From an uncultured Holophagaceae bacterium (GTDB lineage: Bacteria; Acidobacteriota; Holophagae; Holophagales; Holophagaceae), in contig CAIWKE010000028.1 in assembly GCA_903913215.1 (NCBI GenBank), forward strand, positions 186,001-250,000: a stretch of 64,000 nt of DNA, read 5' to 3'. The notes below the pieces were generated by a model. The model worked only from the letters and a program-made list of their open reading frames with translations, was not told the DNA's origin and made no database searches. A program made the translations under genes and the position numbers. The first letter of the stretch is position 1. Every line of letters begins with the position of its first letter. This document shows, in pieces, positions 1 to 64,000 of the stretch.

Positions 1-788
1 GCTCCACCAGCGCCCTGGCCAGCCGCAGCCAGCTCACCTACCACAAGGGGCCCGTCTTCAGCACGCCCAGCGTCTACATCATCTGGTATGGCAGCTGGAC
101 CCAGACCAACGGCACGGACACCGCGGCCGGTCAGCAGATCATCCGGGACTTCTTCTCGGCCATCGGCGGTTCGCCCTACTTCATGCTCAATTCGCACTAT
201 GTGGGTTCCAGCAACGCCATTTCGGGGAATGTCACCTGGACGGGCAAGGAGGCCAATGCCGCCTACTCCTTGGGCACCGTGCTGTCGGACGCCAACATCC
301 AGACCGTCGTGGCCAATGCCATCAGCGCTGGCACCCTGCCCGCGGATAGCAACGGCCTCTACTTCGTGCTCACCTCCTCGGACGTGAATGAGTCCTCAGG
401 CTTCTGCACCCAGTACTGCGGCTGGCACACCCACGGGACCATCGGCGGGCAGAACCTCCGCTACGCCTTCATCGGCAATGCCGCCCGCTGCCTCAGCAGC
501 TGCGCGGCCCAGACCATCAGTCCCAACGCCAACCCCGGGGTGGATGGCATGGTTTCCGTGCTGGCCCACGAGCTGGAGGAAGCCACTACGGACGCCGACG
601 GCACCGCCTGGTATGCCCGCAGCGGCTACGAGAACGGCGATGACTGCGCCTGGACCTTCGGCACCACCTACGCGGTCGCCAATGGTTCCTACGCGAACAT
701 GAAGCTGGGTACCCGCGACTTCCTCATCCAGCGCAACGTGGACTTCCGGTCCACGGGTGGCCAGTACTGCGATCTCGCCCACAAGTAG
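1..788 (+). CDS. PHI-1/EXORDIUM-like secreted protein, 3' part
   Basis: The gene enters the window already open; the frame begins at base 3 and gives 261 residues. The sequence resembles the phosphate-induced protein 1 (EXORDIUM) family, best known from plants and also found in soil bacteria. Visible family-like stretches are VYIIWYGSW near the left edge, YFVLTSSDV, a Cys-rich segment CTQYCGWHTH, and the histidine/glutamate-rich VSVLAHELEEA near residues 184-194, followed by ENGDDCAWTFG. Several paired cysteines suit an exported protein. The N-terminus and any signal peptide are outside the window. HELEE resembles a metallopeptidase helix (HExxH-like without the second His), but peptidase activity is not established for this family. 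Substrate and role are unknown. Confidence 0.7.
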   Translation, partial: STSALASRSQLTYHKGPVFSTPSVYIIWYGSWTQTNGTDTAAGQQIIRDFFSAIGGSPYFMLNSHYVGSSNAISGNVTWTGKEANAAYSLGTVLSDANIQTVVANAISAGTLPADSNGLYFVLTSSDVNESSGFCTQYCGWHTHGTIGGQNLRYAFIGNAARCLSSCAAQTISPNANPGVDGMVSVLAHELEEATTDADGTAWYARSGYENGDDCAWTFGTTYAVANGSYANMKLGTRDFLIQRNVDFRSTGGQYCDLAHK

Positions 789-810
789 ACCGGCCCTTTC
801 CTCCCAGCAC

Positions 811-830
811 CGGCGGGCCTCGGCCCGCCG
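811..830 (+). terminator. GC-rich hairpin after the PHI-1-like gene
   Basis: CGGCGGGC and GCCCGCCG are perfectly complementary with a CTCG loop, 22 bases after the stop codon. The following bases are not a clear T-run, so this is either a weak intrinsic terminator or an RNA 3'-end stabiliser. It lies between the stop at 788 and the aminotransferase start at 898. Confidence 0.45.
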
Positions 831-897
831 GTGGTCTGTCCGGCCCTCGCTCAAGGCCCGGAGGGGGCGGCTACACTGGACGTTTTCCGGGGTTTCC

Positions 898-2106
898 ATG
901 TCCTACGTTCGTCGTGCCGAGTTCCTTCCGTTCACCCGCCCCATGGTGGGCGAGGAGGAGATCGCGGAGATCATCGACACCATCCACAGCGGCTGGATCA
1001 CCACAGGGCCAAAGTCGGCGAAGTTCGAGGAGAAGCTGCAAGCCTACAACGGCGTGCCCCACTGCCTGGCCATGAACAGCGCCACCACGGCTCAGGAGAT
1101 CACCATGCAGGTGCTGGACCTGCAGCCCGGCGACGAAGTGATCACCACCTCGCTCACTTGGGTCAGCACCCTCAGTACCGTGGTGCTACAGGGCGGCGTG
1201 CCAGTGCTGGTGGACATCGATCCCGTCACCCTGAACCTCGATTCTGCCAAGGTGGAGGCGACCATCACGCCCCGCACCAAGGGCATCATCCCGGTGCATC
1301 TCACGGGCCTGCCCTGTCCCATGGAGGCCATCTGGAAGATCGCTGAGAAGCATGGTCTCTGGGTCATCGAGGACGCGGCCCAGGCCATGGGCGCTCACTA
1401 CAACGGCACCAAGATCGGGGGGAACCCGCGCTCGGTCATGAGCGTTTACAGCTTCCACCCCAACAAGAACATGACCACCGGCGAGGGCGGCGCCATCGCC
1501 TTCTTCAACGATGACTATGAAAGCCGCATCAAGCGCCTGCGCTTCCACGGCATCGACCGGGATGCCTGGAAGCGCTTCGCCAAGGAAGGCAGCCCCCATA
1601 CGGAAGTATTCGAGCCCGCCCGCAAAGCCAACTTCATGGACCTGCAGGCGGCCATGGGCCTGCATCAGATCGACAAGCTGGACGGCTTCAATGCCCGGCG
1701 GGGCGTGCTCTTCCACCGCTACCTGGAGCTGCTGAAGGATGTGGAAGAAGTCCTGCTGCCCTGGCCTGGCGATGCCATCCACGGCCACTGCTTCCACCTT
1801 TTCGTGCTGCGGGTCCACCCTGAGAAGCTGGGTCTGGACCGGGACGCCTTCGTGGCGGCGCTGAAGGAGGAGAACATTGGCACGGGCATCCACTACCGCC
1901 CGGCCCACGTGCACCCCTGGTACCGGGACTTCTACGCGGCGAACCCGCAGCACCTGCCCAAGGCGGGCCTGCCTCACAGCGAATGGAGCGGGGAGCGGCT
2001 CCTGAGCCTGCCTCTCTGGCCGGGCCTCAGTGAGGCGGATCAGGATCAGGTTGTGGCGGCCATCAAGCAGGTCATCGCCCAGGCCCATGCGGGAAACAAG
2101 ACCTGA
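898..2106 (+). CDS. DegT/DnrJ/EryC1/StrS aminotransferase
   Basis: A 402-residue PLP-dependent aminotransferase of the family that aminates keto-sugar nucleotides (ArnB-like). The PLP lysine is K190 in SFHPNKNMTTGEGG. The family's WITTGPKS and VPHCLAMNSAT stretches lie near residues 33-65, and VIEDAAQAMGA near 156-165 carries the cofactor-contacting aspartate. The ATG at 898 is chosen because MSYVRRAEFLPFTRP matches the usual family N-terminus; an earlier in-frame ATG at 757 would overlap the preceding gene and add unrelated sequence. No sugar-nucleotide genes are adjacent, so the substrate cannot be named. Likely role is synthesis of an amino sugar for envelope glycans. Confidence 0.85.
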   Translation: MSYVRRAEFLPFTRPMVGEEEIAEIIDTIHSGWITTGPKSAKFEEKLQAYNGVPHCLAMNSATTAQEITMQVLDLQPGDEVITTSLTWVSTLSTVVLQGGVPVLVDIDPVTLNLDSAKVEATITPRTKGIIPVHLTGLPCPMEAIWKIAEKHGLWVIEDAAQAMGAHYNGTKIGGNPRSVMSVYSFHPNKNMTTGEGGAIAFFNDDYESRIKRLRFHGIDRDAWKRFAKEGSPHTEVFEPARKANFMDLQAAMGLHQIDKLDGFNARRGVLFHRYLELLKDVEEVLLPWPGDAIHGHCFHLFVLRVHPEKLGLDRDAFVAALKEENIGTGIHYRPAHVHPWYRDFYAANPQHLPKAGLPHSEWSGERLLSLPLWPGLSEADQDQVVAAIKQVIAQAHAGNKT

Positions 2107-2181
2107 AACTACGAATTAATTCAGCAAAAATCGAACGCTATTTATCTTATTCGGGGGGAGTTTCGATAGTGAGTTGAGGAC

Positions 2182-4050
2182 GTGAGCCCGGTGCTCAACT
2201 TGTTCATCATTCTCCTGTCGATCTTGCTGCAGATAGCCGCGGCGGGCTTGGCCCTTCGAATGAACCGCATCGTGGCCCGCCCGGTGGCCTGGATGCTGAT
2301 CTCCGGGGCCCTGGTCCTCATGGCGGGCCGACGGCTCCATTCCGTGGGTGCCCTGGTGGAGGCGGGTCTGCCGAGCGGCCTGCTGCTCAACGAGGTGCTG
2401 GGCCTGGTCATCTCGACCATGCTCCTGGTTGGGGTCATCCACCTGCGGGAGATCTTCCTGGGCCAGGCGGCCCAGGCCACCCGGTTGGCCGAGGCCCGCA
2501 CCGAAGCCCACAGCGAGGCAGACAAGCTGCGCGCGGTCATGGCGGCAGTGCCCGTGCCCCTCTGGATCGCCGAGGACCAGGACTGCCGCATCGTGCGGGG
2601 GAACCCAGTGGGGGGAGCCCTCCTGCGGCTTCCGGTGGGGGAGAACCACGCTGCGGCGCTGGCGGGGGAAGGTCCCTCCAATCTCTTCCATCTGGCCCAG
2701 GGGGGCGAGGTGCTGGTGGCAGCGCGGACCCCCCTCCACCGGGCCGCCAAGGGTGGGGAGGTCATCCACGACGAGCCCCTGGACCTGGTCTTCACCGACG
2801 GGGAGATCCGCCACCTGCGGGCCTACGCAACGCCGCTCCGCGACCATGCGGACCACATCCATGGCGCTCTCTGCAGCCTCGTGGATGTCACCCAGACCCG
2901 CAAGGTCGAGGAGGCCCTCTCCAGGGCCCAGAAGATGGAGAGCCTGGGGATGCTGTCCGGGGGCATCGCTCACGACTTCAACAACATCTTCCAGGCCATG
3001 GTGGCGAACCTGGAAATGGCCCAGGTGGCGATTCCCGAGAATTCGAAGGCCCACCCCTACCTGCTGCGCCTGAACCTGGGCCTGGCTCGGGCCAGCCAAC
3101 TCAGCCGGGATCTCCTCCACTGCTCCGGGGGGGATCTCCGGCGGCCTGAATTCCAAGCCCTCTCGCCCCTGGTGGCCCAGATCCTGGACCGCATGGGTAC
3201 TCCACTCGCACGGGAGCTGGCGGAGTCCCTGCCCCTGGTGCTGGTGGATCCGGTCCTCATGGGCCGGGTGGTGGAGAATCTGGTCACCAACGCCCTGGAG
3301 GCCAGCCATGGCGGCGGCGCCATCAGGGTCCGCACCGGTCAGCGGAGCGTGACGGCCAAGGATCTGGGCACTGGCCTCTGGCCTGAGGCCATCGAGCCCG
3401 GCAGCTATGTGGTCCTGGAGGTGACGGACCAGGGCCATGGCATCGAAGTGGCGACCCTGTCGAAGATCTTCGACCCCTTCTTCTCCACCCGCGAGGTGGG
3501 GCGTGGGCTGGGGCTCGCGGCGGCCCTGGGCATCGTGCGGGGGCACCGGGGCGGCATCCAGGTGGAGAGCATTCCCGGCGTGGGCAGCGTGTTCCGGGTT
3601 CACCTGCCTTCACCCGAGGGGACCGAGGTCCCGGTACCGGTGCCGGACTTCGAGGTCCACAGCGGCAACCTCGTGCTCCTGGTCGATGACGAGCTGGACC
3701 TGCGGGAGGTCATGGCCGAGATGCTGCAGGACTGGTTCGGGCTGAAGGTCATCTCCGCCTCGGACGGCGTGGAGGCCCTGGCGCAGTTCAATCAGAACCC
3801 GGAGCGCTTCGACCTGGTGATCCTGGATGCCACCATGCCCCGCATGGGCGGCGTGGAGGCCTTCCAGGCCATGCGGGCCATCCGGCCCACCCTGCCGGGA
3901 ATCCTGTGCAGTGGTTACGCCCTGCAGGCCTCCCGGGACCAGGCCATTGCCCAGGGGTTCACGGACTTCCTCAAGAAGCCCTTCACCAGCGCTGAACTGG
4001 AGGACCTCATCAACCGGGCCCTGGGGCCGGGGCCACGCGGGCAGGGCTAG
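2182..4050 (+). CDS. Hybrid histidine kinase with C-terminal receiver
   Basis: A 622-residue membrane sensor kinase. Three hydrophobic segments fill residues 1-95, a PAS-like region follows (about 115-245), then a dimerisation/phosphoacceptor helix with H264 in GGIAHDFNNIF, an HATPase domain (about 350-475, with DQGHGI and GRGLGLAAALGIV) and a receiver domain (about 495-615) with D549 in LVILDATMPRMGG. The AHDFNN form is typical of NtrB-like hybrid kinases whose receiver lacks a DNA-binding output. The start is GTG at 2182, preceded by TGAGGA. The 75-base gap upstream is AT-rich and probably holds the promoter. The cognate output protein is not evident. Confidence 0.85.
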   Translation: MSPVLNLFIILLSILLQIAAAGLALRMNRIVARPVAWMLISGALVLMAGRRLHSVGALVEAGLPSGLLLNEVLGLVISTMLLVGVIHLREIFLGQAAQATRLAEARTEAHSEADKLRAVMAAVPVPLWIAEDQDCRIVRGNPVGGALLRLPVGENHAAALAGEGPSNLFHLAQGGEVLVAARTPLHRAAKGGEVIHDEPLDLVFTDGEIRHLRAYATPLRDHADHIHGALCSLVDVTQTRKVEEALSRAQKMESLGMLSGGIAHDFNNIFQAMVANLEMAQVAIPENSKAHPYLLRLNLGLARASQLSRDLLHCSGGDLRRPEFQALSPLVAQILDRMGTPLARELAESLPLVLVDPVLMGRVVENLVTNALEASHGGGAIRVRTGQRSVTAKDLGTGLWPEAIEPGSYVVLEVTDQGHGIEVATLSKIFDPFFSTREVGRGLGLAAALGIVRGHRGGIQVESIPGVGSVFRVHLPSPEGTEVPVPVPDFEVHSGNLVLLVDDELDLREVMAEMLQDWFGLKVISASDGVEALAQFNQNPERFDLVILDATMPRMGGVEAFQAMRAIRPTLPGILCSGYALQASRDQAIAQGFTDFLKKPFTSAELEDLINRALGPGPRGQG

Positions 4051-4076
4051 CGATCGCACGCGCCGCATGGGCTAGG

Positions 4077-4134
4077 TTCACCACGAAGAAGGGTCCCCGC
4101 CTCCCTTCATGGTCTTCCTGTCTTCGTGATTGAT
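4077..4134. repeat. CACGAAG-type intergenic inverted repeat, copy 1
   Basis: TTCACCACGAAGAAGG on the left and CTTCCTGTCTTCGTGATTGA on the right form imperfect arms around a GC-rich centre. It lies between the convergent ends of the hybrid kinase and the HAD nucleotidase. It resembles the elements at 21470-21572 and 29722-29766, and may serve as a bidirectional terminator. Confidence 0.5.
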
Positions 4135-4137
4135 CGG

Positions 4138-5616
4138 TTAGAACCGCTGCCCCACCCGTTCGTGGGGCAGGGCGGGCACGGGGGCGTACACGGTGCTGTG
4201 GGGGTCCACCATGTAGAGGTTTCCGACTTTGCCGGTGTAGGCGCAGGCGAACTGCTGGATCTGGTCCGCGAAGCGGGTCTGCTCGTCCCGATCCCGGAAC
4301 ATGGGGCCCCACATGGGATTGAAGACCGCCTCCACCTCCCGGAGCAGCATGTCGATTTCGCGGGCCTGGGCCTCGGTCCGCTTTTGCAGCGCCTCGGCGC
4401 TGGTGGCCAGCTGGGCGGCTTCCTGGTCCAGGGCCGTGGTGGCCTCGGCGCTGAGGCGGGATCCCAACACATGCCGTCGCACCCGGTTCCGCTTCCACTG
4501 ATCCAAGAGTACCGAGGCGCGGCGGCTGCTGCGCCGACGGGCTGTCTCCAGGCGGCGGAGGCCCCGCAGGTCGTCGGCCTTGGACTCCAGCAGCTTCAAC
4601 TCGTGCTCCAGCTCCGGCACCAGCAGGAGGGTCCGCCAGGAGGCGTTCTTTTTGGAGCGCAGCACGTCGCCGTAGATGTGGTCACCCACGTAGAGCACCT
4701 GCTCCCCCTGGGCCTGGAGCAGGCCCTCCAGCCAGGCCGTGTGGCCCCCGGTGAAGCAGCGGGGCTGGCCCGGCACCGGCACGGCCGGGGGCGAGTCCAG
4801 GAAGAAGGTGGGCTTGCGGCTGCTCACCACCATCAGGTCGAAGTAGTCCGTCCAGTGCGGGCGGGACTCATCCTGGCCATTGAGCAGGTGGCTCAGCACC
4901 CCATCCGTGAAGGTCCACTCGCTGTTGGTGAGGAGGAAGAGCTTCTTGCCCTCGCGCTTCATGCGGTCCAGGGCCAGGGCCAGTTGCGGGTCCTGGGGGA
5001 TGAAGAAGGCCCGGTGCTGGAGGATCTCCGCTTTCATCTCGCCGTTGCGGTGGACTGTGTCGATGGCCCAGCGGACGTCTGCGAAGAGCTGCAGGTAGTT
5101 CTCGGCCTTCACGATGCCCCGGTCCAGGCCATCCACCAGCTGGGCGAAGAGGTGGCTCTCGGGGATCTCGAAGAGGGTGTCAATGCAGCGGAAGCCCTTG
5201 GCGGCGGTGGCGAGACGGCGCCGTCCGTACACGGCCTCCAGCTCCGCGTGGGTCATGGCCCGGCTCCCGTGGCTGCCGCGCACCACCTGTCGCTCCCGGT
5301 TCAGCTTGAGCAGGTTGCCTCGCAGCCCGTCCAGCACCAGGCCGCGCACGGCGAAGGCCGGGTCGTACTCCAGTTCCACCAGCCAGGGCGAGTAGTCCCG
5401 GTCCCGGGCCAGCAGGCGCGCCGCCTTTTTGAAGGCCAGTTCATCGATCTCCGGCGACTTGTACCGGGCCAGGGTGTGGTCCATGTCGAAGCCCACGGCT
5501 TTGATCTCGCCGAAGGGCAGGGTACGAAGGGCATAGAGCTTCAGCGCAGGCGCCAGCCGGTCCTCGCCCTCCAGCAGGGGGGGCGTGGCAAGGATGGCAA
5601 GGTCCCGGGCGTTCAT
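4138..5616 (-). CDS. HAD-type 5'-nucleotidase family protein
   Basis: A 492-residue cytosolic HAD phosphohydrolase of the purine 5'-nucleotidase (cN-II-like) family. Motif I is GFDMDHTLARYK with the nucleophile and acid pair D44 and D46. LFLLTNSEW supplies motif II, and VLYVGDHIYGDVLRSKK supplies motif IV with its metal-binding Asp. Length matches the bacterial HAD-IG 5'-nucleotidase group. The C-terminal third is helical and charged. Start at ATG 5614-5616; no strong Shine-Dalgarno is visible. The gene lies 33 bases downstream of the SprT-like gene on the same strand, so the two are probably cotranscribed. The exact nucleotide substrate cannot be read from the sequence. Confidence 0.85.
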   Translation of the reverse strand: MNARDLAILATPPLLEGEDRLAPALKLYALRTLPFGEIKAVGFDMDHTLARYKSPEIDELAFKKAARLLARDRDYSPWLVELEYDPAFAVRGLVLDGLRGNLLKLNRERQVVRGSHGSRAMTHAELEAVYGRRRLATAAKGFRCIDTLFEIPESHLFAQLVDGLDRGIVKAENYLQLFADVRWAIDTVHRNGEMKAEILQHRAFFIPQDPQLALALDRMKREGKKLFLLTNSEWTFTDGVLSHLLNGQDESRPHWTDYFDLMVVSSRKPTFFLDSPPAVPVPGQPRCFTGGHTAWLEGLLQAQGEQVLYVGDHIYGDVLRSKKNASWRTLLLVPELEHELKLLESKADDLRGLRRLETARRRSSRRASVLLDQWKRNRVRRHVLGSRLSAEATTALDQEAAQLATSAEALQKRTEAQAREIDMLLREVEAVFNPMWGPMFRDRDEQTRFADQIQQFACAYTGKVGNLYMVDPHSTVYAPVPALPHERVGQRF

Positions 5617-5649
5617 GGCAGGAGTGTACCCCGCAAGGCGACCGGGCGA

Positions 5650-6045
5650 TCAGTCCGGTTCGTGACCAATGCCATGGGTGATGCTCTGGTGCCCGAATAC
5701 CTCGAAGGCCAGCCTGCGGAAACGGTCGCTGTGACCCCAGTCCCTGTCGCGGTCCATCCACAGCTTGTAGTGGATGAGCTCGTGCTCCAGTATCCTCTGC
5801 TGTACCTGCTCGGGGTCGTGGCAATTCATGCCGCAGACTTGCTGGGGCCAGGGCCAGTCCCGGCGGCGCAGCAGGGGGATGCTGAGCCGGATCTCCGGGT
5901 GCCACTTTCCCCGGGAGTCCTTCTCGATGACAAAGAGCCCCGCGCAGCGCAGCATGCGCGGCGACCAGACCACCGGGGGCGGGGCCAGGTCCCAGCCCGC
6001 CGCGCGGAGGATGGCCTGGGCCTTGTGGCGGAGGGTGAGGTTCAT
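5650..6045 (-). CDS. SprT-like zinc metallopeptidase-family protein
   Basis: A 131-residue protein with the zinc motif HELIHYKLW (H88, E89, H92) and a preceding QQRILEHELIH helix typical of the SprT-like/WSS1 fold. It is small, without an obvious C-terminal zinc ribbon. The start is ATG 6043-6045 (MNLTLRHKAQAILRAAGW), because upstream in-frame codons encode low-complexity sequence that runs into the divergent promoter region. Proteases of this fold in eukaryotes act on DNA-protein crosslinks; the role of the bacterial proteins is largely unproven. Probably in an operon with the HAD nucleotidase 33 bases downstream, and divergent from the MASE1 kinase at 6170. Confidence 0.75.
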   Translation of the reverse strand: MNLTLRHKAQAILRAAGWDLAPPPVVWSPRMLRCAGLFVIEKDSRGKWHPEIRLSIPLLRRRDWPWPQQVCGMNCHDPEQVQQRILEHELIHYKLWMDRDRDWGHSDRFRRLAFEVFGHQSITHGIGHEPD

Positions 6046-6169
6046 ACCCCCAGTTTGGGGCCTTCCCGGCCATTTTGGCCCTGGTCCCCAGCAACATTCA
6101 ACCATCTGACTCCAGGCCTCGATAAGGGAGGAGGCAGGCCTCTCCATCGCATCCTGCGAAGGACGCTTC

Positions 6170-9100
6170 ATGCAACTCATGTCTGGCCAGCCCGCTCCGA
6201 GGTGGCTCCTGCCGCGAAGTGGGCCATTGGTGAACGGTAAGACGCTGCTGGAGTGCGCCCTTGCGGCGGCGCTGCTGGTGGTCATCTCCTGGGGGAGTTC
6301 CCAGCTCCTGGTGCTGCCCCAGGCCCAGACCTATTTCTCCCCCCTGAGCGGCGTCGCCTTGGCCTTGTTGATCCTTTCGCGGGGGCGGCTCTGGCTCGGC
6401 GTGCTTCTGGGGGCGCTGGTCTCGGCACTCGTCCAGAGGGAGACTCCGGGGGCCTCCTTGGGCCTCGCCCTGAGCCAGACCTTTTCGTTCTGGCTAGGGG
6501 CAGGGCTTGTGAACTCCCGGGAGGGGTTTGACCCCCAACTTGCCAGGACAAGGGATTTTTTCCGCGTGATCCTCCTGGGCGGGGTACTCAGCACCAGCCT
6601 TCATGCCCTCGTCGAGTCGGGGCTTCATGCCTCCCATGCCAGCAGTACTGAATATTCTCTTGTGGCGTTGTATTTCAGGGAGTGGGTGAACGACCTCCTG
6701 GGCATCGTGATCATCACGCCGTTCATCCTCGTCTGCCGGAGCCCGGTGCGGACTTGGCTCATGGTCCGCCGTCCCTGGGAAGCCACGGTCATCTTCCTGT
6801 CGAGTCTCCTCGTCGGATCGGTGCTGTTCCTCGGGTGGGGCGGCGCCTGGCTCGGAACCCACGGCCGGTCCATCTGGATGGTCCTCGCCCTGATCCCCGC
6901 CGCGCTCCGGCTTGGCCCGCAGGGCACCATGTTGATCACGAACCTGGTCGGACTCTTCGCCATCCTCAGTGCGGTCCATGGGACGGGCGTGTTCATGGAT
7001 GATTTCCGCCAGTCCGAATTTTTCACGACCTGGTCCTATGTGGCGCTGCTGGTGCTGATCGGCATGTCTGTGGCCACCACCGTGCAGGAGCTGGAGAAGT
7101 CAGAGGAGGAGGGGAGACAACGGGAGGAACATTTCCGGACCTACATCCACCAGGCTCCCTCAGCCGTCCTCGTTTCAGATGAATCGGGGACGGTGATCGA
7201 GGGGAACCCAGCCGCCGAGGCCGTGTTCGGCTACAGCTTGAGCGAGCTCCTGGGCCTGCGGATTGCCGATTTCCATGTGCCACCCCCGGCCCTCCCGCTC
7301 TGGAATGCCCTTTCGGCCCTGCCGCGGGGCACCTCGTTGACAGACGATTTCCAGATCACCCGCTTCGATGGAACCTTCCGCTGGGTGAACGTGAATGCAG
7401 CCTGTCTGGCCGATGGCCGACGCCTGATCTACCTTCAGGACATGACGGACCGCATCCATGCCGAGCAGGACTTGCAGGATCGGCAGGATCTTCAGGAGCA
7501 GATCGAGGCTGAACTCGAATTCCGGAGCCTGCACCTGGAAGAGGTGGTGTTGGAGCGCACCGAACAGCTGAGCGAAGCCAATGCAGCGCTGCTCAGACAG
7601 AGCCAGGAAATCCAGACGCTGAACCAGGGGCTCGTGGGGAGGGCCCAGGCTGCGGAGGCCGCCAGCCAGGCCAAGAGCCAATTCCTGGCGAACATGAGCC
7701 ATGAAATCCGGACTCCCCTCAATGCCATTCTTGGGCTGACCCACCTTGCCAAGCGCCAAAACCCAGCCAGGGAAACCCAGGACAAGTTGATCAAGATCGC
7801 CCAGTCAGGGACCCTCCTGCTGGGTGTGGTCAACGACATCCTGGACATGTCGAAAATCGAGGCGGACAAGTTGAGCCTTGAGCACATCGATTTTGAGGTC
7901 GATCGGGTGGTCGAGGCGGCCTGCTCCCAGGTGGTGGAGAAGCTCCAGGCCAAGGGGGTGGAACTCATCGTGGACCTGGAGCCCGCCCTCTGTGATGTCT
8001 TCATGGGAGATCCCGTCCGGGTCGGTCAGGTGCTCCTCAACTTCTTGACCAATGCCGCGAAATTCACGGAACAGGGAACGATCCTGCTGAGCGGGCGCAT
8101 CACTGATCAGTCGGCTGAGGGCATCACGGCGCGATTCGAGGTCCGGGATACCGGCCCCGGCATTTCTGAGGCCATGCTCCTGCAGCTGTTCGAGCCCTTC
8201 ACTCAAGCCGATGCCTCGACCACCCGAAAGAACGGCGGCACCGGGCTCGGCCTCGCCATCAGCCGCAGGTTGGCGAGGATGATGGGCGGAGACATTGGCG
8301 TCCACACAAAGGCGGGTGAAGGCTCTGCCTTCTGGTTCACCCTCAGGCTCTCCCCCGCAGGCAGCTGCCCGGTCTCACTCCCACCACCCGTCCGTGTCCT
8401 GACCTACTCCCGGGCCCTGGTGGTCGATGATCTGAAACTCACGCGCATCATCGTCGGGCGGATCTTGAAATCCATCGGCATCGAAAACGAAGCTTGCGAG
8501 TCCGGGGAAGCAGCGCTGGCACTGCTACTCGAGGCCAGCCAAACCGCCCGCCCATTCGACCTGGTCTTCGTCGACAAGCTGCTCGGGGGGATGGACGGCC
8601 TCGAGATCTGTCGGCGGATGAGGGCGCTGCCCCTGCCGGTCCAGCCGGTGGCCGTGATGATCACGAGCAGTCCAGACCTGGACCTCATCGAGGAGGCGAC
8701 CCAGGTTGGTTTCGCCCTGGTCATGCAGAAACCGCTGACCCGACAGACCCTTCAGGAGACCCTGGAACGCTTCGAGGAGCTTGGCACCGGAGCTTCGATC
8801 CGGGGTCCGGAGCAGTCCTCCCTGGAGCAGGCCCTGGTGAGAGACCACCACGGCGCCAGGATCCTCCTGGTGGAAGACAACGTCGTCAACCAGGAAGTGG
8901 CCCGGGAGCTGCTAGAAGCGGTCGGCTGCCGGGTCGACATCGCCAACAACGGCGAGGTTGCGGTCGCCCTGGCCCGAATGGCGCCCTACGAGATCATCCT
9001 CATGGATCTCCACATGCCCGTCATGGATGGATTCCAGGCCACTCGGGCGATTCGCGCCCAGGAAACCGGCCAGCGGGTTCCCATCATCGCCATGACCGCT

Positions 9101-9697
9101 GATGTGTTCGAAGAGGAGCGCAAGCAGTGCCTGGAGGCTGGGATGGATGCCCATCTTGGGAAGCCCTTTGCACCCGAGACGCTGTTCTCCCAGCTGCTGC
9201 GCTGGTTGCCTCCCCGGAAGGGCGAGAAGCAGGCGGGGTCGGCCCTGCTGCCGAAGTCTGAACCTGAGCCTCTCCCAGTGACCGACGAGGAAATCCGGGC
9301 CTTGCTGGGCACCTTGCCGGGCATCAACCTGGATCTGGGGCTGAAGATCGTGCGGGGGAAACTGCCTCTCTTCCATTCTCTCGTGTTGAAATATGTCGCC
9401 CTGCATGAAAACGCCACCGGCAATATCAGGTTGCTGCTGGAAGGCGAGAACCGGGTGGAAGCCCAGCGGCTCGCTCATTCTTTGATCGGCGCCGCAGGGT
9501 TTCTGGGTGCCGAGGCCATCAGCGGCAGCGCCAGGGAGCTGGAACAGGCCCTGCTGAACATGGCCGATGGCGCCGAGGTACAGCGGCTGGTTGGGGTCCT
9601 CGAAGGCAGGCAGTCGGAGCTCTGCCAGGCCGTGAAGAACCTGCCGGTGCCCGGTTTGACTGGCCCTCAGAACACTGCCCCCAGCTTGGAGATCTAG
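6170..9697 (+). CDS. MASE1-type hybrid histidine kinase with two receivers and HPt
   Basis: A 1175-residue membrane phosphorelay protein. An eight-or-so helix MASE1-like membrane sensor covers residues 25-305. A PAS domain (about 325-440) and a coiled-coil linker follow. The HisKA helix carries H511 in NMSHEIRTPLN, and the HATPase domain holds DTGPGI and GGTGLGLAISRRLA. Receiver 1 has D802 (VFVDKLL), receiver 2 has D946 (ILMDLHMPVMDG), and a C-terminal HPt domain has H1103 in RLAHSLIGAAGFLGA. This is a complete His-Asp-His relay in one chain. The ATG at 6170 has GAAGGA six bases upstream. The next gene starts directly after the stop codon, so the REC-HATPase protein is its likely partner. Confidence 0.9.
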   Translation: MQLMSGQPAPRWLLPRSGPLVNGKTLLECALAAALLVVISWGSSQLLVLPQAQTYFSPLSGVALALLILSRGRLWLGVLLGALVSALVQRETPGASLGLALSQTFSFWLGAGLVNSREGFDPQLARTRDFFRVILLGGVLSTSLHALVESGLHASHASSTEYSLVALYFREWVNDLLGIVIITPFILVCRSPVRTWLMVRRPWEATVIFLSSLLVGSVLFLGWGGAWLGTHGRSIWMVLALIPAALRLGPQGTMLITNLVGLFAILSAVHGTGVFMDDFRQSEFFTTWSYVALLVLIGMSVATTVQELEKSEEEGRQREEHFRTYIHQAPSAVLVSDESGTVIEGNPAAEAVFGYSLSELLGLRIADFHVPPPALPLWNALSALPRGTSLTDDFQITRFDGTFRWVNVNAACLADGRRLIYLQDMTDRIHAEQDLQDRQDLQEQIEAELEFRSLHLEEVVLERTEQLSEANAALLRQSQEIQTLNQGLVGRAQAAEAASQAKSQFLANMSHEIRTPLNAILGLTHLAKRQNPARETQDKLIKIAQSGTLLLGVVNDILDMSKIEADKLSLEHIDFEVDRVVEAACSQVVEKLQAKGVELIVDLEPALCDVFMGDPVRVGQVLLNFLTNAAKFTEQGTILLSGRITDQSAEGITARFEVRDTGPGISEAMLLQLFEPFTQADASTTRKNGGTGLGLAISRRLARMMGGDIGVHTKAGEGSAFWFTLRLSPAGSCPVSLPPPVRVLTYSRALVVDDLKLTRIIVGRILKSIGIENEACESGEAALALLLEASQTARPFDLVFVDKLLGGMDGLEICRRMRALPLPVQPVAVMITSSPDLDLIEEATQVGFALVMQKPLTRQTLQETLERFEELGTGASIRGPEQSSLEQALVRDHHGARILLVEDNVVNQEVARELLEAVGCRVDIANNGEVAVALARMAPYEIILMDLHMPVMDGFQATRAIRAQETGQRVPIIAMTADVFEEERKQCLEAGMDAHLGKPFAPETLFSQLLRWLPPRKGEKQAGSALLPKSEPEPLPVTDEEIRALLGTLPGINLDLGLKIVRGKLPLFHSLVLKYVALHENATGNIRLLLEGENRVEAQRLAHSLIGAAGFLGAEAISGSARELEQALLNMADGAEVQRLVGVLEGRQSELCQAVKNLPVPGLTGPQNTAPSLEI

Positions 9698-10588
9698 ATG
9701 CAAAAAAGGACTGTGCTGGTGATCGAGGATGACCCCTTCACGCAAGTGTTCCTCCAGGACACGCTGGAGTCAGAGGGGTATCAATGTGTCTGTGCCTCGG
9801 ACGGTCAATCCGCCTGGAACCTGATCGCTTCCCCCGGGCTGGAGATCGAAGCCGTGCTGCTCGATCGTGGGCTGCCAGACATGGACGGCCTCGAGATTCT
9901 CAAGCGGATCCGGGAGCTGCCCCGCCAGCGCCGGGTGCCCGTGATCGTTCAGACTTCCCTGGCGGCCTCGAGCGTGCTCGATCGGGGTCTGATTTCGGCG
10001 GCCTACTACTACCTGGTCAAGCCCTTCTCGACTGAGACGCTGACCGCGATCCTCACTGCGGCCATCCGCGATCATCACAACCAGATGGCGTTATGGGCGC
10101 AGGTGCATGCCGCGTCGAATGTCTTGAAGCACCTCAATTCGGCCGAGTTTAGCTTCAGGACTCTCGATGAGATCAATGGGATCGCCACCCTTGTGGCCAA
10201 GGCGACCTCCGATCCAGAAAGGGTCGTGTTGGGCCTGGCCGAGCTGATGGTCAACGCAGTTGAACACGGGAATCTGGGTATTTCCTACGCAGAGAAAAGT
10301 GAGTTTCTCCTCCGTGGAACCTGGGCGGACGAGGTGCTATTCCGGTTGGCCGATCCGACCTATGCCTCCAGGCACGCCCTTTTGAGGTTTGAGCGCACCG
10401 AAGGTGGCACCTCCTTCCTTGTGCGGGACCAAGGCAGGGGTTTTGACTGGAGCAAGTACCTGACCATCAACCCCGAGCGCATGTTTGACCTGCACGGGCG
10501 GGGCATCGCCCTCTCGGCCACCTCCTGTTTCGATCGACTCGAGTACCACGGGGTGGGCAACGAAGTGGAGGCCAGCTTGGATGCCTAG
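9698..10588 (+). CDS. Response regulator with HATPase (RsbW-like) output
   Basis: A 296-residue protein. Residues 1-125 are a receiver domain with EDD near the start and the phosphoacceptor D56 in VLLDRGLPDMDG. Residues about 160-296 are a Bergerat-fold ATPase of the anti-sigma/RsbW type: LGLAELMVNAVEHGNLG supplies the N-box, FLVRDQGRGFDW the G1 box and HGRGIALSATSCFD the lid/G2 region. There is no HisKA helix, so the ATPase is an output rather than an autokinase. Proteins of this layout often act as phosphorylation-controlled anti-sigma or protein kinases, which is inferred here. ATG begins at the base after the preceding stop, with GGAG upstream, implying cotranscription with the MASE1 kinase. 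Confidence 0.85.
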   Translation: MQKRTVLVIEDDPFTQVFLQDTLESEGYQCVCASDGQSAWNLIASPGLEIEAVLLDRGLPDMDGLEILKRIRELPRQRRVPVIVQTSLAASSVLDRGLISAAYYYLVKPFSTETLTAILTAAIRDHHNQMALWAQVHAASNVLKHLNSAEFSFRTLDEINGIATLVAKATSDPERVVLGLAELMVNAVEHGNLGISYAEKSEFLLRGTWADEVLFRLADPTYASRHALLRFERTEGGTSFLVRDQGRGFDWSKYLTINPERMFDLHGRGIALSATSCFDRLEYHGVGNEVEASLDA

Positions 10589-10719
10589 ACCCAGGCCAGT
10601 CCCCAGAATGAGGCCAAAACGTAGGTTTTCAGCGGGACTGCCGAAAGGTGTTACGGGTTCCTTAACTGGAACTTGAAGGCTATTCAGGGCTTGATTGGGC
10701 GATTGGATCAAAGGCGGGC

Positions 10720-13700
10720 ATGGGGGCGTGGCGGGGAATAGCAGGCTGGCGGCGCGGGGGACTGGTGGCCCTCCTGGTCTGGTTCTGCCTGATCCCGGCT
10801 CGACTCTGGGCCCAGCCCCTGGGGCACCTTCCCGTGCGTGCCTTCGGCTTCAAGGAAGGGCTGGAGGATGGGTCTGTCAGCGCCCTGGTCCAGGACGAGG
10901 ATGGGTTCATCTGGGCGGGCACGGACACGGGCCTCTTCCGCTTCGACGGCGAACGGTTCGAGCGGAGGCACCTGGCATCGGGCTATGACTATGTGACGGC
11001 CCTGGTGGCGGCGCCCGGCGGGAGGCTTTGGGTTGGCACCCGGAATGGGCTGGGTCGGCTGGACACGCGGGCAGGCACTTTCGTGCCGATCCAAGGCCTG
11101 GAAGGTCGCCGTCTGAGCGCTCTGGGTCGGGACGCGGCCGGGGGCCTGTTCGCCCTGTCCGGGGGGCGGCTCTACCACAGCGCCGATGGTCGGGACTTCC
11201 AGCCGCGCTGGGATCTGCCGGGCACCGAGCAGGTGCAGAGCGTCTTTGCGGACCCGAGCGCAGACCGGGTGGTGGCCACCATCGGTTATGACCTCTGGAT
11301 TCTCGCCAAGGGCTCCACCACCTGGGTCCGGGAGCACCCTCCCCTGGAACCGGGAGAAGACCTCCTGCTGGCCAATCTAGATGGCCAGGGCCACCTCTGG
11401 GCCTGGTCCAGCCGACGCCTTTACCGGAAAGGCCCGACGGGCCCCTGGGCACGCCTGGCGGGTGGGCTGGGGGGCAGTCCCCCAGCCAACACGCGCCTGA
11501 CTCGAGATCGGGATGGCTGGGTCTGGGTGAACACCGCCTCGGGTCTCTTCCGCTGCCAGGGCAGTACCAGCCGGGAGCTGCGGGGTACGCCCAAGGGCAA
11601 CCTGCCCACCACAGGCCTGATCGACCGGGAGGGCAATCCCTGGTTGGCCGCGGACGGCCTGTTTCAGGTCCTGGGCCAAGGTCGCTGGGAGCACCACAGC
11701 CTGCAGGAGGGGCTCCCCAGCAACATGGTCTGGCACGTGCTGCGGGAGCCCTCGGGTCGCCACTGGCTGGCCACGGACGGGGGCCTGGTGGTGGAGTCGC
11801 CCCAGGGCTGGATGGTGGTTCGCAAGGGCCCCTTCTCCCGGCTGCGCTGGGCGCCGGATGGCAGCATCCTGGCCGTGGGGAGCCCGGGCGGCACCCTCTA
11901 CCGTGTGAACCCGCGGTCCCTGGCCGTGGAGGTGATCCGGGTGGACTGCCTGCCCGCCTCACCCGAATCCAGGGGTCTGGCCGTAGAGCCCGGGGGCCGG
12001 GTCTGGGTCTCGGATTTCCGGGATGGCGTGGCCTTGGGTGAGCGGGTAGCAGGCCACTGGACCTGGACTCGGCCGGCCATCGCGGGACAGCCGCCCAAGG
12101 GGGTCTGGCAGGTGCTCCAGGATCCCGGCGGGGTCATCTTCCTGGCCACCGCCGGGGGCGTGTACTTGCTGGAGCAGGGGCAGTGGCAGTCCGTGGGGCC
12201 CACCTTGCCCTTCAATCCCTTTTCCGCCCTGATGACGGCTTCTGGGGAGGTCTGGGTCTGCTACTGGGACCGCTCCTTCTTGACCAGGCACCGCCGCGAG
12301 GGTGGCGTCTGGAAGGCCGTGGAGGAGTGGCATCCCTTCCCCACCCAGCCCGCCATGCCGATCCTGGGCAACGCCCTGCGTCCCGACGGCCGCATCTGGG
12401 TGGGCACCACCCGCGGGCTGGGCCTGCTGGATCCGGCCCAGCATCGAGTGGATGCCTGGATCGGTCCCGAGGACGGCATTCCCGGGGTGGATGCGAACAA
12501 CCATGCCCTCGTGCTGGAGCCTGGCGGGGACCTCTGGTACGGCACCACCGCCGGCGTGGGCCGCTTCCGGACCGCCGATCTCCCGGTCAGGGCGCCCCTG
12601 CCCCTGCCCATTCTGCTCCAGTGGCGGGACCAGGACGGGCTGCCGACCCCGGGTGGCGCCCCAGCCCGGCTGCAGCCCGGCGCGGCCCTGACAGCCCACT
12701 TTGCCCTCAACGCCTTCAGCAGTCCCTCCAGCACCACCCTCGAAGCCCGGGTGGAGGGCGTGGATCTCGAGTGGGTCCGCCTGCGCGACCACCGCCTGCG
12801 CTACGCGGGCCTTCCCTCCGGCCAGTATCGGCTGGAAGTCAGAGGCCAGCGGGACATGGAGGAGCCGGGCCCCTCCCTGGTGCTGGCCTTCCGGGTGCTG
12901 CCGCGCTGGTGGCAGACTTGGTGGGCCCTCCTCCTGGGTATCGCCGGCCTGGCGCTGGCGGGGGTGGGGGTGGGTTCCTATCGGCACCGCGCCCTGGCCC
13001 GGCACAACCTCGAACTGCAGCAGGAGGTGGCCAGTCGCACGCAGGAACTGAGCCTTTCGAACCAGCGGCTGGAGGGCGCCACCCGCGCCAAGAGCCGCTT
13101 CATCGCCACCATGAGTCATGAGCTGCGCACGCCCCTCAATGCCATCCTGCTCTACACGGAGTTGCTGGCCGGAGATGCTGAAGAGCGCCAGGATGCTCAG
13201 AGTGCCGAGGATCTGCGAAAGGTCCAGTCCGCAGGCAACCACCTGCTGGCGACCATCAACGGCATCCTGGACCTTTCGCGCATCGAGGCGGGGGCCGAGA
13301 GCGTCCTCTGGTCCCAGGAGGATATCCAGGCCCTGGTGCACGAGGTCGCCGATACCCTCGCTCCCCTCGCCAAGACCAAGGGCATCAGCCTCTTGCTGGA
13401 GTTCCAGGGCGACGCTGTCCCCTTCTGGACGGATCCCACCAAGCTGCGGCAGGTGCTCATGAACCTCGGGGGCAATGCCTGCAAGTTCACGGCCCAGGGC
13501 CGGGTGCTCATCGCCACCGAATTCATTGAGGCAGGGCTGCGGATCCAGGTCCTTGACACGGGGAAGGGCATGACCCCCCAGGAGCTCTCCCACATCTTCC
13601 GGGCCTTCGAGCAGGCCAACGACGCCATCGGCCGACAATACGGCGGGACCGGGCTGGGCCTCACCATCAGCCGGCGCCTGGTGGAACTCCTGGGGGGCAG

Positions 13701-13779
13701 CATCAGCGTCACGTCCACTCCCGGGAAGGGCAGCACCTTCACCGTGGATCTGCCGGCTCTGAAGACGGCGCCAGTCTAG
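10720..13779 (+). CDS. Propeller-type (Reg_prop/Y_Y_Y) sensor histidine kinase
   Basis: A 1019-residue kinase. A signal peptide or anchor (about residues 8-32) precedes a periplasmic region of two seven-bladed propellers built from Reg_prop repeats, recognisable as recurring GxIWxGTxxGL-like strings such as DGFIWAGTDTGLFRF, GRLWVGTRNGLGRL and GRIWVGTTRGLGLL. A Y_Y_Y-like beta domain lies at about 655-725, then one transmembrane helix (about 730-755, WWALLLGIAGLALAGVGVG). The cytoplasmic part has H800 in TMSHELRTPLN and an HATPase domain ending at the C-terminus (GKGMTPQEL, GGTGLGLTISRRL). Unlike Bacteroidetes hybrids it has no receiver or AraC output. This sensor family often detects oligosaccharides, but no carbohydrate genes are adjacent. 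Confidence 0.88.
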   Translation: MGAWRGIAGWRRGGLVALLVWFCLIPARLWAQPLGHLPVRAFGFKEGLEDGSVSALVQDEDGFIWAGTDTGLFRFDGERFERRHLASGYDYVTALVAAPGGRLWVGTRNGLGRLDTRAGTFVPIQGLEGRRLSALGRDAAGGLFALSGGRLYHSADGRDFQPRWDLPGTEQVQSVFADPSADRVVATIGYDLWILAKGSTTWVREHPPLEPGEDLLLANLDGQGHLWAWSSRRLYRKGPTGPWARLAGGLGGSPPANTRLTRDRDGWVWVNTASGLFRCQGSTSRELRGTPKGNLPTTGLIDREGNPWLAADGLFQVLGQGRWEHHSLQEGLPSNMVWHVLREPSGRHWLATDGGLVVESPQGWMVVRKGPFSRLRWAPDGSILAVGSPGGTLYRVNPRSLAVEVIRVDCLPASPESRGLAVEPGGRVWVSDFRDGVALGERVAGHWTWTRPAIAGQPPKGVWQVLQDPGGVIFLATAGGVYLLEQGQWQSVGPTLPFNPFSALMTASGEVWVCYWDRSFLTRHRREGGVWKAVEEWHPFPTQPAMPILGNALRPDGRIWVGTTRGLGLLDPAQHRVDAWIGPEDGIPGVDANNHALVLEPGGDLWYGTTAGVGRFRTADLPVRAPLPLPILLQWRDQDGLPTPGGAPARLQPGAALTAHFALNAFSSPSSTTLEARVEGVDLEWVRLRDHRLRYAGLPSGQYRLEVRGQRDMEEPGPSLVLAFRVLPRWWQTWWALLLGIAGLALAGVGVGSYRHRALARHNLELQQEVASRTQELSLSNQRLEGATRAKSRFIATMSHELRTPLNAILLYTELLAGDAEERQDAQSAEDLRKVQSAGNHLLATINGILDLSRIEAGAESVLWSQEDIQALVHEVADTLAPLAKTKGISLLLEFQGDAVPFWTDPTKLRQVLMNLGGNACKFTAQGRVLIATEFIEAGLRIQVLDTGKGMTPQELSHIFRAFEQANDAIGRQYGGTGLGLTISRRLVELLGGSISVTSTPGKGSTFTVDLPALKTAPV

Positions 13780-13786
13780 GTTCGGC

Positions 13787-15535
13787 TCAGCCCACGAGCT
13801 TCCGCCAGAGGGCGCGGCCGATGAAGCGGGCCTTGTCGCCCAGGGGGAAGCGCTTGAGCACGGTCTGCACCACACCCTGGGTGAAGCGGGTGCGCCTGGA
13901 GTAGTCGATCCGCACATCCACCAGCACTGGGCGGCCCGCCGCTGCGGTGGTGAAGGCCTCGGCCAGGCCCGCCTCGATGCCCGCGTTGTCGGGGATGGCC
14001 ACGTAGGCAGCCCCGGTGGCCAAGGCGATGCCGTCCAGGCGCAGGTTCCCCAGCACTGTGCAGGTCTTGCGGTTGTAGGGAATCTCCTGGCCCTGGGAGA
14101 TCTGGGACAGCTCCCCGTCGTGGAAGACCACGATCACCAGGCCCAGGCCCTCCCGCACCGCCGTCACCAGCTCCAGGCCTGTCATAAGGAAGGCCCCGTC
14201 GCCCACGATGCCCGCCACCACCCGCGTAGGGTTGGCCAACTTGGCGCCGATGGCGCCGGGCACGCAGTAGCCCATGGCGTTGAAGTCCGTGGGAGAGATG
14301 AAGGTGCCCGGGTGGCGCACCTCAAAGAGTTCCGCGGCCAGGAAGGTGTGGTTGCCATCGTCCACCACGAGGATGGCGTCATCGGGCAGGTGGCGGCGCA
14401 GGGCCTCCAGGAAGATGCAGGGGTTCACCCGTTCGTTCATGTGCTGGCGCCACTGGGCGCGGTAGTCGGCCTTGTCCTTGGCGATGGCGGCGCTGACAGC
14501 GGTGCGGCGGACGGCATGCTCCGGTTGACGGGCCTCTAGGCGGGCCAGGAGGGCTGGGACGATGAGGGTCGCGTCGCCTTCCAGCGTGAGGGCGGCGGGG
14601 AAGTTGCGGTGGAAGACCGCCGGATTGATGTCCACGTGGATGAGCTGGGTGGGCACGGTGCAGCCGAAGCTGCCGGTGGGGATTTCGCCGAAGCGGGTGC
14701 CCACGGCCAGCAAGGCGTCGCAGGCGCGGAAGGCGTTCTCTGCGGCGGGCACGGCGGCGGGACCGAAGCCCATGCCCGTGTGCAGGGGATGATTGCCGGG
14801 GAAGGCCCCCATGCCCTGCAGCGTGGTGGCCACCGGGGCGCCCAGCAGCTCCGCGAGGCGCTGCAGCTCGGATCGCGCCCCCATGGCGCCCCAGCCCACG
14901 AAGAGGCCTGGCGACTGGGCCGCCAGCAGCAGGTCCACGGCGCGGTCCAGTTCAGCCTCCGTTGCCGTCAAAACAGGCATCTGGGGCACGAAGGTGGGCA
15001 GCTCCCCCACGGGGCCCTTGAAGAGCTGGAGGTTGGCGGGGATTTCCACCAGCACAGGGCCCGGGGTGCCGCTCGTGGCAAGGCGGTAGGCCTCGAAGAT
15101 GGTGGGCACGATGGCGGCTTGGGTCTCCACGCGCCAGGCGCCCTTGGTCAGGGGCTTCACCAGAGCCAGCTGGTCCAGCTCGTGAAGCTGGTAGCCGAAG
15201 GGCGTGTCCGTGCGGATGCCACCGGAAATGATCAACAGAGGGATGCCGTCCAGGAAGGCCTCGCCGATACCGCTCATGGCGTGGGTAATCCCCGCAGCGG
15301 GCACCACCAGCAGCACGCCGATGCGGCCGCCCCCGGTGCGACTTTGGGCGTCGCCCATGAAGGCCGCCCCGCATTCGTGGGAGACCAGCACCGGATGGAT
15401 GGTCTCGGACTGGCCCAGTTCGTCGTAGATCTCTGTGTTGTGGACCCCGGGGATGCCGAAGGTGTGGGAGACCGGCAGCTGTTCCAGGGCGTGGCGGACC
15501 AGCCAGGCGCCGGTCTTGGGACCTGTGGCGTTCAT
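13787..15535 (-). CDS. Thiamine-diphosphate enzyme of the acetolactate synthase type
   Basis: A 582-residue TPP-dependent enzyme with the three-domain acetolactate synthase/benzoylformate decarboxylase fold. The catalytic Glu is E54 in LVSHECGAAFMGDAQSR, and the diphosphate/Mg motif begins GDGAFLMTGLEL and ends VVFHDG, where the usual Asn-Asn is His-Asp. The substrate could be a 2-keto acid; assignment as anabolic IlvB is not supported, because no small subunit is nearby and the C-terminal extension is atypical. Its start overlaps the FAD dehydrogenase stop by four bases (ATGA, 15532-15535), implying translational coupling and a joint function. Confidence 0.75.
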   Translation of the reverse strand: MNATGPKTGAWLVRHALEQLPVSHTFGIPGVHNTEIYDELGQSETIHPVLVSHECGAAFMGDAQSRTGGGRIGVLLVVPAAGITHAMSGIGEAFLDGIPLLIISGGIRTDTPFGYQLHELDQLALVKPLTKGAWRVETQAAIVPTIFEAYRLATSGTPGPVLVEIPANLQLFKGPVGELPTFVPQMPVLTATEAELDRAVDLLLAAQSPGLFVGWGAMGARSELQRLAELLGAPVATTLQGMGAFPGNHPLHTGMGFGPAAVPAAENAFRACDALLAVGTRFGEIPTGSFGCTVPTQLIHVDINPAVFHRNFPAALTLEGDATLIVPALLARLEARQPEHAVRRTAVSAAIAKDKADYRAQWRQHMNERVNPCIFLEALRRHLPDDAILVVDDGNHTFLAAELFEVRHPGTFISPTDFNAMGYCVPGAIGAKLANPTRVVAGIVGDGAFLMTGLELVTAVREGLGLVIVVFHDGELSQISQGQEIPYNRKTCTVLGNLRLDGIALATGAAYVAIPDNAGIEAGLAEAFTTAAAGRPVLVDVRIDYSRRTRFTQGVVQTVLKRFPLGDKARFIGRALWRKLVG

Positions 15536-17157
15536 AGGATCGTCCTTCCGGTGATGTGCTGGGCCGCCAGGCGGCCCGTGAGGACGCAGGCCCCCAGGAA
15601 GGTGCCCTCCAGAGAGCCGCGGCCATGGATGCCGCCGCCGCCGAAGCCTGCGGCCTCACCCAGGGCGTAGAGGCCGGGGATGGGTTCGCCATCCTCGCGG
15701 AGCACCCGGCAGGCCAGGTCCGTCTGGATGCCGCCCAGGCTCTTGCGGCTGAGGATGAATTCGCGGATGGCCATCAGGGGGCTCGCCTTGCGCTCGAGGA
15801 TCTTCTGGAACTTGCAGGTGCGCAGGCGGTCGCCACGGTAGGCCCGGATCTGGGCCAGGCGGCGCAGCTGGTCGTCCGTGAAGAAGGCCGGGCCCCGGTC
15901 GATCTCGGCATCGTAGCCAGCGATGTCCTGTTCCATGCCCGCCCGGTCCAGGCGCAGGCCATCGAGGCCCCGGGCATCCATCCGCTCCATCAGCTCCGGC
16001 AGGGTATCCGCCACCACGATGTCCTCGGGGCAATCCCGCACCAGGCGCTCTACCAGCTCCCGGTTGCCGAAGGCCAGGTCCCGCAGCATCCGCAGCTTCC
16101 GCTTGTGGCGGAACGCGGTCATGAAGTCGCAGCCGGAAACGGCCAGCTCCTTGAGGGCGATGCGCCAGTTCAGCACCTGCCAGGAATACTGTCCGGGGCT
16201 TCGCAGCACGGCCTCCACCAGGGCCCGGGTGTCCGTGTTGCCCACCAGGGGCAGGGGGCCGATGCGGCGACCGTGGGCATCCAGCCAGAGGGCCGAACGG
16301 GGTGGCACCAAGCTGAGGCCATCGTCCGGGCGGCGCTTGGCGGGATGGTGGATGCCCGCGGGATAGTGCCACTGGCAGTCCATGTGGGTGAGGCGGCCGC
16401 CCGCGTCTTGCACCTTGGCGTGGAGGAGCCCGTCTCCGAAGGCATGGGCGCCGTTGAGAATGATCTTGGGCGGGGCACCCCAGGGGCGGTGCCAGTGCGC
16501 CCGTAGGGTGCTGAGGTCGCCGCCGCACATGCCGCCCGAGGCAATGAGCACCTGCTCGGCCCGTGCCTCGAAGGGCTCGCCCGTGTCCATCCGCTTCCCG
16601 AGAACGCCCCGCACCTGGCCGCCCTCGAGGAGCAGGTCCGAGACCTCGTGGTCGCAGCGGATGTCGAGCTTCGCGCGGTGAGGATGGGCCTCCAGAGCCG
16701 CCAGCAGCCGTGCGATGATCTCGTGTCCGGTGCCCCAGACGATGTGCCAGCGGGGGATTCGGTTGCCCGGCTGGGTGAAGCCCCGCTCCGCCCAGTTCAC
16801 CAGGGGTAGGAAGCGTACGCCCCGGGCGTGCAGGAACTGGTGGATGTGGGTCTCGGAATGAGCGCAGTAATACGCCGCCCAGCGGTGGGGCCAGTGGTCT
16901 TCGGCCCCGAACGCCGCCACCCGCTCCCAATCCTGGAGCGCCAGCTCCGCGTCGTCCCGTATGCCGAGTTTGCGCTGGTGCGGCGTGCCGATGAGGTGGA
17001 CACCGCCGAAGGACTCCTTGGCCAGCCCACCCAAGGTCGCCAGCGGCCCCTTGTCCAACAGGAGTACGGAGCGCCCGGCCTCCAGCAGCTCGTGGGCCGC
17101 CACCAGGCCCGCCAGGCCGCCTCCGGCGATGAGGACCTCAGCCTCGTGGGCCTTCAC
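15532..17157 (-). CDS. FAD-binding dehydrogenase (fumarate reductase/KsdD-like)
   Basis: A 541-residue flavoprotein. The N-terminal dinucleotide fold is VLIAGGGLAGLVAAHELLEAG with a following acidic residue in LLLDKG, and the C-terminal FAD signature is GLYALGEAAGFGGGGIHGRGSLEGTFLG. The overall pattern fits the FAD-dependent oxidoreductase group that includes 3-ketosteroid dehydrogenases and fumarate reductase flavoproteins. There is no signal peptide. Start is GTG 17155-17157 with GGGAGG five bases upstream. It overlaps the downstream TPP enzyme by four bases and lies 30 bases after a gene of unknown function on the same strand. The pair could oxidise and then cleave or ligate a keto compound, but no substrate is evident. 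Confidence 0.75.
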   Translation of the reverse strand: MKAHEAEVLIAGGGLAGLVAAHELLEAGRSVLLLDKGPLATLGGLAKESFGGVHLIGTPHQRKLGIRDDAELALQDWERVAAFGAEDHWPHRWAAYYCAHSETHIHQFLHARGVRFLPLVNWAERGFTQPGNRIPRWHIVWGTGHEIIARLLAALEAHPHRAKLDIRCDHEVSDLLLEGGQVRGVLGKRMDTGEPFEARAEQVLIASGGMCGGDLSTLRAHWHRPWGAPPKIILNGAHAFGDGLLHAKVQDAGGRLTHMDCQWHYPAGIHHPAKRRPDDGLSLVPPRSALWLDAHGRRIGPLPLVGNTDTRALVEAVLRSPGQYSWQVLNWRIALKELAVSGCDFMTAFRHKRKLRMLRDLAFGNRELVERLVRDCPEDIVVADTLPELMERMDARGLDGLRLDRAGMEQDIAGYDAEIDRGPAFFTDDQLRRLAQIRAYRGDRLRTCKFQKILERKASPLMAIREFILSRKSLGGIQTDLACRVLREDGEPIPGLYALGEAAGFGGGGIHGRGSLEGTFLGACVLTGRLAAQHITGRTIL

Positions 17158-17187
17158 GATGCCTCCCGCTTGGGTGTTGCTGGGGCC

Positions 17188-17763
17188 TCAGGATCCGTAG
17201 GTCTTGGGCTTGTCCGAGACTTTGTTGTGCCGGTAGGAGCCCAGGAGCAGGTTGGCGCCCTGCTCGGCGACACCGGTCTCCAGGGTGTCGGCGCCGTAGT
17301 AGAACTGGTGATTCAGGAAGACCAGCTTGGGGGCGCCCAGATCAGGGAAGTGGCGCAGCACCGCGAATACCAGGTGCACCAGGGCATCTACGTTCTGGTA
17401 CTGCACCGCCACGGCGCGGTCCAGCAGGAGGTGGTCCTCATAGCGGTTCATGGGGCGGGTGTAGAAGATCACCTTGCCATCGAAAGAGATGTGGTCCCCA
17501 TCCGTGGAGATGGTGTAGGTCTTGGCCTTGTCCGTCACATCGAACTTGTAGTGGGCGCCCTTGACGAGGGCGGTCATGAGGGCCTGGAACTTGGGGTGGG
17601 TGAGGTACGAGGCTCCGAAGTTCACCTTCTTGGCCACGGGCCGCGCTTCCTTGGCCGTGGGGCCGTACATCATGTGGTTCCACTGCATGAGCGCCTGCCG
17701 CTCGGCGGGCGTCTGCTTTTTCTCTTTGACCTTCTTGGGAGCTTTCCCGGGCGTGGTGGTCAT
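17188..17763 (-). CDS. Conserved-looking protein of unknown function
   Basis: I do not recognise this 191-residue protein. It opens with a lysine-rich tail (KAPKKVKEKKQTPAERQ), contains no transmembrane helix or signal peptide, and has a mixed alpha/beta body with aromatic-rich strings such as YKFDVTDKAKTYTIS and VFLNHQFYYGADTLE. The ATG at 17761-17763 has AAGGA upstream at good spacing, which supports a real gene. It precedes the FAD dehydrogenase by 30 bases on the same strand and is probably in its operon. Confidence 0.65.
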   Translation of the reverse strand: MTTTPGKAPKKVKEKKQTPAERQALMQWNHMMYGPTAKEARPVAKKVNFGASYLTHPKFQALMTALVKGAHYKFDVTDKAKTYTISTDGDHISFDGKVIFYTRPMNRYEDHLLLDRAVAVQYQNVDALVHLVFAVLRHFPDLGAPKLVFLNHQFYYGADTLETGVAEQGANLLLGSYRHNKVSDKPKTYGS

Positions 17764-17852
17764 GGGATTCCTTGTGGCGCATGGGTGCAGCCCATTATCG
17801 CACAGCCTGAATCAACGGATTCAGCGCAAGGATCTCTGAATTCGAAAAGGGC

Positions 17853-19241
17853 TCAGGGCGTGGTGATGGTGCCGACGGTGCCGTCCGTGCCGTAGGTGCG
17901 CAGCATGTGGTTGCCGCTATCGGCGATCACCAGGGTGCCCGCGGGTGTGAAGACGACGCTGGTGGGCTGGTTGAAGTAGGCCGCAGTGCCGGTGCCATCC
18001 ACATTGCCGACGGTGCCGCCCACGCCGGCCTGGGTGCTGGTGACCCCGCCCATGAGGCGCCGGAGTACATGGTTGTGGGTGTCCGCGATCCAGACCACGC
18101 CGGCGCCGTCCACAGCGATGCCCACGGGCAGGTTGAAGAGCGAGGACAGGGCATTGCCATCGGCGTAACCCGTGGTCGTGGTGGCGGTATTGTTGTGGCC
18201 GGCCACAGTGGTGACGATGCCCGTGGTGGAGACCGTGCGGATATCGGAGTTGCCGTAGTCGGTGAAGTAGAGGAGGCCGTTGGCGGCCAGGGCCAGGCCA
18301 TTGGGCTGGTTGAGGAGGGCGGCACTGCCCGTGCCGTCCACCAGGCCCGAGACGCCGGGTTGGCCGGCCAGGGTGCTGACGCTGCCGTCCGTGCCCATGC
18401 GCCGGATGGTGTGGTTCAGGGAGTCGCTGATGTAGGTGATGCCCGCGCTGGTGATGACCAAGCCGAAGGGGGCATTGAAGCGGGCCAGGGGCCCCAGGGC
18501 GTCCGTGGTGCCGGGGACGCCTGCGCTGCCCGCCAGGGTGCTGACGGTGCCGTCCATGGCCACGCGGCGCAGGGTGTGGTTGCCGGTGTCGGCCACCACG
18601 AGATTGCCTGCGGGATCCAGAGCCAGGCCGCCAGGGCTGTTGAAGCGGGCGGCGCTGCCCTGACCGTCGGAGGAGCCCGCCAACCCCTGGGCACCGGCCA
18701 GCAGGGTCTTCTGATGGGTGGTGGAGATCTTCCAAATGACGTGATCATCCCGGTCGGACACGAAGAGGTTCCCGGCAGCGTCTGCGGCCAGCCCCATGGG
18801 CGTGGTGAAGAGCAGAGTCTGGGCCACCGTGAGGTAAGCGGGAGTGCTCGTGATGGTGCCCAGGGTGTTGGTGATGGTCACCGTGTAATTGCCAGCGTCG
18901 GTGGTCCTGGGGTTGTAGAGGATGTAGCTCGAGGTGGTGGCGCCCAGGATGTTCACGCCGTCCTTGGCCCACTGGAAGTAGAGGGGGGATTGGCCGGTGG
19001 CGGTGACCGTAAGGGTCGTGGCGCGGCCGGAGACCGTGCTGGTGGCCACGGGCTGCACCGTGATAGCCGGGGGGGCCGTGGCCGTGGGGTCATGGCGGTG
19101 GCTGCAGGCGGTGCTGAGGCTCAGCGACAGGAGGGGCAATAGAAGCAGCAGGCCACCCACCAGCCCTTTCAGGACGGTGGCGGCGAACCGGGATCGGGTC
19201 GAACCGGGTCGGTCCCTCCGAATGGGGAACTCCAGGATCAT
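17853..19241 (-). CDS. Exported NHL-repeat protein with Ig-like domain
   Basis: A 462-residue protein with a long basic N-terminus and a hydrophobic export segment (LVGGLLLLLPLLSLSLSTAC, ending at Cys46); the residues before the Cys are a poor lipobox, so lipoprotein status is uncertain. Residues about 57-140 are an immunoglobulin-like domain (the strings YFQWAKDGVNI and DAGNYTVTITN are typical). The rest is a beta-propeller of NHL repeats with recurring FNxPxGLALDxAGNLxVADTGNHTLRR patterns, six visible copies, each followed by VSTLAG. GGAGG lies four bases before the ATG at 19239-19241. Likely an extracytoplasmic binding or scaffolding protein; ligand unknown. Confidence 0.8.
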   Translation of the reverse strand: MILEFPIRRDRPGSTRSRFAATVLKGLVGGLLLLLPLLSLSLSTACSHRHDPTATAPPAITVQPVATSTVSGRATTLTVTATGQSPLYFQWAKDGVNILGATTSSYILYNPRTTDAGNYTVTITNTLGTITSTPAYLTVAQTLLFTTPMGLAADAAGNLFVSDRDDHVIWKISTTHQKTLLAGAQGLAGSSDGQGSAARFNSPGGLALDPAGNLVVADTGNHTLRRVAMDGTVSTLAGSAGVPGTTDALGPLARFNAPFGLVITSAGITYISDSLNHTIRRMGTDGSVSTLAGQPGVSGLVDGTGSAALLNQPNGLALAANGLLYFTDYGNSDIRTVSTTGIVTTVAGHNNTATTTTGYADGNALSSLFNLPVGIAVDGAGVVWIADTHNHVLRRLMGGVTSTQAGVGGTVGNVDGTGTAAYFNQPTSVVFTPAGTLVIADSGNHMLRTYGTDGTVGTITTP

Positions 19242-19391
19242 TGAACCTCCAATAAGTGCAGACCCCGAGGGGACAAAAGCGGTTGCCGGGCGAACAGGGT
19301 CCCCCTCGCATTGAGGATCCCATGAATGGTGGAGCCAGGGCTCGGAAGGTTCCTTGGCGGTCTCTGGGGCTTGGCTCCCAGGCCCTGCTGC

Positions 19392-21395
<2,004 letters not shown>

Positions 21396-21469
21396 AGCCC
21401 TACAGGATCGCACCCGCAGGCCCTGGGCTCAAGCCTGGGTAAGCAACCCGGGCAGTTAAGAGCAGAAAA

Positions 21470-21572
21470 GATCACCACCAAGGCACCAAGGCACCAAGGA
21501 GGGAAGGGGTGTGGGCCACCGAGAATCCCCGTTTTTTGCTTTTCTTGGTGTCTTGGCGTCTTGGTGGTGATC
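21470..21572. repeat. CACCAAGG-type long inverted repeat, copy 2
   Basis: The left arm (21470-21500) runs GATCACCACCAAGGCACC and continues with CAAGG units; the right arm (21543-21572) ends CTTGGTGGTGATC and is nearly its reverse complement, with about three mismatches. The arms also contain a short tandem CACCAAGG unit. It lies between the 3' end of the second RND gene and the 5' end of aspS, so it could end efflux-operon transcription. Related in style to 4077-4134 and 29722-29766. Confidence 0.65.
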
Positions 21573-24500
21573 AGTTTTCAGTGCCAGCCCCGGTTTGGAC
21601 CTTCGCCAGGTTCGGTGCCCCCCGCCGGGCGGCGCGGACGCGGGCCCACCAGAGCTGGAAGCGGTCCATGTAGAGGTAGATGACGGGGGTGGTGTAGAGG
21701 GTCAGGAGCTGGCTGAGGAGGAGACCGCCCACAATGGCGATGCCCAGGGGCTGGCGCAGCTCAGAGCCGGTGCCCATGCCGATGGCCAGGGGCAGGCCGC
21801 CCAGGAGGGCCGCCATGGTGGTCATGGTGATGGGCCGGAAGCGCAGCATGCAGGCCTGGAAGATGGCCGCCTCGGGGGTGACCCCCTCCCGGCGCTCGAC
21901 CTCGATGGCGAAGTCGATCATGAGGATGGCGTTCTTCTTCACGATGCCGATGAGCAGGATGATGCCGATGAAGGCGATGACCGTAAGCTCCGTGCGGCAG
22001 GCCATGAGCGCCAGAAGGGCGCCCACACCCGCCGAGGGCAGCGTGGAGAGGATGGTCAGGGGGTGGATGAGGCTCTCGTAGAGCATCCCCAGCACGATGT
22101 AGACCGCGAACAAGGCCGCGAGCACCAGCAGGGGTTGGTTGGACAGGGAGGCCTTGAAGGCCTGGGCGGTGCCCATGAAAGTGCCCCGCAGGGTTCCGGG
22201 CATGCGGATCTCCTGCTGGGCCTTGTCGATGGCCGTCACCGCGTCGCCCAAGGCCACACCCATGGGCAGGTTGAAGCTGAGCGTCACCGAAGGCAGCTGG
22301 CCCTGGTGGTTCACGGAGAGGGGCGTGTTGCGCCGCTCCAGGGTGCAGAAGGCGCTGAGAGGCACCAGGCTGCCACTGGTGGAGCGCACGAAGGTGTAGC
22401 GTAGGCCATCCGGCGTCTGCATGAAGGGTGTGTCCACTTCCATGACCACATGGTACTGGTTCAGGGGCGTGTAGATGGTGGAGACGAAGCTCTGGCCGAA
22501 GGCTGCGTAGAGGGTGTTGTCGATGGCCGCCGGAGTGATGCCCAGGCGCGAGGCGGTGGTGCGGTCGATCTTCAGAGTGGCTTCCAGGCCCTGGTTCTGG
22601 AGGTCCGTGTTGACGTCCGCCAGCTGCTTCAGCGTCTTCAATTTCTGGAGGATCTTGGGAGCCCACTCGAAGAGCTCCCGGGCATCGTCCCCCTGGAGGG
22701 TGTACTGGTACTGGGAGCTGGAAGGGCGACCACCCAGGCGCAGATCCTGCACTGGCTGCATGAAGAGCGTGCCGCCGGGAATGTGGGCGGTCTTGCCCCG
22801 CAGCCGGGCGATGATCTGGTCGCCAGTGTCCTTGCGCTCGTTGTTGGGTTTCAGGGAGGCGAAGAGGCGGCCGGTGTTGCCACCACCCACGAAGGCTGTG
22901 ACGCTCTCTACCGCAGGGTCTTCCTGCACGATGGCCACGTATTGGGTCATGAGCTTTTCGAGGCTGATGAACGAGATATCCTGGGCCGCCTGGATGGAGC
23001 CCTGTAGGCGCCCCGTGTCCTGCTGGGGGAAGAAGCCTTTGGGGATGACGATATAGAGCCCGATGGTGGCCAGCATGGTGCCCAAAGCCACGGCCAAGGT
23101 GAACCGCTGGTGACGGAGCACCCAGCCGAGGGACGTCTCGTAGTGGCGCATGATCCACTGGAAGATGCGCTCGCTGAACTGGAATGCGCGGCCGTGCTTC
23201 TCCTCCGAGTGGGGCCGGAGGATGCGGGAGCACATCATGGGCGTGGAGGTCAGGGAGACCACCTTGGAGATGACGATGGCCACGGAGAGGGTGACGGCGA
23301 ACTCCCGGAAGAGCCGTCCCACGATGCCGCCCATGAGGAGGATGGGGATGAACACGGCGATGAGGGAGATGCTGATGGAGATCACCGTGAAGCCGATCTC
23401 CTTGGCGCCGTGCAGGGCCGCCTCCATGGGCTCCATCCCGTTCTCGAGGTGGCGGGTGATGTTCTCCACCACCACGATGGCATCGTCCACCACGAAGCCG
23501 GTGGCCACCGTGAGGGCCATGAGTGAGAGGTTGTCGATGGTGTAGCCCAGCAGGTACATCACACCAAAGGTGCCGATGAGGGAAATGGGCACCGCCACGC
23601 TGGGGATGAGGGTGGACCGTACACTGCGCAGGAAGACGAAGACCACCAGGATGACCAGGGCGATGGAGATGCCCAGGGCCATCTGCACGTCCTTCACGGA
23701 GGCCCGGATGGTACGGGTAGCATCGATGAGCACCTTCAGCTCGATGGTGGGGGGCAGCGAGGCCTGCAGCTGGGGCAGGATCGCGCGTACGCGGTCCACG
23801 GTCTCGATGATGTTGGCGTCGGGCTGGCGGAAGATCGGCACCATGATGGCGGGCACGCCATTGGAGAGGCCACCGTTGCGCACGTTCTCCACGCTGTCCG
23901 TGACCTCGGCCACATCCTCCAGGCGCACGGCCCTGCCGCTGACGTAGCGGATGATGAGGGGCTTGTAGTCGGCGGCGCCGTTGAGTTGGTCAGTGGTCTG
24001 AAGGGACCAGGTCTTGAGGTTGTTGCTGAGATCTCCCTTGGGCGAATTGAGGTTGGCCCCGGCGATGGCGGTCCGCACGTCCACCAGGCCCAACCCCTGG
24101 GCATTGAGGCGGCCGGGGTTCACATCGATGCGCACCGCAGGCAGGGCCCCGCCCCAGACGAACACCTGACCCACGCCGGGGATCTGCGACAGCTTCTGCT
24201 GCAGCACCGAGGAGGCGATGTCGTACATGCGCTCCCGGGGAATCAGCTTCGAGGTCAGCGCCAGCAGCATGATGGGCGAGTCGGCGGGATTCACCTTACG
24301 GTAGTTGGGATTGTTGGGTAGGTTGGCGGGCAGGTTGCCCCGGGCGGCATTGATGGCCGCCTGCACGTCGCGGCCCGCCGCGTCGATGTTGCGGTTCAGG
24401 TCGAACTGGAGGGTGATGTTGGTGGAGCCCAGGGAGCTGGCAGAGGTCATCTCTGTGATGCCCGCGATGCGCCCGAACTGCCGCTCCAGGGGCGTGGCCA

Positions 24501-24687
24501 CGGAGGAGGCCATGGTCTCCGGGCTGGCGCCCGGGAGGCCCGCCGAGACCTGGATGGTGGGGAACTCCACCTGGGGCAGGGGCGCCACCGGCAGGAACTG
24601 GTAGGCGATGGCCCCCAGGAGGGCCAGGGCCACCGTGAGCAGCGTGGTGGCCACCGGGCGGCGGATGAATGGCGTGGAGATGCTCAC
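21571..24687 (-). CDS. RND efflux pump inner-membrane subunit (MdtC-like)
   Basis: A 1038-residue proton-driven drug exporter of the HAE-1/MdtBC group. The N-terminal pattern FIRRPVATTLLTVALALLGAIA is diagnostic, the TM4 proton-relay acidic pair is in [14 protein letters not shown], and twelve membrane segments with two large periplasmic loops are visible. The start is GTG 24685-24687 (MSISTPFIRRP) with GGAGCAGGAAC upstream; longer in-frame versions add low-complexity sequence. It follows a second, distinct RND gene, as in mdtBC where the two subunits form a heterotrimer. The stop overlaps the inverted repeat by two bases. Confidence 0.88.
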   Translation of the reverse strand: MSISTPFIRRPVATTLLTVALALLGAIAYQFLPVAPLPQVEFPTIQVSAGLPGASPETMASSVATPLERQFGRIAGITEMTSASSLGSTNITLQFDLNRNIDAAGRDVQAAINAARGNLPANLPNNPNYRKVNPADSPIMLLALTSKLIPRERMYDIASSVLQQKLSQIPGVGQVFVWGGALPAVRIDVNPGRLNAQGLGLVDVRTAIAGANLNSPKGDLSNNLKTWSLQTTDQLNGAADYKPLIIRYVSGRAVRLEDVAEVTDSVENVRNGGLSNGVPAIMVPIFRQPDANIIETVDRVRAILPQLQASLPPTIELKVLIDATRTIRASVKDVQMALGISIALVILVVFVFLRSVRSTLIPSVAVPISLIGTFGVMYLLGYTIDNLSLMALTVATGFVVDDAIVVVENITRHLENGMEPMEAALHGAKEIGFTVISISISLIAVFIPILLMGGIVGRLFREFAVTLSVAIVISKVVSLTSTPMMCSRILRPHSEEKHGRAFQFSERIFQWIMRHYETSLGWVLRHQRFTLAVALGTMLATIGLYIVIPKGFFPQQDTGRLQGSIQAAQDISFISLEKLMTQYVAIVQEDPAVESVTAFVGGGNTGRLFASLKPNNERKDTGDQIIARLRGKTAHIPGGTLFMQPVQDLRLGGRPSSSQYQYTLQGDDARELFEWAPKILQKLKTLKQLADVNTDLQNQGLEATLKIDRTTASRLGITPAAIDNTLYAAFGQSFVSTIYTPLNQYHVVMEVDTPFMQTPDGLRYTFVRSTSGSLVPLSAFCTLERRNTPLSVNHQGQLPSVTLSFNLPMGVALGDAVTAIDKAQQEIRMPGTLRGTFMGTAQAFKASLSNQPLLVLAALFAVYIVLGMLYESLIHPLTILSTLPSAGVGALLALMACRTELTVIAFIGIILLIGIVKKNAILMIDFAIEVERREGVTPEAAIFQACMLRFRPITMTTMAALLGGLPLAIGMGTGSELRQPLGIAIVGGLLLSQLLTLYTTPVIYLYMDRFQLWWARVRAARRGAPNLAKVQTGAGTEN

Positions 24688-24702
24688 AAGGGCCGTTCCT
24701 GC

Positions 24703-24752
24703 TCCAGGCGTTCCGCCTGGAGGTAGCCGCCGCTTTCGCGGCGGTAAAGCCT
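24703..24752 (-). promoter_or_regulatory. Two strong hairpins between the RND genes
   Basis: Read on the coding (minus) strand, CCGCCGC-GAAA-GCGGCGG is a seven-pair stem capped by a GNRA tetraloop, followed at once by CTCCAGGC-GGAAC-GCCTGGAG. The second stem ends directly before the ribosome-binding region of the downstream RND gene. No T-run follows, so this is unlikely to be a terminator; it may set processing, stability or translation of the second subunit. Confidence 0.55.
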
Positions 24753-24778
24753 GGAGGGCTGATGGGGGGTCATGTTTT

Positions 24779-27700
24779 TTATTCCCGCACACCGCGCCAG
24801 CGGCGTGCGCGGCGAGCCAGCCGGTCGAAGGCAAGGTAGATGACCGGTGTCGTGTAGAGCGTCAGCACCTGGCTGAAGATGAGGCCGCCCACGATGACGA
24901 TGCCCAGGGGACGGCGGAGTTCGGCGCCGACGCCGGAGCCCAGGGCCAGGGGCACGCCGCCCAGCAGCGCGGCCATGGTGGTCATGATGATGGGCCGGAA
25001 GCGCAGCAGGGAGGCCTGATAAATGGCCTCCTCGGGGGGCAGCCCTTCCTTGCGCTCGGCCTCCAGGGCGAAGTCGATCATCATGATGGCGTTCTTCTCC
25101 ACGATGCCGATGAGGAGGATGATGCCGATGAGCGCGATGACGCTGAAGTCCGTGCGGCAGAGCATGAGCGAAAGCAGGGCGCCCACACCGGCCGAAGGCA
25201 GGGTCGAGAGGATCGTGATGGGGTGGATGTAGCTCTCGTAGAGCACGCCCAGCAGGATGTAGACCGTGAGCACCGCCGCCAGGATCAGCAGGGGCGTGTT
25301 GGTGAGGGAGGCGCCGAAGGCCTGGGCCGTGCCCTGGAAGCCCGTCTTGAGGCTGGGGGGCACATCCATGTCCTTGCGGGCGGTCTGGACGGCCTTGACC
25401 GCATCGCCCAGGGACATGCCCGGGGCCAGGTTGAAGGAGAGCGTCGCCGTGGGGAACTGACCCTGGTGGTTCACAGCCAGGGGGGCGGGAATGGCCTCGA
25501 TCCGGGTGAAGGCGCTGAGGGGCACGGCGCCTCCGGAGCTGCTGCGCACGTAAATGTTCTGGAGGTCTTCGGGTCGCTGGTAATTGGTGGGCTTGGCCTC
25601 CAGCACTACGCGGTACTGGTTCAGCTGGGTGAACATGGTCGATACCTGGCGCTGGCCGAAGGCGTCATAGAGGGCGTCATCCAGCATCTGGGGCGTGATG
25701 CCCAGGCGGGAGGCCGTGGTCCGGTCCAGGGTGAGACGGATCTGGAGACCGGCGTTCTGCAGATCGCTGGCCACGTCCCGCAGCTCCGGCAAGGTTGAGA
25801 GGCGCTCCACGAAGCGGGGCACCCACTCGCCCAGCTCCTTGGCGTCGGCATCTTCCAGGGTGTACTGGTACTGGGTGCGGCTGACCCGGTCTTCCACGGT
25901 CAGATCCTGGATGGGCTGCAGGTAGAGCTTGATGCCCTCCACCTTGGCCAGGTTCGGCTGGAGGCGTCGGATGACGTCAGAGGCGCTGAGGTGGCGCTCC
26001 TCCAGGGGCTTGAGGTTGATCTGGATCCGGCCGCTGTTGAGGGTGGTGTTTGTGCCATCGATGCCGATGAACGACGACAGGCTTTCCACGGCAGGATCCT
26101 TGAGGATCTCCGTGGAGAGGGCCTGCTGGCGCTCGGCCATGGCCGGGAAGGAGACGGTCTGGGGCCCTTCGGAGATGCCCAGGATGACGCCCGTGTCCTG
26201 CACTGGGAAGAAGCCCTTGGGAATGACCACGTAGAGCAGCACCGTGGAGGCGAGGGTGACCACGGCCACGAGGAGGGTCTCCTTCTGGTGCTTGAGGACC
26301 CAGGCCAGGGTGCGGCCGTAGAAGGCGATGATGCGCTGGAAGACCCGCTCCGAGGACTGGTAGAAGCGACCCTGCTCCTCTGGGGGCGTGTGCTTGAGCA
26401 GCTTGGCGCACATCATGGGCGTGAGCGTCAGGGACACGACGGCCGAGACCAGGATGGTGACGCTGAGGGTGACGGCGAATTCCCGGAAAAGGCGGCCCAC
26501 GATGTCGCCCATGAAGAGCAGCGGGATGAGCACGGCGATGAGCGAGACGGTCAGCGACAGGATGGTGAAGCCGATCTGGGCTGAGCCCTTGAGGGCGGCC
26601 TGGAGGGGCGACTCACCCTCCTCGATGTACCGCATGATGTTCTCGATCATGACGATGGCATCGTCCACCACGAAGCCGGTGGAGATGGTGAGGGCCATGA
26701 GGGTCAGGTTGTTGAGGCTGTACCCCAGCACGTACATTACGCCGAAGGTGCCCACCAGGGAAAGGGGCACGGCCACGCTGGGGATCACCGTGGCGGCCAG
26801 GGTGCGGAGGAAGAGGAAGATCACCATGACCACCAGGGCGATGGTGAGCATCAGCTCGAACTCCACATCCTCCACCGAGGCGCGGATGGTGATGGTGCGG
26901 TCCGTGAGGACGGTCAGCTCCACGGCGGCGGGCAGGGAGGCCCGCAGCTGGGGCAGCAGCTCCTTCACCCGGTCCACCACGGCGATGATGTTGGCGCCGG
27001 GCTGGCGCTGGATGTTGAGGATGACGGCGGGCGTGGTGTTCTTCCAGGCGGCGAGGCGTGCGTTCTCCACGTCATCGCTGACCAGGGCCACCTCCGAGAG
27101 GAGTACCGGGGCGCCGTTCTTGTAGGCCACGATGAGGGGCTTGTAATCCTCACTGGTGAGCAGCTGGTCGTTGGCGCCAATGGCGTAGGCCTGGCGCAGG
27201 CCGTCGAAGCTGCCCTTGGCCTGGTTCACGTTGCTGAGCGCCACGGCGCTGCGGACGTCGCCCAGGGTCAGACCCTTGGCCGCCAAGGCCGCGGGGCTGG
27301 CCTGGATGCGCACGGCGGGTTTCTGGCCGCCACTGATGCTCACGAGGCCCACCCCGGGCAGCTGGGAGATTTTTTGGGCCAGCCGCGTGTCCGCGAAGTC
27401 CTCCACCTTGGAGAGGGGCAGGGTTTTCGACGTGAGGGCCAGGGTGAGGATGGGCGAGTCGGCGGGGTTGATCTTGCTGTAGATGGGCGGATTGGGCAGG
27501 TTTGCGGGGAGGTAGGTGCCCGCGGCGTTCACGGCGGCCTGCACCTGCTGCTCGGCCACGTCGATGTTCAGGTCCAGCACGAACTGCAGGGTGATGACGG
27601 AGCTGCCACCGGAGCTGGTGGAGGACATGCGGTTCAGACCGGGCAGCTGGCCGAACTGGCGTTCCAGGGGGGCCGTGATGGCCGAGGCCATGACGTCCGG

Positions 27701-27865
27701 GCTGGCGCCGGGGTAGAAGGTGACCACCTGGATGGTGGGGTAGTCCACCTGGGGCAGGGCCGAGACCGGCAGCTGCCGGAAGGCCAGCATGCCCACCAGC
27801 AGCAGGCCCACCATCAGAAGCGAGGTGGCGATGGGGCGGAGGATGAAGGGCTTAGAAGGGTTCAT
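24779..27865 (-). CDS. RND efflux pump inner-membrane subunit (MdtB-like)
   Basis: A 1028-residue RND transporter, paralogous to its downstream neighbour. It begins [25 protein letters not shown], has the porter-domain pattern FPGASPDVM-like [25 protein letters not shown], and the TM4 relay pair in [14 protein letters not shown]. Twelve membrane helices are visible. The start ATG at 27863-27865 lies 13 bases after the fusion-protein stop, so the two are translated from one message. With the MdtC-like subunit it most likely forms a heteromeric pump, as known for E. coli MdtBC. Substrates cannot be inferred from sequence. Confidence 0.88.
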
Positions 27866-27878
27866 TCCGGTGCGCCGA

Positions 27879-29060
27879 TCAGCCCTTCTGGCCCGCAGGC
27901 TTGGGCAGGGCGACCTTGCTGCCGGGGCGCAGCTTCTCGAGGCCGTCCGTGACCACGGTCTCACCGCTGGCCAAGCCCTCGTTCAGCGCGGAATCATCCC
28001 CTTCAGTGCCCCGGACCTTGACCGGGCGCAGTTCCACGGTGCTGTCGGCCTTCACCACGTAGACGAAGGCGCCCTGGGGGCTGCGCTGGACGGCGGCGGT
28101 GGGGACGATGATGACGCCTTGCAGGGTGTCCACCAGCAGGCGGGCGTTCACGAACTGGTTGGGGAAGAGGGCGCGGTCGGCATTGGCGAAGAGGGCCTTC
28201 AGGCGCACGGTGCCCGTGGCGGGGTCCACCTGGTTGTCGATGGCGGCCAGGCTGCCCGTGGCGATGCGGGTCTTGAGATCGCGGTCCCAGGCTTCCACCG
28301 GGAGCTTGCTGTTCTTGGCGTTCTGGCTCAGCACCTGCTGGATGTTGTCGGCGGGCACGGCGAAGACCACGTTGATGGGCTGGATGGGCGCAATCGTCAC
28401 CAGGCCGTTGGCATCCGTGGCGTGCACGATGTTGCCCGCGTCCACCACGCGGAGGCCCACACGGCCAGCGATGGGGGCCGTGATCCGGCTGTAGACCAGG
28501 TTCAGCTTGGCGCTCTCCACCGAGGCCTGGTCGGCCTTGAGGGTGGCGGCGGTCTGGTCCACGGCGGAGCTCTGGGTGTCCAGCTGCTGGCGGGAGATGA
28601 TGCCCTGCTGGACAAGGCCCTGGAGGCGTTTGAGGTCCGCCACGGTGTTCTGGTAGTTCGCCGTGTCCTTGGCCAGCTGGCCCTCGGCCTGCATGAGTTG
28701 GACCTGGAAGGGACGGGGGTCGATCTCGGCCAGCAGCTCACCCTGGGCCACCATCTGGCCCTCGGTGAAGGCCACGCGGATCAGCTGGCCGTCCACGCGA
28801 CTGCGGACCAGCACGCTGTTGAGCGAGGTCACGGTGCCCAGGCCCGTGAGGTACACGGCCATATCGCCCTGGCGGGCCTTGGCCACGGTGACGGGCACGG
28901 CACGACCGCCGGGGGCGGCCACATCCTTCTTGCCACCCCGGGCGAAGAGGACCAGGCCCACCAGGGCGACGCCGCCCACGATGGCCCAGAGGCGCCAGCC
29001 TCGCAGCAGGGCGGGACGGTCGGAGTCCGGGGTGGAGAGAGGGGAGACGGGTGTGTCCAT
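27879..29060 (-). CDS. RND membrane fusion protein (MdtA-like)
   Basis: A 393-residue periplasmic adaptor that joins the RND pump to an outer-membrane channel. An N-terminal anchor helix ([21 protein letters not shown], about residues 23-43) is followed by the lipoyl/barrel-sandwich half [20 protein letters not shown], an alpha-hairpin with heptads (about 105-175), and the second lipoyl half [21 protein letters not shown], then beta-barrel and membrane-proximal domains. There is no lipobox cysteine, so it is anchored by the helix. No TolC-type gene is present in the window; the channel must be encoded elsewhere. First structural gene of the efflux operon, 71 bases after marR. Confidence 0.88.
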
Positions 29061-29131
29061 GGGCTCAGGCCTTCAGGCAGGGGTCAGGGGCAGAAAAAGT
29101 GGCCGGGGCCCGGCCCGCGGGTTGGGCGGAG

Positions 29132-29629
29132 CTACAGTGCGATGGCTTCGGGTGTGGAGTCAGCCGCGTCAGGACTATCGATGAGCATGCTGTCGAGGTT
29201 GAGGATGACCCGACTGAGGCCCTGGCGCATCAGGTCCTGCTGGACGGGATCCAGGCCAGCTACAAGCCCTTCCCGGATGGCCTGGGCCAAGTCCTGCAGC
29301 TCCTCGGCCAGGGGCCGGGTGCTGGGCTGCAGGCTGATGAGGATGCGCCGACCATGCTTGGGATCTGCCTGGGTCTGCAGGAGGCCCCGGGCCACCATGG
29401 CCTTCACCACGCGGCTGGCGGTCGGATCATCCATCCAGACCAGCTGCGCCAGGGGATGCAGAGAGGTCGGCCCCTTTTCCAGGAGCACCAGGATCACCCA
29501 GAACTGCTGGAGGGTGAGGTCGTAGGGGGTGAGGCGGGTGGCCACCACGTGCTTCAGACGGCGCCGAACGGCCGCCGCCAGGGTGCCTAGGCCAGCATGA
29601 GTGAGGGTGTCGGGCATGGGTTCTTGCAT
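29132..29629 (-). CDS. MarR-family transcriptional regulator
   Basis: A 165-residue winged-helix regulator. The DNA-binding core is LTLQQFWVILVLLEKGPTSLHPLAQLVWMDDPTASRVVKAMVARGLL, followed by the wing ADPKHGRRILISLQPSTR, and it is flanked by helices for dimerisation. The start is taken as ATG 29627-29629 (MQEPMPDTLTHAG); a TTG nine bases upstream is also in frame. It is the promoter-proximal gene of the efflux operon and so most likely represses its own promoter until an effector (usually a phenolic or lipophilic drug) binds. Confidence 0.85.
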   Translation of the reverse strand: MQEPMPDTLTHAGLGTLAAAVRRRLKHVVATRLTPYDLTLQQFWVILVLLEKGPTSLHPLAQLVWMDDPTASRVVKAMVARGLLQTQADPKHGRRILISLQPSTRPLAEELQDLAQAIREGLVAGLDPVQQDLMRQGLSRVILNLDSMLIDSPDAADSTPEAIAL

Positions 29630-29721
29630 AAGCAACAATCCTGGGTTCTGGCAAGCCTCGCGTCAAGGGGTATGGCGGCCACCCCCTTAAAAAGGGTCTC
29701 CACCAGGCTCGCCAGGAGAAA

Positions 29722-29766
29722 CACAAAGGACACGAAGGCAGATTCCCTGCCTTCGTGTCCTTTGTG
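29722..29766 (-). terminator. Perfect 20-bp inverted repeat, copy 3 of the CACGAAGG family
   Basis: CACAAAGGACACGAAGGCAG (29722-29741) and its exact reverse complement (29747-29766) are separated by the five bases ATTCC. It lies 35 bases beyond the helicase stop and 93 bases before marR, both on the minus strand, so it probably ends helicase transcription. Downstream bases are not T-rich on the minus strand. Confidence 0.7.
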
Positions 29767-29800
29767 GCGCGTGGTTCAGCTGACTTGGGGCCTTAGGAAA

Positions 29801-31102
29801 TCACTTCCCACGGGCGCCGGGCCGGGCGCTGGGGCGACCGCCGCCGCTGCGAGCAGGGGCGCCGCCGGGCCGGGGGCCGCGAGCGGGGCCGTGACCACGG
29901 CCGCCACCCCCACCGCCACCCTGGCGGCCCGTCTGGATGGGCTCGGCGGGGATGGAGGGGTCCGGGGCATAGCCCTGGATGACATCCTTGGGCAGGTCCT
30001 TGCGGAGCAGCTTCTCGATGTCCTTGAGCAGTCTGTGCTCGTCCACGCAGACCAGGGAGAGGGCCTCGCCCTCGGCGCCGGCCCGGCCCGTGCGGCCGAT
30101 GCGGTGGATGTAGTCCTCGGCCACCTGGGGCAGCTCGAAGTTCACCACATGGGGGAGCATGTCGATGTCCAGGCCACGGGCGGCGATATCGGTGGCCACC
30201 AGGACGCGCACGTTGCCGTTCTTGAAGTCTTCCAGGGCCTTGATGCGCTGGGGCTGGCTCTTGTTGCCGTGGATGGCCATGGAGTTGATGCCATCCTTGT
30301 CCAGCTGCTCGGAGAGGCGGTTGGCGCCGTGCTTGGTGCGGGTGAAGACCAGCACCTGGCTCAGGTTGCGGCTCTGGATGAGGTGGGCCAGCAGGGCGCG
30401 CTTGCGCTCCCTGTCCACGGGGTGGACCACCTGGCGGACCAACTCGGCGGCGGTGTTCGTGGGCGTGATCTGGACCGTGGCCGGGTCCTTCAGGAACTTT
30501 GAGGCCAGCTGCTTGATCTCGTCCGTAAAAGTGGCAGAGAAGAGCAGGGTCTGCCGCTTGGCGGGCAGGAGGTTGAGGATCTTCTGGATGTCCCGGATGA
30601 AGCCCATGTCCAGCATGCGGTCGGCTTCATCGAGGATGAGCACGTCCAGGTGGCTGAAGTTGAGGTTGCCCTGCTGGTGGTGGTCCAGGAGGCGGCCGGG
30701 GGTGGCCACCACGATCTCGACGCCCGCGCGCAGCGCCTTGGTCTGGGGGTTGATGTTCACGCCGCCGAAGATGGTGGTGGAGCGCAGGGGGATGTACTTG
30801 CCGTAGGTGCGGACGCTCTCCTCGACCTGGAGGGCCAGCTCGCGGGTGGGCGTCAGGATGAGGGCGCGGATGGGGTGGCGCGCGGGCGAGGCCGAGGTGT
30901 TGGCCGAGGGGGCCAGCATCTGCAGCAGGGGCAGGGTGAAGCCCGCGGTCTTGCCGGTGCCCGTCTGGGCCCGGCCCATGAGGTCACGACCGGCCAGCAC
31001 CAGGGGGATAGCCTGCTCCTGGATGGGGGTGGGGTTTTCGTAGCCCTGCTCGCGTACGGCGCGCAGAAGCTCGGGCAGCAGCCCGAGGGTATCAAAGGAC
31101 AT
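29801..31102 (-). CDS. DEAD-box ATP-dependent RNA helicase (RhlE-like)
   Basis: A 433-residue RNA helicase that remodels structured RNA, for example in ribosome assembly or RNA decay. All core motifs are present: Q motif [14 protein letters not shown], motif I AQTGTGKT, Ia PTRELALQ, motif II LDEADRM, motif III FSATF, motif [10 protein letters not shown] and motif [12 protein letters not shown]. The C-terminal tail is rich in Gly, Arg and Pro ([19 protein letters not shown]), an RGG-like RNA-binding tail. This tail and the motif set fit RhlE best. AGGAG precedes the ATG at 31100-31102. Single-gene unit, with the perfect hairpin downstream. Confidence 0.9.
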
Positions 31103-31287
31103 GTTGTCTCCTGAATGGGCCCGCCCAGGGAACGTGTTCCGGGGGCCCGGTCAGGGCAGTCATGGGAATTTCGGATTGAGAAGAGGCGGAGACCGGGGGT
31201 CGCCTGCGATCACGAAGGCTTTACCTTACCACACTGGTCAGGATTTGGCCAAGGGGGGTGGGCTGGTCAGGTCTTGCGTTGAAGAAT

Positions 31288-31307
31288 GCGTACAGTATCC
31301 AGTACGC
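31288..31307 (+). promoter_or_regulatory. Candidate YefM operator
   Basis: GCGTAC and GTACGC are inverted arms eight bases apart, ending just before the antitoxin ribosome-binding site. YefM proteins are known to bind palindromes with a TGTACA-like core at their own promoter; the GTAC core and position fit, but the match is partial. Confidence 0.4.
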
Positions 31308-31318
31308 GAGGAGGCCCC

Positions 31319-31570
31319 ATGGATGCCATGAGCTACACCAATGCCCGGGCCCATTTCGCCGCCACGATGGAGCGAGTCTGCGAAAACCACGACCCCCTCA
31401 TCATCACCCGGGGCCAGGCTCCCTCCGTGGTCATGCTCTCCCTGGAGGACTACCAGTCTCTGGAGGAGACGGTTTACCTGCTCCGGGCTCCCAGGAACGC
31501 CCGGCGCCTCCTGGGTGCCATCGAGCAGTTGGAGGGAGGACGGGGTACGGTGCGGGAGTTGCCTGAATGA
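31319..31570 (+). CDS. yefM: YefM/Phd-family antitoxin
   Basis: An 83-residue antitoxin. It begins MDAMSYTNARAHFAATMERVCENHDPLIITRGQAPSVVMLSLEDYQSLEET, the classic YefM N-terminal DNA-binding and dimerisation fold; the C-terminal part (YLLRAPRNARRLLGAIEQLE) is the toxin-binding region. The ATG at 31319 has GAGGAGG at ideal spacing; ATG 31328 is a poorer alternative. Its stop overlaps the toxin start by four bases (ATGA), the usual coupling that makes antitoxin first. It probably autorepresses with the toxin as corepressor. Confidence 0.92.
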   Translation: MDAMSYTNARAHFAATMERVCENHDPLIITRGQAPSVVMLSLEDYQSLEETVYLLRAPRNARRLLGAIEQLEGGRGTVRELPE

Positions 31571-31824
31571 GGCTGGTCTTCGCGGACCAGGCCTGGGAGG
31601 ACTACCTTCACTGGCAGCAGGAGGATCCCCAGAAGGTGGAGAAGATCCACGTGATGACCAAGGACATCCGGCGCGATCCGTTCAAGGGCCTGGGCAAGCC
31701 GGAACCCCTGAAGGGGGCCCTAACGAGCTACTGGTCCCGCCGCATCAATGACGAGCACCGCATGGTCTACAAAGTGGCTGGAGGCGACCTGCTCATCGTG
31801 CAGCTTAGGTATCAATGCTCATAG
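31567..31824 (+). CDS. yoeB: YoeB/Txe-family mRNA interferase toxin with H83Q change
   Basis: An 85-residue RelE-superfamily ribosome-dependent endoribonuclease, highly similar in pattern to E. coli YoeB (WEDYLHWQQED, KDIRRDPFKGLGKPEPLKG, YWSRRINDEHRMVYKV). Catalytic E46 and R65 are present at the same positions. The third catalytic residue, H83 in E. coli (RYHY end), is replaced: the C-terminus reads RYQCS, with Q83 encoded by CAA at 31813-31815. This may reduce or abolish cleavage, or the toxin may be tolerated in weakened form. The antitoxin gene is intact. Confidence 0.92.
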   Translation: MRLVFADQAWEDYLHWQQEDPQKVEKIHVMTKDIRRDPFKGLGKPEPLKGALTSYWSRRINDEHRMVYKVAGGDLLIVQLRYQCS

Positions 31825-31867
31825 CGTTCTGTATTCAAATAACAAGCTTGGTGGTGTTTTGATTCAT

Positions 31868-31887
31868 CCGAGTTGATTACAACTCGG
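31868..31887 (-). terminator. Hairpin over the hisS stop codon
   Basis: CCGAGTTG-ATTA-CAACTCGG is a perfect eight-pair stem that includes the hisS stop codon. It separates the convergent yoeB and hisS genes. No T-run follows on either strand, so termination strength is doubtful. Confidence 0.35.
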
Positions 31888-33133
31888 TGTGGGCCTCCAG
31901 CCGCGCCGCCACCTCGCCCAGGGCCCAGCTCTCCTGCTCGCCGGTGGCCATGCGTTTGACGGTGACGGTGCCGCCGTCCAACTCGCCATCGCCCAGGATG
32001 AGTACGGTCTGGATACCCATGCGGTTGGCGCTGGCCATGGCCTTCTTGAGGGCGCCGCCCCGGGTCTCCAGCTGCACATCGAGCCCTTTGGACCAGAGCT
32101 CCCGGGCCAGCTTGAGGGCGGCCGTGGCGGCCCGCTCGCCCAGGGGGATGAGCAGGGCAGGGGCGGCCTGGGGCGCGGCGCCGCGCACCTGCTGCAGCAC
32201 CATGGCCAGGCGGTCCAGGCCGATGGCCCAGCCGAAGGCGGGTACATCCGGGCCGCCCAGGTGCTTCACCAGCAGGTCGTAGCGGCCCCCGCCCAGGATG
32301 GCGCTCTGGGCGCCGATATCGCCGCTGAGCACCTCGAAGGCGGTCTTGGTGTAGTAGTCCAGGCCGCGCACGAGGCGGGGGTCCTCCACGAAGGGCACGC
32401 CCAGCTCCGTGAGCAGGTCCTTGAGGCGCTCGTGGTGCTGGAGGGAGGCTGCGTCCAGGAAGTCCGAGATGCGGGGGTGGCCCTCCAGGGCCGCCTGGCA
32501 GGTGGGCACCTTGCAGTCCAGCACCCGCAGGGGGTTCTCCTCGATGCGGCGGTGGCAGTCGGCGCAGAAGCTCGCTTCCCGTTCCTGGAAGAAGGCCCGG
32601 AAGGCCTCCTGGAAGGCGGGGCGACTTTCGGGGGTGCCCACGGAGTTGAGGCTGAGGGTGAGCTTCTCCAGGCCCAGCTCCCGCAGGAAATCGAAGAGCA
32701 TCACCAGGCTTTCGGCATCGCTTTCAGGACTGGCCACGCCGAAGCTCTCGGCCCCGATCTGCCAGAACTGGCGGTAGCGGCCCGTCTGCATGCGCTCGTA
32801 ACGGAACTGCTGGCCGATGTAGTAGAACAGCACGGGATCATTGGAATTGAGCAGCTTGTGCTGGATGGCGGCCCGCACGACGCCGGCGGTGTTCTCGGGG
32901 CGCATGACCACTTGGCGCCCCCCCTTGTCCGTGAAGTCGTACATCTCCTTCTTCACAATGTCCGAGGAGTCCCCCACGGAGCGCTTGAAGACCTCCAGCT
33001 CCTCCAGGATCGGGGTCCGGATCTCGCGGTAGCCGTGGCGCTCGAAGCACCGCCGGGCCGTTTCCTCGATATGCTGGAACCAGCGCAATTCCGCACCGAA
33101 GAGATCCCGCATACCTTTGACTGACTGGGCCAT
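31877..33133 (-). CDS. hisS: Histidyl-tRNA synthetase
   Basis: A 418-residue class II synthetase that charges tRNA-His. It begins MAQSVKGMRDLFGAELRWFQHIE, the usual HisRS N-terminus, and has motif 2 (YIGQQFRYERMQTGRYRQFWQIGAE), the histidine-binding loop RGLDYYTKTAFEV, and motif 3 (AFGWAIGLDRLAMVL), followed by an anticodon-binding domain (about 325-418). The start is ATG 33131-33133, preceded by GGGAG. This start codon overlaps the start codon of the divergent amidase by two bases (CATG, 33131-33134), so its leader lies inside the amidase coding region. A longer in-frame extension upstream is antisense to the amidase and is rejected. Confidence 0.93.
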   Translation of the reverse strand: MAQSVKGMRDLFGAELRWFQHIEETARRCFERHGYREIRTPILEELEVFKRSVGDSSDIVKKEMYDFTDKGGRQVVMRPENTAGVVRAAIQHKLLNSNDPVLFYYIGQQFRYERMQTGRYRQFWQIGAESFGVASPESDAESLVMLFDFLRELGLEKLTLSLNSVGTPESRPAFQEAFRAFFQEREASFCADCHRRIEENPLRVLDCKVPTCQAALEGHPRISDFLDAASLQHHERLKDLLTELGVPFVEDPRLVRGLDYYTKTAFEVLSGDIGAQSAILGGGRYDLLVKHLGGPDVPAFGWAIGLDRLAMVLQQVRGAAPQAAPALLIPLGERAATAALKLARELWSKGLDVQLETRGGALKKAMASANRMGIQTVLILGDGELDGGTVTVKRMATGEQESWALGEVAARLEAHTEL

Positions 33134-33911
33134 GATCCGACTCCCGAGCCTGCTGCTCGCCACCTTCAGCCTACTGGCTTGGAGCCAGACTCCCAAGCCC
33201 GCCGCCCCGCCGCCCCGCCTCAAGGTGATGGTGGACCCGGGGCACGGGGGCGATGATGGCGGCGCCAGGGGGCCCAAGGGCCTCAAGGAGAAGGCCGCCG
33301 CCTTGGACCTGGCCCAGGCCGTGGCGGCGAGACTGGAGGCCGCGGGCTTCCAGGCCCTGCTCACCAGGGACGACGACACCTTCATACCCCTCTGGGACCG
33401 TTCCAAGGCCGCCAACACCCAGGGCGCTGACCTCTTCCTGAGCCTGCACCTGAACGCCGCCCGGGCCAAGGCCGCCCGGGGTTCGGAAGTCTATTTCCTG
33501 AGCCTGGGCAAGGGCGATGACGAGGAGGTGGTGGCCGCCGAGAACGCGGGTGCCGGCAGGGCTCCCGGCAGCCCCGACAGCGTGGTGGCCAGTATCCTGG
33601 ACGACCTGGCGCAGAAGGCCTTCCTGCAGGACTCCGAGCAGCTGGCGGTGGCCGTTCAAGCCCAGCTCAACCGCCTGGCGGGCATCAAGGAGCGGGGCGT
33701 CAAGCAGGCCCCCTTCATTGTGCTGCGGGGCGCCGCCATGCCTGCGGTGTTGGTGGAGGTGGCCTTCATCTCCAACCCCAAAGAAGAGGCCAAGCTCAAG
33801 GAGGCCGCCTTTCGCACCAAGGTCGCCGAGGCCATCACCCAGGGCGTCCGCCACTACTTCACGCAAACCAATGGCAGCGTCAGGCGGCGCATGGTGGCTG
33901 GGCCCGAGTAG
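33132..33911 (+). CDS. N-acetylmuramoyl-L-alanine amidase (Amidase_3)
   Basis: A 259-residue zinc amidase that cleaves the bond between muramic acid and the stem peptide. A signal peptide (MIRLPSLLLATFSLLAWSQ) directs it to the periplasm. The zinc ligands are H38 in VDPGHGGDDGGARG, E53 in GLKEKAAALDLA and H106 in SLHLNAA, and the catalytic Glu lies in VLVEVAFISNPKEE. There is no AMIN or LysM targeting domain, so it is a minimal enzyme. The ATG at 33132 is chosen because it starts the signal peptide; a TTG at 33117 is in frame. No clear ribosome-binding site is seen. Confidence 0.88.
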   Translation: MIRLPSLLLATFSLLAWSQTPKPAAPPPRLKVMVDPGHGGDDGGARGPKGLKEKAAALDLAQAVAARLEAAGFQALLTRDDDTFIPLWDRSKAANTQGADLFLSLHLNAARAKAARGSEVYFLSLGKGDDEEVVAAENAGAGRAPGSPDSVVASILDDLAQKAFLQDSEQLAVAVQAQLNRLAGIKERGVKQAPFIVLRGAAMPAVLVEVAFISNPKEEAKLKEAAFRTKVAEAITQGVRHYFTQTNGSVRRRMVAGPE

Positions 33912-33990
33912 GGCGCACATGGCCCTCGCCCAGCCCCGACCTTGATCGAACCCCCATTCACAGGCATGATGAAAGACCGCAGTAGACCTC

Positions 33991-34067
33991 GTACCCGTAG
34001 CTCAGCTGGATAGAGCGTTGGCCTCCGAAGCCAAAGGTCGCTGGTTCGACCCCAGTCGGGTACACCA
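33991..34067 (+). tRNA. tRNA-Arg (anticodon CCG)
   Basis: A full cloverleaf folds: acceptor arms GTACCCG and CGGGTAC, D arm GCTCAGCTGGATAGAGC, anticodon stem TTGGC/GCCAA with loop CTCCGAA giving anticodon CCG, T arm GCTGG-TTCGACC-CCAGT (wobble at the end), discriminator A, and an encoded CCA at 34065-34067. It reads the CGG codon. An intrinsic terminator follows five bases later. Confidence 0.95.
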
Positions 34068-34072
34068 ATAGA

Positions 34073-34106
34073 AACCCCCGCAGACATTGGGCGGGGGTTG
34101 TTTTTT
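34073..34106 (+). terminator. Rho-independent terminator of the tRNA gene
   Basis: AACCCCCGC (34073-34081) pairs with GCGGGGGTT (34091-34099), followed by GTTTTTT. A textbook intrinsic terminator. Confidence 0.9.
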
Positions 34107-34193
34107 GTCGGCATGGGCCTGTGGCTCCATGGTTGAAGATATCCTAGGAGTATCCTACATGGGTTAAGTTGGGGACAGGCACTCGTGCAGGTC

Positions 34194-34391
34194 TCACGGG
34201 TCCAACACGGGATGTATGGCCCAGAAGTTAGACTGGACGCCCGCCTCCATGGCGACCTGGTTCCGCGTGATCTGCATGCGTTCCATCAGGGCCCGGATGC
34301 CCCAAGGGTACAGTCCCTTGTCGGGGTTCCAGGCCACCTGGAAGAAGAGTGCCTCAGCCGGTGACCCGCCCCGGTTTTCTGTCGCAGGCAC
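34194..34391 (-). pseudogene. Possible gene remnant next to the IS
   Basis: A 65-codon minus-strand frame. Its last two thirds have almost only G or C at third positions, like real genes here (for example WNPDKGLYPWGIRALMERM and onward). I do not recognise it. The upstream side abuts the insertion sequence, so it may be the 3' end of a gene cut by the insertion. The rest of 34107-34429 shows no other feature apart from a short repeat TATCCTA at 34139-34157. Confidence 0.35.
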
Positions 34392-34461
34392 TGGGTGAGG
34401 ATTCGAGCCTTAGAAGAACCCCTTAGCCAGTGTTTCTGGCCTTGGGAGCGGGTTGTTTGAA

Positions 34462-35367
34462 TCAGGATACGCCCTCACGCAACGATGGTGAGTCTGGCAG
34501 CAGAAGGCCCGCCCCGAGGGGCGGGCCTTCTGCTGCGGGCGCTGGGTTCTGGGCTGCAAATTGGGCCGGTATCTGGTCGTTCAAGGCACTATGAGGCCTG
34601 CTGTGGTTGTAATCGTGGCGTCAGGCTGCCATTTTGCCTCTCACCTCAGGCATCGATCGGAATATCTCTGTGTTCAAGCACTCGTCCCTGAGCCTCCCGT
34701 TGAAGCTCTCGATGAAGGCGTTCTCTGTGGGCTTTCCTGGCCGAATGAAGGCCAGCTGCACCGCCCTTGAGTCTGCCCAGGCATCCATCACCTTCCCGGC
34801 GAATTCACTGCCGTTGTCCACGGTGATCGATGTGGGCTTGCCGCGCTCTCGAACGGCAATATCCAGAGCCTCAGCCACATCGCTGCCATTCAGCCTGGGC
34901 TTGTCCCGGATGGGCACGCATTCCCTGGTGAACTGGTCCACCACAGTTAGGATCCGGAAGGATCGCCCATCCTCAAGGCGCGCAGCTACGAAGTCCATGC
35001 TCCACCTCTGATTTTGGGCCTTTGCCGACTCCACGACCAGCGGCCTTCTACGAGCGATTTTCTTCCGTAGCTTGGTCCGAATCATCAGACCTTCCTCCTT
35101 GTAGATCCGATAGACCCGTTTCGTGTTCACCATCCAGCCTTCCCGCCTCAGCAGCACCGTCAGGCGCCGGTAGCCAAAGCGCACCCGGGTTGCCGCAAAT
35201 TCCTTTAGGCGCATTCGCAAGGGAAGCTGGGGATCCCGCCGATGCTTGTAGCGGAGGCTTGGCCGGCAAATGCCAATCAGGCCGCAGGCTTGCCGTTCGC
35301 TATTGCCAAAACCCAGACAGACCCAGGCCACCAGTGAACGCCGCACTGCGGCCTTCAGACTTTTTTT
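34462..35367 (-). pseudogene. IS3-family transposase OrfB, interrupted by a TGA
   Basis: The DDE integrase-like half of the transposase, normally made by -1 frameshifting from OrfA. Visible catalytic regions are WSMDFVAARLEDGR (first Asp), ITVDNGSEF (second Asp) and PTENAFIESFNGRLRDECLN (Glu). The frame stops at 34621-34623 (TGA), but the same frame continues with RHDYNHSRPHSALNDQIPAQF, the conserved C-terminus, to a second stop at 34462-34464. The TGA stands where the family usually has Trp (TGG), so this is a single-base nonsense change. The perfect GC-rich hairpin at 34497-34536 falls inside this restored tail. Confidence 0.85.
34497..34536. terminator. Perfect 19-bp palindrome in the IS tail
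   Basis: GCAGCAGAAGGCCCGCCCC (34497-34515) and its exact reverse complement (34518-34536) are separated by GA. The stem is very GC-rich and could terminate transcription in either direction or block read-through into or out of the element. Confidence 0.6.
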
Positions 35368-35621
35368 GAAAGCACTTCCTGGAGGATGTGCTTGTCCAGG
35401 CTCGGGTCGGCCATCAGGCGCTTCAACCGGTTGTTCTCGTCTCGAAGCTGCCTCAATTCCCGCAGCTCTGAGACCCCAAGCCCCCCGTAGGCAGCTTTCC
35501 ACCGGTAGAAGGTCTGCTCGCTGACCCCGAGCTTTCGGCAAACCTCTGGCACTTTGGCCCCGTTCTCTACCTGCCTCAACGCGAAGACGATCTGCTCCTC
35601 GCTGTGTCCCTTCCTTGGCAT
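35355..35621 (-). CDS. IS3-family transposase OrfA
   Basis: An 88-residue helix-turn-helix and leucine-zipper protein: MPRKGHSEEQIVFALRQVENGAKVPEVCRKLGVSEQTFYRWKAAYGG, then the coiled region LRELRQLRDENNRLKRLMADPSLDK. This is the IS407-type OrfA pattern. Start ATG 35619-35621. Its last codons contain the A7-G slippery run (35361-35367 on the plus strand as T7), at which ribosomes would shift -1 to make OrfAB. Confidence 0.88.
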   Translation of the reverse strand: MPRKGHSEEQIVFALRQVENGAKVPEVCRKLGVSEQTFYRWKAAYGGLGVSELRELRQLRDENNRLKRLMADPSLDKHILQEVLSKKV

Positions 35622-35879
35622 CTCTGCCTCCTTGGCTGGGCTCCCTCTAGGATGCCCTCCAAGCCCCGAAATTCGCATAATCCCTGGTCTGGTTTTTGGG
35701 TTTTGGGTCAAACCCTCGCAAAGCTTGGCCGGACTCCTCAATCAGCACTCCATATTCTGCAGCGACCTCCTTTTTTGGGTCACTCAGGAGTGGGAAGGCA
35801 ACGCCTTGGACGCCGCCCTGAATACTGACTCTGTAGACAGTTCGTTTTCGGGATGGGGAAGGCCGATCATCACCAATCA

Positions 35880-35921
35880 GTAATCGAGCGGATGTTCATT
35901 CGCTTGGTCTGCCCGTATTAC
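35880..35921 (+). promoter_or_regulatory. 42-bp ure-type element, copy A (triple-RidA promoter)
   Basis: GTAATCGAGCGGAT, 20 bases, then CGTATTAC; the outer halves GTAATCG and CGTATTAC form an imperfect inverted repeat. It lies 164 bases before the triple-RidA start. Within the element and the following TTA, 38 of 45 positions match copy B before ureA, including TTCATTCGCT in the middle. Homology continues downstream: CCCGATTTCC at 35943, ACCGGCC near 35970 and GCAGCCTATCTG at 35991. The rest of 35676-36085 holds no gene. Confidence 0.75.
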
Positions 35922-36085
35922 TTACTTGGGGGGCCGGGCCACCCCGATTTCCCCTGCGCACCCACCCCCACCGGCCTGAATCAGGGCGGTGCAGCCTATC
36001 TGTTTTTTCTCCATGTCTAAGCCGCCCATATTTATTATGTTCTACAACTATTCACTGAATTCCAACGACTAAGGGGAACCCTGTC

Positions 36086-37357
36086 ATGAGTGGCTACAAC
36101 GCAGTCTTAGCAAGGAACACGGAAAAGGCCCCCAAAAGTATCGGTCCCTATTCACAAACTGTAGCTTTCTCTCATTACAATAATTTTTCAGCTCAATTAC
36201 CTATCGATCCAACGACTGGGAAATTGGTAGCCGGTGGTGCCAAAGAGCAGGCTGACCAATGCTTGAAAAACATTAAAGCCATTTTGGAAAGCATCAACCA
36301 TGTGATGGACGATGTCGTCAGAATGACTATAATTCTTAAAAATATTTCAGATATTGAAGTTGTTGATGGCATTTACTCGACCTTCTTTTCCAGCTATCTT
36401 CCTACCCGGACGACAGTCGCAGTTGCAGCTTTACCCATGGATGCCTTGGTACAGATTGAAGTGCTTATCACAAATGGTGAAGGCACGATTCCAAATGCCC
36501 CACAGGCAGGCGACCTCATCAAACTTACAAACACCACAGATAATGCCCCTAAAAATTCACACTCCACGCAAATTGTAGCTTTTTCGCATTACAACAATAT
36601 CTCAGCCCAATTACCTATCGATCCAATCTCTGGCAAATTGGTAGCTGGTGGCATCAAAGCCCAAACTGGACAGTGCTTGAAGAATATCAAGGCTATTTTA
36701 GAAAGTATTGATATTCCTTTTGATGATATCGTTAAAATAACCATCTTTCTTAAAGATTTTGCGGATCTTGAAGCTGTAAATGAAGTTTATGCAACATTTT
36801 TTCCGGATTCAGCTATCGCCAGGTTTGTCGCCTATGTTCCAGCACGGACGACCGTTTCGGTTTCAGCATTACCTATGGATGCTCTGGTGCAAATTGAAGC
36901 CGTTGTTTCACATGGAGACGGTACACCTCCGCAAGCTGTTGAAGATAGGCATGGACTGATTATCGAAGCCAACAATACGGAACATGCACCAAAGAATTCT
37001 CTATCTACCCAAACGGTAGCATTTTCTCATTACAATCATATTTCGGCTCAATTACCCTTGGACCCAACCACGGGCAAAACAGTAACTGGTGGCGTAAAGG
37101 AACAAGCTGCCCAGTGCTTGAAAAATACTCAAGCCATTTTGAAGAGTATCGACCACGTGATGGATGATGTCGTTAAAGTCAATATTTTTCTGAATAATAT
37201 CCAGGATATAAAGGCTGTAGATGAGGTTTATACAACCTTCTTCCCAAGCGGCATTCCTGCGCGGCGAACCATTGGCGTATCGGCTTTACCTGAAGGTGCT
37301 TTAATTCAAATTGAAGTGGTTGTCGCAAATGCTGAGGGAACTCCTCCAAAGGCGTGA
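36086..37357 (+). CDS. Three tandem RidA (YjgF/YER057c/UK114) domains in one chain
   Basis: A 423-residue protein of three RidA-like domains, about 5-132, 145-276 and 292-420. RidA hydrolyses reactive enamine/imine intermediates such as 2-aminoacrylate, releasing ammonia, and is normally a homotrimer of about 130-residue chains. The substrate-carboxylate Arg is kept in every copy (R108, R254, R393), as is the active-site Glu (E125, E271, E410). Other site residues differ: GPY with Tyr22 occurs only in copy 1 (NSHS and NSLS in the others), and the active-site Asn is present only in copy 2 (N232; Asp in the others). Copies are also similar at DNA level, indicating internal duplication. The gene is AT-richer than its neighbours (line 36121-36180 is 43% G+C), suggesting transfer. 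AAGGGGAA precedes the ATG. Confidence 0.88.
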   Translation: MSGYNAVLARNTEKAPKSIGPYSQTVAFSHYNNFSAQLPIDPTTGKLVAGGAKEQADQCLKNIKAILESINHVMDDVVRMTIILKNISDIEVVDGIYSTFFSSYLPTRTTVAVAALPMDALVQIEVLITNGEGTIPNAPQAGDLIKLTNTTDNAPKNSHSTQIVAFSHYNNISAQLPIDPISGKLVAGGIKAQTGQCLKNIKAILESIDIPFDDIVKITIFLKDFADLEAVNEVYATFFPDSAIARFVAYVPARTTVSVSALPMDALVQIEAVVSHGDGTPPQAVEDRHGLIIEANNTEHAPKNSLSTQTVAFSHYNHISAQLPLDPTTGKTVTGGVKEQAAQCLKNTQAILKSIDHVMDDVVKVNIFLNNIQDIKAVDEVYTTFFPSGIPARRTIGVSALPEGALIQIEVVVANAEGTPPKA

Positions 37358-37650
37358 TGGATAATTTTATAATAAATATATTATTTGAATTATCAGTTAA
37401 TTTAGACAATAAATTGATTTTTCATAACTGATCATAGACAAGGGGTCTGGAATGAAAATTTCAGCTCCCTTTTTAATTTAGGCAATCAGCCTTTCACCGA
37501 ACAACAGGAGGCGCTCCAGGGCAACTGGGCTCGATCGCGCATGGAAAGCCAGGGCGGGACAGTTCGCAGCGCTAGGGAGCCCGGCAACGCCTCCGAATCA
37601 TCCACCAGGAATGACCTGCAGTTGTCGCTGACACCACGACCGGATCTGCC

Positions 37651-40635
37651 ATGAGCCTCAGCAAAGCACTTGTTCATCGCACCTGGGGGGCCGCCCTCCG
37701 AACGCTGGCGTCACGGGTGGGCCTGGTCTGCGCGCTGCTATTACCCGTGCCGGGACTAGGTGCGGGGGTGGTGAGAATTGGGGTGCTTGCCTACCGTCCT
37801 AGGCCCCAGGCCCTTGAGCAGTGGCGACCTCTGGCCACCGCTCTGAAGCAAGCCATGCCCGAGCGTGACTTTGTGGTCGACACCTTCACATACTCCGAGC
37901 TCAATCAAGCCATCGCGTTACGCAATCTGGATTTCGTCCTGACCAGCCCTGGTCACTATGTGCAGCTCAAGATGAAGGGGGAACTCTCGGCGCCCCTTGC
38001 GACCTTGATGACCGCCGTGGGCGGACGCCCGACCAGCAGCTTCGGCGGCGTCATCTTCTGCCGCGCTGGGCAGACCCGAATTCAGAAGCTCGGGGATCTC
38101 AAAGGCTTGAGAATCGCGTTCCCCGACACCGAGTCTTTGGGTGGCTACCAGATGCAGGCATTCGAGCTCCATCAGGCAGGGATCCAGCTGCCCTGGGATG
38201 CAACCCTGATCGCCACCGGGGTTCCCCATGACAATGCCGTGGAAGTGGTCTTGGCCGGTCGGGCTGACGTTGGCTTCGTACGAGAGGGGGTCTTGGAGGG
38301 GATGGCCCAGGAAGGGAGGCTGGATCTGAGCCGCATCCAGGTGATCAACCGCCAGGAGAGTCCCGGTTCCGCCTCGCTGCGCTCCACCCAGCGCTACCCA
38401 GAGTGGCCCATGGCGGGCATGGCGGGGATCGACAGGAATCTGGCCCGGAAAGTCGCCTCAGCCCTCCTTGGCATGAAGGAGAACAAGGCCGCGTTGGGCG
38501 CCGTGGGCACCTACACCTTCGATGTGTCCGCCGACTACGCGCCCGTGGAGGACCTGCTGCGGGAATTGCGCCTGCCACCTTTTGAGGTTGCACCCAAATT
38601 TACCGCCATGGACATCTGGTCGCGCTACCCATGGCAGGTGCTGGTGGGCTCCGTGGCGATTGGGATCATCCTGCTGCTCATCTCCCGCCTGCTCCTGGTG
38701 AACCGCAGGCTGGATACGGAGAAGCACACCGTGCAGCAAGAGCGGGAAAGCCTAAGGGTGTCCGAAGCCGAGCAGAGGGCCCTCATCAGCGCCATTCCGG
38801 ACCTCATTTTCACCAACCATCCGGACGGGGAATTCCTCGCGGTCCATGCCTCCAACCCGAAGGAACATGAGGTGCTGGAGAACACCTTCCTGCACCGGAA
38901 GCCATCAGACATACTGCCGCCGCTTCTCGCTGAACAGTTCATGCGGGCCTACCACGGCGCCATGGCTTTGGGTACCGTCCAGGAGCTTCACTATTCTCTG
39001 TCCCTGGGTCGTAAAGACAGGCAGTTCGAAGCCCGTGTGGTGGCCAGTAGCCAAGAGCGGACGATCACCATTGTCAGGGATGTCACCAAACGCGTGCGGG
39101 CCGAGGAGACACTGCGCGAGGCACACCGGTTTAATCAGGCCATCCTCCAGAGCGCGCGTGAGGGGGTGGTCGTCTATGACCTTGATTTGCGATACCAGGT
39201 CTGGAATCCATTCATGGAGCACTTGACGGGCATCCCCGCAGGCGAGGTGCTGGGCAACCATCCACTTGAGGTGTTTCCCTTCCTCGAGGAAGCTGGCGTT
39301 ATTGAGCTGCTGGAAAAGGTGCTTGCCGGAAAAGAGGTTGCTCCAATCGATTTTCGGTTCCAGATCCCGGCCACGGGGAAATCGGGTTGGACCATCGACG
39401 CCTGCGCCCCACTGTGCGATGGAGAGGGCAAAATCATTGGGGTCATCGAGACGGTGACTGACATCACCGCGCGCAAGCAAGCGGAGGAGGAATTCGCAAA
39501 ACTGCAGGCCCAGCTTCAGCAATTCCAGAAAATGGAAAGCCTTGGAATCCTGGCGGGGGGTGTAGCGCATGACATGAACAACGTGCTGGGGGCAATTCTC
39601 GGATTGGCCTCGCTTCACCTCGACCTGCAGCCCGCCGGCAGCCCGCTCCACCGTGCATTTCACACCATCAGCAAGGCCGCCGAGCGGGGCGGGCAGATGG
39701 TCAAGGGCCTGCTGAGCTTTGCCCGCCAGACACCGGCTGAGAGCCAAGAACTTGATATGAACACGCTCCTCAGGGAGCAAATCAGCCTGCTGGAACGGAC
39801 GACCCTGACGAACGTCACCCTGCACTTGGACTTGGAGCGGGAGTTGCGGTTCATCCGGGGGGATGCCAGCGCCTTGACCCATGCCCTCATTAACCTCTGC
39901 GTCAACGCCGTGGAGGCCATGACTGAGCAGAAAACCCTCATCCTCCGCACACGCAATGTCGACAACGACTGGATCGAGGTGGTGGTGGAAGATACCGGAA
40001 TGGGCATGAGCCAGGAGATTCTGGCCAAGGCCATGGACCCGTTCTTCACCACCAAGGAAGTCGGCAAGGGTACCGGACTGGGACTGTCCATGGTTCATAG
40101 CACCGTCAAGGCCCACCGGGGGAAGTTGGCGATCCAGAGCGAGCCCGGCAAGGGCACCCGCGTGGTGCTGTGCTTCCCCGCCAGCGTGCGGGAAGCCCGG
40201 GTTGCCGCTGTGGCGGCGGCCGAGCCCACCCTGATGGCCTCAGGGCGCCTGAAGGTGCTGCTGGTGGATGACGATGACCTGATCCAGAGCGCGGTCCAGA
40301 TGATCCTGGAGGGACTGGGTTACGAGGCAGTGTCCACAGCCCAGAGTGGCGAGGAGGCCCTGGCCATGCTGGCAGCGGGAGTCAAGGCCGATGTCGTCAT
40401 CCTCGACATGAACATGCCTGGACTGGGTGGGGTTGGCACCCTGCCGCTCCTTCGGGCCATGTACCCTGGAGTTCCGGTGCTCCTGAGCACCGGCCGGGTC
40501 GATCAGACGGCCCTGGATCTTGCCGCGGCCCATCCTGGCGTTTCCCTACTACCTAAACCCTTCGGCATAAGAGAACTGCAGACGTTCCTTGTAGCCATCA
40601 GTTTGAGGCCAGACATGCTTGCGCAAGCAAGGTAA
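37651..40635 (+). CDS. Hybrid histidine kinase with PhnD-like periplasmic sensor
   Basis: A 994-residue kinase. After a signal/anchor segment (about 18-40) comes a PhnD/SsuA-type periplasmic binding domain (about 41-310; VRIGVLAYRPRPQALEQWRPLATAL, DFVLTSPGHYVQLK, GLRIAFPDTESLGGYQMQ), as in the tetrathionate sensor TtrS. One membrane helix (about 330-352) leads to two PAS domains (about 370-480 and 490-610). H640 lies in GGVAHDMNNVLGAIL, the HATPase has DTGMGM and GTGLGLSMVHSTV, and the receiver has D919 in VVILDMNMPGLGG. The ligand is unknown; location beside the urea island makes a small nitrogen compound plausible (inference). No strong ribosome-binding site is visible. Confidence 0.88.
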   Translation: MSLSKALVHRTWGAALRTLASRVGLVCALLLPVPGLGAGVVRIGVLAYRPRPQALEQWRPLATALKQAMPERDFVVDTFTYSELNQAIALRNLDFVLTSPGHYVQLKMKGELSAPLATLMTAVGGRPTSSFGGVIFCRAGQTRIQKLGDLKGLRIAFPDTESLGGYQMQAFELHQAGIQLPWDATLIATGVPHDNAVEVVLAGRADVGFVREGVLEGMAQEGRLDLSRIQVINRQESPGSASLRSTQRYPEWPMAGMAGIDRNLARKVASALLGMKENKAALGAVGTYTFDVSADYAPVEDLLRELRLPPFEVAPKFTAMDIWSRYPWQVLVGSVAIGIILLLISRLLLVNRRLDTEKHTVQQERESLRVSEAEQRALISAIPDLIFTNHPDGEFLAVHASNPKEHEVLENTFLHRKPSDILPPLLAEQFMRAYHGAMALGTVQELHYSLSLGRKDRQFEARVVASSQERTITIVRDVTKRVRAEETLREAHRFNQAILQSAREGVVVYDLDLRYQVWNPFMEHLTGIPAGEVLGNHPLEVFPFLEEAGVIELLEKVLAGKEVAPIDFRFQIPATGKSGWTIDACAPLCDGEGKIIGVIETVTDITARKQAEEEFAKLQAQLQQFQKMESLGILAGGVAHDMNNVLGAILGLASLHLDLQPAGSPLHRAFHTISKAAERGGQMVKGLLSFARQTPAESQELDMNTLLREQISLLERTTLTNVTLHLDLERELRFIRGDASALTHALINLCVNAVEAMTEQKTLILRTRNVDNDWIEVVVEDTGMGMSQEILAKAMDPFFTTKEVGKGTGLGLSMVHSTVKAHRGKLAIQSEPGKGTRVVLCFPASVREARVAAVAAAEPTLMASGRLKVLLVDDDDLIQSAVQMILEGLGYEAVSTAQSGEEALAMLAAGVKADVVILDMNMPGLGGVGTLPLLRAMYPGVPVLLSTGRVDQTALDLAAAHPGVSLLPKPFGIRELQTFLVAISLRPDMLAQAR

Positions 40636-40749
40636 CCCCTGGTATCCGGGTTCCCACGCCCTGAATGGGTTCCGCGGTTTGGGTTGGATCGAGTTCCAGA
40701 AGCCCAACCTCGCGACTTCAGACGAGCCCACCGTAAAAATCAGGACCAC

Positions 40750-40950
40750 TCAGTAATCGAGCCGATTCTCCAAGGTCGAATTCGGCCGTAACATCCTCCC
40801 AGCAAGGCGGATCACCTGAAGCTCCTCTGAATCCACGAGCTTATCGGCCAATGCCGGGAAGGTGATCTGCCTGCTCCTCAATGCTGTGGAAGCCTTTTTT
40901 GATCTATGGACGTTCGCATGAATGGATTCATTGCATTCAATCATTGCCAA
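40750..40950 (-). pseudogene. Possible small coding remnant
   Basis: A 66-codon minus-strand frame whose last 40 codons look coding, with mostly G or C third positions (ALADKLVDSEELQVIRLAGRM). It is not recognised. Its 3' end overlaps element copy E, so the resemblance of E to the regulatory element has to be weighed against this frame. The remaining bases of 40636-41178 show no other gene. Confidence 0.25.
40753..40794 (+). promoter_or_regulatory. Degenerate 42-bp ure-type element, copy E
   Basis: GTAATCGAGCCGAT matches the left half with one change; the right half is CGTAACAT instead of CGTATTAC. Spacing and orientation toward the downstream kinase gene are kept, but it is 384 bases from that start and overlaps a possible coding remnant. 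Confidence 0.35.
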
Positions 40951-41178
40951 GTAGGTCTGCTATGTTAATGAAGGTCAAAATCCCTTCATTCAGACCAACG
41001 CCAGGCTTTTATTCCTTGATCATTTTTCAGAACGGTCAAAGCGACAAGAGTCTGATTTTTTTTGCGTCCCTAGGACTGCCTAAGGAATCTGCTGTGGGGA
41101 CGTTTGGGAAATAGCCGCTCTGCACCAGACAGCAAGCCTGAGCTCCAAATTGTTTCTCCAGTGAGAAGGGAGCAGCCC

Positions 41179-44100
41179 ATGCGCCAGAATCCCACCGGGT
41201 TCTTTTTTGGCCTATTCGGAGTTGCCCTTACCTTCCTCAGTCTTGGCCTCACAACCCTGTTCAGCACCCGGGTGGAGCTGAGCCTTCAATCCACCAAGTC
41301 TTTGGTGGCCGCCATTCGGGCCTGCGAAACCCTGCTCGATGGCAGTGATAGGCTCACTGGCTCGGTCCGCGCCTACGCCGCCACCGGCGATGAGCGCTAC
41401 CGCCGTCAATTCGAGGAGGAACTGCTCCATACGAAGTCTCGCGACTCGGCCCTCGATCAACTGAAGAGGCTTGGCCTCACCCAGAATGAGATCTGGCAGT
41501 TTCAGCTCGCAAAACAATTCTCAGATGAACTCGTCACCCTGGAAAACCGAATTTTCGCGGCCGCCGCCAAGAGGGACTTGGTTGAGGCTCTGAAACTGGC
41601 TTATGGCAAGGAGTATCTGGAGGCCAAGGCCGCCATCGTGGATACCACCCGAATCGCTCAGGGTGAACTGGAAGCCCGACTCACGGCGGAAGGTATCGCC
41701 CAGGCCAATGCCGCGGATCGGCTCCGGCTCACCCTGATCGCCGTGTACACAGTGAACCTGATCATTCTGATTGCGGGAATTTCGTGGTTCGTCCAACGAC
41801 GGGTCATGGACCCGGTCGCGACCTCCGTGGCCAAGGTGAGGAAGATCCTGAACGGGGACCACAGCGAGGATCTCCCCAGCCATGAGATTCAGACTGGCAA
41901 TCTTGCCAAGGCCCTCGAAGACCTCCGCCTTGCTGCAGAAGCGGAGGAACGCAAACGTTGGGTCGAGACCGGCCTGAAGGGAATCATCGCCGAAACCCAG
42001 GCCACCAATAATCTCGCCGACTTTACCGAGATGCTCCTCAAGCAGCTGGCCTTGGTCCTCCACGCCTCGAAAGGGGCCATGTTCTACCTTGACGACCAGA
42101 TGAAGAATCTCGCCTTCCTTGGGGGCTTTGGCCATGGGCAGGGAGACGCCTGTCCCCTGCCTTCGCTCCGCACAACCCTCCTGCTGGACCCAGAAGGTCT
42201 GGAGCAAACATTCGATGCAATCGACGTCACTTCCCCCCTGATCTGCTCAGAAGATAAAGCCCCGGACCTGGTGCTAATCTTCATTCCCATCGTGATCGAT
42301 AGCAGGATCGTGGCGATGATCGAACTCACCTGCCCGCAAGTGCTCCAGGATCTGCAACAGCGGTTCCTGGCCAAGGTCCAGGAGATGATCGCGCCTCCCC
42401 TGGAGATCGTGCTGCGGGCCTGGCGGGCCCAGCAGTTGCTGGAGGCCACCCAAATCCAGTCCCTGGAACTGGAAAAGAAGACCGAAGCCCTACAGGTGGC
42501 CAACAAGCAGCTCAGCGCCATCTTCCAGGCGGCCACCTCCGGGATCGTGCTCCTCAAGGACCGGCGCATCATCAGCTGCAATCGGATGATGGAGGAGATC
42601 TTCGGCTACCAGCCGGGAGAGATGATCGGCGAAACGGCCCGCAGATGGTACTTCGATGAGCTCGACTACCAGACAGCAGTCACAGCCTTCAATGCCGCCA
42701 TGAGGAGCGATGGCCCCTTCCACTTCGACCAGCGCCTGGTGCGCAAGGACGGCAGCACGTTCATGGGCCGGATGTCCCCAAGGCCTCTGGACATGGCGGC
42801 GCCCGCCAGCGGGTTGGTCATCATGGTTGACGATGTGACAGTGGAACGGGAAACCGCAGCTCAGTTGTTACAGGCTGTGGCCGCAGCGGAGGATGCCAAC
42901 CAGGCCAAGAGTGCCTTCCTGGCCAACATGAGCCATGAAATCCGCACGCCCATGAATGCGGTGCTCGGCTACACCCAGCTGCTGCAGCGGGACTCGACCC
43001 TGGAGGAACGACACCAGAACCATGTGGCCACCATCAGCCGCAGCGGTTATCACTTGCTGGACCTGATCAACGACATCCTTGAGATGTCCAAACTGGACGC
43101 CGGGCGAAGTGTCGTGGAAGCCACGGACTTCGATTTCCATCAATTGCTCGCGGACGTGGTCACGATGTTCCGGGTCAAAATGGAGGAGAAGGGCCTCCGC
43201 TTCACCCTTGAACTCCAGGAAGGCCTGCCCGGCCACCTGCGCTCGGATCCAACCAAGATCATGCAGGTTCTGATCAATGTCCTCGGCAACGCCCTGAAGT
43301 TCACGGATCAGGGGGAGGTTAAGGTCCGGGTGCGGAGTGCCGAGGATCACCTGGGGGAATTGGTCGTGGTGGCCGAGGTGAATGACACAGGTATTGGCAT
43401 CTCGAGCAAGGATCTGGCCAAAATTTTTGATGCCTTCGAACAAGCCGAGGCCGGACTCAAAAAGGGCGGAACCGGCCTTGGCATGGCGATCAGCCGAAAG
43501 CACGCTCAACTCCTCGGAGGCGATCTGACGGTGAGCAGTCGCGAGGGAGAAGGCTCCACCTTCTTTTTCCACTTCCACGCTGGAATGGGCGCAGGGACCT
43601 TGGCGAAACCCAAGGCCACCCTCTCTGAGATCGTAGGCCTCGCGCCTGACTCCTATGTTCCCCACCTGCTCCTAGTGGAAGATATCGCCCTGAACCGGGA
43701 ATTGATACGGGTCCTGTTGGAGCCCTTCGGCTTCCAGGTCACAGAGGCGGTGAATGGTCAGGAATGCCTGGATCAACTCGCCACCATTCGCCCCGACTTG
43801 ATCCTCATGGACTGGGTCATGCCCGTCATAAATGGCCTGGAGGCCACCCAACTGATTCGGGCAAACGACGCATGGCGGGACATTCCCATTGTGGTCGTCA
43901 CGGCTCGCTCCGTGGAGGAAATCGCCCCCTTACTGAAGGGAAGCGAAGTGGCCGGCTTTCTGAGGAAGCCGATCCTCCTCCTCGACCTGTTAATCCAGAT
44001 CCAGGCGCTTGTTCCAGGCGTGCACCTGGAATATGCGGGCGAGGATCAGTCATCGGTCCGGTCAGCGCCCTTGGCTGCGACCAAGACGAGAAAAGACGCG

Positions 44101-44283
44101 GCCCAGCGTCTGCCGGTGCCCATGCGCATGCACCTAGCGACCCTATTGGAGAATGGCGAAATCGATCAATTCTCAGAAACCGTGCTCCGTGAGGTCCACC
44201 CCCTTGAGGCGGATCTGGCCCGCCACCTGCAAATGCTTACGGAGCAGTTTGATTATCGGCAGATTCTCTTGGTGTTGGCTTGA
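41179..44283 (+). CDS. Hybrid histidine kinase (HAMP-like, GAF, PAS, HisKA, HATPase, receiver)
   Basis: A 1034-residue membrane kinase. Two membrane helices (about 8-30 and 194-214) enclose a helical periplasmic domain of about 160 residues, followed by a HAMP-like linker (about 215-260), a GAF-like domain (about 275-420), and a PAS domain (about 440-560). H586 is in NMSHEIRTPMN, the HATPase has NDTGIGI and GGTGLGMAISRKHA, and the receiver has D878 in LILMDWVMPVINGLE. A short helical tail (about 985-1034) follows. ATG 41179 is chosen over TTG 41104 because AGGGAG precedes it. The REC-kinase gene starts 15 bases after the stop, so the two are one transcript and likely one relay. Confidence 0.88.
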   Translation: MRQNPTGFFFGLFGVALTFLSLGLTTLFSTRVELSLQSTKSLVAAIRACETLLDGSDRLTGSVRAYAATGDERYRRQFEEELLHTKSRDSALDQLKRLGLTQNEIWQFQLAKQFSDELVTLENRIFAAAAKRDLVEALKLAYGKEYLEAKAAIVDTTRIAQGELEARLTAEGIAQANAADRLRLTLIAVYTVNLIILIAGISWFVQRRVMDPVATSVAKVRKILNGDHSEDLPSHEIQTGNLAKALEDLRLAAEAEERKRWVETGLKGIIAETQATNNLADFTEMLLKQLALVLHASKGAMFYLDDQMKNLAFLGGFGHGQGDACPLPSLRTTLLLDPEGLEQTFDAIDVTSPLICSEDKAPDLVLIFIPIVIDSRIVAMIELTCPQVLQDLQQRFLAKVQEMIAPPLEIVLRAWRAQQLLEATQIQSLELEKKTEALQVANKQLSAIFQAATSGIVLLKDRRIISCNRMMEEIFGYQPGEMIGETARRWYFDELDYQTAVTAFNAAMRSDGPFHFDQRLVRKDGSTFMGRMSPRPLDMAAPASGLVIMVDDVTVERETAAQLLQAVAAAEDANQAKSAFLANMSHEIRTPMNAVLGYTQLLQRDSTLEERHQNHVATISRSGYHLLDLINDILEMSKLDAGRSVVEATDFDFHQLLADVVTMFRVKMEEKGLRFTLELQEGLPGHLRSDPTKIMQVLINVLGNALKFTDQGEVKVRVRSAEDHLGELVVVAEVNDTGIGISSKDLAKIFDAFEQAEAGLKKGGTGLGMAISRKHAQLLGGDLTVSSREGEGSTFFFHFHAGMGAGTLAKPKATLSEIVGLAPDSYVPHLLLVEDIALNRELIRVLLEPFGFQVTEAVNGQECLDQLATIRPDLILMDWVMPVINGLEATQLIRANDAWRDIPIVVVTARSVEEIAPLLKGSEVAGFLRKPILLLDLLIQIQALVPGVHLEYAGEDQSSVRSAPLAATKTRKDAAQRLPVPMRMHLATLLENGEIDQFSETVLREVHPLEADLARHLQMLTEQFDYRQILLVLA

Positions 44284-44298
44284 TGGGTGGGAGATTCC

Positions 44299-45438
44299 GT
44301 GACTGAGATCGAGCGGCCTAATCGCCCGCGCATCATGATCGTTGATGACATGCCAGACAACCTGATGCTGCTCAAACGCATGCTCCAGGAGTGCGGCTGC
44401 GAGGTGATCGCTTTTCCCGACGGCGCTATGGCTCTCAAAGCCGCTCACCGCAGGGCCCCGGACTTGGTCCTGCTTGATATCAATATGCCCGGCATGGACG
44501 GCTATGAGGTCTGCCTCGGCCTGAAAGGACACCCGGAAACCAAAGCCGTTCCCGTGATCTTCCTGAGCGCCTTGAACGCCACGGGAGACAAGGTAAAAGC
44601 CTTCGCGCACGGGGGCGAGGATTTCATCACCAAACCCTTCTTCTTCGAAGAGGTCAGGGCACGGGTCCTGGTGCACCTGAAGATCCACCAATTTCGAAGG
44701 GAGCTTGAGAGCAAGAACCAGGCCCTGGAAACCAGCTACCGGGAACTGGACGAGATGGCCGCCATGCGCGACACCCTGGTTCACATGGTGGTGCATGACA
44801 TGCGCAATCTCATGCAGAACTCCCTTCTGAATCTGCAGCTCCTCAGCAGAATGAAGCCAGACCAGCTGGGTACCGAAAGTCCCCAAGTGGTCCAGGATGC
44901 CCTTGCGACGGCCTTCCTTCTGCGGGAGATGATTAGCACCGTTCTCGATTTGAGCAAAATGGAAAGCGGCGCCATGGAACTCCACAGGGAGCCTTGCGAT
45001 CTCCGGGACATCGTCCAGGGTTCTCTCCAGCCGTTGCGGACGCTCCAGGAGGCTGGCTGCCTGGTATTAGATCTTCCGCCCGACCCCATTCCGGTGATCT
45101 GCGATGCTCCTCTTGTGGGGCGGATCCTACTGAACCTCGTGTCTAACGCTGTCAAATTCACACCTCAGGTTCCAGGAGGGATTCAGGTGAGCCTCCGCCA
45201 GACTGACGAAGGAATCCGTGTTGAAGTGCGGGATTGGGGCCCGGGCATTGACGCGGAACACCAAGTGCACATCTTCGAACGATATAACCAGGGTGCGGGA
45301 CCGGGCCCCGAGCGTCACCAGTCCTCAGGCCTTGGACTCACGTTTGCAAAGATGGCGGTGGAAGCCCATGGTGGGCATATTGGCGTGGATAGCGAACTGG
45401 GGTGCGGCAGCACCTTCTGGTTTACCCTGCCTACCTGA
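44299..45438 (+). CDS. Receiver-histidine kinase fusion
   Basis: A 379-residue soluble protein. Residues about 10-125 form a receiver with DD near the start and D60 in LVLLDINMPGMDGY. A coiled linker follows, then a HisKA helix with H166 in HMVVHDMRNLMQ and an HATPase domain (about 265-378; NLVSNAVKFT, DWGPGI, SSGLGLTFAKMAVEAHGG). Such proteins receive a phosphate from an upstream kinase and then act as kinase themselves, or are allosterically gated by it. GTG 44299 is preferred since GGGAG precedes it; GTG 44287 is in frame. It ends seven bases from the convergent LuxR-type regulator. Confidence 0.85.
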   Translation: MTEIERPNRPRIMIVDDMPDNLMLLKRMLQECGCEVIAFPDGAMALKAAHRRAPDLVLLDINMPGMDGYEVCLGLKGHPETKAVPVIFLSALNATGDKVKAFAHGGEDFITKPFFFEEVRARVLVHLKIHQFRRELESKNQALETSYRELDEMAAMRDTLVHMVVHDMRNLMQNSLLNLQLLSRMKPDQLGTESPQVVQDALATAFLLREMISTVLDLSKMESGAMELHREPCDLRDIVQGSLQPLRTLQEAGCLVLDLPPDPIPVICDAPLVGRILLNLVSNAVKFTPQVPGGIQVSLRQTDEGIRVEVRDWGPGIDAEHQVHIFERYNQGAGPGPERHQSSGLGLTFAKMAVEAHGGHIGVDSELGCGSTFWFTLPT

Positions 45439-45445
45439 GGTCTCG

Positions 45446-46138
45446 TCAGAGCAGGCCCGCCTGGACAGCGAGGGCGGCAAGGGCGGCAGCATTGTGGGTA
45501 TCGAGCTTGCGCATGATGTGCTCCCGGTGGCTGCTCACCGTGCGTGGGCTGACCACCAGGCTACTGGCGATGTCCTTGGTGACGAGCCCGCGGCCAATGA
45601 GGGCCAGGACCTCCCGCTCGCGCCTTGAGAGAACCTTCTCCACCTGGTCCTTCAGCTCCTGATCCAGGGGAGACGGTGCGGAATCCCCATGAACCCTGCG
45701 GAACCTGGCTTCAATGGCCTGGATCAGTTCTTCGATGGAAAATGGCTTGGTGAGGTAGTCATCAGCGCCCGAGGACATGCCTTCCCGCAGGCTTGCCCGG
45801 TCATCCTTGGCCGTCATGAAAATCAATGGGAGAGTGCCCAGGTCGGGATCCGACCTTACCTCACTCAACAATCCCAGGCCGTCCATTCCTGGCATTTGGA
45901 TATCCGACACAAGCAGGTCCGGTCGCTCCGCCCGAAGGTAGCTGAGAGCCTCAGCGCCGCTGTTGGCGGTAGCGACCTCCCACTCAGGCCGCTCGAGTTT
46001 CAACAGGCTGACGAGGTTGTTCAACAAGCTACGGTCGTCATCCACTAGCAGGAGCCTTCGGCGAGTCAGCGCCGCCCCAGCCTCGCCAGACAGACATTTC
46101 TCGGAGCATGGCAACTTGAAGAAGGCCTGGTTGGGCAT
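45446..46138 (-). CDS. LuxR/NarL-type response regulator
   Basis: A 230-residue DNA-binding regulator. The receiver (about 28-145) has DDD at its start, D79 in LLVSDIQMPGMDG and the conserved Lys in YLTKPFS. The C-terminal LuxR helix-turn-helix (about 165-228) reads LSRREREVLALIGRGLVTKDIASSLVVSPRTVSSHREHIMRKL. An unusual 27-residue N-terminal extension precedes the receiver; a later start is possible. It is the only DNA-binding response regulator in the kinase group, and so the best local candidate to bind the 42-bp element, which is inference. Confidence 0.88.
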   Translation of the reverse strand: MPNQAFFKLPCSEKCLSGEAGAALTRRRLLLVDDDRSLLNNLVSLLKLERPEWEVATANSGAEALSYLRAERPDLLVSDIQMPGMDGLGLLSEVRSDPDLGTLPLIFMTAKDDRASLREGMSSGADDYLTKPFSIEELIQAIEARFRRVHGDSAPSPLDQELKDQVEKVLSRREREVLALIGRGLVTKDIASSLVVSPRTVSSHREHIMRKLDTHNAAALAALAVQAGLL

Positions 46139-46514
46139 GACTTCATTATTGCTTATCTGTAAGACGCAACAGTAAAAAGGTTGAGCTATGAATCAGGTTT
46201 CCTTTGCGGGGGTAGACCCTGTGTCTGAATATCGGTGAGTTGCAGCAGTGATAAGTATCCAGTGAAAAGGGTTCTCGTCCATCGACATACTTTCCAACGG
46301 GACCACATAGGCAATGGACCCTATGGAATGCTCGTCCGTGTGTTGTTATGTCTCAGCCTCTGTCTGGGCCCTAATACAAGCGCCACAACCCGCTCCAGCA
46401 GTGGTGATCCTTCCCGCTTCGGATACGGGGAGGTGGATCATCAAGTCTCTCTTGTTGAGGGAAATTGCTAACAACGTGTAAATTCGGATGAATTCACCCA
46501 CCCTACTGGAACCT

Positions 46515-46543
46515 ACAAAAAGGCCCCCCGCAAGGCGGGGGGC
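46515..46543 (-). terminator. Rho-independent terminator of the porin gene
   Basis: On the minus strand GCCCCCCGC-CTT-GCGGGGGGC is followed by CTTTTTG, 20 bases after the porin stop. The stretch 46139-46514 between this and the LuxR regulator shows no supportable gene. Confidence 0.88.
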
Positions 46544-46562
46544 TCTGGCATTCCAGCGCAGA

Positions 46563-47708
46563 TCAGAACTGAAGCTGGGTGCCGACGATGAAGCCGTTAG
46601 AGTCCGGACCATTGCCGATCTTGACCTTGGAGAAGGTGGCACTGATGCGGGCGTTGTGGCCCTCAATGATGTAGTTGACGCCAAAGTCCGTGCGCTTGGT
46701 GACGCCCTTAGCCAGGTCGGCATCAAACTTCTGATAGCGGACCACGGGCTGGAGGCGACCTGCTCCCACGTTGTCGGCGAACAGGTAGGCCGCGCTGAAC
46801 AGGTTGGAAGTGCCCTGGGCAAGGCCACCAACGTTGGCCGTGGGAGCTGCGGTGCTGGGGGTGTTGAAGTCAACAACGTTGCCGGTGTCGTACTTGTAGT
46901 AGGCCGCTTCCAGCGTCACCCAACCGCTGCCAACCTTGGTCTCCATCAGGCCATCCACGCTGAGGCCCTTGTAGTCACCCTTCTTTGCCACGGTACCGAC
47001 GCCATCTTTCTGCATCTGGGAGGCGACACCCAGGGCCAGGATTTCCTTGCCGTAGTAGGTGCTGCTGCAGTAGTAGGCGGGATTCGGCTCAGCGTCCCAG
47101 AAGTTAACCTGGAGGCGGCCAGCGTAGAGGGGCTGCGCGGAGTCATTGGAGGCGCCGGCAAAACGGTTGTGGCCCTGGAAAGCGCCCACGGAATACACCA
47201 CCTTCTTATCCAGGAGCTTGCCCCATACCGTCACGCCGTTGTCGCGGCCAGCAAACTTGGCGGGGTACTGGGAGCCCATGGGGAAGGACCAGGTGCTGAG
47301 ATAGTAGGGGCCGTCCAGGTTGGAGCGGTCGCTGGGGGGAAGCATGCGGCCCACCCAGACATTGAACCCATCCGAAAATTCAAAGCGGCCGATGGCGTCC
47401 ATCACCTGGACGCTGTTGTCGCCACCGCGCTCCACATTGAAGGTGCCCTTGATGATCTTGTTCAGCGACAAATCCGTGTATAGGCGGATGCTGTCCAGAT
47501 TAAAATCGGTGGCATTGGAGGTTCCATTAGGCGCACCATTTTCAGTGCTGGAGATGCTGGCGCGAAGGCCAGCGCCGATGCTGATGGTCTTGTCCGGCCC
47601 GAAGGTCATGGTGCCACCTGCCTGGGCCACGGTGGCAAGGCAGGCCATGGCCGCAATGCCACGAAGACTATGATTCTTTCCGATGATGGACTGGATGCGA
47701 TGCTTCAT
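46563..47708 (-). CDS. Outer-membrane porin-like beta-barrel protein
   Basis: A 381-residue exported protein. A signal peptide (GIAAMACLATVAQA, cleaved near residue 30) precedes a body of alternating amphipathic strands with Gly and aromatic residues (GFNVWVGRMLPPSDRSN, GVTVWGKLLDKKVVYSVGAFQ, LFSAAYLFADNVGAGRLQPVVRYQKFD), and the protein ends in Phe (IVGTQLQF), the BAM recognition signature. The pattern resembles phosphate-selective/OprO-P-like porins, but selectivity cannot be read. AGGAG precedes the ATG. A degenerate 42-bp element lies 55 bases upstream. It may admit urea, short amides or another anion (inference). Confidence 0.82.
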   Translation of the reverse strand: MKHRIQSIIGKNHSLRGIAAMACLATVAQAGGTMTFGPDKTISIGAGLRASISSTENGAPNGTSNATDFNLDSIRLYTDLSLNKIIKGTFNVERGGDNSVQVMDAIGRFEFSDGFNVWVGRMLPPSDRSNLDGPYYLSTWSFPMGSQYPAKFAGRDNGVTVWGKLLDKKVVYSVGAFQGHNRFAGASNDSAQPLYAGRLQVNFWDAEPNPAYYCSSTYYGKEILALGVASQMQKDGVGTVAKKGDYKGLSVDGLMETKVGSGWVTLEAAYYKYDTGNVVDFNTPSTAAPTANVGGLAQGTSNLFSAAYLFADNVGAGRLQPVVRYQKFDADLAKGVTKRTDFGVNYIIEGHNARISATFSKVKIGNGPDSNGFIVGTQLQF

Positions 47709-47762
47709 TTGTGCTCCTGTTGGCGCGTGGTCAAGGGAATTCGAATTGACTGCCGTAGGTAA

Positions 47763-47804
47763 TTAATAAGGCCTGGTGCTGTTTTTGAGAATCCGCTCGA
47801 TTAC
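47763..47804 (-). promoter_or_regulatory. 42-bp ure-type element, copy D (porin promoter)
   Basis: On the minus strand it reads GTAATCGAGCGGAT with all 14 bases kept, 20 bases, then CTTATTAA in place of CGTATTAC (six of eight). The following CTACGGCAGTCAA resembles CTACGGAAGTCAA after copy B. It is 55 bases before the porin start. Confidence 0.65.
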
Positions 47805-47884
47805 CGATTTAATAATTTCTGGAAAACGTATTTTTGGGCATGGCGATAGATGCGCCCTTTACGGTACATGTTGGCATTCCGTGT

Positions 47885-48667
47885 TTAAAAACTCTTGGCG
47901 ATGGTAAGCGTCATGCGACCCTTGCCAATGTTGCGGCCCATGGCGTTATTGTAGCCCTGGTCTTTCGTGTCGGCGTGGGTGGCTGACAGGGCGAGAGTGT
48001 AGCTCTTACGCTCCTTCATAACGCCGACTTTGTAATCTGTGTAATTAAGGGAATCTCTGTTCCCGGTATGACCGCTGCTGAAGGTGGTCTTGCCTCCGTG
48101 AAGCAAGACCGTCCAACCGCTATCACTTAGTGGGATGCCCAGATTGAGATCAAGGTAGCTGGAACACCTGGCATCGGCGATTCCAAAGTTTTCTTCGCTA
48201 AGCACGCGTGAATACTTGAAGCTTAGCCACTTGTAGCTGATCCCCAGATAGCCTTCAGTGGTATCGGGATGGTAATTAGCCAGAGTGTTGTAGTTGCCCG
48301 GATAGAGGTAGCGGTACAACCCAACATCAAGGGTCCAGTCCTTGGCGAAGCCCCACTTGTAGCCTCCAAACAGGTCCACTTCCACGCAGGCGGAGGCCGG
48401 CCCCGCGGAGAATTGATCCGTAATCCAGGAAATGTTGCTGAGTGCGAGGCTTGCGTAAAAGCCCGCGGGATGGACCAGATCCAGTTCGGCCTGGACGGTA
48501 GGTTTGCCGTCGGTCTGGGTGAGCCCGCGGAAGATGTACTGAGACCCGAGGGTGGTGGAACCATTGAAGGTGACATCCCCGAAGTGGGGCGGGGGCGGCG
48601 GGGGGGGTTGAGCACCGAGTGCGCCCCCAAGCCATGCCGAAGCCAGGAGTAGGATCATCGTTCGCAT
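47885..48667 (-). CDS. TorF-family putative outer-membrane protein
   Basis: A 260-residue protein of the Gcw_chp/TorF-like barrel family (TIGR02001 type). A signal peptide MRTMILLLASAWLGGALGA is followed by a proline run and then the family opening FNGSTTLGSQYIFRGLTQTDGKPTVQAELDL. The ending MTLTIAKSF has the terminal Phe of outer-membrane barrels. It lies 33 bases after pyrR on the same strand. Function in this family is unproven; it may be a pore for small solutes. Confidence 0.82.
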   Translation of the reverse strand: MRTMILLLASAWLGGALGAQPPPPPPPHFGDVTFNGSTTLGSQYIFRGLTQTDGKPTVQAELDLVHPAGFYASLALSNISWITDQFSAGPASACVEVDLFGGYKWGFAKDWTLDVGLYRYLYPGNYNTLANYHPDTTEGYLGISYKWLSFKYSRVLSEENFGIADARCSSYLDLNLGIPLSDSGWTVLLHGGKTTFSSGHTGNRDSLNYTDYKVGVMKERKSYTLALSATHADTKDQGYNNAMGRNIGKGRMTLTIAKSF

Positions 48668-48700
48668 GCAATCTCCAGATGGAAACTCACGTGTGGTGCC

Positions 48701-49264
48701 TTAGTGGCTAATTTCCTGTTCACCTTTGGTTCCAAGCAGAACGCAGTCATCACCATCGATCTCCTGGACCCTCACCGAGACCATTTGACCCGCCCCGAGA
48801 TTCAACCGGATGCCATAGAAGTCCGGCTGGATGGGTAGTTCCCGGTCCCCGCGATCTACCAGAGTCGCCAGCCACACCCGACGCGGCCTGCCGTGGTCGA
48901 GGATGGCATCCAGTGCCGCCCGGACGGTACGGCCGGTGTAGATCACGTCATCCACAAGAACCACCGTACGACCTGCCAAGTCAAATGGGATGTCCGTGGA
49001 GCGCAAGATGGGGCTGCCGCTGATCTCGGACAGGTCGTCTCGGTACATTCCGATGTCTAGAATGCCCCTGGGAACCCGCCGCCCTAGGCCGGCCTCCAAC
49101 CTCGCGGTCAGGCGCTCGGCAAGGGGGATGCCGCGGGTATGGATGCCGATGACCACAAGCGACTCCTCCTCCCGCAGGGAAGCCATGATTTCCCAGCATA
49201 TTTTCTGGAGGTTGGCCTCGAGTTGATGGGCGTCGAGAATGTGATCGGAGTTGGAGATTCGCAC
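48701..49264 (-). CDS. pyrR: PyrR, pyrimidine attenuation regulator / uracil phosphoribosyltransferase
   Basis: A 187-residue type I phosphoribosyltransferase. The PRPP loop is VVLVDDVIYTGRTVRAALDAI, and VVIGIHTRGIPLAERL and the LVDRGDRELPIQPDFYG segment are the usual PyrR stretches. PyrR binds pyr mRNA and also converts uracil plus PRPP to UMP. The GTG at 49262-49264 has AGGAG upstream. No other pyr gene is present; its place inside the nitrogen cluster, 39 bases after the psiE-like gene, is unusual. Confidence 0.9.
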   Translation of the reverse strand: MRISNSDHILDAHQLEANLQKICWEIMASLREEESLVVIGIHTRGIPLAERLTARLEAGLGRRVPRGILDIGMYRDDLSEISGSPILRSTDIPFDLAGRTVVLVDDVIYTGRTVRAALDAILDHGRPRRVWLATLVDRGDRELPIQPDFYGIRLNLGAGQMVSVRVQEIDGDDCVLLGTKGEQEISH

Positions 49265-49303
49265 GGGTGCTCCTGTTCGTGGGAATGGAAGGGCCCTTCC
49301 GGG

Positions 49304-49828
49304 CTAGAGAACCGGGGGCGTTTCCCTCGTCCTGCGGAAGGTGCCCCGCCGCACGCCTGAGCACGGAATGATAGGGGTCGCTGTCTGGGCGCGTTTGACA
49401 AAGAAATAGCTCACGGCCAGAGCCAGTACGAGACTTGAGAATCCGAAAAGGACCATCGGATTGATGGAATACAGATCTATTTCGAGAACGTGCCGCCCCA
49501 TGGCGATCAAGCCCAGTAGCAGAATCACCTCGACTCGCACATTGTGCTCCCGGAAGTAGATCTTGACGGTCTCGAGCAGCTCCAGCCCGAGCAGGACCAG
49601 AAGGATCCCGGCGAATGAATGCAGGGAGGCCTTCTGGAGCTCTGAAAAGTCGCCAATGTGGGCAGCGAATTTCCACACTCGAGTCAAAAAGATGTAGCCC
49701 ACCACGGCCAACATCACCATCACCAGGAGCGCCATCAGGAGGCAGAGCGCCGCGACCACAAACCCTTCAAATTTTTCGAGGGGTTTGTGCCACTTGGGCA
49801 TGTTTTTCAAGATGGCTCTGGCCGACAT
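49304..49828 (-). CDS. PsiE-like membrane protein
   Basis: A 174-residue protein with four membrane helices (about 23-47, 72-92, 99-117, 125-144) and the string GLELLETVKIYFREHNVRVEVILLLGLIAMGRHVL typical of the phosphate-starvation-inducible PsiE family. The role of the family is unknown. Residues 150-174 form a polar, Arg-rich cytoplasmic tail. It lies between the TonB receptor and pyrR on the same strand. Confidence 0.8.
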   Translation of the reverse strand: MSARAILKNMPKWHKPLEKFEGFVVAALCLLMALLVMVMLAVVGYIFLTRVWKFAAHIGDFSELQKASLHSFAGILLVLLGLELLETVKIYFREHNVRVEVILLLGLIAMGRHVLEIDLYSINPMVLFGFSSLVLALAVSYFFVKRAQTATPIIPCSGVRRGTFRRTRETPPVL

Positions 49829-49904
49829 GGGCTGTCACTCCGGATAGGGGTAATGCTGGTTCAATCTATTGGTTGAAGGGGGTCATCATCTGGTTCAAGG
49901 AAGG

Positions 49905-52316
49905 TCAAAATCGAAAAGTGGACGTGAACCGGATGGACAGGGGGTCACTGGGATGCACCATACGGTCCACCACTCCTTCCGCGGTCTCCCCACGGAGGCG
50001 GGAGGCATACATGTATTCGATGTCATTGACTTTGGCATTCAACAGATTCATCACCTCCAGGCTGAGTGCGATCCTCTTGGTCAACTCCCACCCCAGGCGG
50101 ACCTGGGCCAAGATCGATGCGTGGGACCGCGCTGAATCATCTGCGAGCAGGGGCCGGGGGCCGAAATACCGGAGCCGTATATTCACTGAATAGCCCGAGC
50201 CGTTCTTCGCCGACACCCCAAGACTTCCCGTGCCTTCGATGGCCTCGGGGATGTGGTTGCCCTCAGGATTCTCATCCCGAAAGCGGGCCCTGCTGTAGGC
50301 GCAGTCGAGGTCGATGTTCAGCCCCGGGACTGGGCTGAGGTCGTTGGACCACTCCACGCCGATACGGCGGCTGGGCCGCGAAGGTTCCGTCGTCCCAGTA
50401 TCCGCGCTGAAGACCAGCTCCGAGTCCATATCCAGGCGGACCAGGCTCAGGCTGGTCTGCCAGGTATCCAACGGTTTACATCGAAAGCCCAGCTCCAAAG
50501 CCCGGGACCTGACAAGGGGTGTCGCCACCTGGAGCTGGGCACCGGAAAGGTTCTCCCGCTGGACGATCCCCCGGGCATCGTTGCTATGGAAGCCATCGGC
50601 TCGCGTGAGATAGAACTCAGTCGATCCCCAGGGTCCAAAGACGAAGGTTACCTTCGGGCTGAGGAGGCTGGCGCTCTTGCACCCCTGTAGCATTTTGGAG
50701 TCGATGCCCGTGGGCAGTGGTGCTCGATTGGCGACCTGAAATAAATAGTGGTCCTCCCTCAGTCCGAGGACGGCCCTAATGGGCCAGGGGAAGCGCACTG
50801 TGGATTGGGCATAGGCGGAAACCTGAACCTGGTCGATCCCGTCATCAGCCTGCGCCGGTGCCCAGCGCTGCTTGGCCTGGGTGGGGAAGAGGCCAACCTG
50901 GGAAATGGCATCTCGCCGCCCCTGGATACCGGCGAGGTTATCCAGCTCAGAGCCAGCCACCTCCTGGTTCCAAAGCTCGCTGAGATGGAAGCCGTAACTC
51001 CAGCGTCGATCCACCTGCTCGACCTGATCTCCATGGGCGGGTGAATTCAGGAAAAATGTGAAGTCATTCCACAGATTCACTTCGTATTTGGAAATATAGG
51101 CCTCGAAGCGGGTCTGCTGCCCCTCGGTGGTGTGCCTCCAATCCAGGGTGAGAGCTTCCCGGTTCGTCTGCCCCCCATCACTGGCGTCCAGGGTGCCGAA
51201 GCGGCTGATGATTCGCCTGTCGATGGCCCGCTGAGGCACCTGGTGGTTGGAGTTCCAGGAACCGCCGTAGCCGAACCCCGAAACCGCGAACCCATTTTCA
51301 GGTCCACCCTGGCTGTAGCGCAGGAAGACATTCAGGCGCCGGTAGTCATCCGGGCGATCCCAGGGACCATCGTTGTGATAGTCCTCCAGGGCATACAGGA
51401 AGTGCCCGCTCCCGACCTCGGTGGACGCCGCGTACAGCATCCGTCGGTAGCCCATCCCCCCCAATTCGAGGCTGAGATTCCCCCTATCCAGGGTGTTAAC
51501 GTAGTTGACGTTCGCCGCGGCGGCGTTAGAGAAGTCGCCCTGCTCGGCGAGGTAGGAACCCTTCCAGTACTGGATGGCACTCACCAGTTCCGGAATCAGG
51601 AAGTTCAGGTCCAGGTAGCCCTGGCCGTGGGCATGGGTGGGAAGATTGACGGGCAATCCAGCTACGGTCGTGGCGAAATCGGTCCCGTGATCCAGGCTGA
51701 AGCCGCGGCAGAAATACTGGTTGGCCTTACCGCCCCCGGAGTGCTGGGTCACGATCACGCCCGGGACAGTCTCCAGCAGTTCTCCCGGACGGAGGATCGG
51801 CCTTCCCGTCAAGCGAGCCTCGGTGACAACCCCTTGGCTGGCGCTGGACGCCACGCCCGCCAGATCCACGGCGGTGGAATCCAGATCCCTGAAATTCAGG
51901 AAGCCCGATCCTTGAGAAACGACCTCCACGGAGGCGCCGGGGAGGGCTGCGAGCACCAGAGTCCATTGCTGGTGGAGATCCTGAGGTTCTACCCGCAGAG
52001 ATCGCCAGCCTTCCTGGTAACCATTCTTGGAATAACGGACCCGGTAAAGCCCAACCGCCAATCCTTGGAGCCGGAAGACACCGCTCCCGTCCGTGACGGT
52101 CGTCTTCCCCAGCCCTTCGCCCTGTCCGTGTGTTTCCACCGTGACGCCAGTGAGCTTGGTACCCCGGGCATCCAGAACTCGTCCCTCTACGCCCCCTCCT
52201 GTGGAAAGGTCGAGAAGGCCAGGCCCAGGGCCGGGGGCCGTTGCCCGAACCTGCATGGCAGATCCGACCAACAGGGCCACCAGTCCCAGGCTTGGAATAG
52301 AGCTAGATCGCATCAT
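49905..52316 (-). CDS. TonB-dependent outer-membrane receptor
   Basis: An 803-residue receptor. A signal peptide (IPSLGLVALLVGSAMQVRA) leads to a carboxypeptidase-regulatory-like domain (VEGRVLDARGTKLTGVTVETHGQG), then the plug (PGELLETVPGVIVTQHSGGGKANQYFCRGFSLDHGTDFATTVAGLPVNLPTHAHGQGYLDLNFLIPE) and a 22-strand-type barrel ending STFRF. The His-containing plug string could help metal binding, but that is speculative. Either ATG (52314-52316 or 52311-52313) lies inside the 3' end of amt, so it is translationally coupled. Its location beside nickel ECF genes suggests nickel-chelate uptake, which is inference. Confidence 0.85.
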   Translation of the reverse strand: MMRSSSIPSLGLVALLVGSAMQVRATAPGPGPGLLDLSTGGGVEGRVLDARGTKLTGVTVETHGQGEGLGKTTVTDGSGVFRLQGLAVGLYRVRYSKNGYQEGWRSLRVEPQDLHQQWTLVLAALPGASVEVVSQGSGFLNFRDLDSTAVDLAGVASSASQGVVTEARLTGRPILRPGELLETVPGVIVTQHSGGGKANQYFCRGFSLDHGTDFATTVAGLPVNLPTHAHGQGYLDLNFLIPELVSAIQYWKGSYLAEQGDFSNAAAANVNYVNTLDRGNLSLELGGMGYRRMLYAASTEVGSGHFLYALEDYHNDGPWDRPDDYRRLNVFLRYSQGGPENGFAVSGFGYGGSWNSNHQVPQRAIDRRIISRFGTLDASDGGQTNREALTLDWRHTTEGQQTRFEAYISKYEVNLWNDFTFFLNSPAHGDQVEQVDRRWSYGFHLSELWNQEVAGSELDNLAGIQGRRDAISQVGLFPTQAKQRWAPAQADDGIDQVQVSAYAQSTVRFPWPIRAVLGLREDHYLFQVANRAPLPTGIDSKMLQGCKSASLLSPKVTFVFGPWGSTEFYLTRADGFHSNDARGIVQRENLSGAQLQVATPLVRSRALELGFRCKPLDTWQTSLSLVRLDMDSELVFSADTGTTEPSRPSRRIGVEWSNDLSPVPGLNIDLDCAYSRARFRDENPEGNHIPEAIEGTGSLGVSAKNGSGYSVNIRLRYFGPRPLLADDSARSHASILAQVRLGWELTKRIALSLEVMNLLNAKVNDIEYMYASRLRGETAEGVVDRMVHPSDPLSIRFTSTFRF

Positions 52317-53565
52317 GGACGTGGGTATCGTCCGAGTAGGCCGTTTCGCCGTGCAGACCCAAGTCCAGTCCCTTCGCCTGCACCTTGTCATCAACAATGA
52401 CTGGGGTGACGCGATCGATGAGCCAGAGCATGCCGTAGGTGAACACGAAGGCCCAAACTGTAGAGATAGCGACTGCGGCGCACTGCTTACCGAAGAAGGA
52501 GAACCCACCTCCGGTCAGCAACCCGTTGGTGACGATGTTCGGGTTCCAGGCCTTGTTCGCGAACAAGCCTAGGAAGATGATACCGATCATGCCGCCGACG
52601 CCATGGACACCCCAGACATCGAGGGCGTCGTCCCAGCCGAGCTTGTTCTTGAGCGCCACCGCGTAGTAGCACACGATGCCTGCCATGATGCCGATCAAGG
52701 CCGCAATGGCCGGAGAGACATAGCCCGCAGCAGGCGTGATGGTCGCCAGACCGGCCACAGCGCCAGTAAGCAGGCCTACGAACTTGGGTTGCTTCTCGTT
52801 CATCCATTCGATGACCAACCAGGTAACAGCCGCAAAGGAAGCCGAAACATCCGTGTTGATAAAGGCGGAAGTCGTGACGGAATCCACCTGGAATTCGCTA
52901 CCGGCATTGAAGCCATACCAGCCAAACCACAGGAGGCCAGTGCCCAGGGCCACCAGGGGAATGCTGTGAGGCGTGTGATCGATGATCTTCCGCTTGCCGA
53001 CGTAGAGAATGGAGGCCAGGGCCGCGATTCCCGCAGTGTTGTGCACCACGATCCCGCCCGCATAATCCAGCACGCCCCACTGGGCCAGGATTCCATCAGG
53101 ATGCCAAACCATGTGGCAGAAGGGGAAGTAGACGCAGATCAGCCAGAACGTGAGGAACCACATGTAGGCTTTGAAGGTGATCCGATTGGCGAAGGCACCG
53201 GTGATGAGCGCCGGAGTGATGATCGCGAACATCATCTGGTAGGCGACATGCACAAAGGTCGGGATGCCCAGGGTGACATTGCCTTGATAAAGGCTCTGGA
53301 GGTCGATTCCCCGGAGGAGTGCGTGCGTAAAAGGGTTGCCGATGATCCCGTGAACGGAGGGGCCGAAACACATGGAATAGCCGAACAGGAACCACAGGAC
53401 AGTGGTCCAACCCATGGACACGAAACTCTGGATCATGACACCCAGGACATTCTTGCGGTGCATCAAGCCGCCATAGAAGAAGGCCAGTCCGGGGGTCATG
53501 AGCATGACCAGGCTGGCGCATAGGATCATGAATCCTGTGTTGCCGGTATTAATCTGAGGTAGCAC
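52303..53565 (-). CDS. amt: Ammonium transporter
   Basis: A 420-residue Amt/Rh channel with eleven membrane helices. The pore twin histidines lie in GIVVHNTAGIAALAS and in VWGVHGVGGMIG, and the NH4-recruiting aromatic/acidic region CHMVWHPDGILAQWGVLDYAGG is present. It returns or admits ammonium at the inner membrane. GTG 53563-53565 follows AAGGAG at good spacing. No GlnK gene is adjacent, which is unusual for amt. It lies 51 bases after the CbiQ-like gene and overlaps the TonB receptor start by 14 bases. Confidence 0.93.
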   Translation of the reverse strand: MLPQINTGNTGFMILCASLVMLMTPGLAFFYGGLMHRKNVLGVMIQSFVSMGWTTVLWFLFGYSMCFGPSVHGIIGNPFTHALLRGIDLQSLYQGNVTLGIPTFVHVAYQMMFAIITPALITGAFANRITFKAYMWFLTFWLICVYFPFCHMVWHPDGILAQWGVLDYAGGIVVHNTAGIAALASILYVGKRKIIDHTPHSIPLVALGTGLLWFGWYGFNAGSEFQVDSVTTSAFINTDVSASFAAVTWLVIEWMNEKQPKFVGLLTGAVAGLATITPAAGYVSPAIAALIGIMAGIVCYYAVALKNKLGWDDALDVWGVHGVGGMIGIIFLGLFANKAWNPNIVTNGLLTGGGFSFFGKQCAAVAISTVWAFVFTYGMLWLIDRVTPVIVDDKVQAKGLDLGLHGETAYSDDTHVHDAI

Positions 53566-53616
53566 TTGGAACTCCTTGTCTAAGTGGTTGAGTGGGGGGA
53601 GGCTAGGCCTGAGCGA

Positions 53617-54420
53617 TTACACCCGGAGGAACAGGAAAGCCATGGCCAGGAGGGACACTGCGGTTCCAAGGGAGAACTCCCTGAGGCCCAGGCGTAGCTT
53701 CGAACTGACCCGGTACTCGCCGGTGAAGCAGCGGCACTCCATGGCCGCGTACATTTCCTCGGCCATCTCCTTGGACTTGAGGAAAAGGCTTCCCGCAATT
53801 CCGGACAGGGATGCTGCCTTGGCGGCATTGCTCCCCACCGACCTGAGCCTGAGCGCGTAGAGCATGGCCAGGGCAAATTCGCCCAGGAGGGTGATGTAGC
53901 TGAGGGTGATGTCCAGGACGAGAAGGCAGAGGTCGGGGATCCCCAGGCGCTTGAAAGCCCCTGTCAGTGAGGCCCATTCGGATGTTTCCGCAATAAGCTT
54001 CACGGTGGCCGCGGAGATCAGCACCTTGCCGGTGATCATGACCATGGAAGAGGCATGCCCGAACAGGACCGAAGGCAGCAGCGTCAACATGGTGAAGCCC
54101 CCCGCCACCAAGCTGGTCCGCATTACAGCCACGATTCGTTCCCCTCGTTGACCGGCCAGCAGGACCAACAGGCCCACGGCCGTCAAGGTCATGAACAGGC
54201 CGCTCCGGGTGAGCGAAAGCAGGAGGATCACGATGAAACCCGCGACGATTTTGACCACGGGATCCACCCGGACCCCAGGTTCCACGGCCCCATCCCGAGG
54301 ACGGGCCATTGTAAGGACACCTAGAAAGGAGAGGATGCTGCGGTCGATGAAAGCCTCACGCTCAGCCCTAGGGGCATAATCTTCATGGACCTGGAGCCAG
54401 TCCGGCAGAAGCGTCGTCAC
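53617..54420 (-). CDS. ECF transporter T component (CbiQ/NikQ-like)
   Basis: A 267-residue integral membrane energy-coupling factor. About five to six membrane helices span residues 45-170 and 235-265. The cytoplasmic coupling region contains AEEMYAAMECRCFTGEYR, corresponding to the A-R-G motifs that contact the ATPases. It overlaps the CbiM-like gene by four bases (GTGA). In this context the substrate is probably nickel for urease rather than cobalt. Confidence 0.82.
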   Translation of the reverse strand: MTTLLPDWLQVHEDYAPRAEREAFIDRSILSFLGVLTMARPRDGAVEPGVRVDPVVKIVAGFIVILLLSLTRSGLFMTLTAVGLLVLLAGQRGERIVAVMRTSLVAGGFTMLTLLPSVLFGHASSMVMITGKVLISAATVKLIAETSEWASLTGAFKRLGIPDLCLLVLDITLSYITLLGEFALAMLYALRLRSVGSNAAKAASLSGIAGSLFLKSKEMAEEMYAAMECRCFTGEYRVSSKLRLGLREFSLGTAVSLLAMAFLFLRV

Positions 54421-55412
54421 GTCTTCACCGCGCCGCGTCTCCGCATCAGGCCCAGCAGCTTGAAGACCACGATGAGGCAGGCTCCACCAGCAACCGCTGA
54501 GAGCACATAACTGAGGAAGGGGGGAATGCCTGCTACAGCATAGTCCGGGAAGGCGACATTCATGTGGAAACCATGCACCATACGTGACGGCATCGTGGCC
54601 AACCCCTGACCGCCGACTGCCATCACCTTGAGTTGCTCAATGCGCCACTCGCCCCAGGCCGTCCCAGAGGACAGGAGGCCCAGCGGCGAAAGACACGCCA
54701 TGCCCACGAGTAGGCCATACACGAGGTGAATCCGTTTCTCCGGGCCCTCGTAGATGGTGCTTGGGGAGACTCTGCTGATGAACCCGAAGACGCCCACGGT
54801 AAAGAAGGCCTCTACGAAGCCGGCGATGGTCAAGTGCGGGATCAGCATTGCCGGGACCGAAACCGAAAGTGGATAGGGGCAGTAAAGTGGTAGGCCCACT
54901 GCATCCTTCGCCAGGACGGGTTGGAGGCCGAACTCGATGGCCACACAGAGGGCGGCTGCGACGAGAGCCAGATACGAGGCCGCACCGAGGCAGAACATCT
55001 GGGCCCGGGCCCCGCTGACCCTACTGCGGAAGAACGTGTAGATGAAGTAGCCCAGGAAGGGGATGACAAAGGCCATGTTGAAGCAGTTGGCACCGTAGGC
55101 CAGAATTCCGCCGTCCCCGAAGAGAAGGGCCTGGATCAGCACCGCGACACTCACCGCGAGACAGGCCGCCCAAGGCCCCAGGAGGACCGCAATTAGCGTT
55201 CCGCCAATGGCGTGGGCCGTGGTTCCGCCTGGAACCGGAATATTGAACATCATGATCAGGAAGGTGAAGGCCGCCCCGATGCCCAGGAGGGGAATCTTGG
55301 AGTTGGGGAGTTCACGCTGCACCTTCCGGACCGATACAGTCCAGATCGGAACCATGGCGGCCGTCATCACAGCGCAGGTGGCGGGACTCAGGTAGTTGTC
55401 CAGGATGTGCAT
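54417..55412 (-). CDS. ECF substrate-binding component (CbiM/NikM with NikN-like tail)
   Basis: A 331-residue membrane protein. It begins MHILDNYLSPATC, the family N-terminus (usually MHIPDGFLS) where Met1 and His2 bind the metal; Pro4 and Gly6 are replaced. The body has PVPGGTTAHAIGGTLIAVLLGPWAA and LLFGDGGILAYGANCFNMAFVIPFLGY, typical of CbiM/NikM. Residues about 225-331 look like a fused NikN-type part with two more helices (VYGLLVGMACLSPLG, LSYVLSAVAGGACLIVVFKLL). Nickel is the likely substrate because of the urease genes. Confidence 0.83.
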   Translation of the reverse strand: MHILDNYLSPATCAVMTAAMVPIWTVSVRKVQRELPNSKIPLLGIGAAFTFLIMMFNIPVPGGTTAHAIGGTLIAVLLGPWAACLAVSVAVLIQALLFGDGGILAYGANCFNMAFVIPFLGYFIYTFFRSRVSGARAQMFCLGAASYLALVAAALCVAIEFGLQPVLAKDAVGLPLYCPYPLSVSVPAMLIPHLTIAGFVEAFFTVGVFGFISRVSPSTIYEGPEKRIHLVYGLLVGMACLSPLGLLSSGTAWGEWRIEQLKVMAVGGQGLATMPSRMVHGFHMNVAFPDYAVAGIPPFLSYVLSAVAGGACLIVVFKLLGLMRRRGAVKT

Positions 55413-55440
55413 CAGCTACCTTTCGTGGAGGCCGGAGAAA

Positions 55441-55472
55441 GGCTGCGCGGAGGGGAAGTCCCCCGCGCAGCC
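55441..55472 (-). terminator. Hairpin after the urea channel gene
   Basis: GGCTGCGCG with GGGG and the complementary CCCC with CGCGCAGCC form a stem with a small bulge and AAGT loop, between the channel stop and cbiM. On the minus strand TTTCTCC follows. A partial terminator or processing site. Confidence 0.55.
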
Positions 55473-55485
55473 ATCCCTTCAAGAG

Positions 55486-56475
55486 TTAGTTGGTCTTAGA
55501 ATCAAAGTTGCGCTGAGCCAACAGGAACAGCCAGGCGGTGAGGACGAAGGGGAAGGTGAAGGTAGGAACACCGAGGGTGCCCAGGGTGACGTTCATCGCC
55601 GCCTGAACCACCACGGTGACGACCGTAGCGAAGCCAGCGTAGATTAGCGTCTTGGTGCCGACGTTCATGAACACGCAACCGACGCCCACAGCCGTAAGCA
55701 CGGCGCTGAAGCCCCAGAGGCCATCCTTGATCGCACCCGTGTCTGCGCCGAACAGCATGGCACAGAGCACGGCGATGAGCGCACCGCCAAAGGCCAGGCC
55801 TGCAGCCCAACGGGACTCGACCACCAGGGCGACCAGGAAGATGAAGCCTGCCATCGGGCTATTGACGAAGAAGACCTGCGCCACGCTCACGAGGGAGGCC
55901 CGGACCACTTCGACAGGACCCATGGCGGCATGCGCAACCACAGGGGCGTGAGACAGAGCCGCGTGGCCCAAGCCGGTGATCGGCAGGGTGGGGAACGCAT
56001 AGGCAGCCAGCATCACGAGCCAGGTCGTCAGCACGAAGGGGAAGGTTAAGGCCGGGGTCTTCCAGGTCGAGAAAACATTGGCTACGGCCAACATGACAAC
56101 AGTGGAGGCGGCGGCTCCGACAACCAGGAACCCCCACATCATGGGCGTGGCCGCCAGGAAGGTGGGAATTCCGCAGCCCACCAGCATGCCGTTATATCCG
56201 TAGAGGCCCATCTTGCGCTTATCGAGGTCCACGCCGAGCGCATAAGCAGTCGCGGTGGACACGAAGGTGGCGATGAGGGAGCCCCAGGCTACTGCGGGGG
56301 AAGAGCCCGAGGCATAGGCGCCCCAGAACATGGCCACGAAGTTGAGCAATCCGGTCAGCGGATTGTCCATGAAGATGACCTGGCCGCAGCCGCGTAGAGT
56401 GGTGTCGATGTAGTCGAGAAAGCCGGAGTTCTCGGTGGCTCGCGTCCAGGGATTGGTTGAAACGGTGGCACTCAT
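55486..56475 (-). CDS. Urea channel of the UT family
   Basis: A 329-residue urea transporter. Two homologous halves, each of about five helices, contain the family strings DNPLTGLLNFVAMFWGAY / NSPMAGFIFLVALVVES and LYGYNGMLVGCGIPTF / LWGFSAVLTAVGVG. The size and repeats fit bacterial UT channels such as that of Desulfovibrio vulgaris. AGGAG is placed seven bases before ATG 56473-56475; an upstream ATG would add 23 unrelated residues. It lies 117 bases downstream of ureD. Confidence 0.9.
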   Translation of the reverse strand: MSATVSTNPWTRATENSGFLDYIDTTLRGCGQVIFMDNPLTGLLNFVAMFWGAYASGSSPAVAWGSLIATFVSTATAYALGVDLDKRKMGLYGYNGMLVGCGIPTFLAATPMMWGFLVVGAAASTVVMLAVANVFSTWKTPALTFPFVLTTWLVMLAAYAFPTLPITGLGHAALSHAPVVAHAAMGPVEVVRASLVSVAQVFFVNSPMAGFIFLVALVVESRWAAGLAFGGALIAVLCAMLFGADTGAIKDGLWGFSAVLTAVGVGCVFMNVGTKTLIYAGFATVVTVVVQAAMNVTLGTLGVPTFTFPFVLTAWLFLLAQRNFDSKTN

Positions 56476-56592
56476 CGGTGCACTCCTATGGTGAAGGGGT
56501 TGGTTTTGGGTCGCTGAGAACAACCAGCGTTTCTCGGAAGGCATGGCACCCGGATGGTCTTCGACCCTGGGGCACCTCGTGGAAAGATCGAC

Positions 56593-57636
56593 TTAACGCC
56601 AGAGGAACTTCGGGGGCACTTCGGCTCCCGTAACAACCTTCCGTGCGATGGTCCAAAAGTCCCGAATCTTGTCTTTGACTTGTTTAACTTCGCCACCAAG
56701 CACCTTGAAGACCAGGCCTTCATCGTTGGGCAGCTTGCTGGCTCCCCAGGCGATTCCGTCCTCAACGCTGAAACCGGTGCCCACCAGGGCGTGAACTTCG
56801 TCAGCATTGGTCTTCGCGGTAAGGAATAGGACATTGGCGTAGACGTCAAAGTCCCCCATAACACCGACCTGGCGCAGATCGGCGCGCTCAGGTTCGAGGA
56901 TATATTTTTCGCAGAATCGCTCCTCGCCAGATGGGTCGAAGCCCTTGACACATGAGGAGAACACATCGAAGCCGAAATACTCATCGTCCCGGTGGTAGCG
57001 TCGGCCGGGCAGCAGGATCTCCGAGTAAATCAGAGTGGCTGTCGGGTGGCGCACGATGTGGGTTTCAGTAATGAAGCGGGAATTGCGAAACGGAATGATC
57101 GGCTCGGGCATGAACTCGAGATACGCGTTTTCGCCCAGGTTGAAGGTCTGGGCCTGAGCGGCGTAGTTGGTGTCCATGGACTGGACCTTGGTCATACCTT
57201 GGGTGGTGATATGGGCCGATGCGTCAGCTTCTACATCGATTTCCAGAGAGTAGCGGTCGCCCTGCAGGGTGCCCCCGGAGGTCGTAATGATATAGACGCA
57301 AGCCATGTTCGGCAGAGCCTCGTCCCAATAAAGGGCGCGCTGCGCCATAAAGGGCGTGCGGTGATCGAGATCAATCATGGCCGTTCGCTCATCTCTGCGG
57401 GCAAAGCTCATGCGCATGTACCCGTTCTTCCCCACAGATCCGCTGGCCATCTGGGCGGGCTCTTCCTGGTATGGCGCCAGTTCCCTGGCATCGGAGCCGA
57501 GCTGCTGGGCCCTTTCCCAGGTCCTTGAATCAGGCGCATCCGGGCAGAACGCCGCTGAACGGACCTTGTGGGCGACCGGAACATCCGAATCAGTGACGAG
57601 AAGATCAGAACCTACACATTGCATCAACGCCTGCAT
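56593..57636 (-). CDS. ureD: Urease accessory protein UreD
   Basis: UreD (UreH) binds urease apoprotein and recruits UreF and UreG for nickel insertion. The family core starts near NGYMRMSFARRDERTAMIDLDHRTPF and continues YIITTSGGTLQGDRYSLEIDVEADASAHITTQGMTKVQSM. With ATG 57634-57636 (AAAGG upstream) the protein has 347 residues; a TTG at 57706-57708 overlapping the ureG stop would give 371. Either way about 70 or more residues precede the usual UreD start, an N-terminal extension without recognised domain. Confidence 0.88.
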   Translation of the reverse strand: MQALMQCVGSDLLVTDSDVPVAHKVRSAAFCPDAPDSRTWERAQQLGSDARELAPYQEEPAQMASGSVGKNGYMRMSFARRDERTAMIDLDHRTPFMAQRALYWDEALPNMACVYIITTSGGTLQGDRYSLEIDVEADASAHITTQGMTKVQSMDTNYAAQAQTFNLGENAYLEFMPEPIIPFRNSRFITETHIVRHPTATLIYSEILLPGRRYHRDDEYFGFDVFSSCVKGFDPSGEERFCEKYILEPERADLRQVGVMGDFDVYANVLFLTAKTNADEVHALVGTGFSVEDGIAWGASKLPNDEGLVFKVLGGEVKQVKDKIRDFWTIARKVVTGAEVPPKFLWR

Positions 57637-57704
57637 ACGACGCCTTTCTGGATATGCTTTTTCACGATCAGACAACCCGTGCTGGCGACTCGCCAGAACA
57701 GAGA

Positions 57705-58352
57705 TCAAAGGACGGCAAGCGCCTCGGTCCGGACCGGCAGATCGAACAGGATGTCGCGCCGGATGAGGTCGGCAAGTTCCTGGATCCCTTCACCGGTCTT
57801 GCAGTTGGTGAAGAGGTAGGGCTTGCCGGGGCGCATCAGGGCGGTGTCGTGATCCATGACGTCCAGGCTGGCCCCCACGTAGGGCGCGAGGTCCGTCTTG
57901 TTGATCACAAGGATGTCGGACTGTGAGATGCCGGGGCCGTTCTTGCGTGGGATCTTGTCGCCAGCGGCCACATCGATGACGTAGATGAAGAAATCCACCA
58001 GCGCCGGGCTGAAGGTCAGGGTGAGGTTGTCACCGCCGCTTTCGATGAGCACCAGATCGGTGTCAGGGAACTTGGATTCCATGTCCTCAACCGCTGCGAG
58101 GTTCATGCTGGGATCTTCGCGCACCGCCGTATGGGGGCAAGCTCCCGTTTCGACGCCGATCACCCGTTCCGACACCAGCACACCCTTGAGGGTCCGCTGA
58201 ACGTGCTTGGCATCCTCGGTAGTGACAATATCGTTGGTGATGATGACAATCATGACGCCCATCTTCAGGAGCAGGGGCGTGAGCATTTCGATGATGGCCG
58301 TCTTGCCAGAGCCGACGGGGCCACCGATACCGATGCGCGTGATCTTTTTCAT
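57705..58352 (-). CDS. ureG: Urease accessory GTPase UreG
   Basis: A 215-residue SIMIBI GTPase that delivers nickel. The P-loop is [15 protein letters not shown], the CPH nickel motif is in [18 protein letters not shown], and NKTD supplies guanine recognition ([14 protein letters not shown]). GGGAG precedes ATG 58350-58352. It follows ureF by 32 bases. Confidence 0.95.
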
Positions 58353-58384
58353 TTGAATTTCTCCCGACTGAGGCTGTGTCTGAC

Positions 58385-59119
58385 CTAGTTCATAAACATG
58401 CGGATGTGAGCCTTGACGTGGGTTGCCGCCAGAAGGTCGATGACAGGCGCGTAGTTGGACATGTCTTCCAGCGACTTGCTCGACGATTGGAGGAAGGCCG
58501 CGGGGATGTCCCCGGTCAGCTCGAATAAAATGGCCTGGGTACCGAAATGATCGATTTTCATAAGGCGCAGGGCGGCACTGAGGATGGCGGTGGCCACACC
58601 GTACTGGTGGACGGCAAAACAACCCTGGGCCGGCAGCCCGAGGGCAGCGAACACCATGGCCAGGGAAACGGGATGAGTGCCGTGCGTCGCGTTCGTCGTG
58701 ATGAGGCGCAGCCATTCCTGCAGGGACTGGTGGCTGGTGATGCGGCTGGCCATTTCAGTGAGTTTTTTCCCGGTGCGGATCGACATGACCCGCCCCTCTT
58801 CATTCAACTTACGGTTGAAGACATAACGGTCGGCCTTGATGGCAACGTCCACCCGACCCTTCAGGGCTGCATCATGGGCAACCAGCAGGGCTACCGCATC
58901 CCCGGAAGCGGATTGCTCCATGGAGGTCTTGACGAAGGACTGCAGGGTCTTGTGGTCATGGACAACGCGCCGTTCGAGAGCGGATTCGAGGCCATGGGAA
59001 AAGGCGAACGCGCCTGTGGGTAGGGCGGAGTCTCCGAACTGGAGCATGCGAAGCCAATCGCCCGCAGAGCAATCCATTCGGGGAGCAGGATCGAGGGCCG
59101 TTTCGGAAAGGGCGATCAT
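58385..59119 (-). CDS. ureF: Urease accessory protein UreF
   Basis: A 244-residue all-helical protein that bridges UreD and UreG. Family strings are [37 protein letters not shown] and [42 protein letters not shown]. Its ATG (59117-59119) overlaps the ureE stop by four bases, implying coupling. Confidence 0.93.
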
Positions 59120-59739
59120 GACTGGGCGTGCGCGTGTTGGCCGTGCGAGTGCGCGCCCTGGCCGTGGTCGTGTTGGTCGGCAATGACTGGCTTCAGCCCA
59201 TGGGATTCCTGCTCGGCGCCACCGAAGAGGCGTCGCGCTTCATGGGGGAAGAGATAGGGAATGACTTCGTCGGCAGGGGTGAACTCATAGGTCACGTCCT
59301 GGAAATTGTGGGTCTTCATCACGGAGGACATCACCTTGCGATCGACGGTGAGGGGGATGAAAACCTGATCGTTCTTCACGATGGCCGGCCAGTGCTGATT
59401 GCCCAAGGCATGGCCCAGTTCAACGCAGGTGCGGACCATGACAGCAGGATCCTTCGTGGCCAGGGCCCCGAGGTTCACCACCATCACATCCCGCAGAGTG
59501 ATCCTGGCGACGACCATGATCTTCGTCGTTTCATCCCAGGCAAGGATGTCCCCGTCCCGGAGGAAGGTATTGCGCTCGAGCGAAACGGCCATTTCGGCCC
59601 CCTGCTCAGTCATCTTCCGGAATCGGTTCTTCTGCGCATCCCATTGGTTGAGAGGAAGGCTGTCCAAGGCGGCGGTCGCGACCCTGTCAAGCCAGGCGGC
59701 GTCCTTAACGTTGCCCAGCACGGATTCGATAATGATCAT
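59116..59739 (-). CDS. ureE: Urease nickel chaperone UreE
   Basis: A 207-residue metallochaperone. The N-terminal peptide-binding domain (about 1-80) is followed by a metal-binding domain (about 85-160, ELGHALGNQHWPAIVKNDQVFIPLTVDRKVM, whose first His matches the conserved nickel ligand) and a His-rich tail, DQHDHGQGAHSHGQHAHAQ, that can store several nickel ions. AGGAGG precedes ATG 59737-59739. Confidence 0.93.
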   Translation of the reverse strand: MIIIESVLGNVKDAAWLDRVATAALDSLPLNQWDAQKNRFRKMTEQGAEMAVSLERNTFLRDGDILAWDETTKIMVVARITLRDVMVVNLGALATKDPAVMVRTCVELGHALGNQHWPAIVKNDQVFIPLTVDRKVMSSVMKTHNFQDVTYEFTPADEVIPYLFPHEARRLFGGAEQESHGLKPVIADQHDHGQGAHSHGQHAHAQS

Positions 59740-59764
59740 TGGACCTCCTAGGTTTTTGGAAGGG

Positions 59765-59812
59765 CGGGAGGACGTCGTCCCCGACGACAGTCCTTGGGGA
59801 CGACGTCTCCCG
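59765..59812 (-). promoter_or_regulatory. Strong hairpin between ureC and ureE
   Basis: The arms at 59765-59782 and 59796-59812 pair over 17 base pairs with one bulge (core GACGTCGTCCCC with GGGGACGACGTC) and a 13-base loop. It stands in a 129-base gap, the largest inside the urease operon. No T-run follows, so it may be an RNA stabiliser protecting ureABC or a partial terminator lowering accessory-gene expression. Confidence 0.7.
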
Positions 59813-59868
59813 ACAAATGGCCAACCCGGGTGCAGTCGAAATTTCGACCCGGGTAATGACGGCCCGTA

Positions 59869-61587
59869 CTAGCTGAAGAAGTAGAGCTGGTTGAGGGAGA
59901 TGTTCTTGAGAGCCTCAACCGTCAAGTGCTTGCCGTTCACAGTCACGGCGAAGGTCTCGGGGTTCACCATCAACTGGGGGGTGATGTTGTTGCGGATCAT
60001 GTCGCGCTTGGAGATGGCGCGCACGTTCTTAACGGGCATCACACGGCGGTTCAGGCCGTACTTCTCCTTGATGTTGCGATCCATGGCCAACTGCGAGACG
60101 AAGGTGAGGCAAGTCTCGGAGAGAGCGGAGCCGAACCCACCGAACATGGGGCGGTAGATGATCGGCTGGCAGGTGGGGAGCGAAGCATTGGGATCGCCCA
60201 TCACGGAGTAGCTGATTAGGCCGCCCTTGATGACCATCTTGGGCTTGGCGCCGAAGAATTTAGGCTCCCAGAGCACCAGATCGGCCATCTTGCCGACCTC
60301 GACAGAACCCAGAACGTGGCTGATGCCGTGGGCAATGGCGGGGTTGATGGTGATCTTGGCCACGTAGCGGAGCACGCGGAAGTTGTCGTTGTTGGGGCTG
60401 TCCTCGGGCAGCTTGCCCAGGCCCCGCTTCATGGCGTCAGCAGCCTGAACGGTGCGGAGCCAGTTCTCGCCGACCCGGCCCATGGCCTGGGAATCGCTGG
60501 AGAACATGGAAATGGCACCCATGTCATGCAGCACATTCTCAGCGGCGATGGTCTCGGAGCGCACACGGCTCTCGCAGAAAGCCACGTCGGAGGGAACGCC
60601 GGGATTCAGGTTGTGGCAAACCATGATCATGTCGAAGAGCTCACCCTGGCTGTTGATGCCGAAGGGCAGGGTGGGGTTGGTGGAGCTGGGCAGAACGTTG
60701 CTCAGGCCGACCACCTTGAGAATGTCGGGGGCGTGACCGCCGCCGGCACCTTCGGTGTGGTAGGTGTGAACCGTGCGGCCTTCGAGGGCGGCGATGGTGT
60801 CTTCCACGTACCCGGACTCGTTGAGCGTGTCCGTGTGGATGGCCACCTGGACATCAAGCTCATCCGCAACGCGGAGGGTGGTGCGCAGGGTCGAAGGCGT
60901 GGTGCCCCAATCCTCGTGGCACTTGAAGCCGCAGGCACCAGCCTCGACCTGCTCGATGAGCGGGGCGGGGTTCTGGGCGTGACCCTTGCCAAGGAGGCCG
61001 ACATTGACCGGCAGGCCGTCGAAGGCGCGCAGCATCTTCTCGATGTTCCAGGGGCCGGAGGTGATGGTGGTGCCACAGGTGCCATCAGTGGGGCCGAGAC
61101 CACCACCGAAGAACGTCGTGACGCCGTTGGCCAGACCGTGCTCACACTGCTGGGGGCAGATGGCGTGGACGTGGGAATCAATTCCGCCTGCCGTCAGGAT
61201 CAGCTGCTCGCCGGCGATGACATCGGTGGCTGCGCCCACGACCAGACCGGGGGTGACCCCTTCCATGGTGTTGGGGTTGCCGCACTTGCCGATGCCAACG
61301 ATCTTGCCGTCCTTCAGACCAACATCAGCCTTAATGATGCCCTGGATGGCATCAATGATGGTCACGTTGGTGATGGCCAGATCCAGCGCGCCACCGGAAC
61401 TGGTGATGCGGTTGTCGAGGCCCATGCCGTCACGAAGGGTCTTGCCGCCACCACAAACAGATTCGTCGCCGTAGACCCGAAGGTCCTTTTCGATCTCAAC
61501 GAACAGGTCGGTATCGCCGAGGCGGATCTTGTCGCCAACGGTGGGGCCGTAAAGACTTGCATATTCGGGTCTTGTCATTTTAGGCAT
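59869..61587 (-). CDS. ureC: Urease alpha subunit (catalytic)
   Basis: A 572-residue amidohydrolase that hydrolyses urea to ammonia and carbamate with a di-nickel centre. All key residues are visible: H139 and H141 (GIDSHVHAICPQQ), the carbamylated K222 (CGFKCHEDWG), H251 and H277, flap C324 with H325 (MVCHNLNPG; the following His of many ureases is Asn) and D365 (SSDSQAMGRVGE). ATG 61585-61587 is chosen because GAGGGAG lies nine bases upstream; an ATG nine bases earlier would be too close to it. The gene follows ureB by 25 bases. Confidence 0.96.
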   Translation of the reverse strand: MPKMTRPEYASLYGPTVGDKIRLGDTDLFVEIEKDLRVYGDESVCGGGKTLRDGMGLDNRITSSGGALDLAITNVTIIDAIQGIIKADVGLKDGKIVGIGKCGNPNTMEGVTPGLVVGAATDVIAGEQLILTAGGIDSHVHAICPQQCEHGLANGVTTFFGGGLGPTDGTCGTTITSGPWNIEKMLRAFDGLPVNVGLLGKGHAQNPAPLIEQVEAGACGFKCHEDWGTTPSTLRTTLRVADELDVQVAIHTDTLNESGYVEDTIAALEGRTVHTYHTEGAGGGHAPDILKVVGLSNVLPSSTNPTLPFGINSQGELFDMIMVCHNLNPGVPSDVAFCESRVRSETIAAENVLHDMGAISMFSSDSQAMGRVGENWLRTVQAADAMKRGLGKLPEDSPNNDNFRVLRYVAKITINPAIAHGISHVLGSVEVGKMADLVLWEPKFFGAKPKMVIKGGLISYSVMGDPNASLPTCQPIIYRPMFGGFGSALSETCLTFVSQLAMDRNIKEKYGLNRRVMPVKNVRAISKRDMIRNNITPQLMVNPETFAVTVNGKHLTVEALKNISLNQLYFFS

Positions 61588-61612
61588 AACGCTCATCTCC
61601 CTCTGTTTGTGG

Positions 61613-62035
61613 CTAGTTGGTTTTGGAGAGGAAGCCAAGCTGCTTGGCGGCCTCGACGCTGTTCGTCTTGACGGGCTGGTAGGTAGAGCTGACACCAGCC
61701 CAGTTGTCCACCAGGTTGTTAAACCCGTAGACGCACTGCTTGCCGCCGAAGGGCACCAGGGATACTTCGTGCTCTTCACCGGGCTCGAAGCGCACGCCGG
61801 TGGTTGCAGGAATGTTCAGGTGCTGGCCGAAGGCGGCAGCACGATCGAAAGAGAGGGCGCGGTTCACTTCGAAGAAATGGAAGTGGGAACCGACCTGGAT
61901 GGGGCGGTCACCCGTATTGCGCACCTTGAGGGTGGTGACAGGACGGCCGACATTGAATTCGATGTCGCCCTTTCCCACCACGATGCCGCCCAGAAATTTG
62001 GCACCGGTCTCTTTGACACTGATGATTGCTGACAT
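61613..62035 (-). CDS. ureB: Urease beta subunit
   Basis: A 140-residue beta subunit. Family strings are [25 protein letters not shown] and [40 protein letters not shown] tail of about 20 residues beyond the usual end ([20 protein letters not shown]) is present. AAAGGAG precedes ATG 62033-62035. Confidence 0.95.
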
Positions 62036-62061
62036 ACGCTAACTCCTTTCGAGGGGTAGGC

Positions 62062-62364
62062 CTACTGGATGGGGCTGTGGACGGTGATGAGGCGGCTACC
62101 GTCGGTGAACACGCCCTCCACCTGAATGAAGGGGACGAGGTCGGCGACGCCGTCCATCACATCCTTCTTGGTCAGCACTTTCCTTGACGACGACATGACC
62201 TGCTCGAGGGTTGCGCCATCACGGGCGCTCTCCAGGGCAGCTGCCGAAATCACAGCGACGGATTCGGGGAAATTGAGCTTCAAGCCCCTCGCTTTCCGTC
62301 GCAGGGCCACTTCGGCCAGATTGAAGATCGTGAGCTTTTCCACCTCTCTTGGTGTAAGCAACAC
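62062..62364 (-). CDS. ureA: Urease gamma subunit
   Basis: A 100-residue gamma subunit beginning [34 protein letters not shown], with [29 protein letters not shown] at the end, fully typical. Start is GTG 62362-62364 with GGAGGTGA six bases upstream. It is the first gene of the ureABCEFGD operon; the 439-base upstream gap holds a palindrome and two 42-bp elements. Confidence 0.95.
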
Positions 62365-62397
62365 AGGTCACCTCCAGAAAAAATTGTTTTGGAACAT

Positions 62398-62418
62398 GCT
62401 AAGAACAGAATTCTTAGC
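62398..62418 (-). promoter_or_regulatory. Palindrome in the ureA leader
   Basis: GCTAAGAA-CAGAA-TTCTTAGC is a perfect eight-pair inverted repeat 34 bases before the ureA start. It is absent from the triple-RidA and divergent leaders, so it may add ureA-specific control as an operator or RNA hairpin. Confidence 0.5.
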
Positions 62419-62515
62419 GTTGGAATCGAGACCCAGACAGGCTGCGCCCTCCCGGCATGGGCCGGTATTGATGGGTGTTCTTAGGAAATCGGGCTAGTTT
62501 GACTTCCGTAGCTAA

Positions 62516-62557
62516 GTAATACGTCCGGCCTCAGCGAATGAAAATCCGCTCGATTAC
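62516..62557 (-). promoter_or_regulatory. 42-bp element, copy B (urease promoter)
   Basis: On the minus strand: GTAATCGAGCGGAT, 20 bases, CGTATTAC, then TTAGCTACGG. It ends 152 bases before the ureA start. Downstream CCCGATTTCC (62484-62493) and GCAGCCTGTCTG (62434-62445) are shared, in the same order, with the triple-RidA upstream region. Confidence 0.75.
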
Positions 62558-62617
62558 CGAATTTTCAATATTTCGGATGCTGACTCCATGCCGAGGAAGA
62601 GAGATTCCCCATATTCG

Positions 62618-62659
62618 GTAATCGAGCGGATTCCCAGGCCTTCCATCTCGCCGTATTAC
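62618..62659 (+). promoter_or_regulatory. 42-bp element, copy C (divergent promoter)
   Basis: GTAATCGAGCGGAT, 20 bases, CGTATTACTTAC on the plus strand, 60 bases from copy B and facing the other way. It ends 145 bases before the GTG at 62804, nearly the same distance as copy B from ureA. The middle 20 bases differ from those of copy B. Confidence 0.75.
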
Positions 62660-62803
62660 TTACCAGGGACGCCCAATCACTTCGGATTCCCACTAGCACT
62701 TGTCCTTGTCATCGAACGCCGAGAAGGCTTGGCCCGACTGCGCCATGAAGGCGTCGTGCTCCACCCATTGGCACGTTCCATTTCAATTTTCTGGAGGTGA
62801 TCT

Positions 62804-62998
62804 GTGCTGCTTGCATCAATAGAGGTAGAAAATTCTGTGCGCAACTGGGCTGCCCTCCGGCAGGAAGCTGAGATTCACACACACCTGGTGGCTGAGTGGC
62901 GGCCAATCATTTGCCCTCTCCTGGGTGTCAAACCTGTCCCCGGACTGGCCCTGGGCAACGCTCCAGCCATCGCGAAATCGGTGCGAGGCGACGCATGA
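62804..62998 (+). CDS. Small protein with a ureA-like start
   Basis: A 64-residue frame beginning MLLASIEVENSV. Its leader and first codons copy those of ureA: CTGGAGGTGATCTGTGCTGC against CTGGAGGTGACCTGTGTTGC, and both continue with a GCTT-CA-CAA-AGAGGT-GAAAA pattern; similarity then fades. It may be a decayed ureA duplicate or a short leader gene. Its stop overlaps the next small frame by four bases (ATGA). No function can be assigned. Confidence 0.45.
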   Translation: MLLASIEVENSVRNWAALRQEAEIHTHLVAEWRPIICPLLGVKPVPGLALGNAPAIAKSVRGDA

Positions 62999-63135
62999 CG
63001 CCTCGCCCAGCCCCCGAAGTCACAGACGATATCGAGCAGTTGGAAGGCATCGCCTACTGCAACTGGTGTTGTGAGTTTGTGGAATTCCACCGCCCCGGTC
63101 ATCCCCTGGACCCTCGTTCAGAGAACCTTCTCTAG
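62995..63135 (+). CDS. Small Cys-containing protein
   Basis: A 46-residue frame, coupled by ATGA overlap to the preceding frame. It contains AYCNWCCEFVEFHRPGH, with a CxxC pair, a third Cys and two His, which could bind a metal. Third-position G+C suggests coding. Not recognised; it precedes the ECF ATPase by 145 bases. Confidence 0.4.
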   Translation: MTPRPAPEVTDDIEQLEGIAYCNWCCEFVEFHRPGHPLDPRSENLL

Positions 63136-63280
63136 GCGGTGTTCAGAGCCATGAGCTCCAACTCGTCCTCCCTTCATTCCGCCAAGTCTTCGTAGGTCTG
63201 GAGGAACCCTCGAGGTCGAAAAGGAACCAGGTCCGCAACTTCGGATGACCTATTTATGTGGCTTTCCTTCTGAGGGCGAA

Positions 63281-64000
63281 ATGATCCAATTGACCAACGT
63301 CTACTGCTCCTACGATGAAGACGATGCTCTGTCCCAATTGGATCTCTCCATTGCTCCCGGCGAAGCCGTCGCGGTCATCGGCCCGAATGGGTGTGGTAAG
63401 TCCACCCTCCTCAAACTTCTGAATGGCATCATCCTGGCCAAAACGGGTCAATACCGATTTGACGGTGAGGAGGTCTCTCCAAAGACTCTTAAGAACCCGA
63501 TTTTCGCGAAACGATTCCATCAGCGTGTCGGATTCCTGTTTCAGAATTCCAACGCGCAGATCTTCACCACCTCCGTTTACGACGAGATTGCCTTCGGACC
63601 CAGGCAGATGAGCCTGAGCGAGGAGGACATCGCCAAGCGCGTCGAGGACTGCCTCCAACTCCTTGGCATCGACAACCTGCGAACGCGCGTCCCCTACCAT
63701 CTCAGCGAAGGGGAGAAACGGAAGGTCGCCCTGGCCTCGGTCCTGGCCCTCAACCCCGAGGTTCTGGTGCTCGATGAGCCCACGAACGGGCTCGATCCAC
63801 GCATGAAGGACTTCCTGGGCGAGGTCCTGCTCTCCCTGAATAAGGCCGGTAAGACGATCATCTGCTCCACGCATGACTTCCATTACCTCCCGGGAGTGTT
63901 CGGAACCGCCCTGGTGCTGGGCGGAGACCATCACATCGCTCGCCGGGGTTCCTATCAGGAACTGATCGACGACAAGGCCTTCCTGCGGAGTCAGAACATC
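63281..64000 (+). CDS. ECF transporter ATP-binding protein (CbiO/NikO-like), 5' part
   Basis: The first 240 residues of an ABC ATPase that runs past the window end. Walker A is IGPNGCGKSTLLKLLNG, the Q-loop is GFLFQNSNAQIFTTSVYDEIAFGPRQM (the Q-N-x-x-x-Q-I-F pattern of ECF ATPases), the signature is LSEGEKRKVALASVLA, and Walker B is VLVLDEPTNGLDP with the switch His in STHDFHYLPG. GAGGG precedes ATG 63281. It most likely energises the CbiM/CbiQ-like pair on the far side of the urease operon. Confidence 0.88.
   Translation, partial: MIQLTNVYCSYDEDDALSQLDLSIAPGEAVAVIGPNGCGKSTLLKLLNGIILAKTGQYRFDGEEVSPKTLKNPIFAKRFHQRVGFLFQNSNAQIFTTSVYDEIAFGPRQMSLSEEDIAKRVEDCLQLLGIDNLRTRVPYHLSEGEKRKVALASVLALNPEVLVLDEPTNGLDPRMKDFLGEVLLSLNKAGKTIICSTHDFHYLPGVFGTALVLGGDHHIARRGSYQELIDDKAFLRSQNI

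Follow-up and report, generated by a model that had tools for sequence, protein, structure and literature searches.

The window analysed here, the whole stretch of 64,000 nucleotides from an uncultured Holophagaceae bacterium, carries a gene encoding three RidA domains in tandem (here denoted 3x-RidA). The gene is one intact ORF of 423 amino acids with an ATG start, preceded by AAGGGG at 36071-36076. The complementary strand of 36086-37357, in the one frame read, contains many stops. Upstream of the gene are a tRNA-Arg (33991-34067) and an insertion sequence, and 293 bases downstream lies a hybrid histidine kinase (37651-40635), in which an N-terminal TtrS-like periplasmic binding region is joined to kinase and receiver parts. 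The GC content is 0.41-0.45 inside the 3x-RidA gene versus 0.57-0.72 outside, with intermediate values where the measured interval spans an edge of the gene. A second three-domain copy (paralog), 76% identical, lies on contig C23 of the same genome, and contig C37 carries a lone single-domain RidA. The second 3x-RidA and a gene for a tyrosine recombinase are 1.6 kb apart (L008:7633-8904 and L008:10479-11942). The features of the locus are:

34621..35741, reverse strand, IS3-family insertion sequence with two transposase frames, upstream of 3x-RidA (NF033516 match)
36086..37357, forward strand, 3x-RidA gene, 423 amino acids (ORF and profile matches)
36107..36475, forward strand, RidA domain 1, residues 8-130 (profile and alignment; bounds used in the domain tree)
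36521..36913, forward strand, RidA domain 2, residues 146-276 (profile and alignment)
36806..36829, forward strand, 8-residue insert of domain 2, residues 241-248 (missing in 3 of 87 sequences)
36962..37330, forward strand, RidA domain 3, residues 293-415 (profile and alignment)

Both PF01042 (E 4.3e-78) and TIGR00004 (303.7 bits; cut-off 106.25) match the protein in three stretches, confirming the three tandem domains in 423 residues read by the initial annotation and placing the protein in the RidA subfamily by profile. That annotation had also suggested a single-chain RidA trimer and a structure prediction of the chain as a monomer. The AlphaFold2 model (59 sequences) has a mean pLDDT of 89.8 and a pTM of 0.91, its low-confidence parts being residues 132-136 and 418-423. 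Foldseek matches listed for the model are single-domain RidA-type chains. In VIA-align the top three matches are chorismatases (5a3k_C, Z 27.2; 5ag3_B, Z 27.0; 4bps, Z 27.0), which superpose over 288-291 residues from model residue 28/29 to 414 (5a3k_C over 291 of its 332 residues at 3.0 A); single-domain RidA-fold chains rank below them, matching one domain each at Z 17.9-23.7. Chorismatases resemble the RidA trimer. The superposition of the whole chain therefore suggests that the three domains are arranged like those of a known one-chain protein of RidA-like fold, and the prediction supports a single-chain RidA pseudo-trimer whose domains would form three clefts among themselves. The salt-bridge residues conserved in each domain (see below) support this packing as well. 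Co-variation of Lys79 with Asp/Glu positions comes from 11 sequences only, probably mostly of one clade, and does not resolve the domain pairing. The suggested pseudo-trimer is thus supported by prediction, and the idea of a one-chain trimer was published and named ten years ago (PMC4433059).

A database search for other three-domain RidAs, also suggested by the initial annotation, yielded 570 confirmed relatives among contigs, the best 80 of which encode the same three-domain protein at 64-82% identity. The translated genes (83, including the window's own, L090) encode 414-429 amino acids and have no inner stops. For alignment and trees we used 87 sequences, taking in the window copy, the paralog and five from the genus, with L090 removed as a duplicate of the window; 78 of the 87 tree rows belong to 7 named phyla, and the other 9, the window's group included, are without a named phylum. 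An Enterococcus faecalis homologue is 67% identical to the window protein over the full length. A rare one-off fusion was rejected, since at least 80 loci of the 570 relatives, as well as other genomes of the genus, carry the same protein. In the domain tree all 261 domains of 3x-RidA fall in one clade (support 0.83). Domain 3 (87/87, 0.98) and domain 2 (87/87, 0.59) are each a clade and also group together (174/174, 0.77), while domain 1 is only partly a clade (65/87). A single triplication fits this tree, the support being modest.

At least three genomes among the 80 of the phylum that were searched carry a separate three-domain RidA:

L145:3640-4887, separate three-domain RidA
L146:3798-5054, separate three-domain RidA
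L147:3861-5072, separate three-domain RidA

These proteins of 403-418 amino acids, two of which (L145 and L146) are closely related to each other, form their own clade (9/9 domains, support 0.999). They keep the Arg in all three domains and Glu120 in 9/9 domains, and have neither the Lys-Glu pair nor the Ser-His-Tyr turn described below. Judged by the tree and these residues, they are a fusion independent of 3x-RidA. Frequent unrelated multi-RidA fusions without site asymmetry were what the initial annotation had named as speaking against its reading, and with L145-L147 this objection holds by half. The N-terminus of L145-L147 is hydrophobic and resembles a signal peptide, and the proteins are perhaps exported.

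In RidA, the substrate carboxylate is bound by Arg105/107/165; a substrate-side Glu at Arg+15 is contributed by the neighbouring subunit (TdcF E120, UK114 E122, AtRidA E180), and the residue at Arg+17 (UK114 E124, AtRidA E182) forms a salt bridge between subunits with a Lys at Arg-29, as described in passages of PMC4960622, PMC7311433 and PMC5979572. Residues were counted in the 87 sequences of 3x-RidA (261 domains) and in 31 single-domain RidAs of the phylum, namely the 30 best-scoring loci of 80 genomes searched and the genome's own copy, a choice that biases the comparison set to typical RidAs. Tyr17, Gly31, Asn88, Arg105 and Glu120 are each present in 31/31 of this set. The corresponding positions of the window protein, with the turn that marks the family, are:

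36170..36178, forward strand, family turn S29-H30-Y31, domain 1 (87/87)
36407..36409, forward strand, R108, ligand-binding Arg, domain 1 (R 68/87, L 17/87)
36452..36454, forward strand, Q123 replacing RidA Glu120/122, domain 1 (Q 85/87; E in 31/31 single-domain RidAs)
36584..36592, forward strand, family turn S167-H168-Y169, domain 2 (87/87)
36845..36847, forward strand, R254, ligand-binding Arg, domain 2 (R 84/87)
36890..36892, forward strand, Q269 replacing RidA Glu120/122, domain 2 (Q 87/87)
37025..37033, forward strand, family turn S314-H315-Y316, domain 3 (87/87)
37262..37264, forward strand, R393, ligand-binding Arg, domain 3 (R 86/87)
37307..37309, forward strand, Q408 replacing RidA Glu120/122, domain 3 (Q 86/87)

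Each domain of the window protein thus has the Arg105/107 of the RidA subfamily, and none has its Glu120/122. Across the family, Arg+15 is Gln in 258/261 domains versus Glu in 31/31 single-domain RidAs; with Gln in place of the substrate-side Glu in every domain, the three sites have undergone the same change. The Gly of SGQ, present in 31/31 single-domain RidAs, is Ala in 253/261 domains (86, 87 and 80 of 87 by domain). Arg+17 is Glu or Asp in 261/261 domains (87, 87 and 87), Arg-29 is Lys or Arg in 260/261 (87, 86 and 87), and a Ser-His-Tyr turn in the first hairpin is invariant (261/261). Two points speak against taking the Gln for a loss of function: the Arg is kept, and changing Tyr17 or Glu120 to Ala altered the activity of Salmonella enterica RidA only slightly, as stated in part of PMC4433059.

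By these counts, half of the residue argument of the initial annotation fails. It had placed an Arg and a Glu in all three copies, and R108/R254/R393 and E125/E271/E410 are indeed present where it put them, but the Glu were misassigned to the active site: they are the salt-bridge residues at Arg+17, so that a catalytic role for them was rejected, and Arg+15 is Q123, Q269 and Q408. Its reading that the Tyr of GPY (Y22; Tyr17/21 of RidA) is kept only in copy 1 and the Asn of 'VNxxY' (N232) only in copy 2 is correct for the window protein. The inequality of the three sites that it drew from this pattern is seen in the window but is loosely kept in the family, where Tyr occurs at 22, 160 and 307 in 58, 0 and 8 of 87 sequences and Asn at 94, 232 and 379 in 24, 75 and 24; it comes on top of the change at Arg+15 that the three sites share. 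A strict pattern with one site left was rejected, as the exact RRR/DND/YSS combination is found in 22/87 sequences and RRR with NNN and SSS in 5/87. Overall, the central idea was right in form and had already been published.

The distribution of the gene is patchy. 3x-RidA is found in 6/47 genomes of the window's genus versus 0/30 genomes from elsewhere in its order; within the phylum, a single genus out of 210 (396 genomes) has it. The copies of Desulfosporosinus lacus and a Clostridium share 94.6% DNA identity in the gene, the match stopping 36 and 34 bases beyond it, and the same Clostridium copy is 86-87% identical in gene DNA to those of a Flavobacterium or a Desulfobulbaceae bin. The tree of 3x-RidA requires 14 phylum changes, the least possible being 6 and the mean for shuffled labels 34.6; it mixes phyla, though its clustering by phylum is much stronger than that of shuffled labels. 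The paralog clusters with the remaining copies from the genus and the window copy is placed elsewhere, at weakly supported forks. The gene mostly stands alone: at 76 loci a same-strand neighbour lies within 50 bases upstream in 2 and downstream in 1, and median gaps to the neighbours, with ORFs called mechanically, are 329 and 274 bases. By these sequence comparisons, the 3x-RidA gene looks horizontally acquired and seems to move mainly as a stand-alone unit. Matches were also seen in a phage collection, in records suspected to contain host sequence.

Most loci have no neighbour in common: among 101 of the 143 nearest-neighbour proteins listed, the commonest family, MFS, occurs 5 times. In Citrobacter sp. 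R56, 3x-RidA follows the genes for FdrA/AllF, AllG, AllH and carbamate kinase by ~150 bases on the same strand; the allFGH and carbamate kinase set is the oxamate carbamoyltransferase operon according to passages of PMC11326118. On a Vibrio parahaemolyticus plasmid the order is agmatine deiminase, a carbamoyltransferase annotated argF and then 3x-RidA, with carbamate kinase nearby on the opposite strand, and Photobacterium has the same order, again with carbamate kinase on the opposite strand. A tblastn search with 16 pathway proteins against the best 80 of the 570 loci (flanks up to 6 kb) detected carbamoyl-phosphate genes in Citrobacter and Photobacterium only. An Rfam scan of 11 loci gave 7 matches, all in L010 (a T-box, five tRNAs and a group II intron piece); the ten remaining loci gave no match.

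Upstream of the 3x-RidA start, a Bacillaceae-type leader with a motif like TTTAGACCGGTTTTTTCGGTGC was observed in L016, L019-L024, L026, L031-L033 and L037. Its ACCG could pair with an upstream or downstream CGGT, making it a possible regulatory leader; the five leader loci scanned had no Rfam match at the gathering threshold. An exact search for the motif in 10 genomes gave three matches, each just upstream of the genome's own 3x-RidA and of no other gene. The Clostridium copies L010, L013, L015 and L060 share a promoter resembling TTGACA-19 bases-TATAAT, with an imperfect dyad, upstream of 3x-RidA. This spacing may point to MerR-type regulation.

Co-occurrence with carbamoyl-phosphate catabolism was counted in 151 genomes of one family, centred on G077 (itself a carrier), of which 16 carry 3x-RidA; the arcC, AllG and DpaL counts were taken as one genome set, as handles and totals agree. 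In comparisons that ignore kinship and include no neutral control gene, carbamate kinase (arcC) was detected in 15/16 carriers versus 29/135 others (Fisher p 1.6e-8), AllG (oxamate carbamoyltransferase) in 12/16 versus 11/135 (Fisher p 9.7e-9), DpaL in 3/16 versus 2/135 (p 0.009), and AllG among arcC-positive genomes in 12/15 versus 11/29 (p 0.011). Without G077, G079, G080 and G082, carriers already in the analysis before the draw, arcC is present in 11/12 carriers (p 1.9e-6) and AllG in 8/12 (p 6.3e-6). Four of the 16 carriers are without AllG, one of these also without arcC. We compared 20 arcC loci from 15 carriers with 20 from 20 non-carriers, picked by us among the matches listed: arcC lies in an AllF/AllG cluster in 16 versus 5 and in an OTC cluster in 3 versus 12. 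No listed arcC or AllG lies within 25 kb of 3x-RidA in any of the 16 Bacillaceae-type carriers. An arcC count against 14 control genomes (13/16 versus 2/14 over the cut-off) was set aside, as it compares different lineages, in favour of the within-family and within-genus counts.

In the window's genus, carbamate kinase has a match in 45/47 genomes, 2 of them over the cut-off; since it is near-universal there, only a second copy beside DpaL is informative. Such a second carbamate kinase is encoded at the edge of contig C35 of the window's genome, with DpaL/YgeX and YgeY homologues (L156:388-3699), a set that resembles part of the uricolytic set YqeA-YgeY-YgeX of Escherichia coli as given in part of PMC12507026. 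The L156 genes may belong to a cluster for anaerobic urate or ureide catabolism. Within the genus a DpaL homologue is present in 6/6 carriers versus 5/41 non-carriers (p 4e-5, kinship ignored); that of the window's genome scores below the TIGR01747 cut-off and above that of NF006058. 3x-RidA thus co-occurs with carbamoyl-phosphate catabolism, a link that is apparently new. The initial annotation had suggested an imine substrate linked to nitrogen release; an imine may be the substrate, and the gene is indeed found alongside carbamoyl-phosphate and ureide pathways that release nitrogen and, in its own genus, alongside a homologue of diaminopropionate ammonia-lyase. Rid genes in general are reported to cluster with carbamoyl-phosphate genes (section 6 of PMC4433059). 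Among the papers listed by searches that did not extend to subscription literature, none was seen to tie 3x-RidA to oxamate carbamoyltransferase, allantoin, carbamate kinase, urate or diaminopropionate, and 'RidA' is absent from the main text of PMC11326118 and PMC12507026.

We propose that 3x-RidA is a mobile one-chain pseudo-trimer, a small-molecule handler specialised for by-products of carbamoyl-phosphate/ureide catabolism, a reading to which we give an even chance. Each cleft would keep the Arg for binding a small carboxylate, together with the Lys/Arg-Glu/Asp bridge that fastens the interface, and would present Gln for the substrate-facing Glu and Ala for the Gly of SGQ in all three clefts. 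Feeding pathways may be allantoin/oxalurate by AllFGH and carbamate kinase, agmatine deiminase and carbamate kinase, or a diaminopropionate branch. 3x-RidA would remove or capture a by-product of these pathways, either a reactive one or a carboxylate, leaving the housekeeping role of 2-aminoacrylate deaminase to the cell's single-domain RidA. In this reading the domain content, the residue replacements, the sequence family, the patchy spread and the co-occurrence are observed and the fold and packing predicted, while ligand, reaction and physiological role are inferred. A mobile neofunctionalised trimer that performs no enamine deamination, and processes or captures a catabolic carbamoyltransferase product such as oxamate or a breakdown product of carbamoyl phosphate, seems doubtful to us. 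Oxamate, a pyruvate-like amide, reportedly undergoes no further metabolism in E. coli (passages of PMC11326118).

Ordinary RidA activity in one chain, with 2-aminoacrylate/2-iminopropionate hydrolysed at up to three clefts, the Gln mattering little and the fusion only stabilising the trimer, is a possible explanation that we do not favour. In its own genus 3x-RidA accompanies DpaL, and the chemistry of this PLP lyase could yield 2-aminoacrylate. The Arg is kept in 68, 84 and 86 of 87 sequences by domain, and ordinary deaminase activity may survive the Gln, given the mild effect of Ala at Tyr17/Glu120 in the S. enterica enzyme (passages of PMC4433059). Yet the Glu and Gly present in 31/31 single-domain RidAs are replaced nearly throughout 3x-RidA and the new residues are fixed, the Tyr is gone from copy 2 (0/87) and mostly from copy 3 (8/87), and the cell already has a single-domain RidA on contig C37.

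Replacement of Glu by Gln in all clefts with the Arg kept would also suit a ligand-binding pseudo-enzyme or sensor, which takes up a carboxylate (oxamate, pyruvate, carbamoyl phosphate) in its clefts and regulates or chaperones a partner instead of catalysing. We regard this as improbable: the lack of a fixed operon around 3x-RidA agrees with it, as does the chaperone activity of modified RidA described in part of PMC4284807, but no partner gene is fixed beside 3x-RidA. There is little likelihood, too, that the gene is a passenger on mobile elements and its co-occurrence an effect of lineage or lifestyle, for instance of facultative anaerobes gaining many catabolic operons. The patchy spread, the low GC, the IS3 element upstream and association statistics that ignore kinship all accord with a passenger, whereas the 83 translated genes of 414-429 amino acids without an inner stop and the residues invariant across 7 named phyla do not, and 3x-RidA adjoins operons feeding carbamate kinase in two different pathways (Citrobacter; Vibrio/Photobacterium). 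This mobile Rid branch, altered alike at three sites and co-occurring with carbamate kinase and oxamate carbamoyltransferase, offers a tractable protein for testing the link between Rid proteins and carbamoyl phosphate. A natural one-chain trimer also allows single sites to be mutated one at a time.

The name 3x-RidA is that of Niehaus et al. 2015, whose example, EF_0115 of E. faecalis, is described as 'presumably covalently linked trimer units' (passages of PMC4433059); among the papers listed by a search that did not extend to subscription literature, only this one uses the term. The window protein is like that 3x-RidA in its three tandem RidA domains, presumed to be a covalent trimer; residue analysis, structure, distribution and pathway are not covered in the part of PMC4433059 examined. 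With RidA (TIGR00004, PF01042; TdcF, UK114, YabJ) the window protein shares the fold, the essential Arg and the interface Lys-Glu pair. It differs from single-domain RidA in being one chain, in having Gln for Glu120, Ala for Gly31 and the Ser-His-Tyr turn, and in the equivalents of Tyr17 and Asn88, each lost in two of its three copies. L145-L147 have three RidA domains in common with the window family, but they keep Glu120 and are without the Lys-Glu pair and the Ser-His-Tyr turn. The chorismatases 4bps, 5a3k and 5ag3 are like the window protein in their one-chain fold, as judged from the superposition of 288-291 residues of the model, whereas sequence identity is 12-15%. Chorismatase is counted among RidA-family activities in part of PMC4433059, and the catalytic Glu of Hyg5 is Glu334 (passages of PMC7170507). 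Estimated from the range ends of the superposition, Glu334 would line up with Q408, provided that 5a3k follows Hyg5 numbering and that there is no gap in the last strand.
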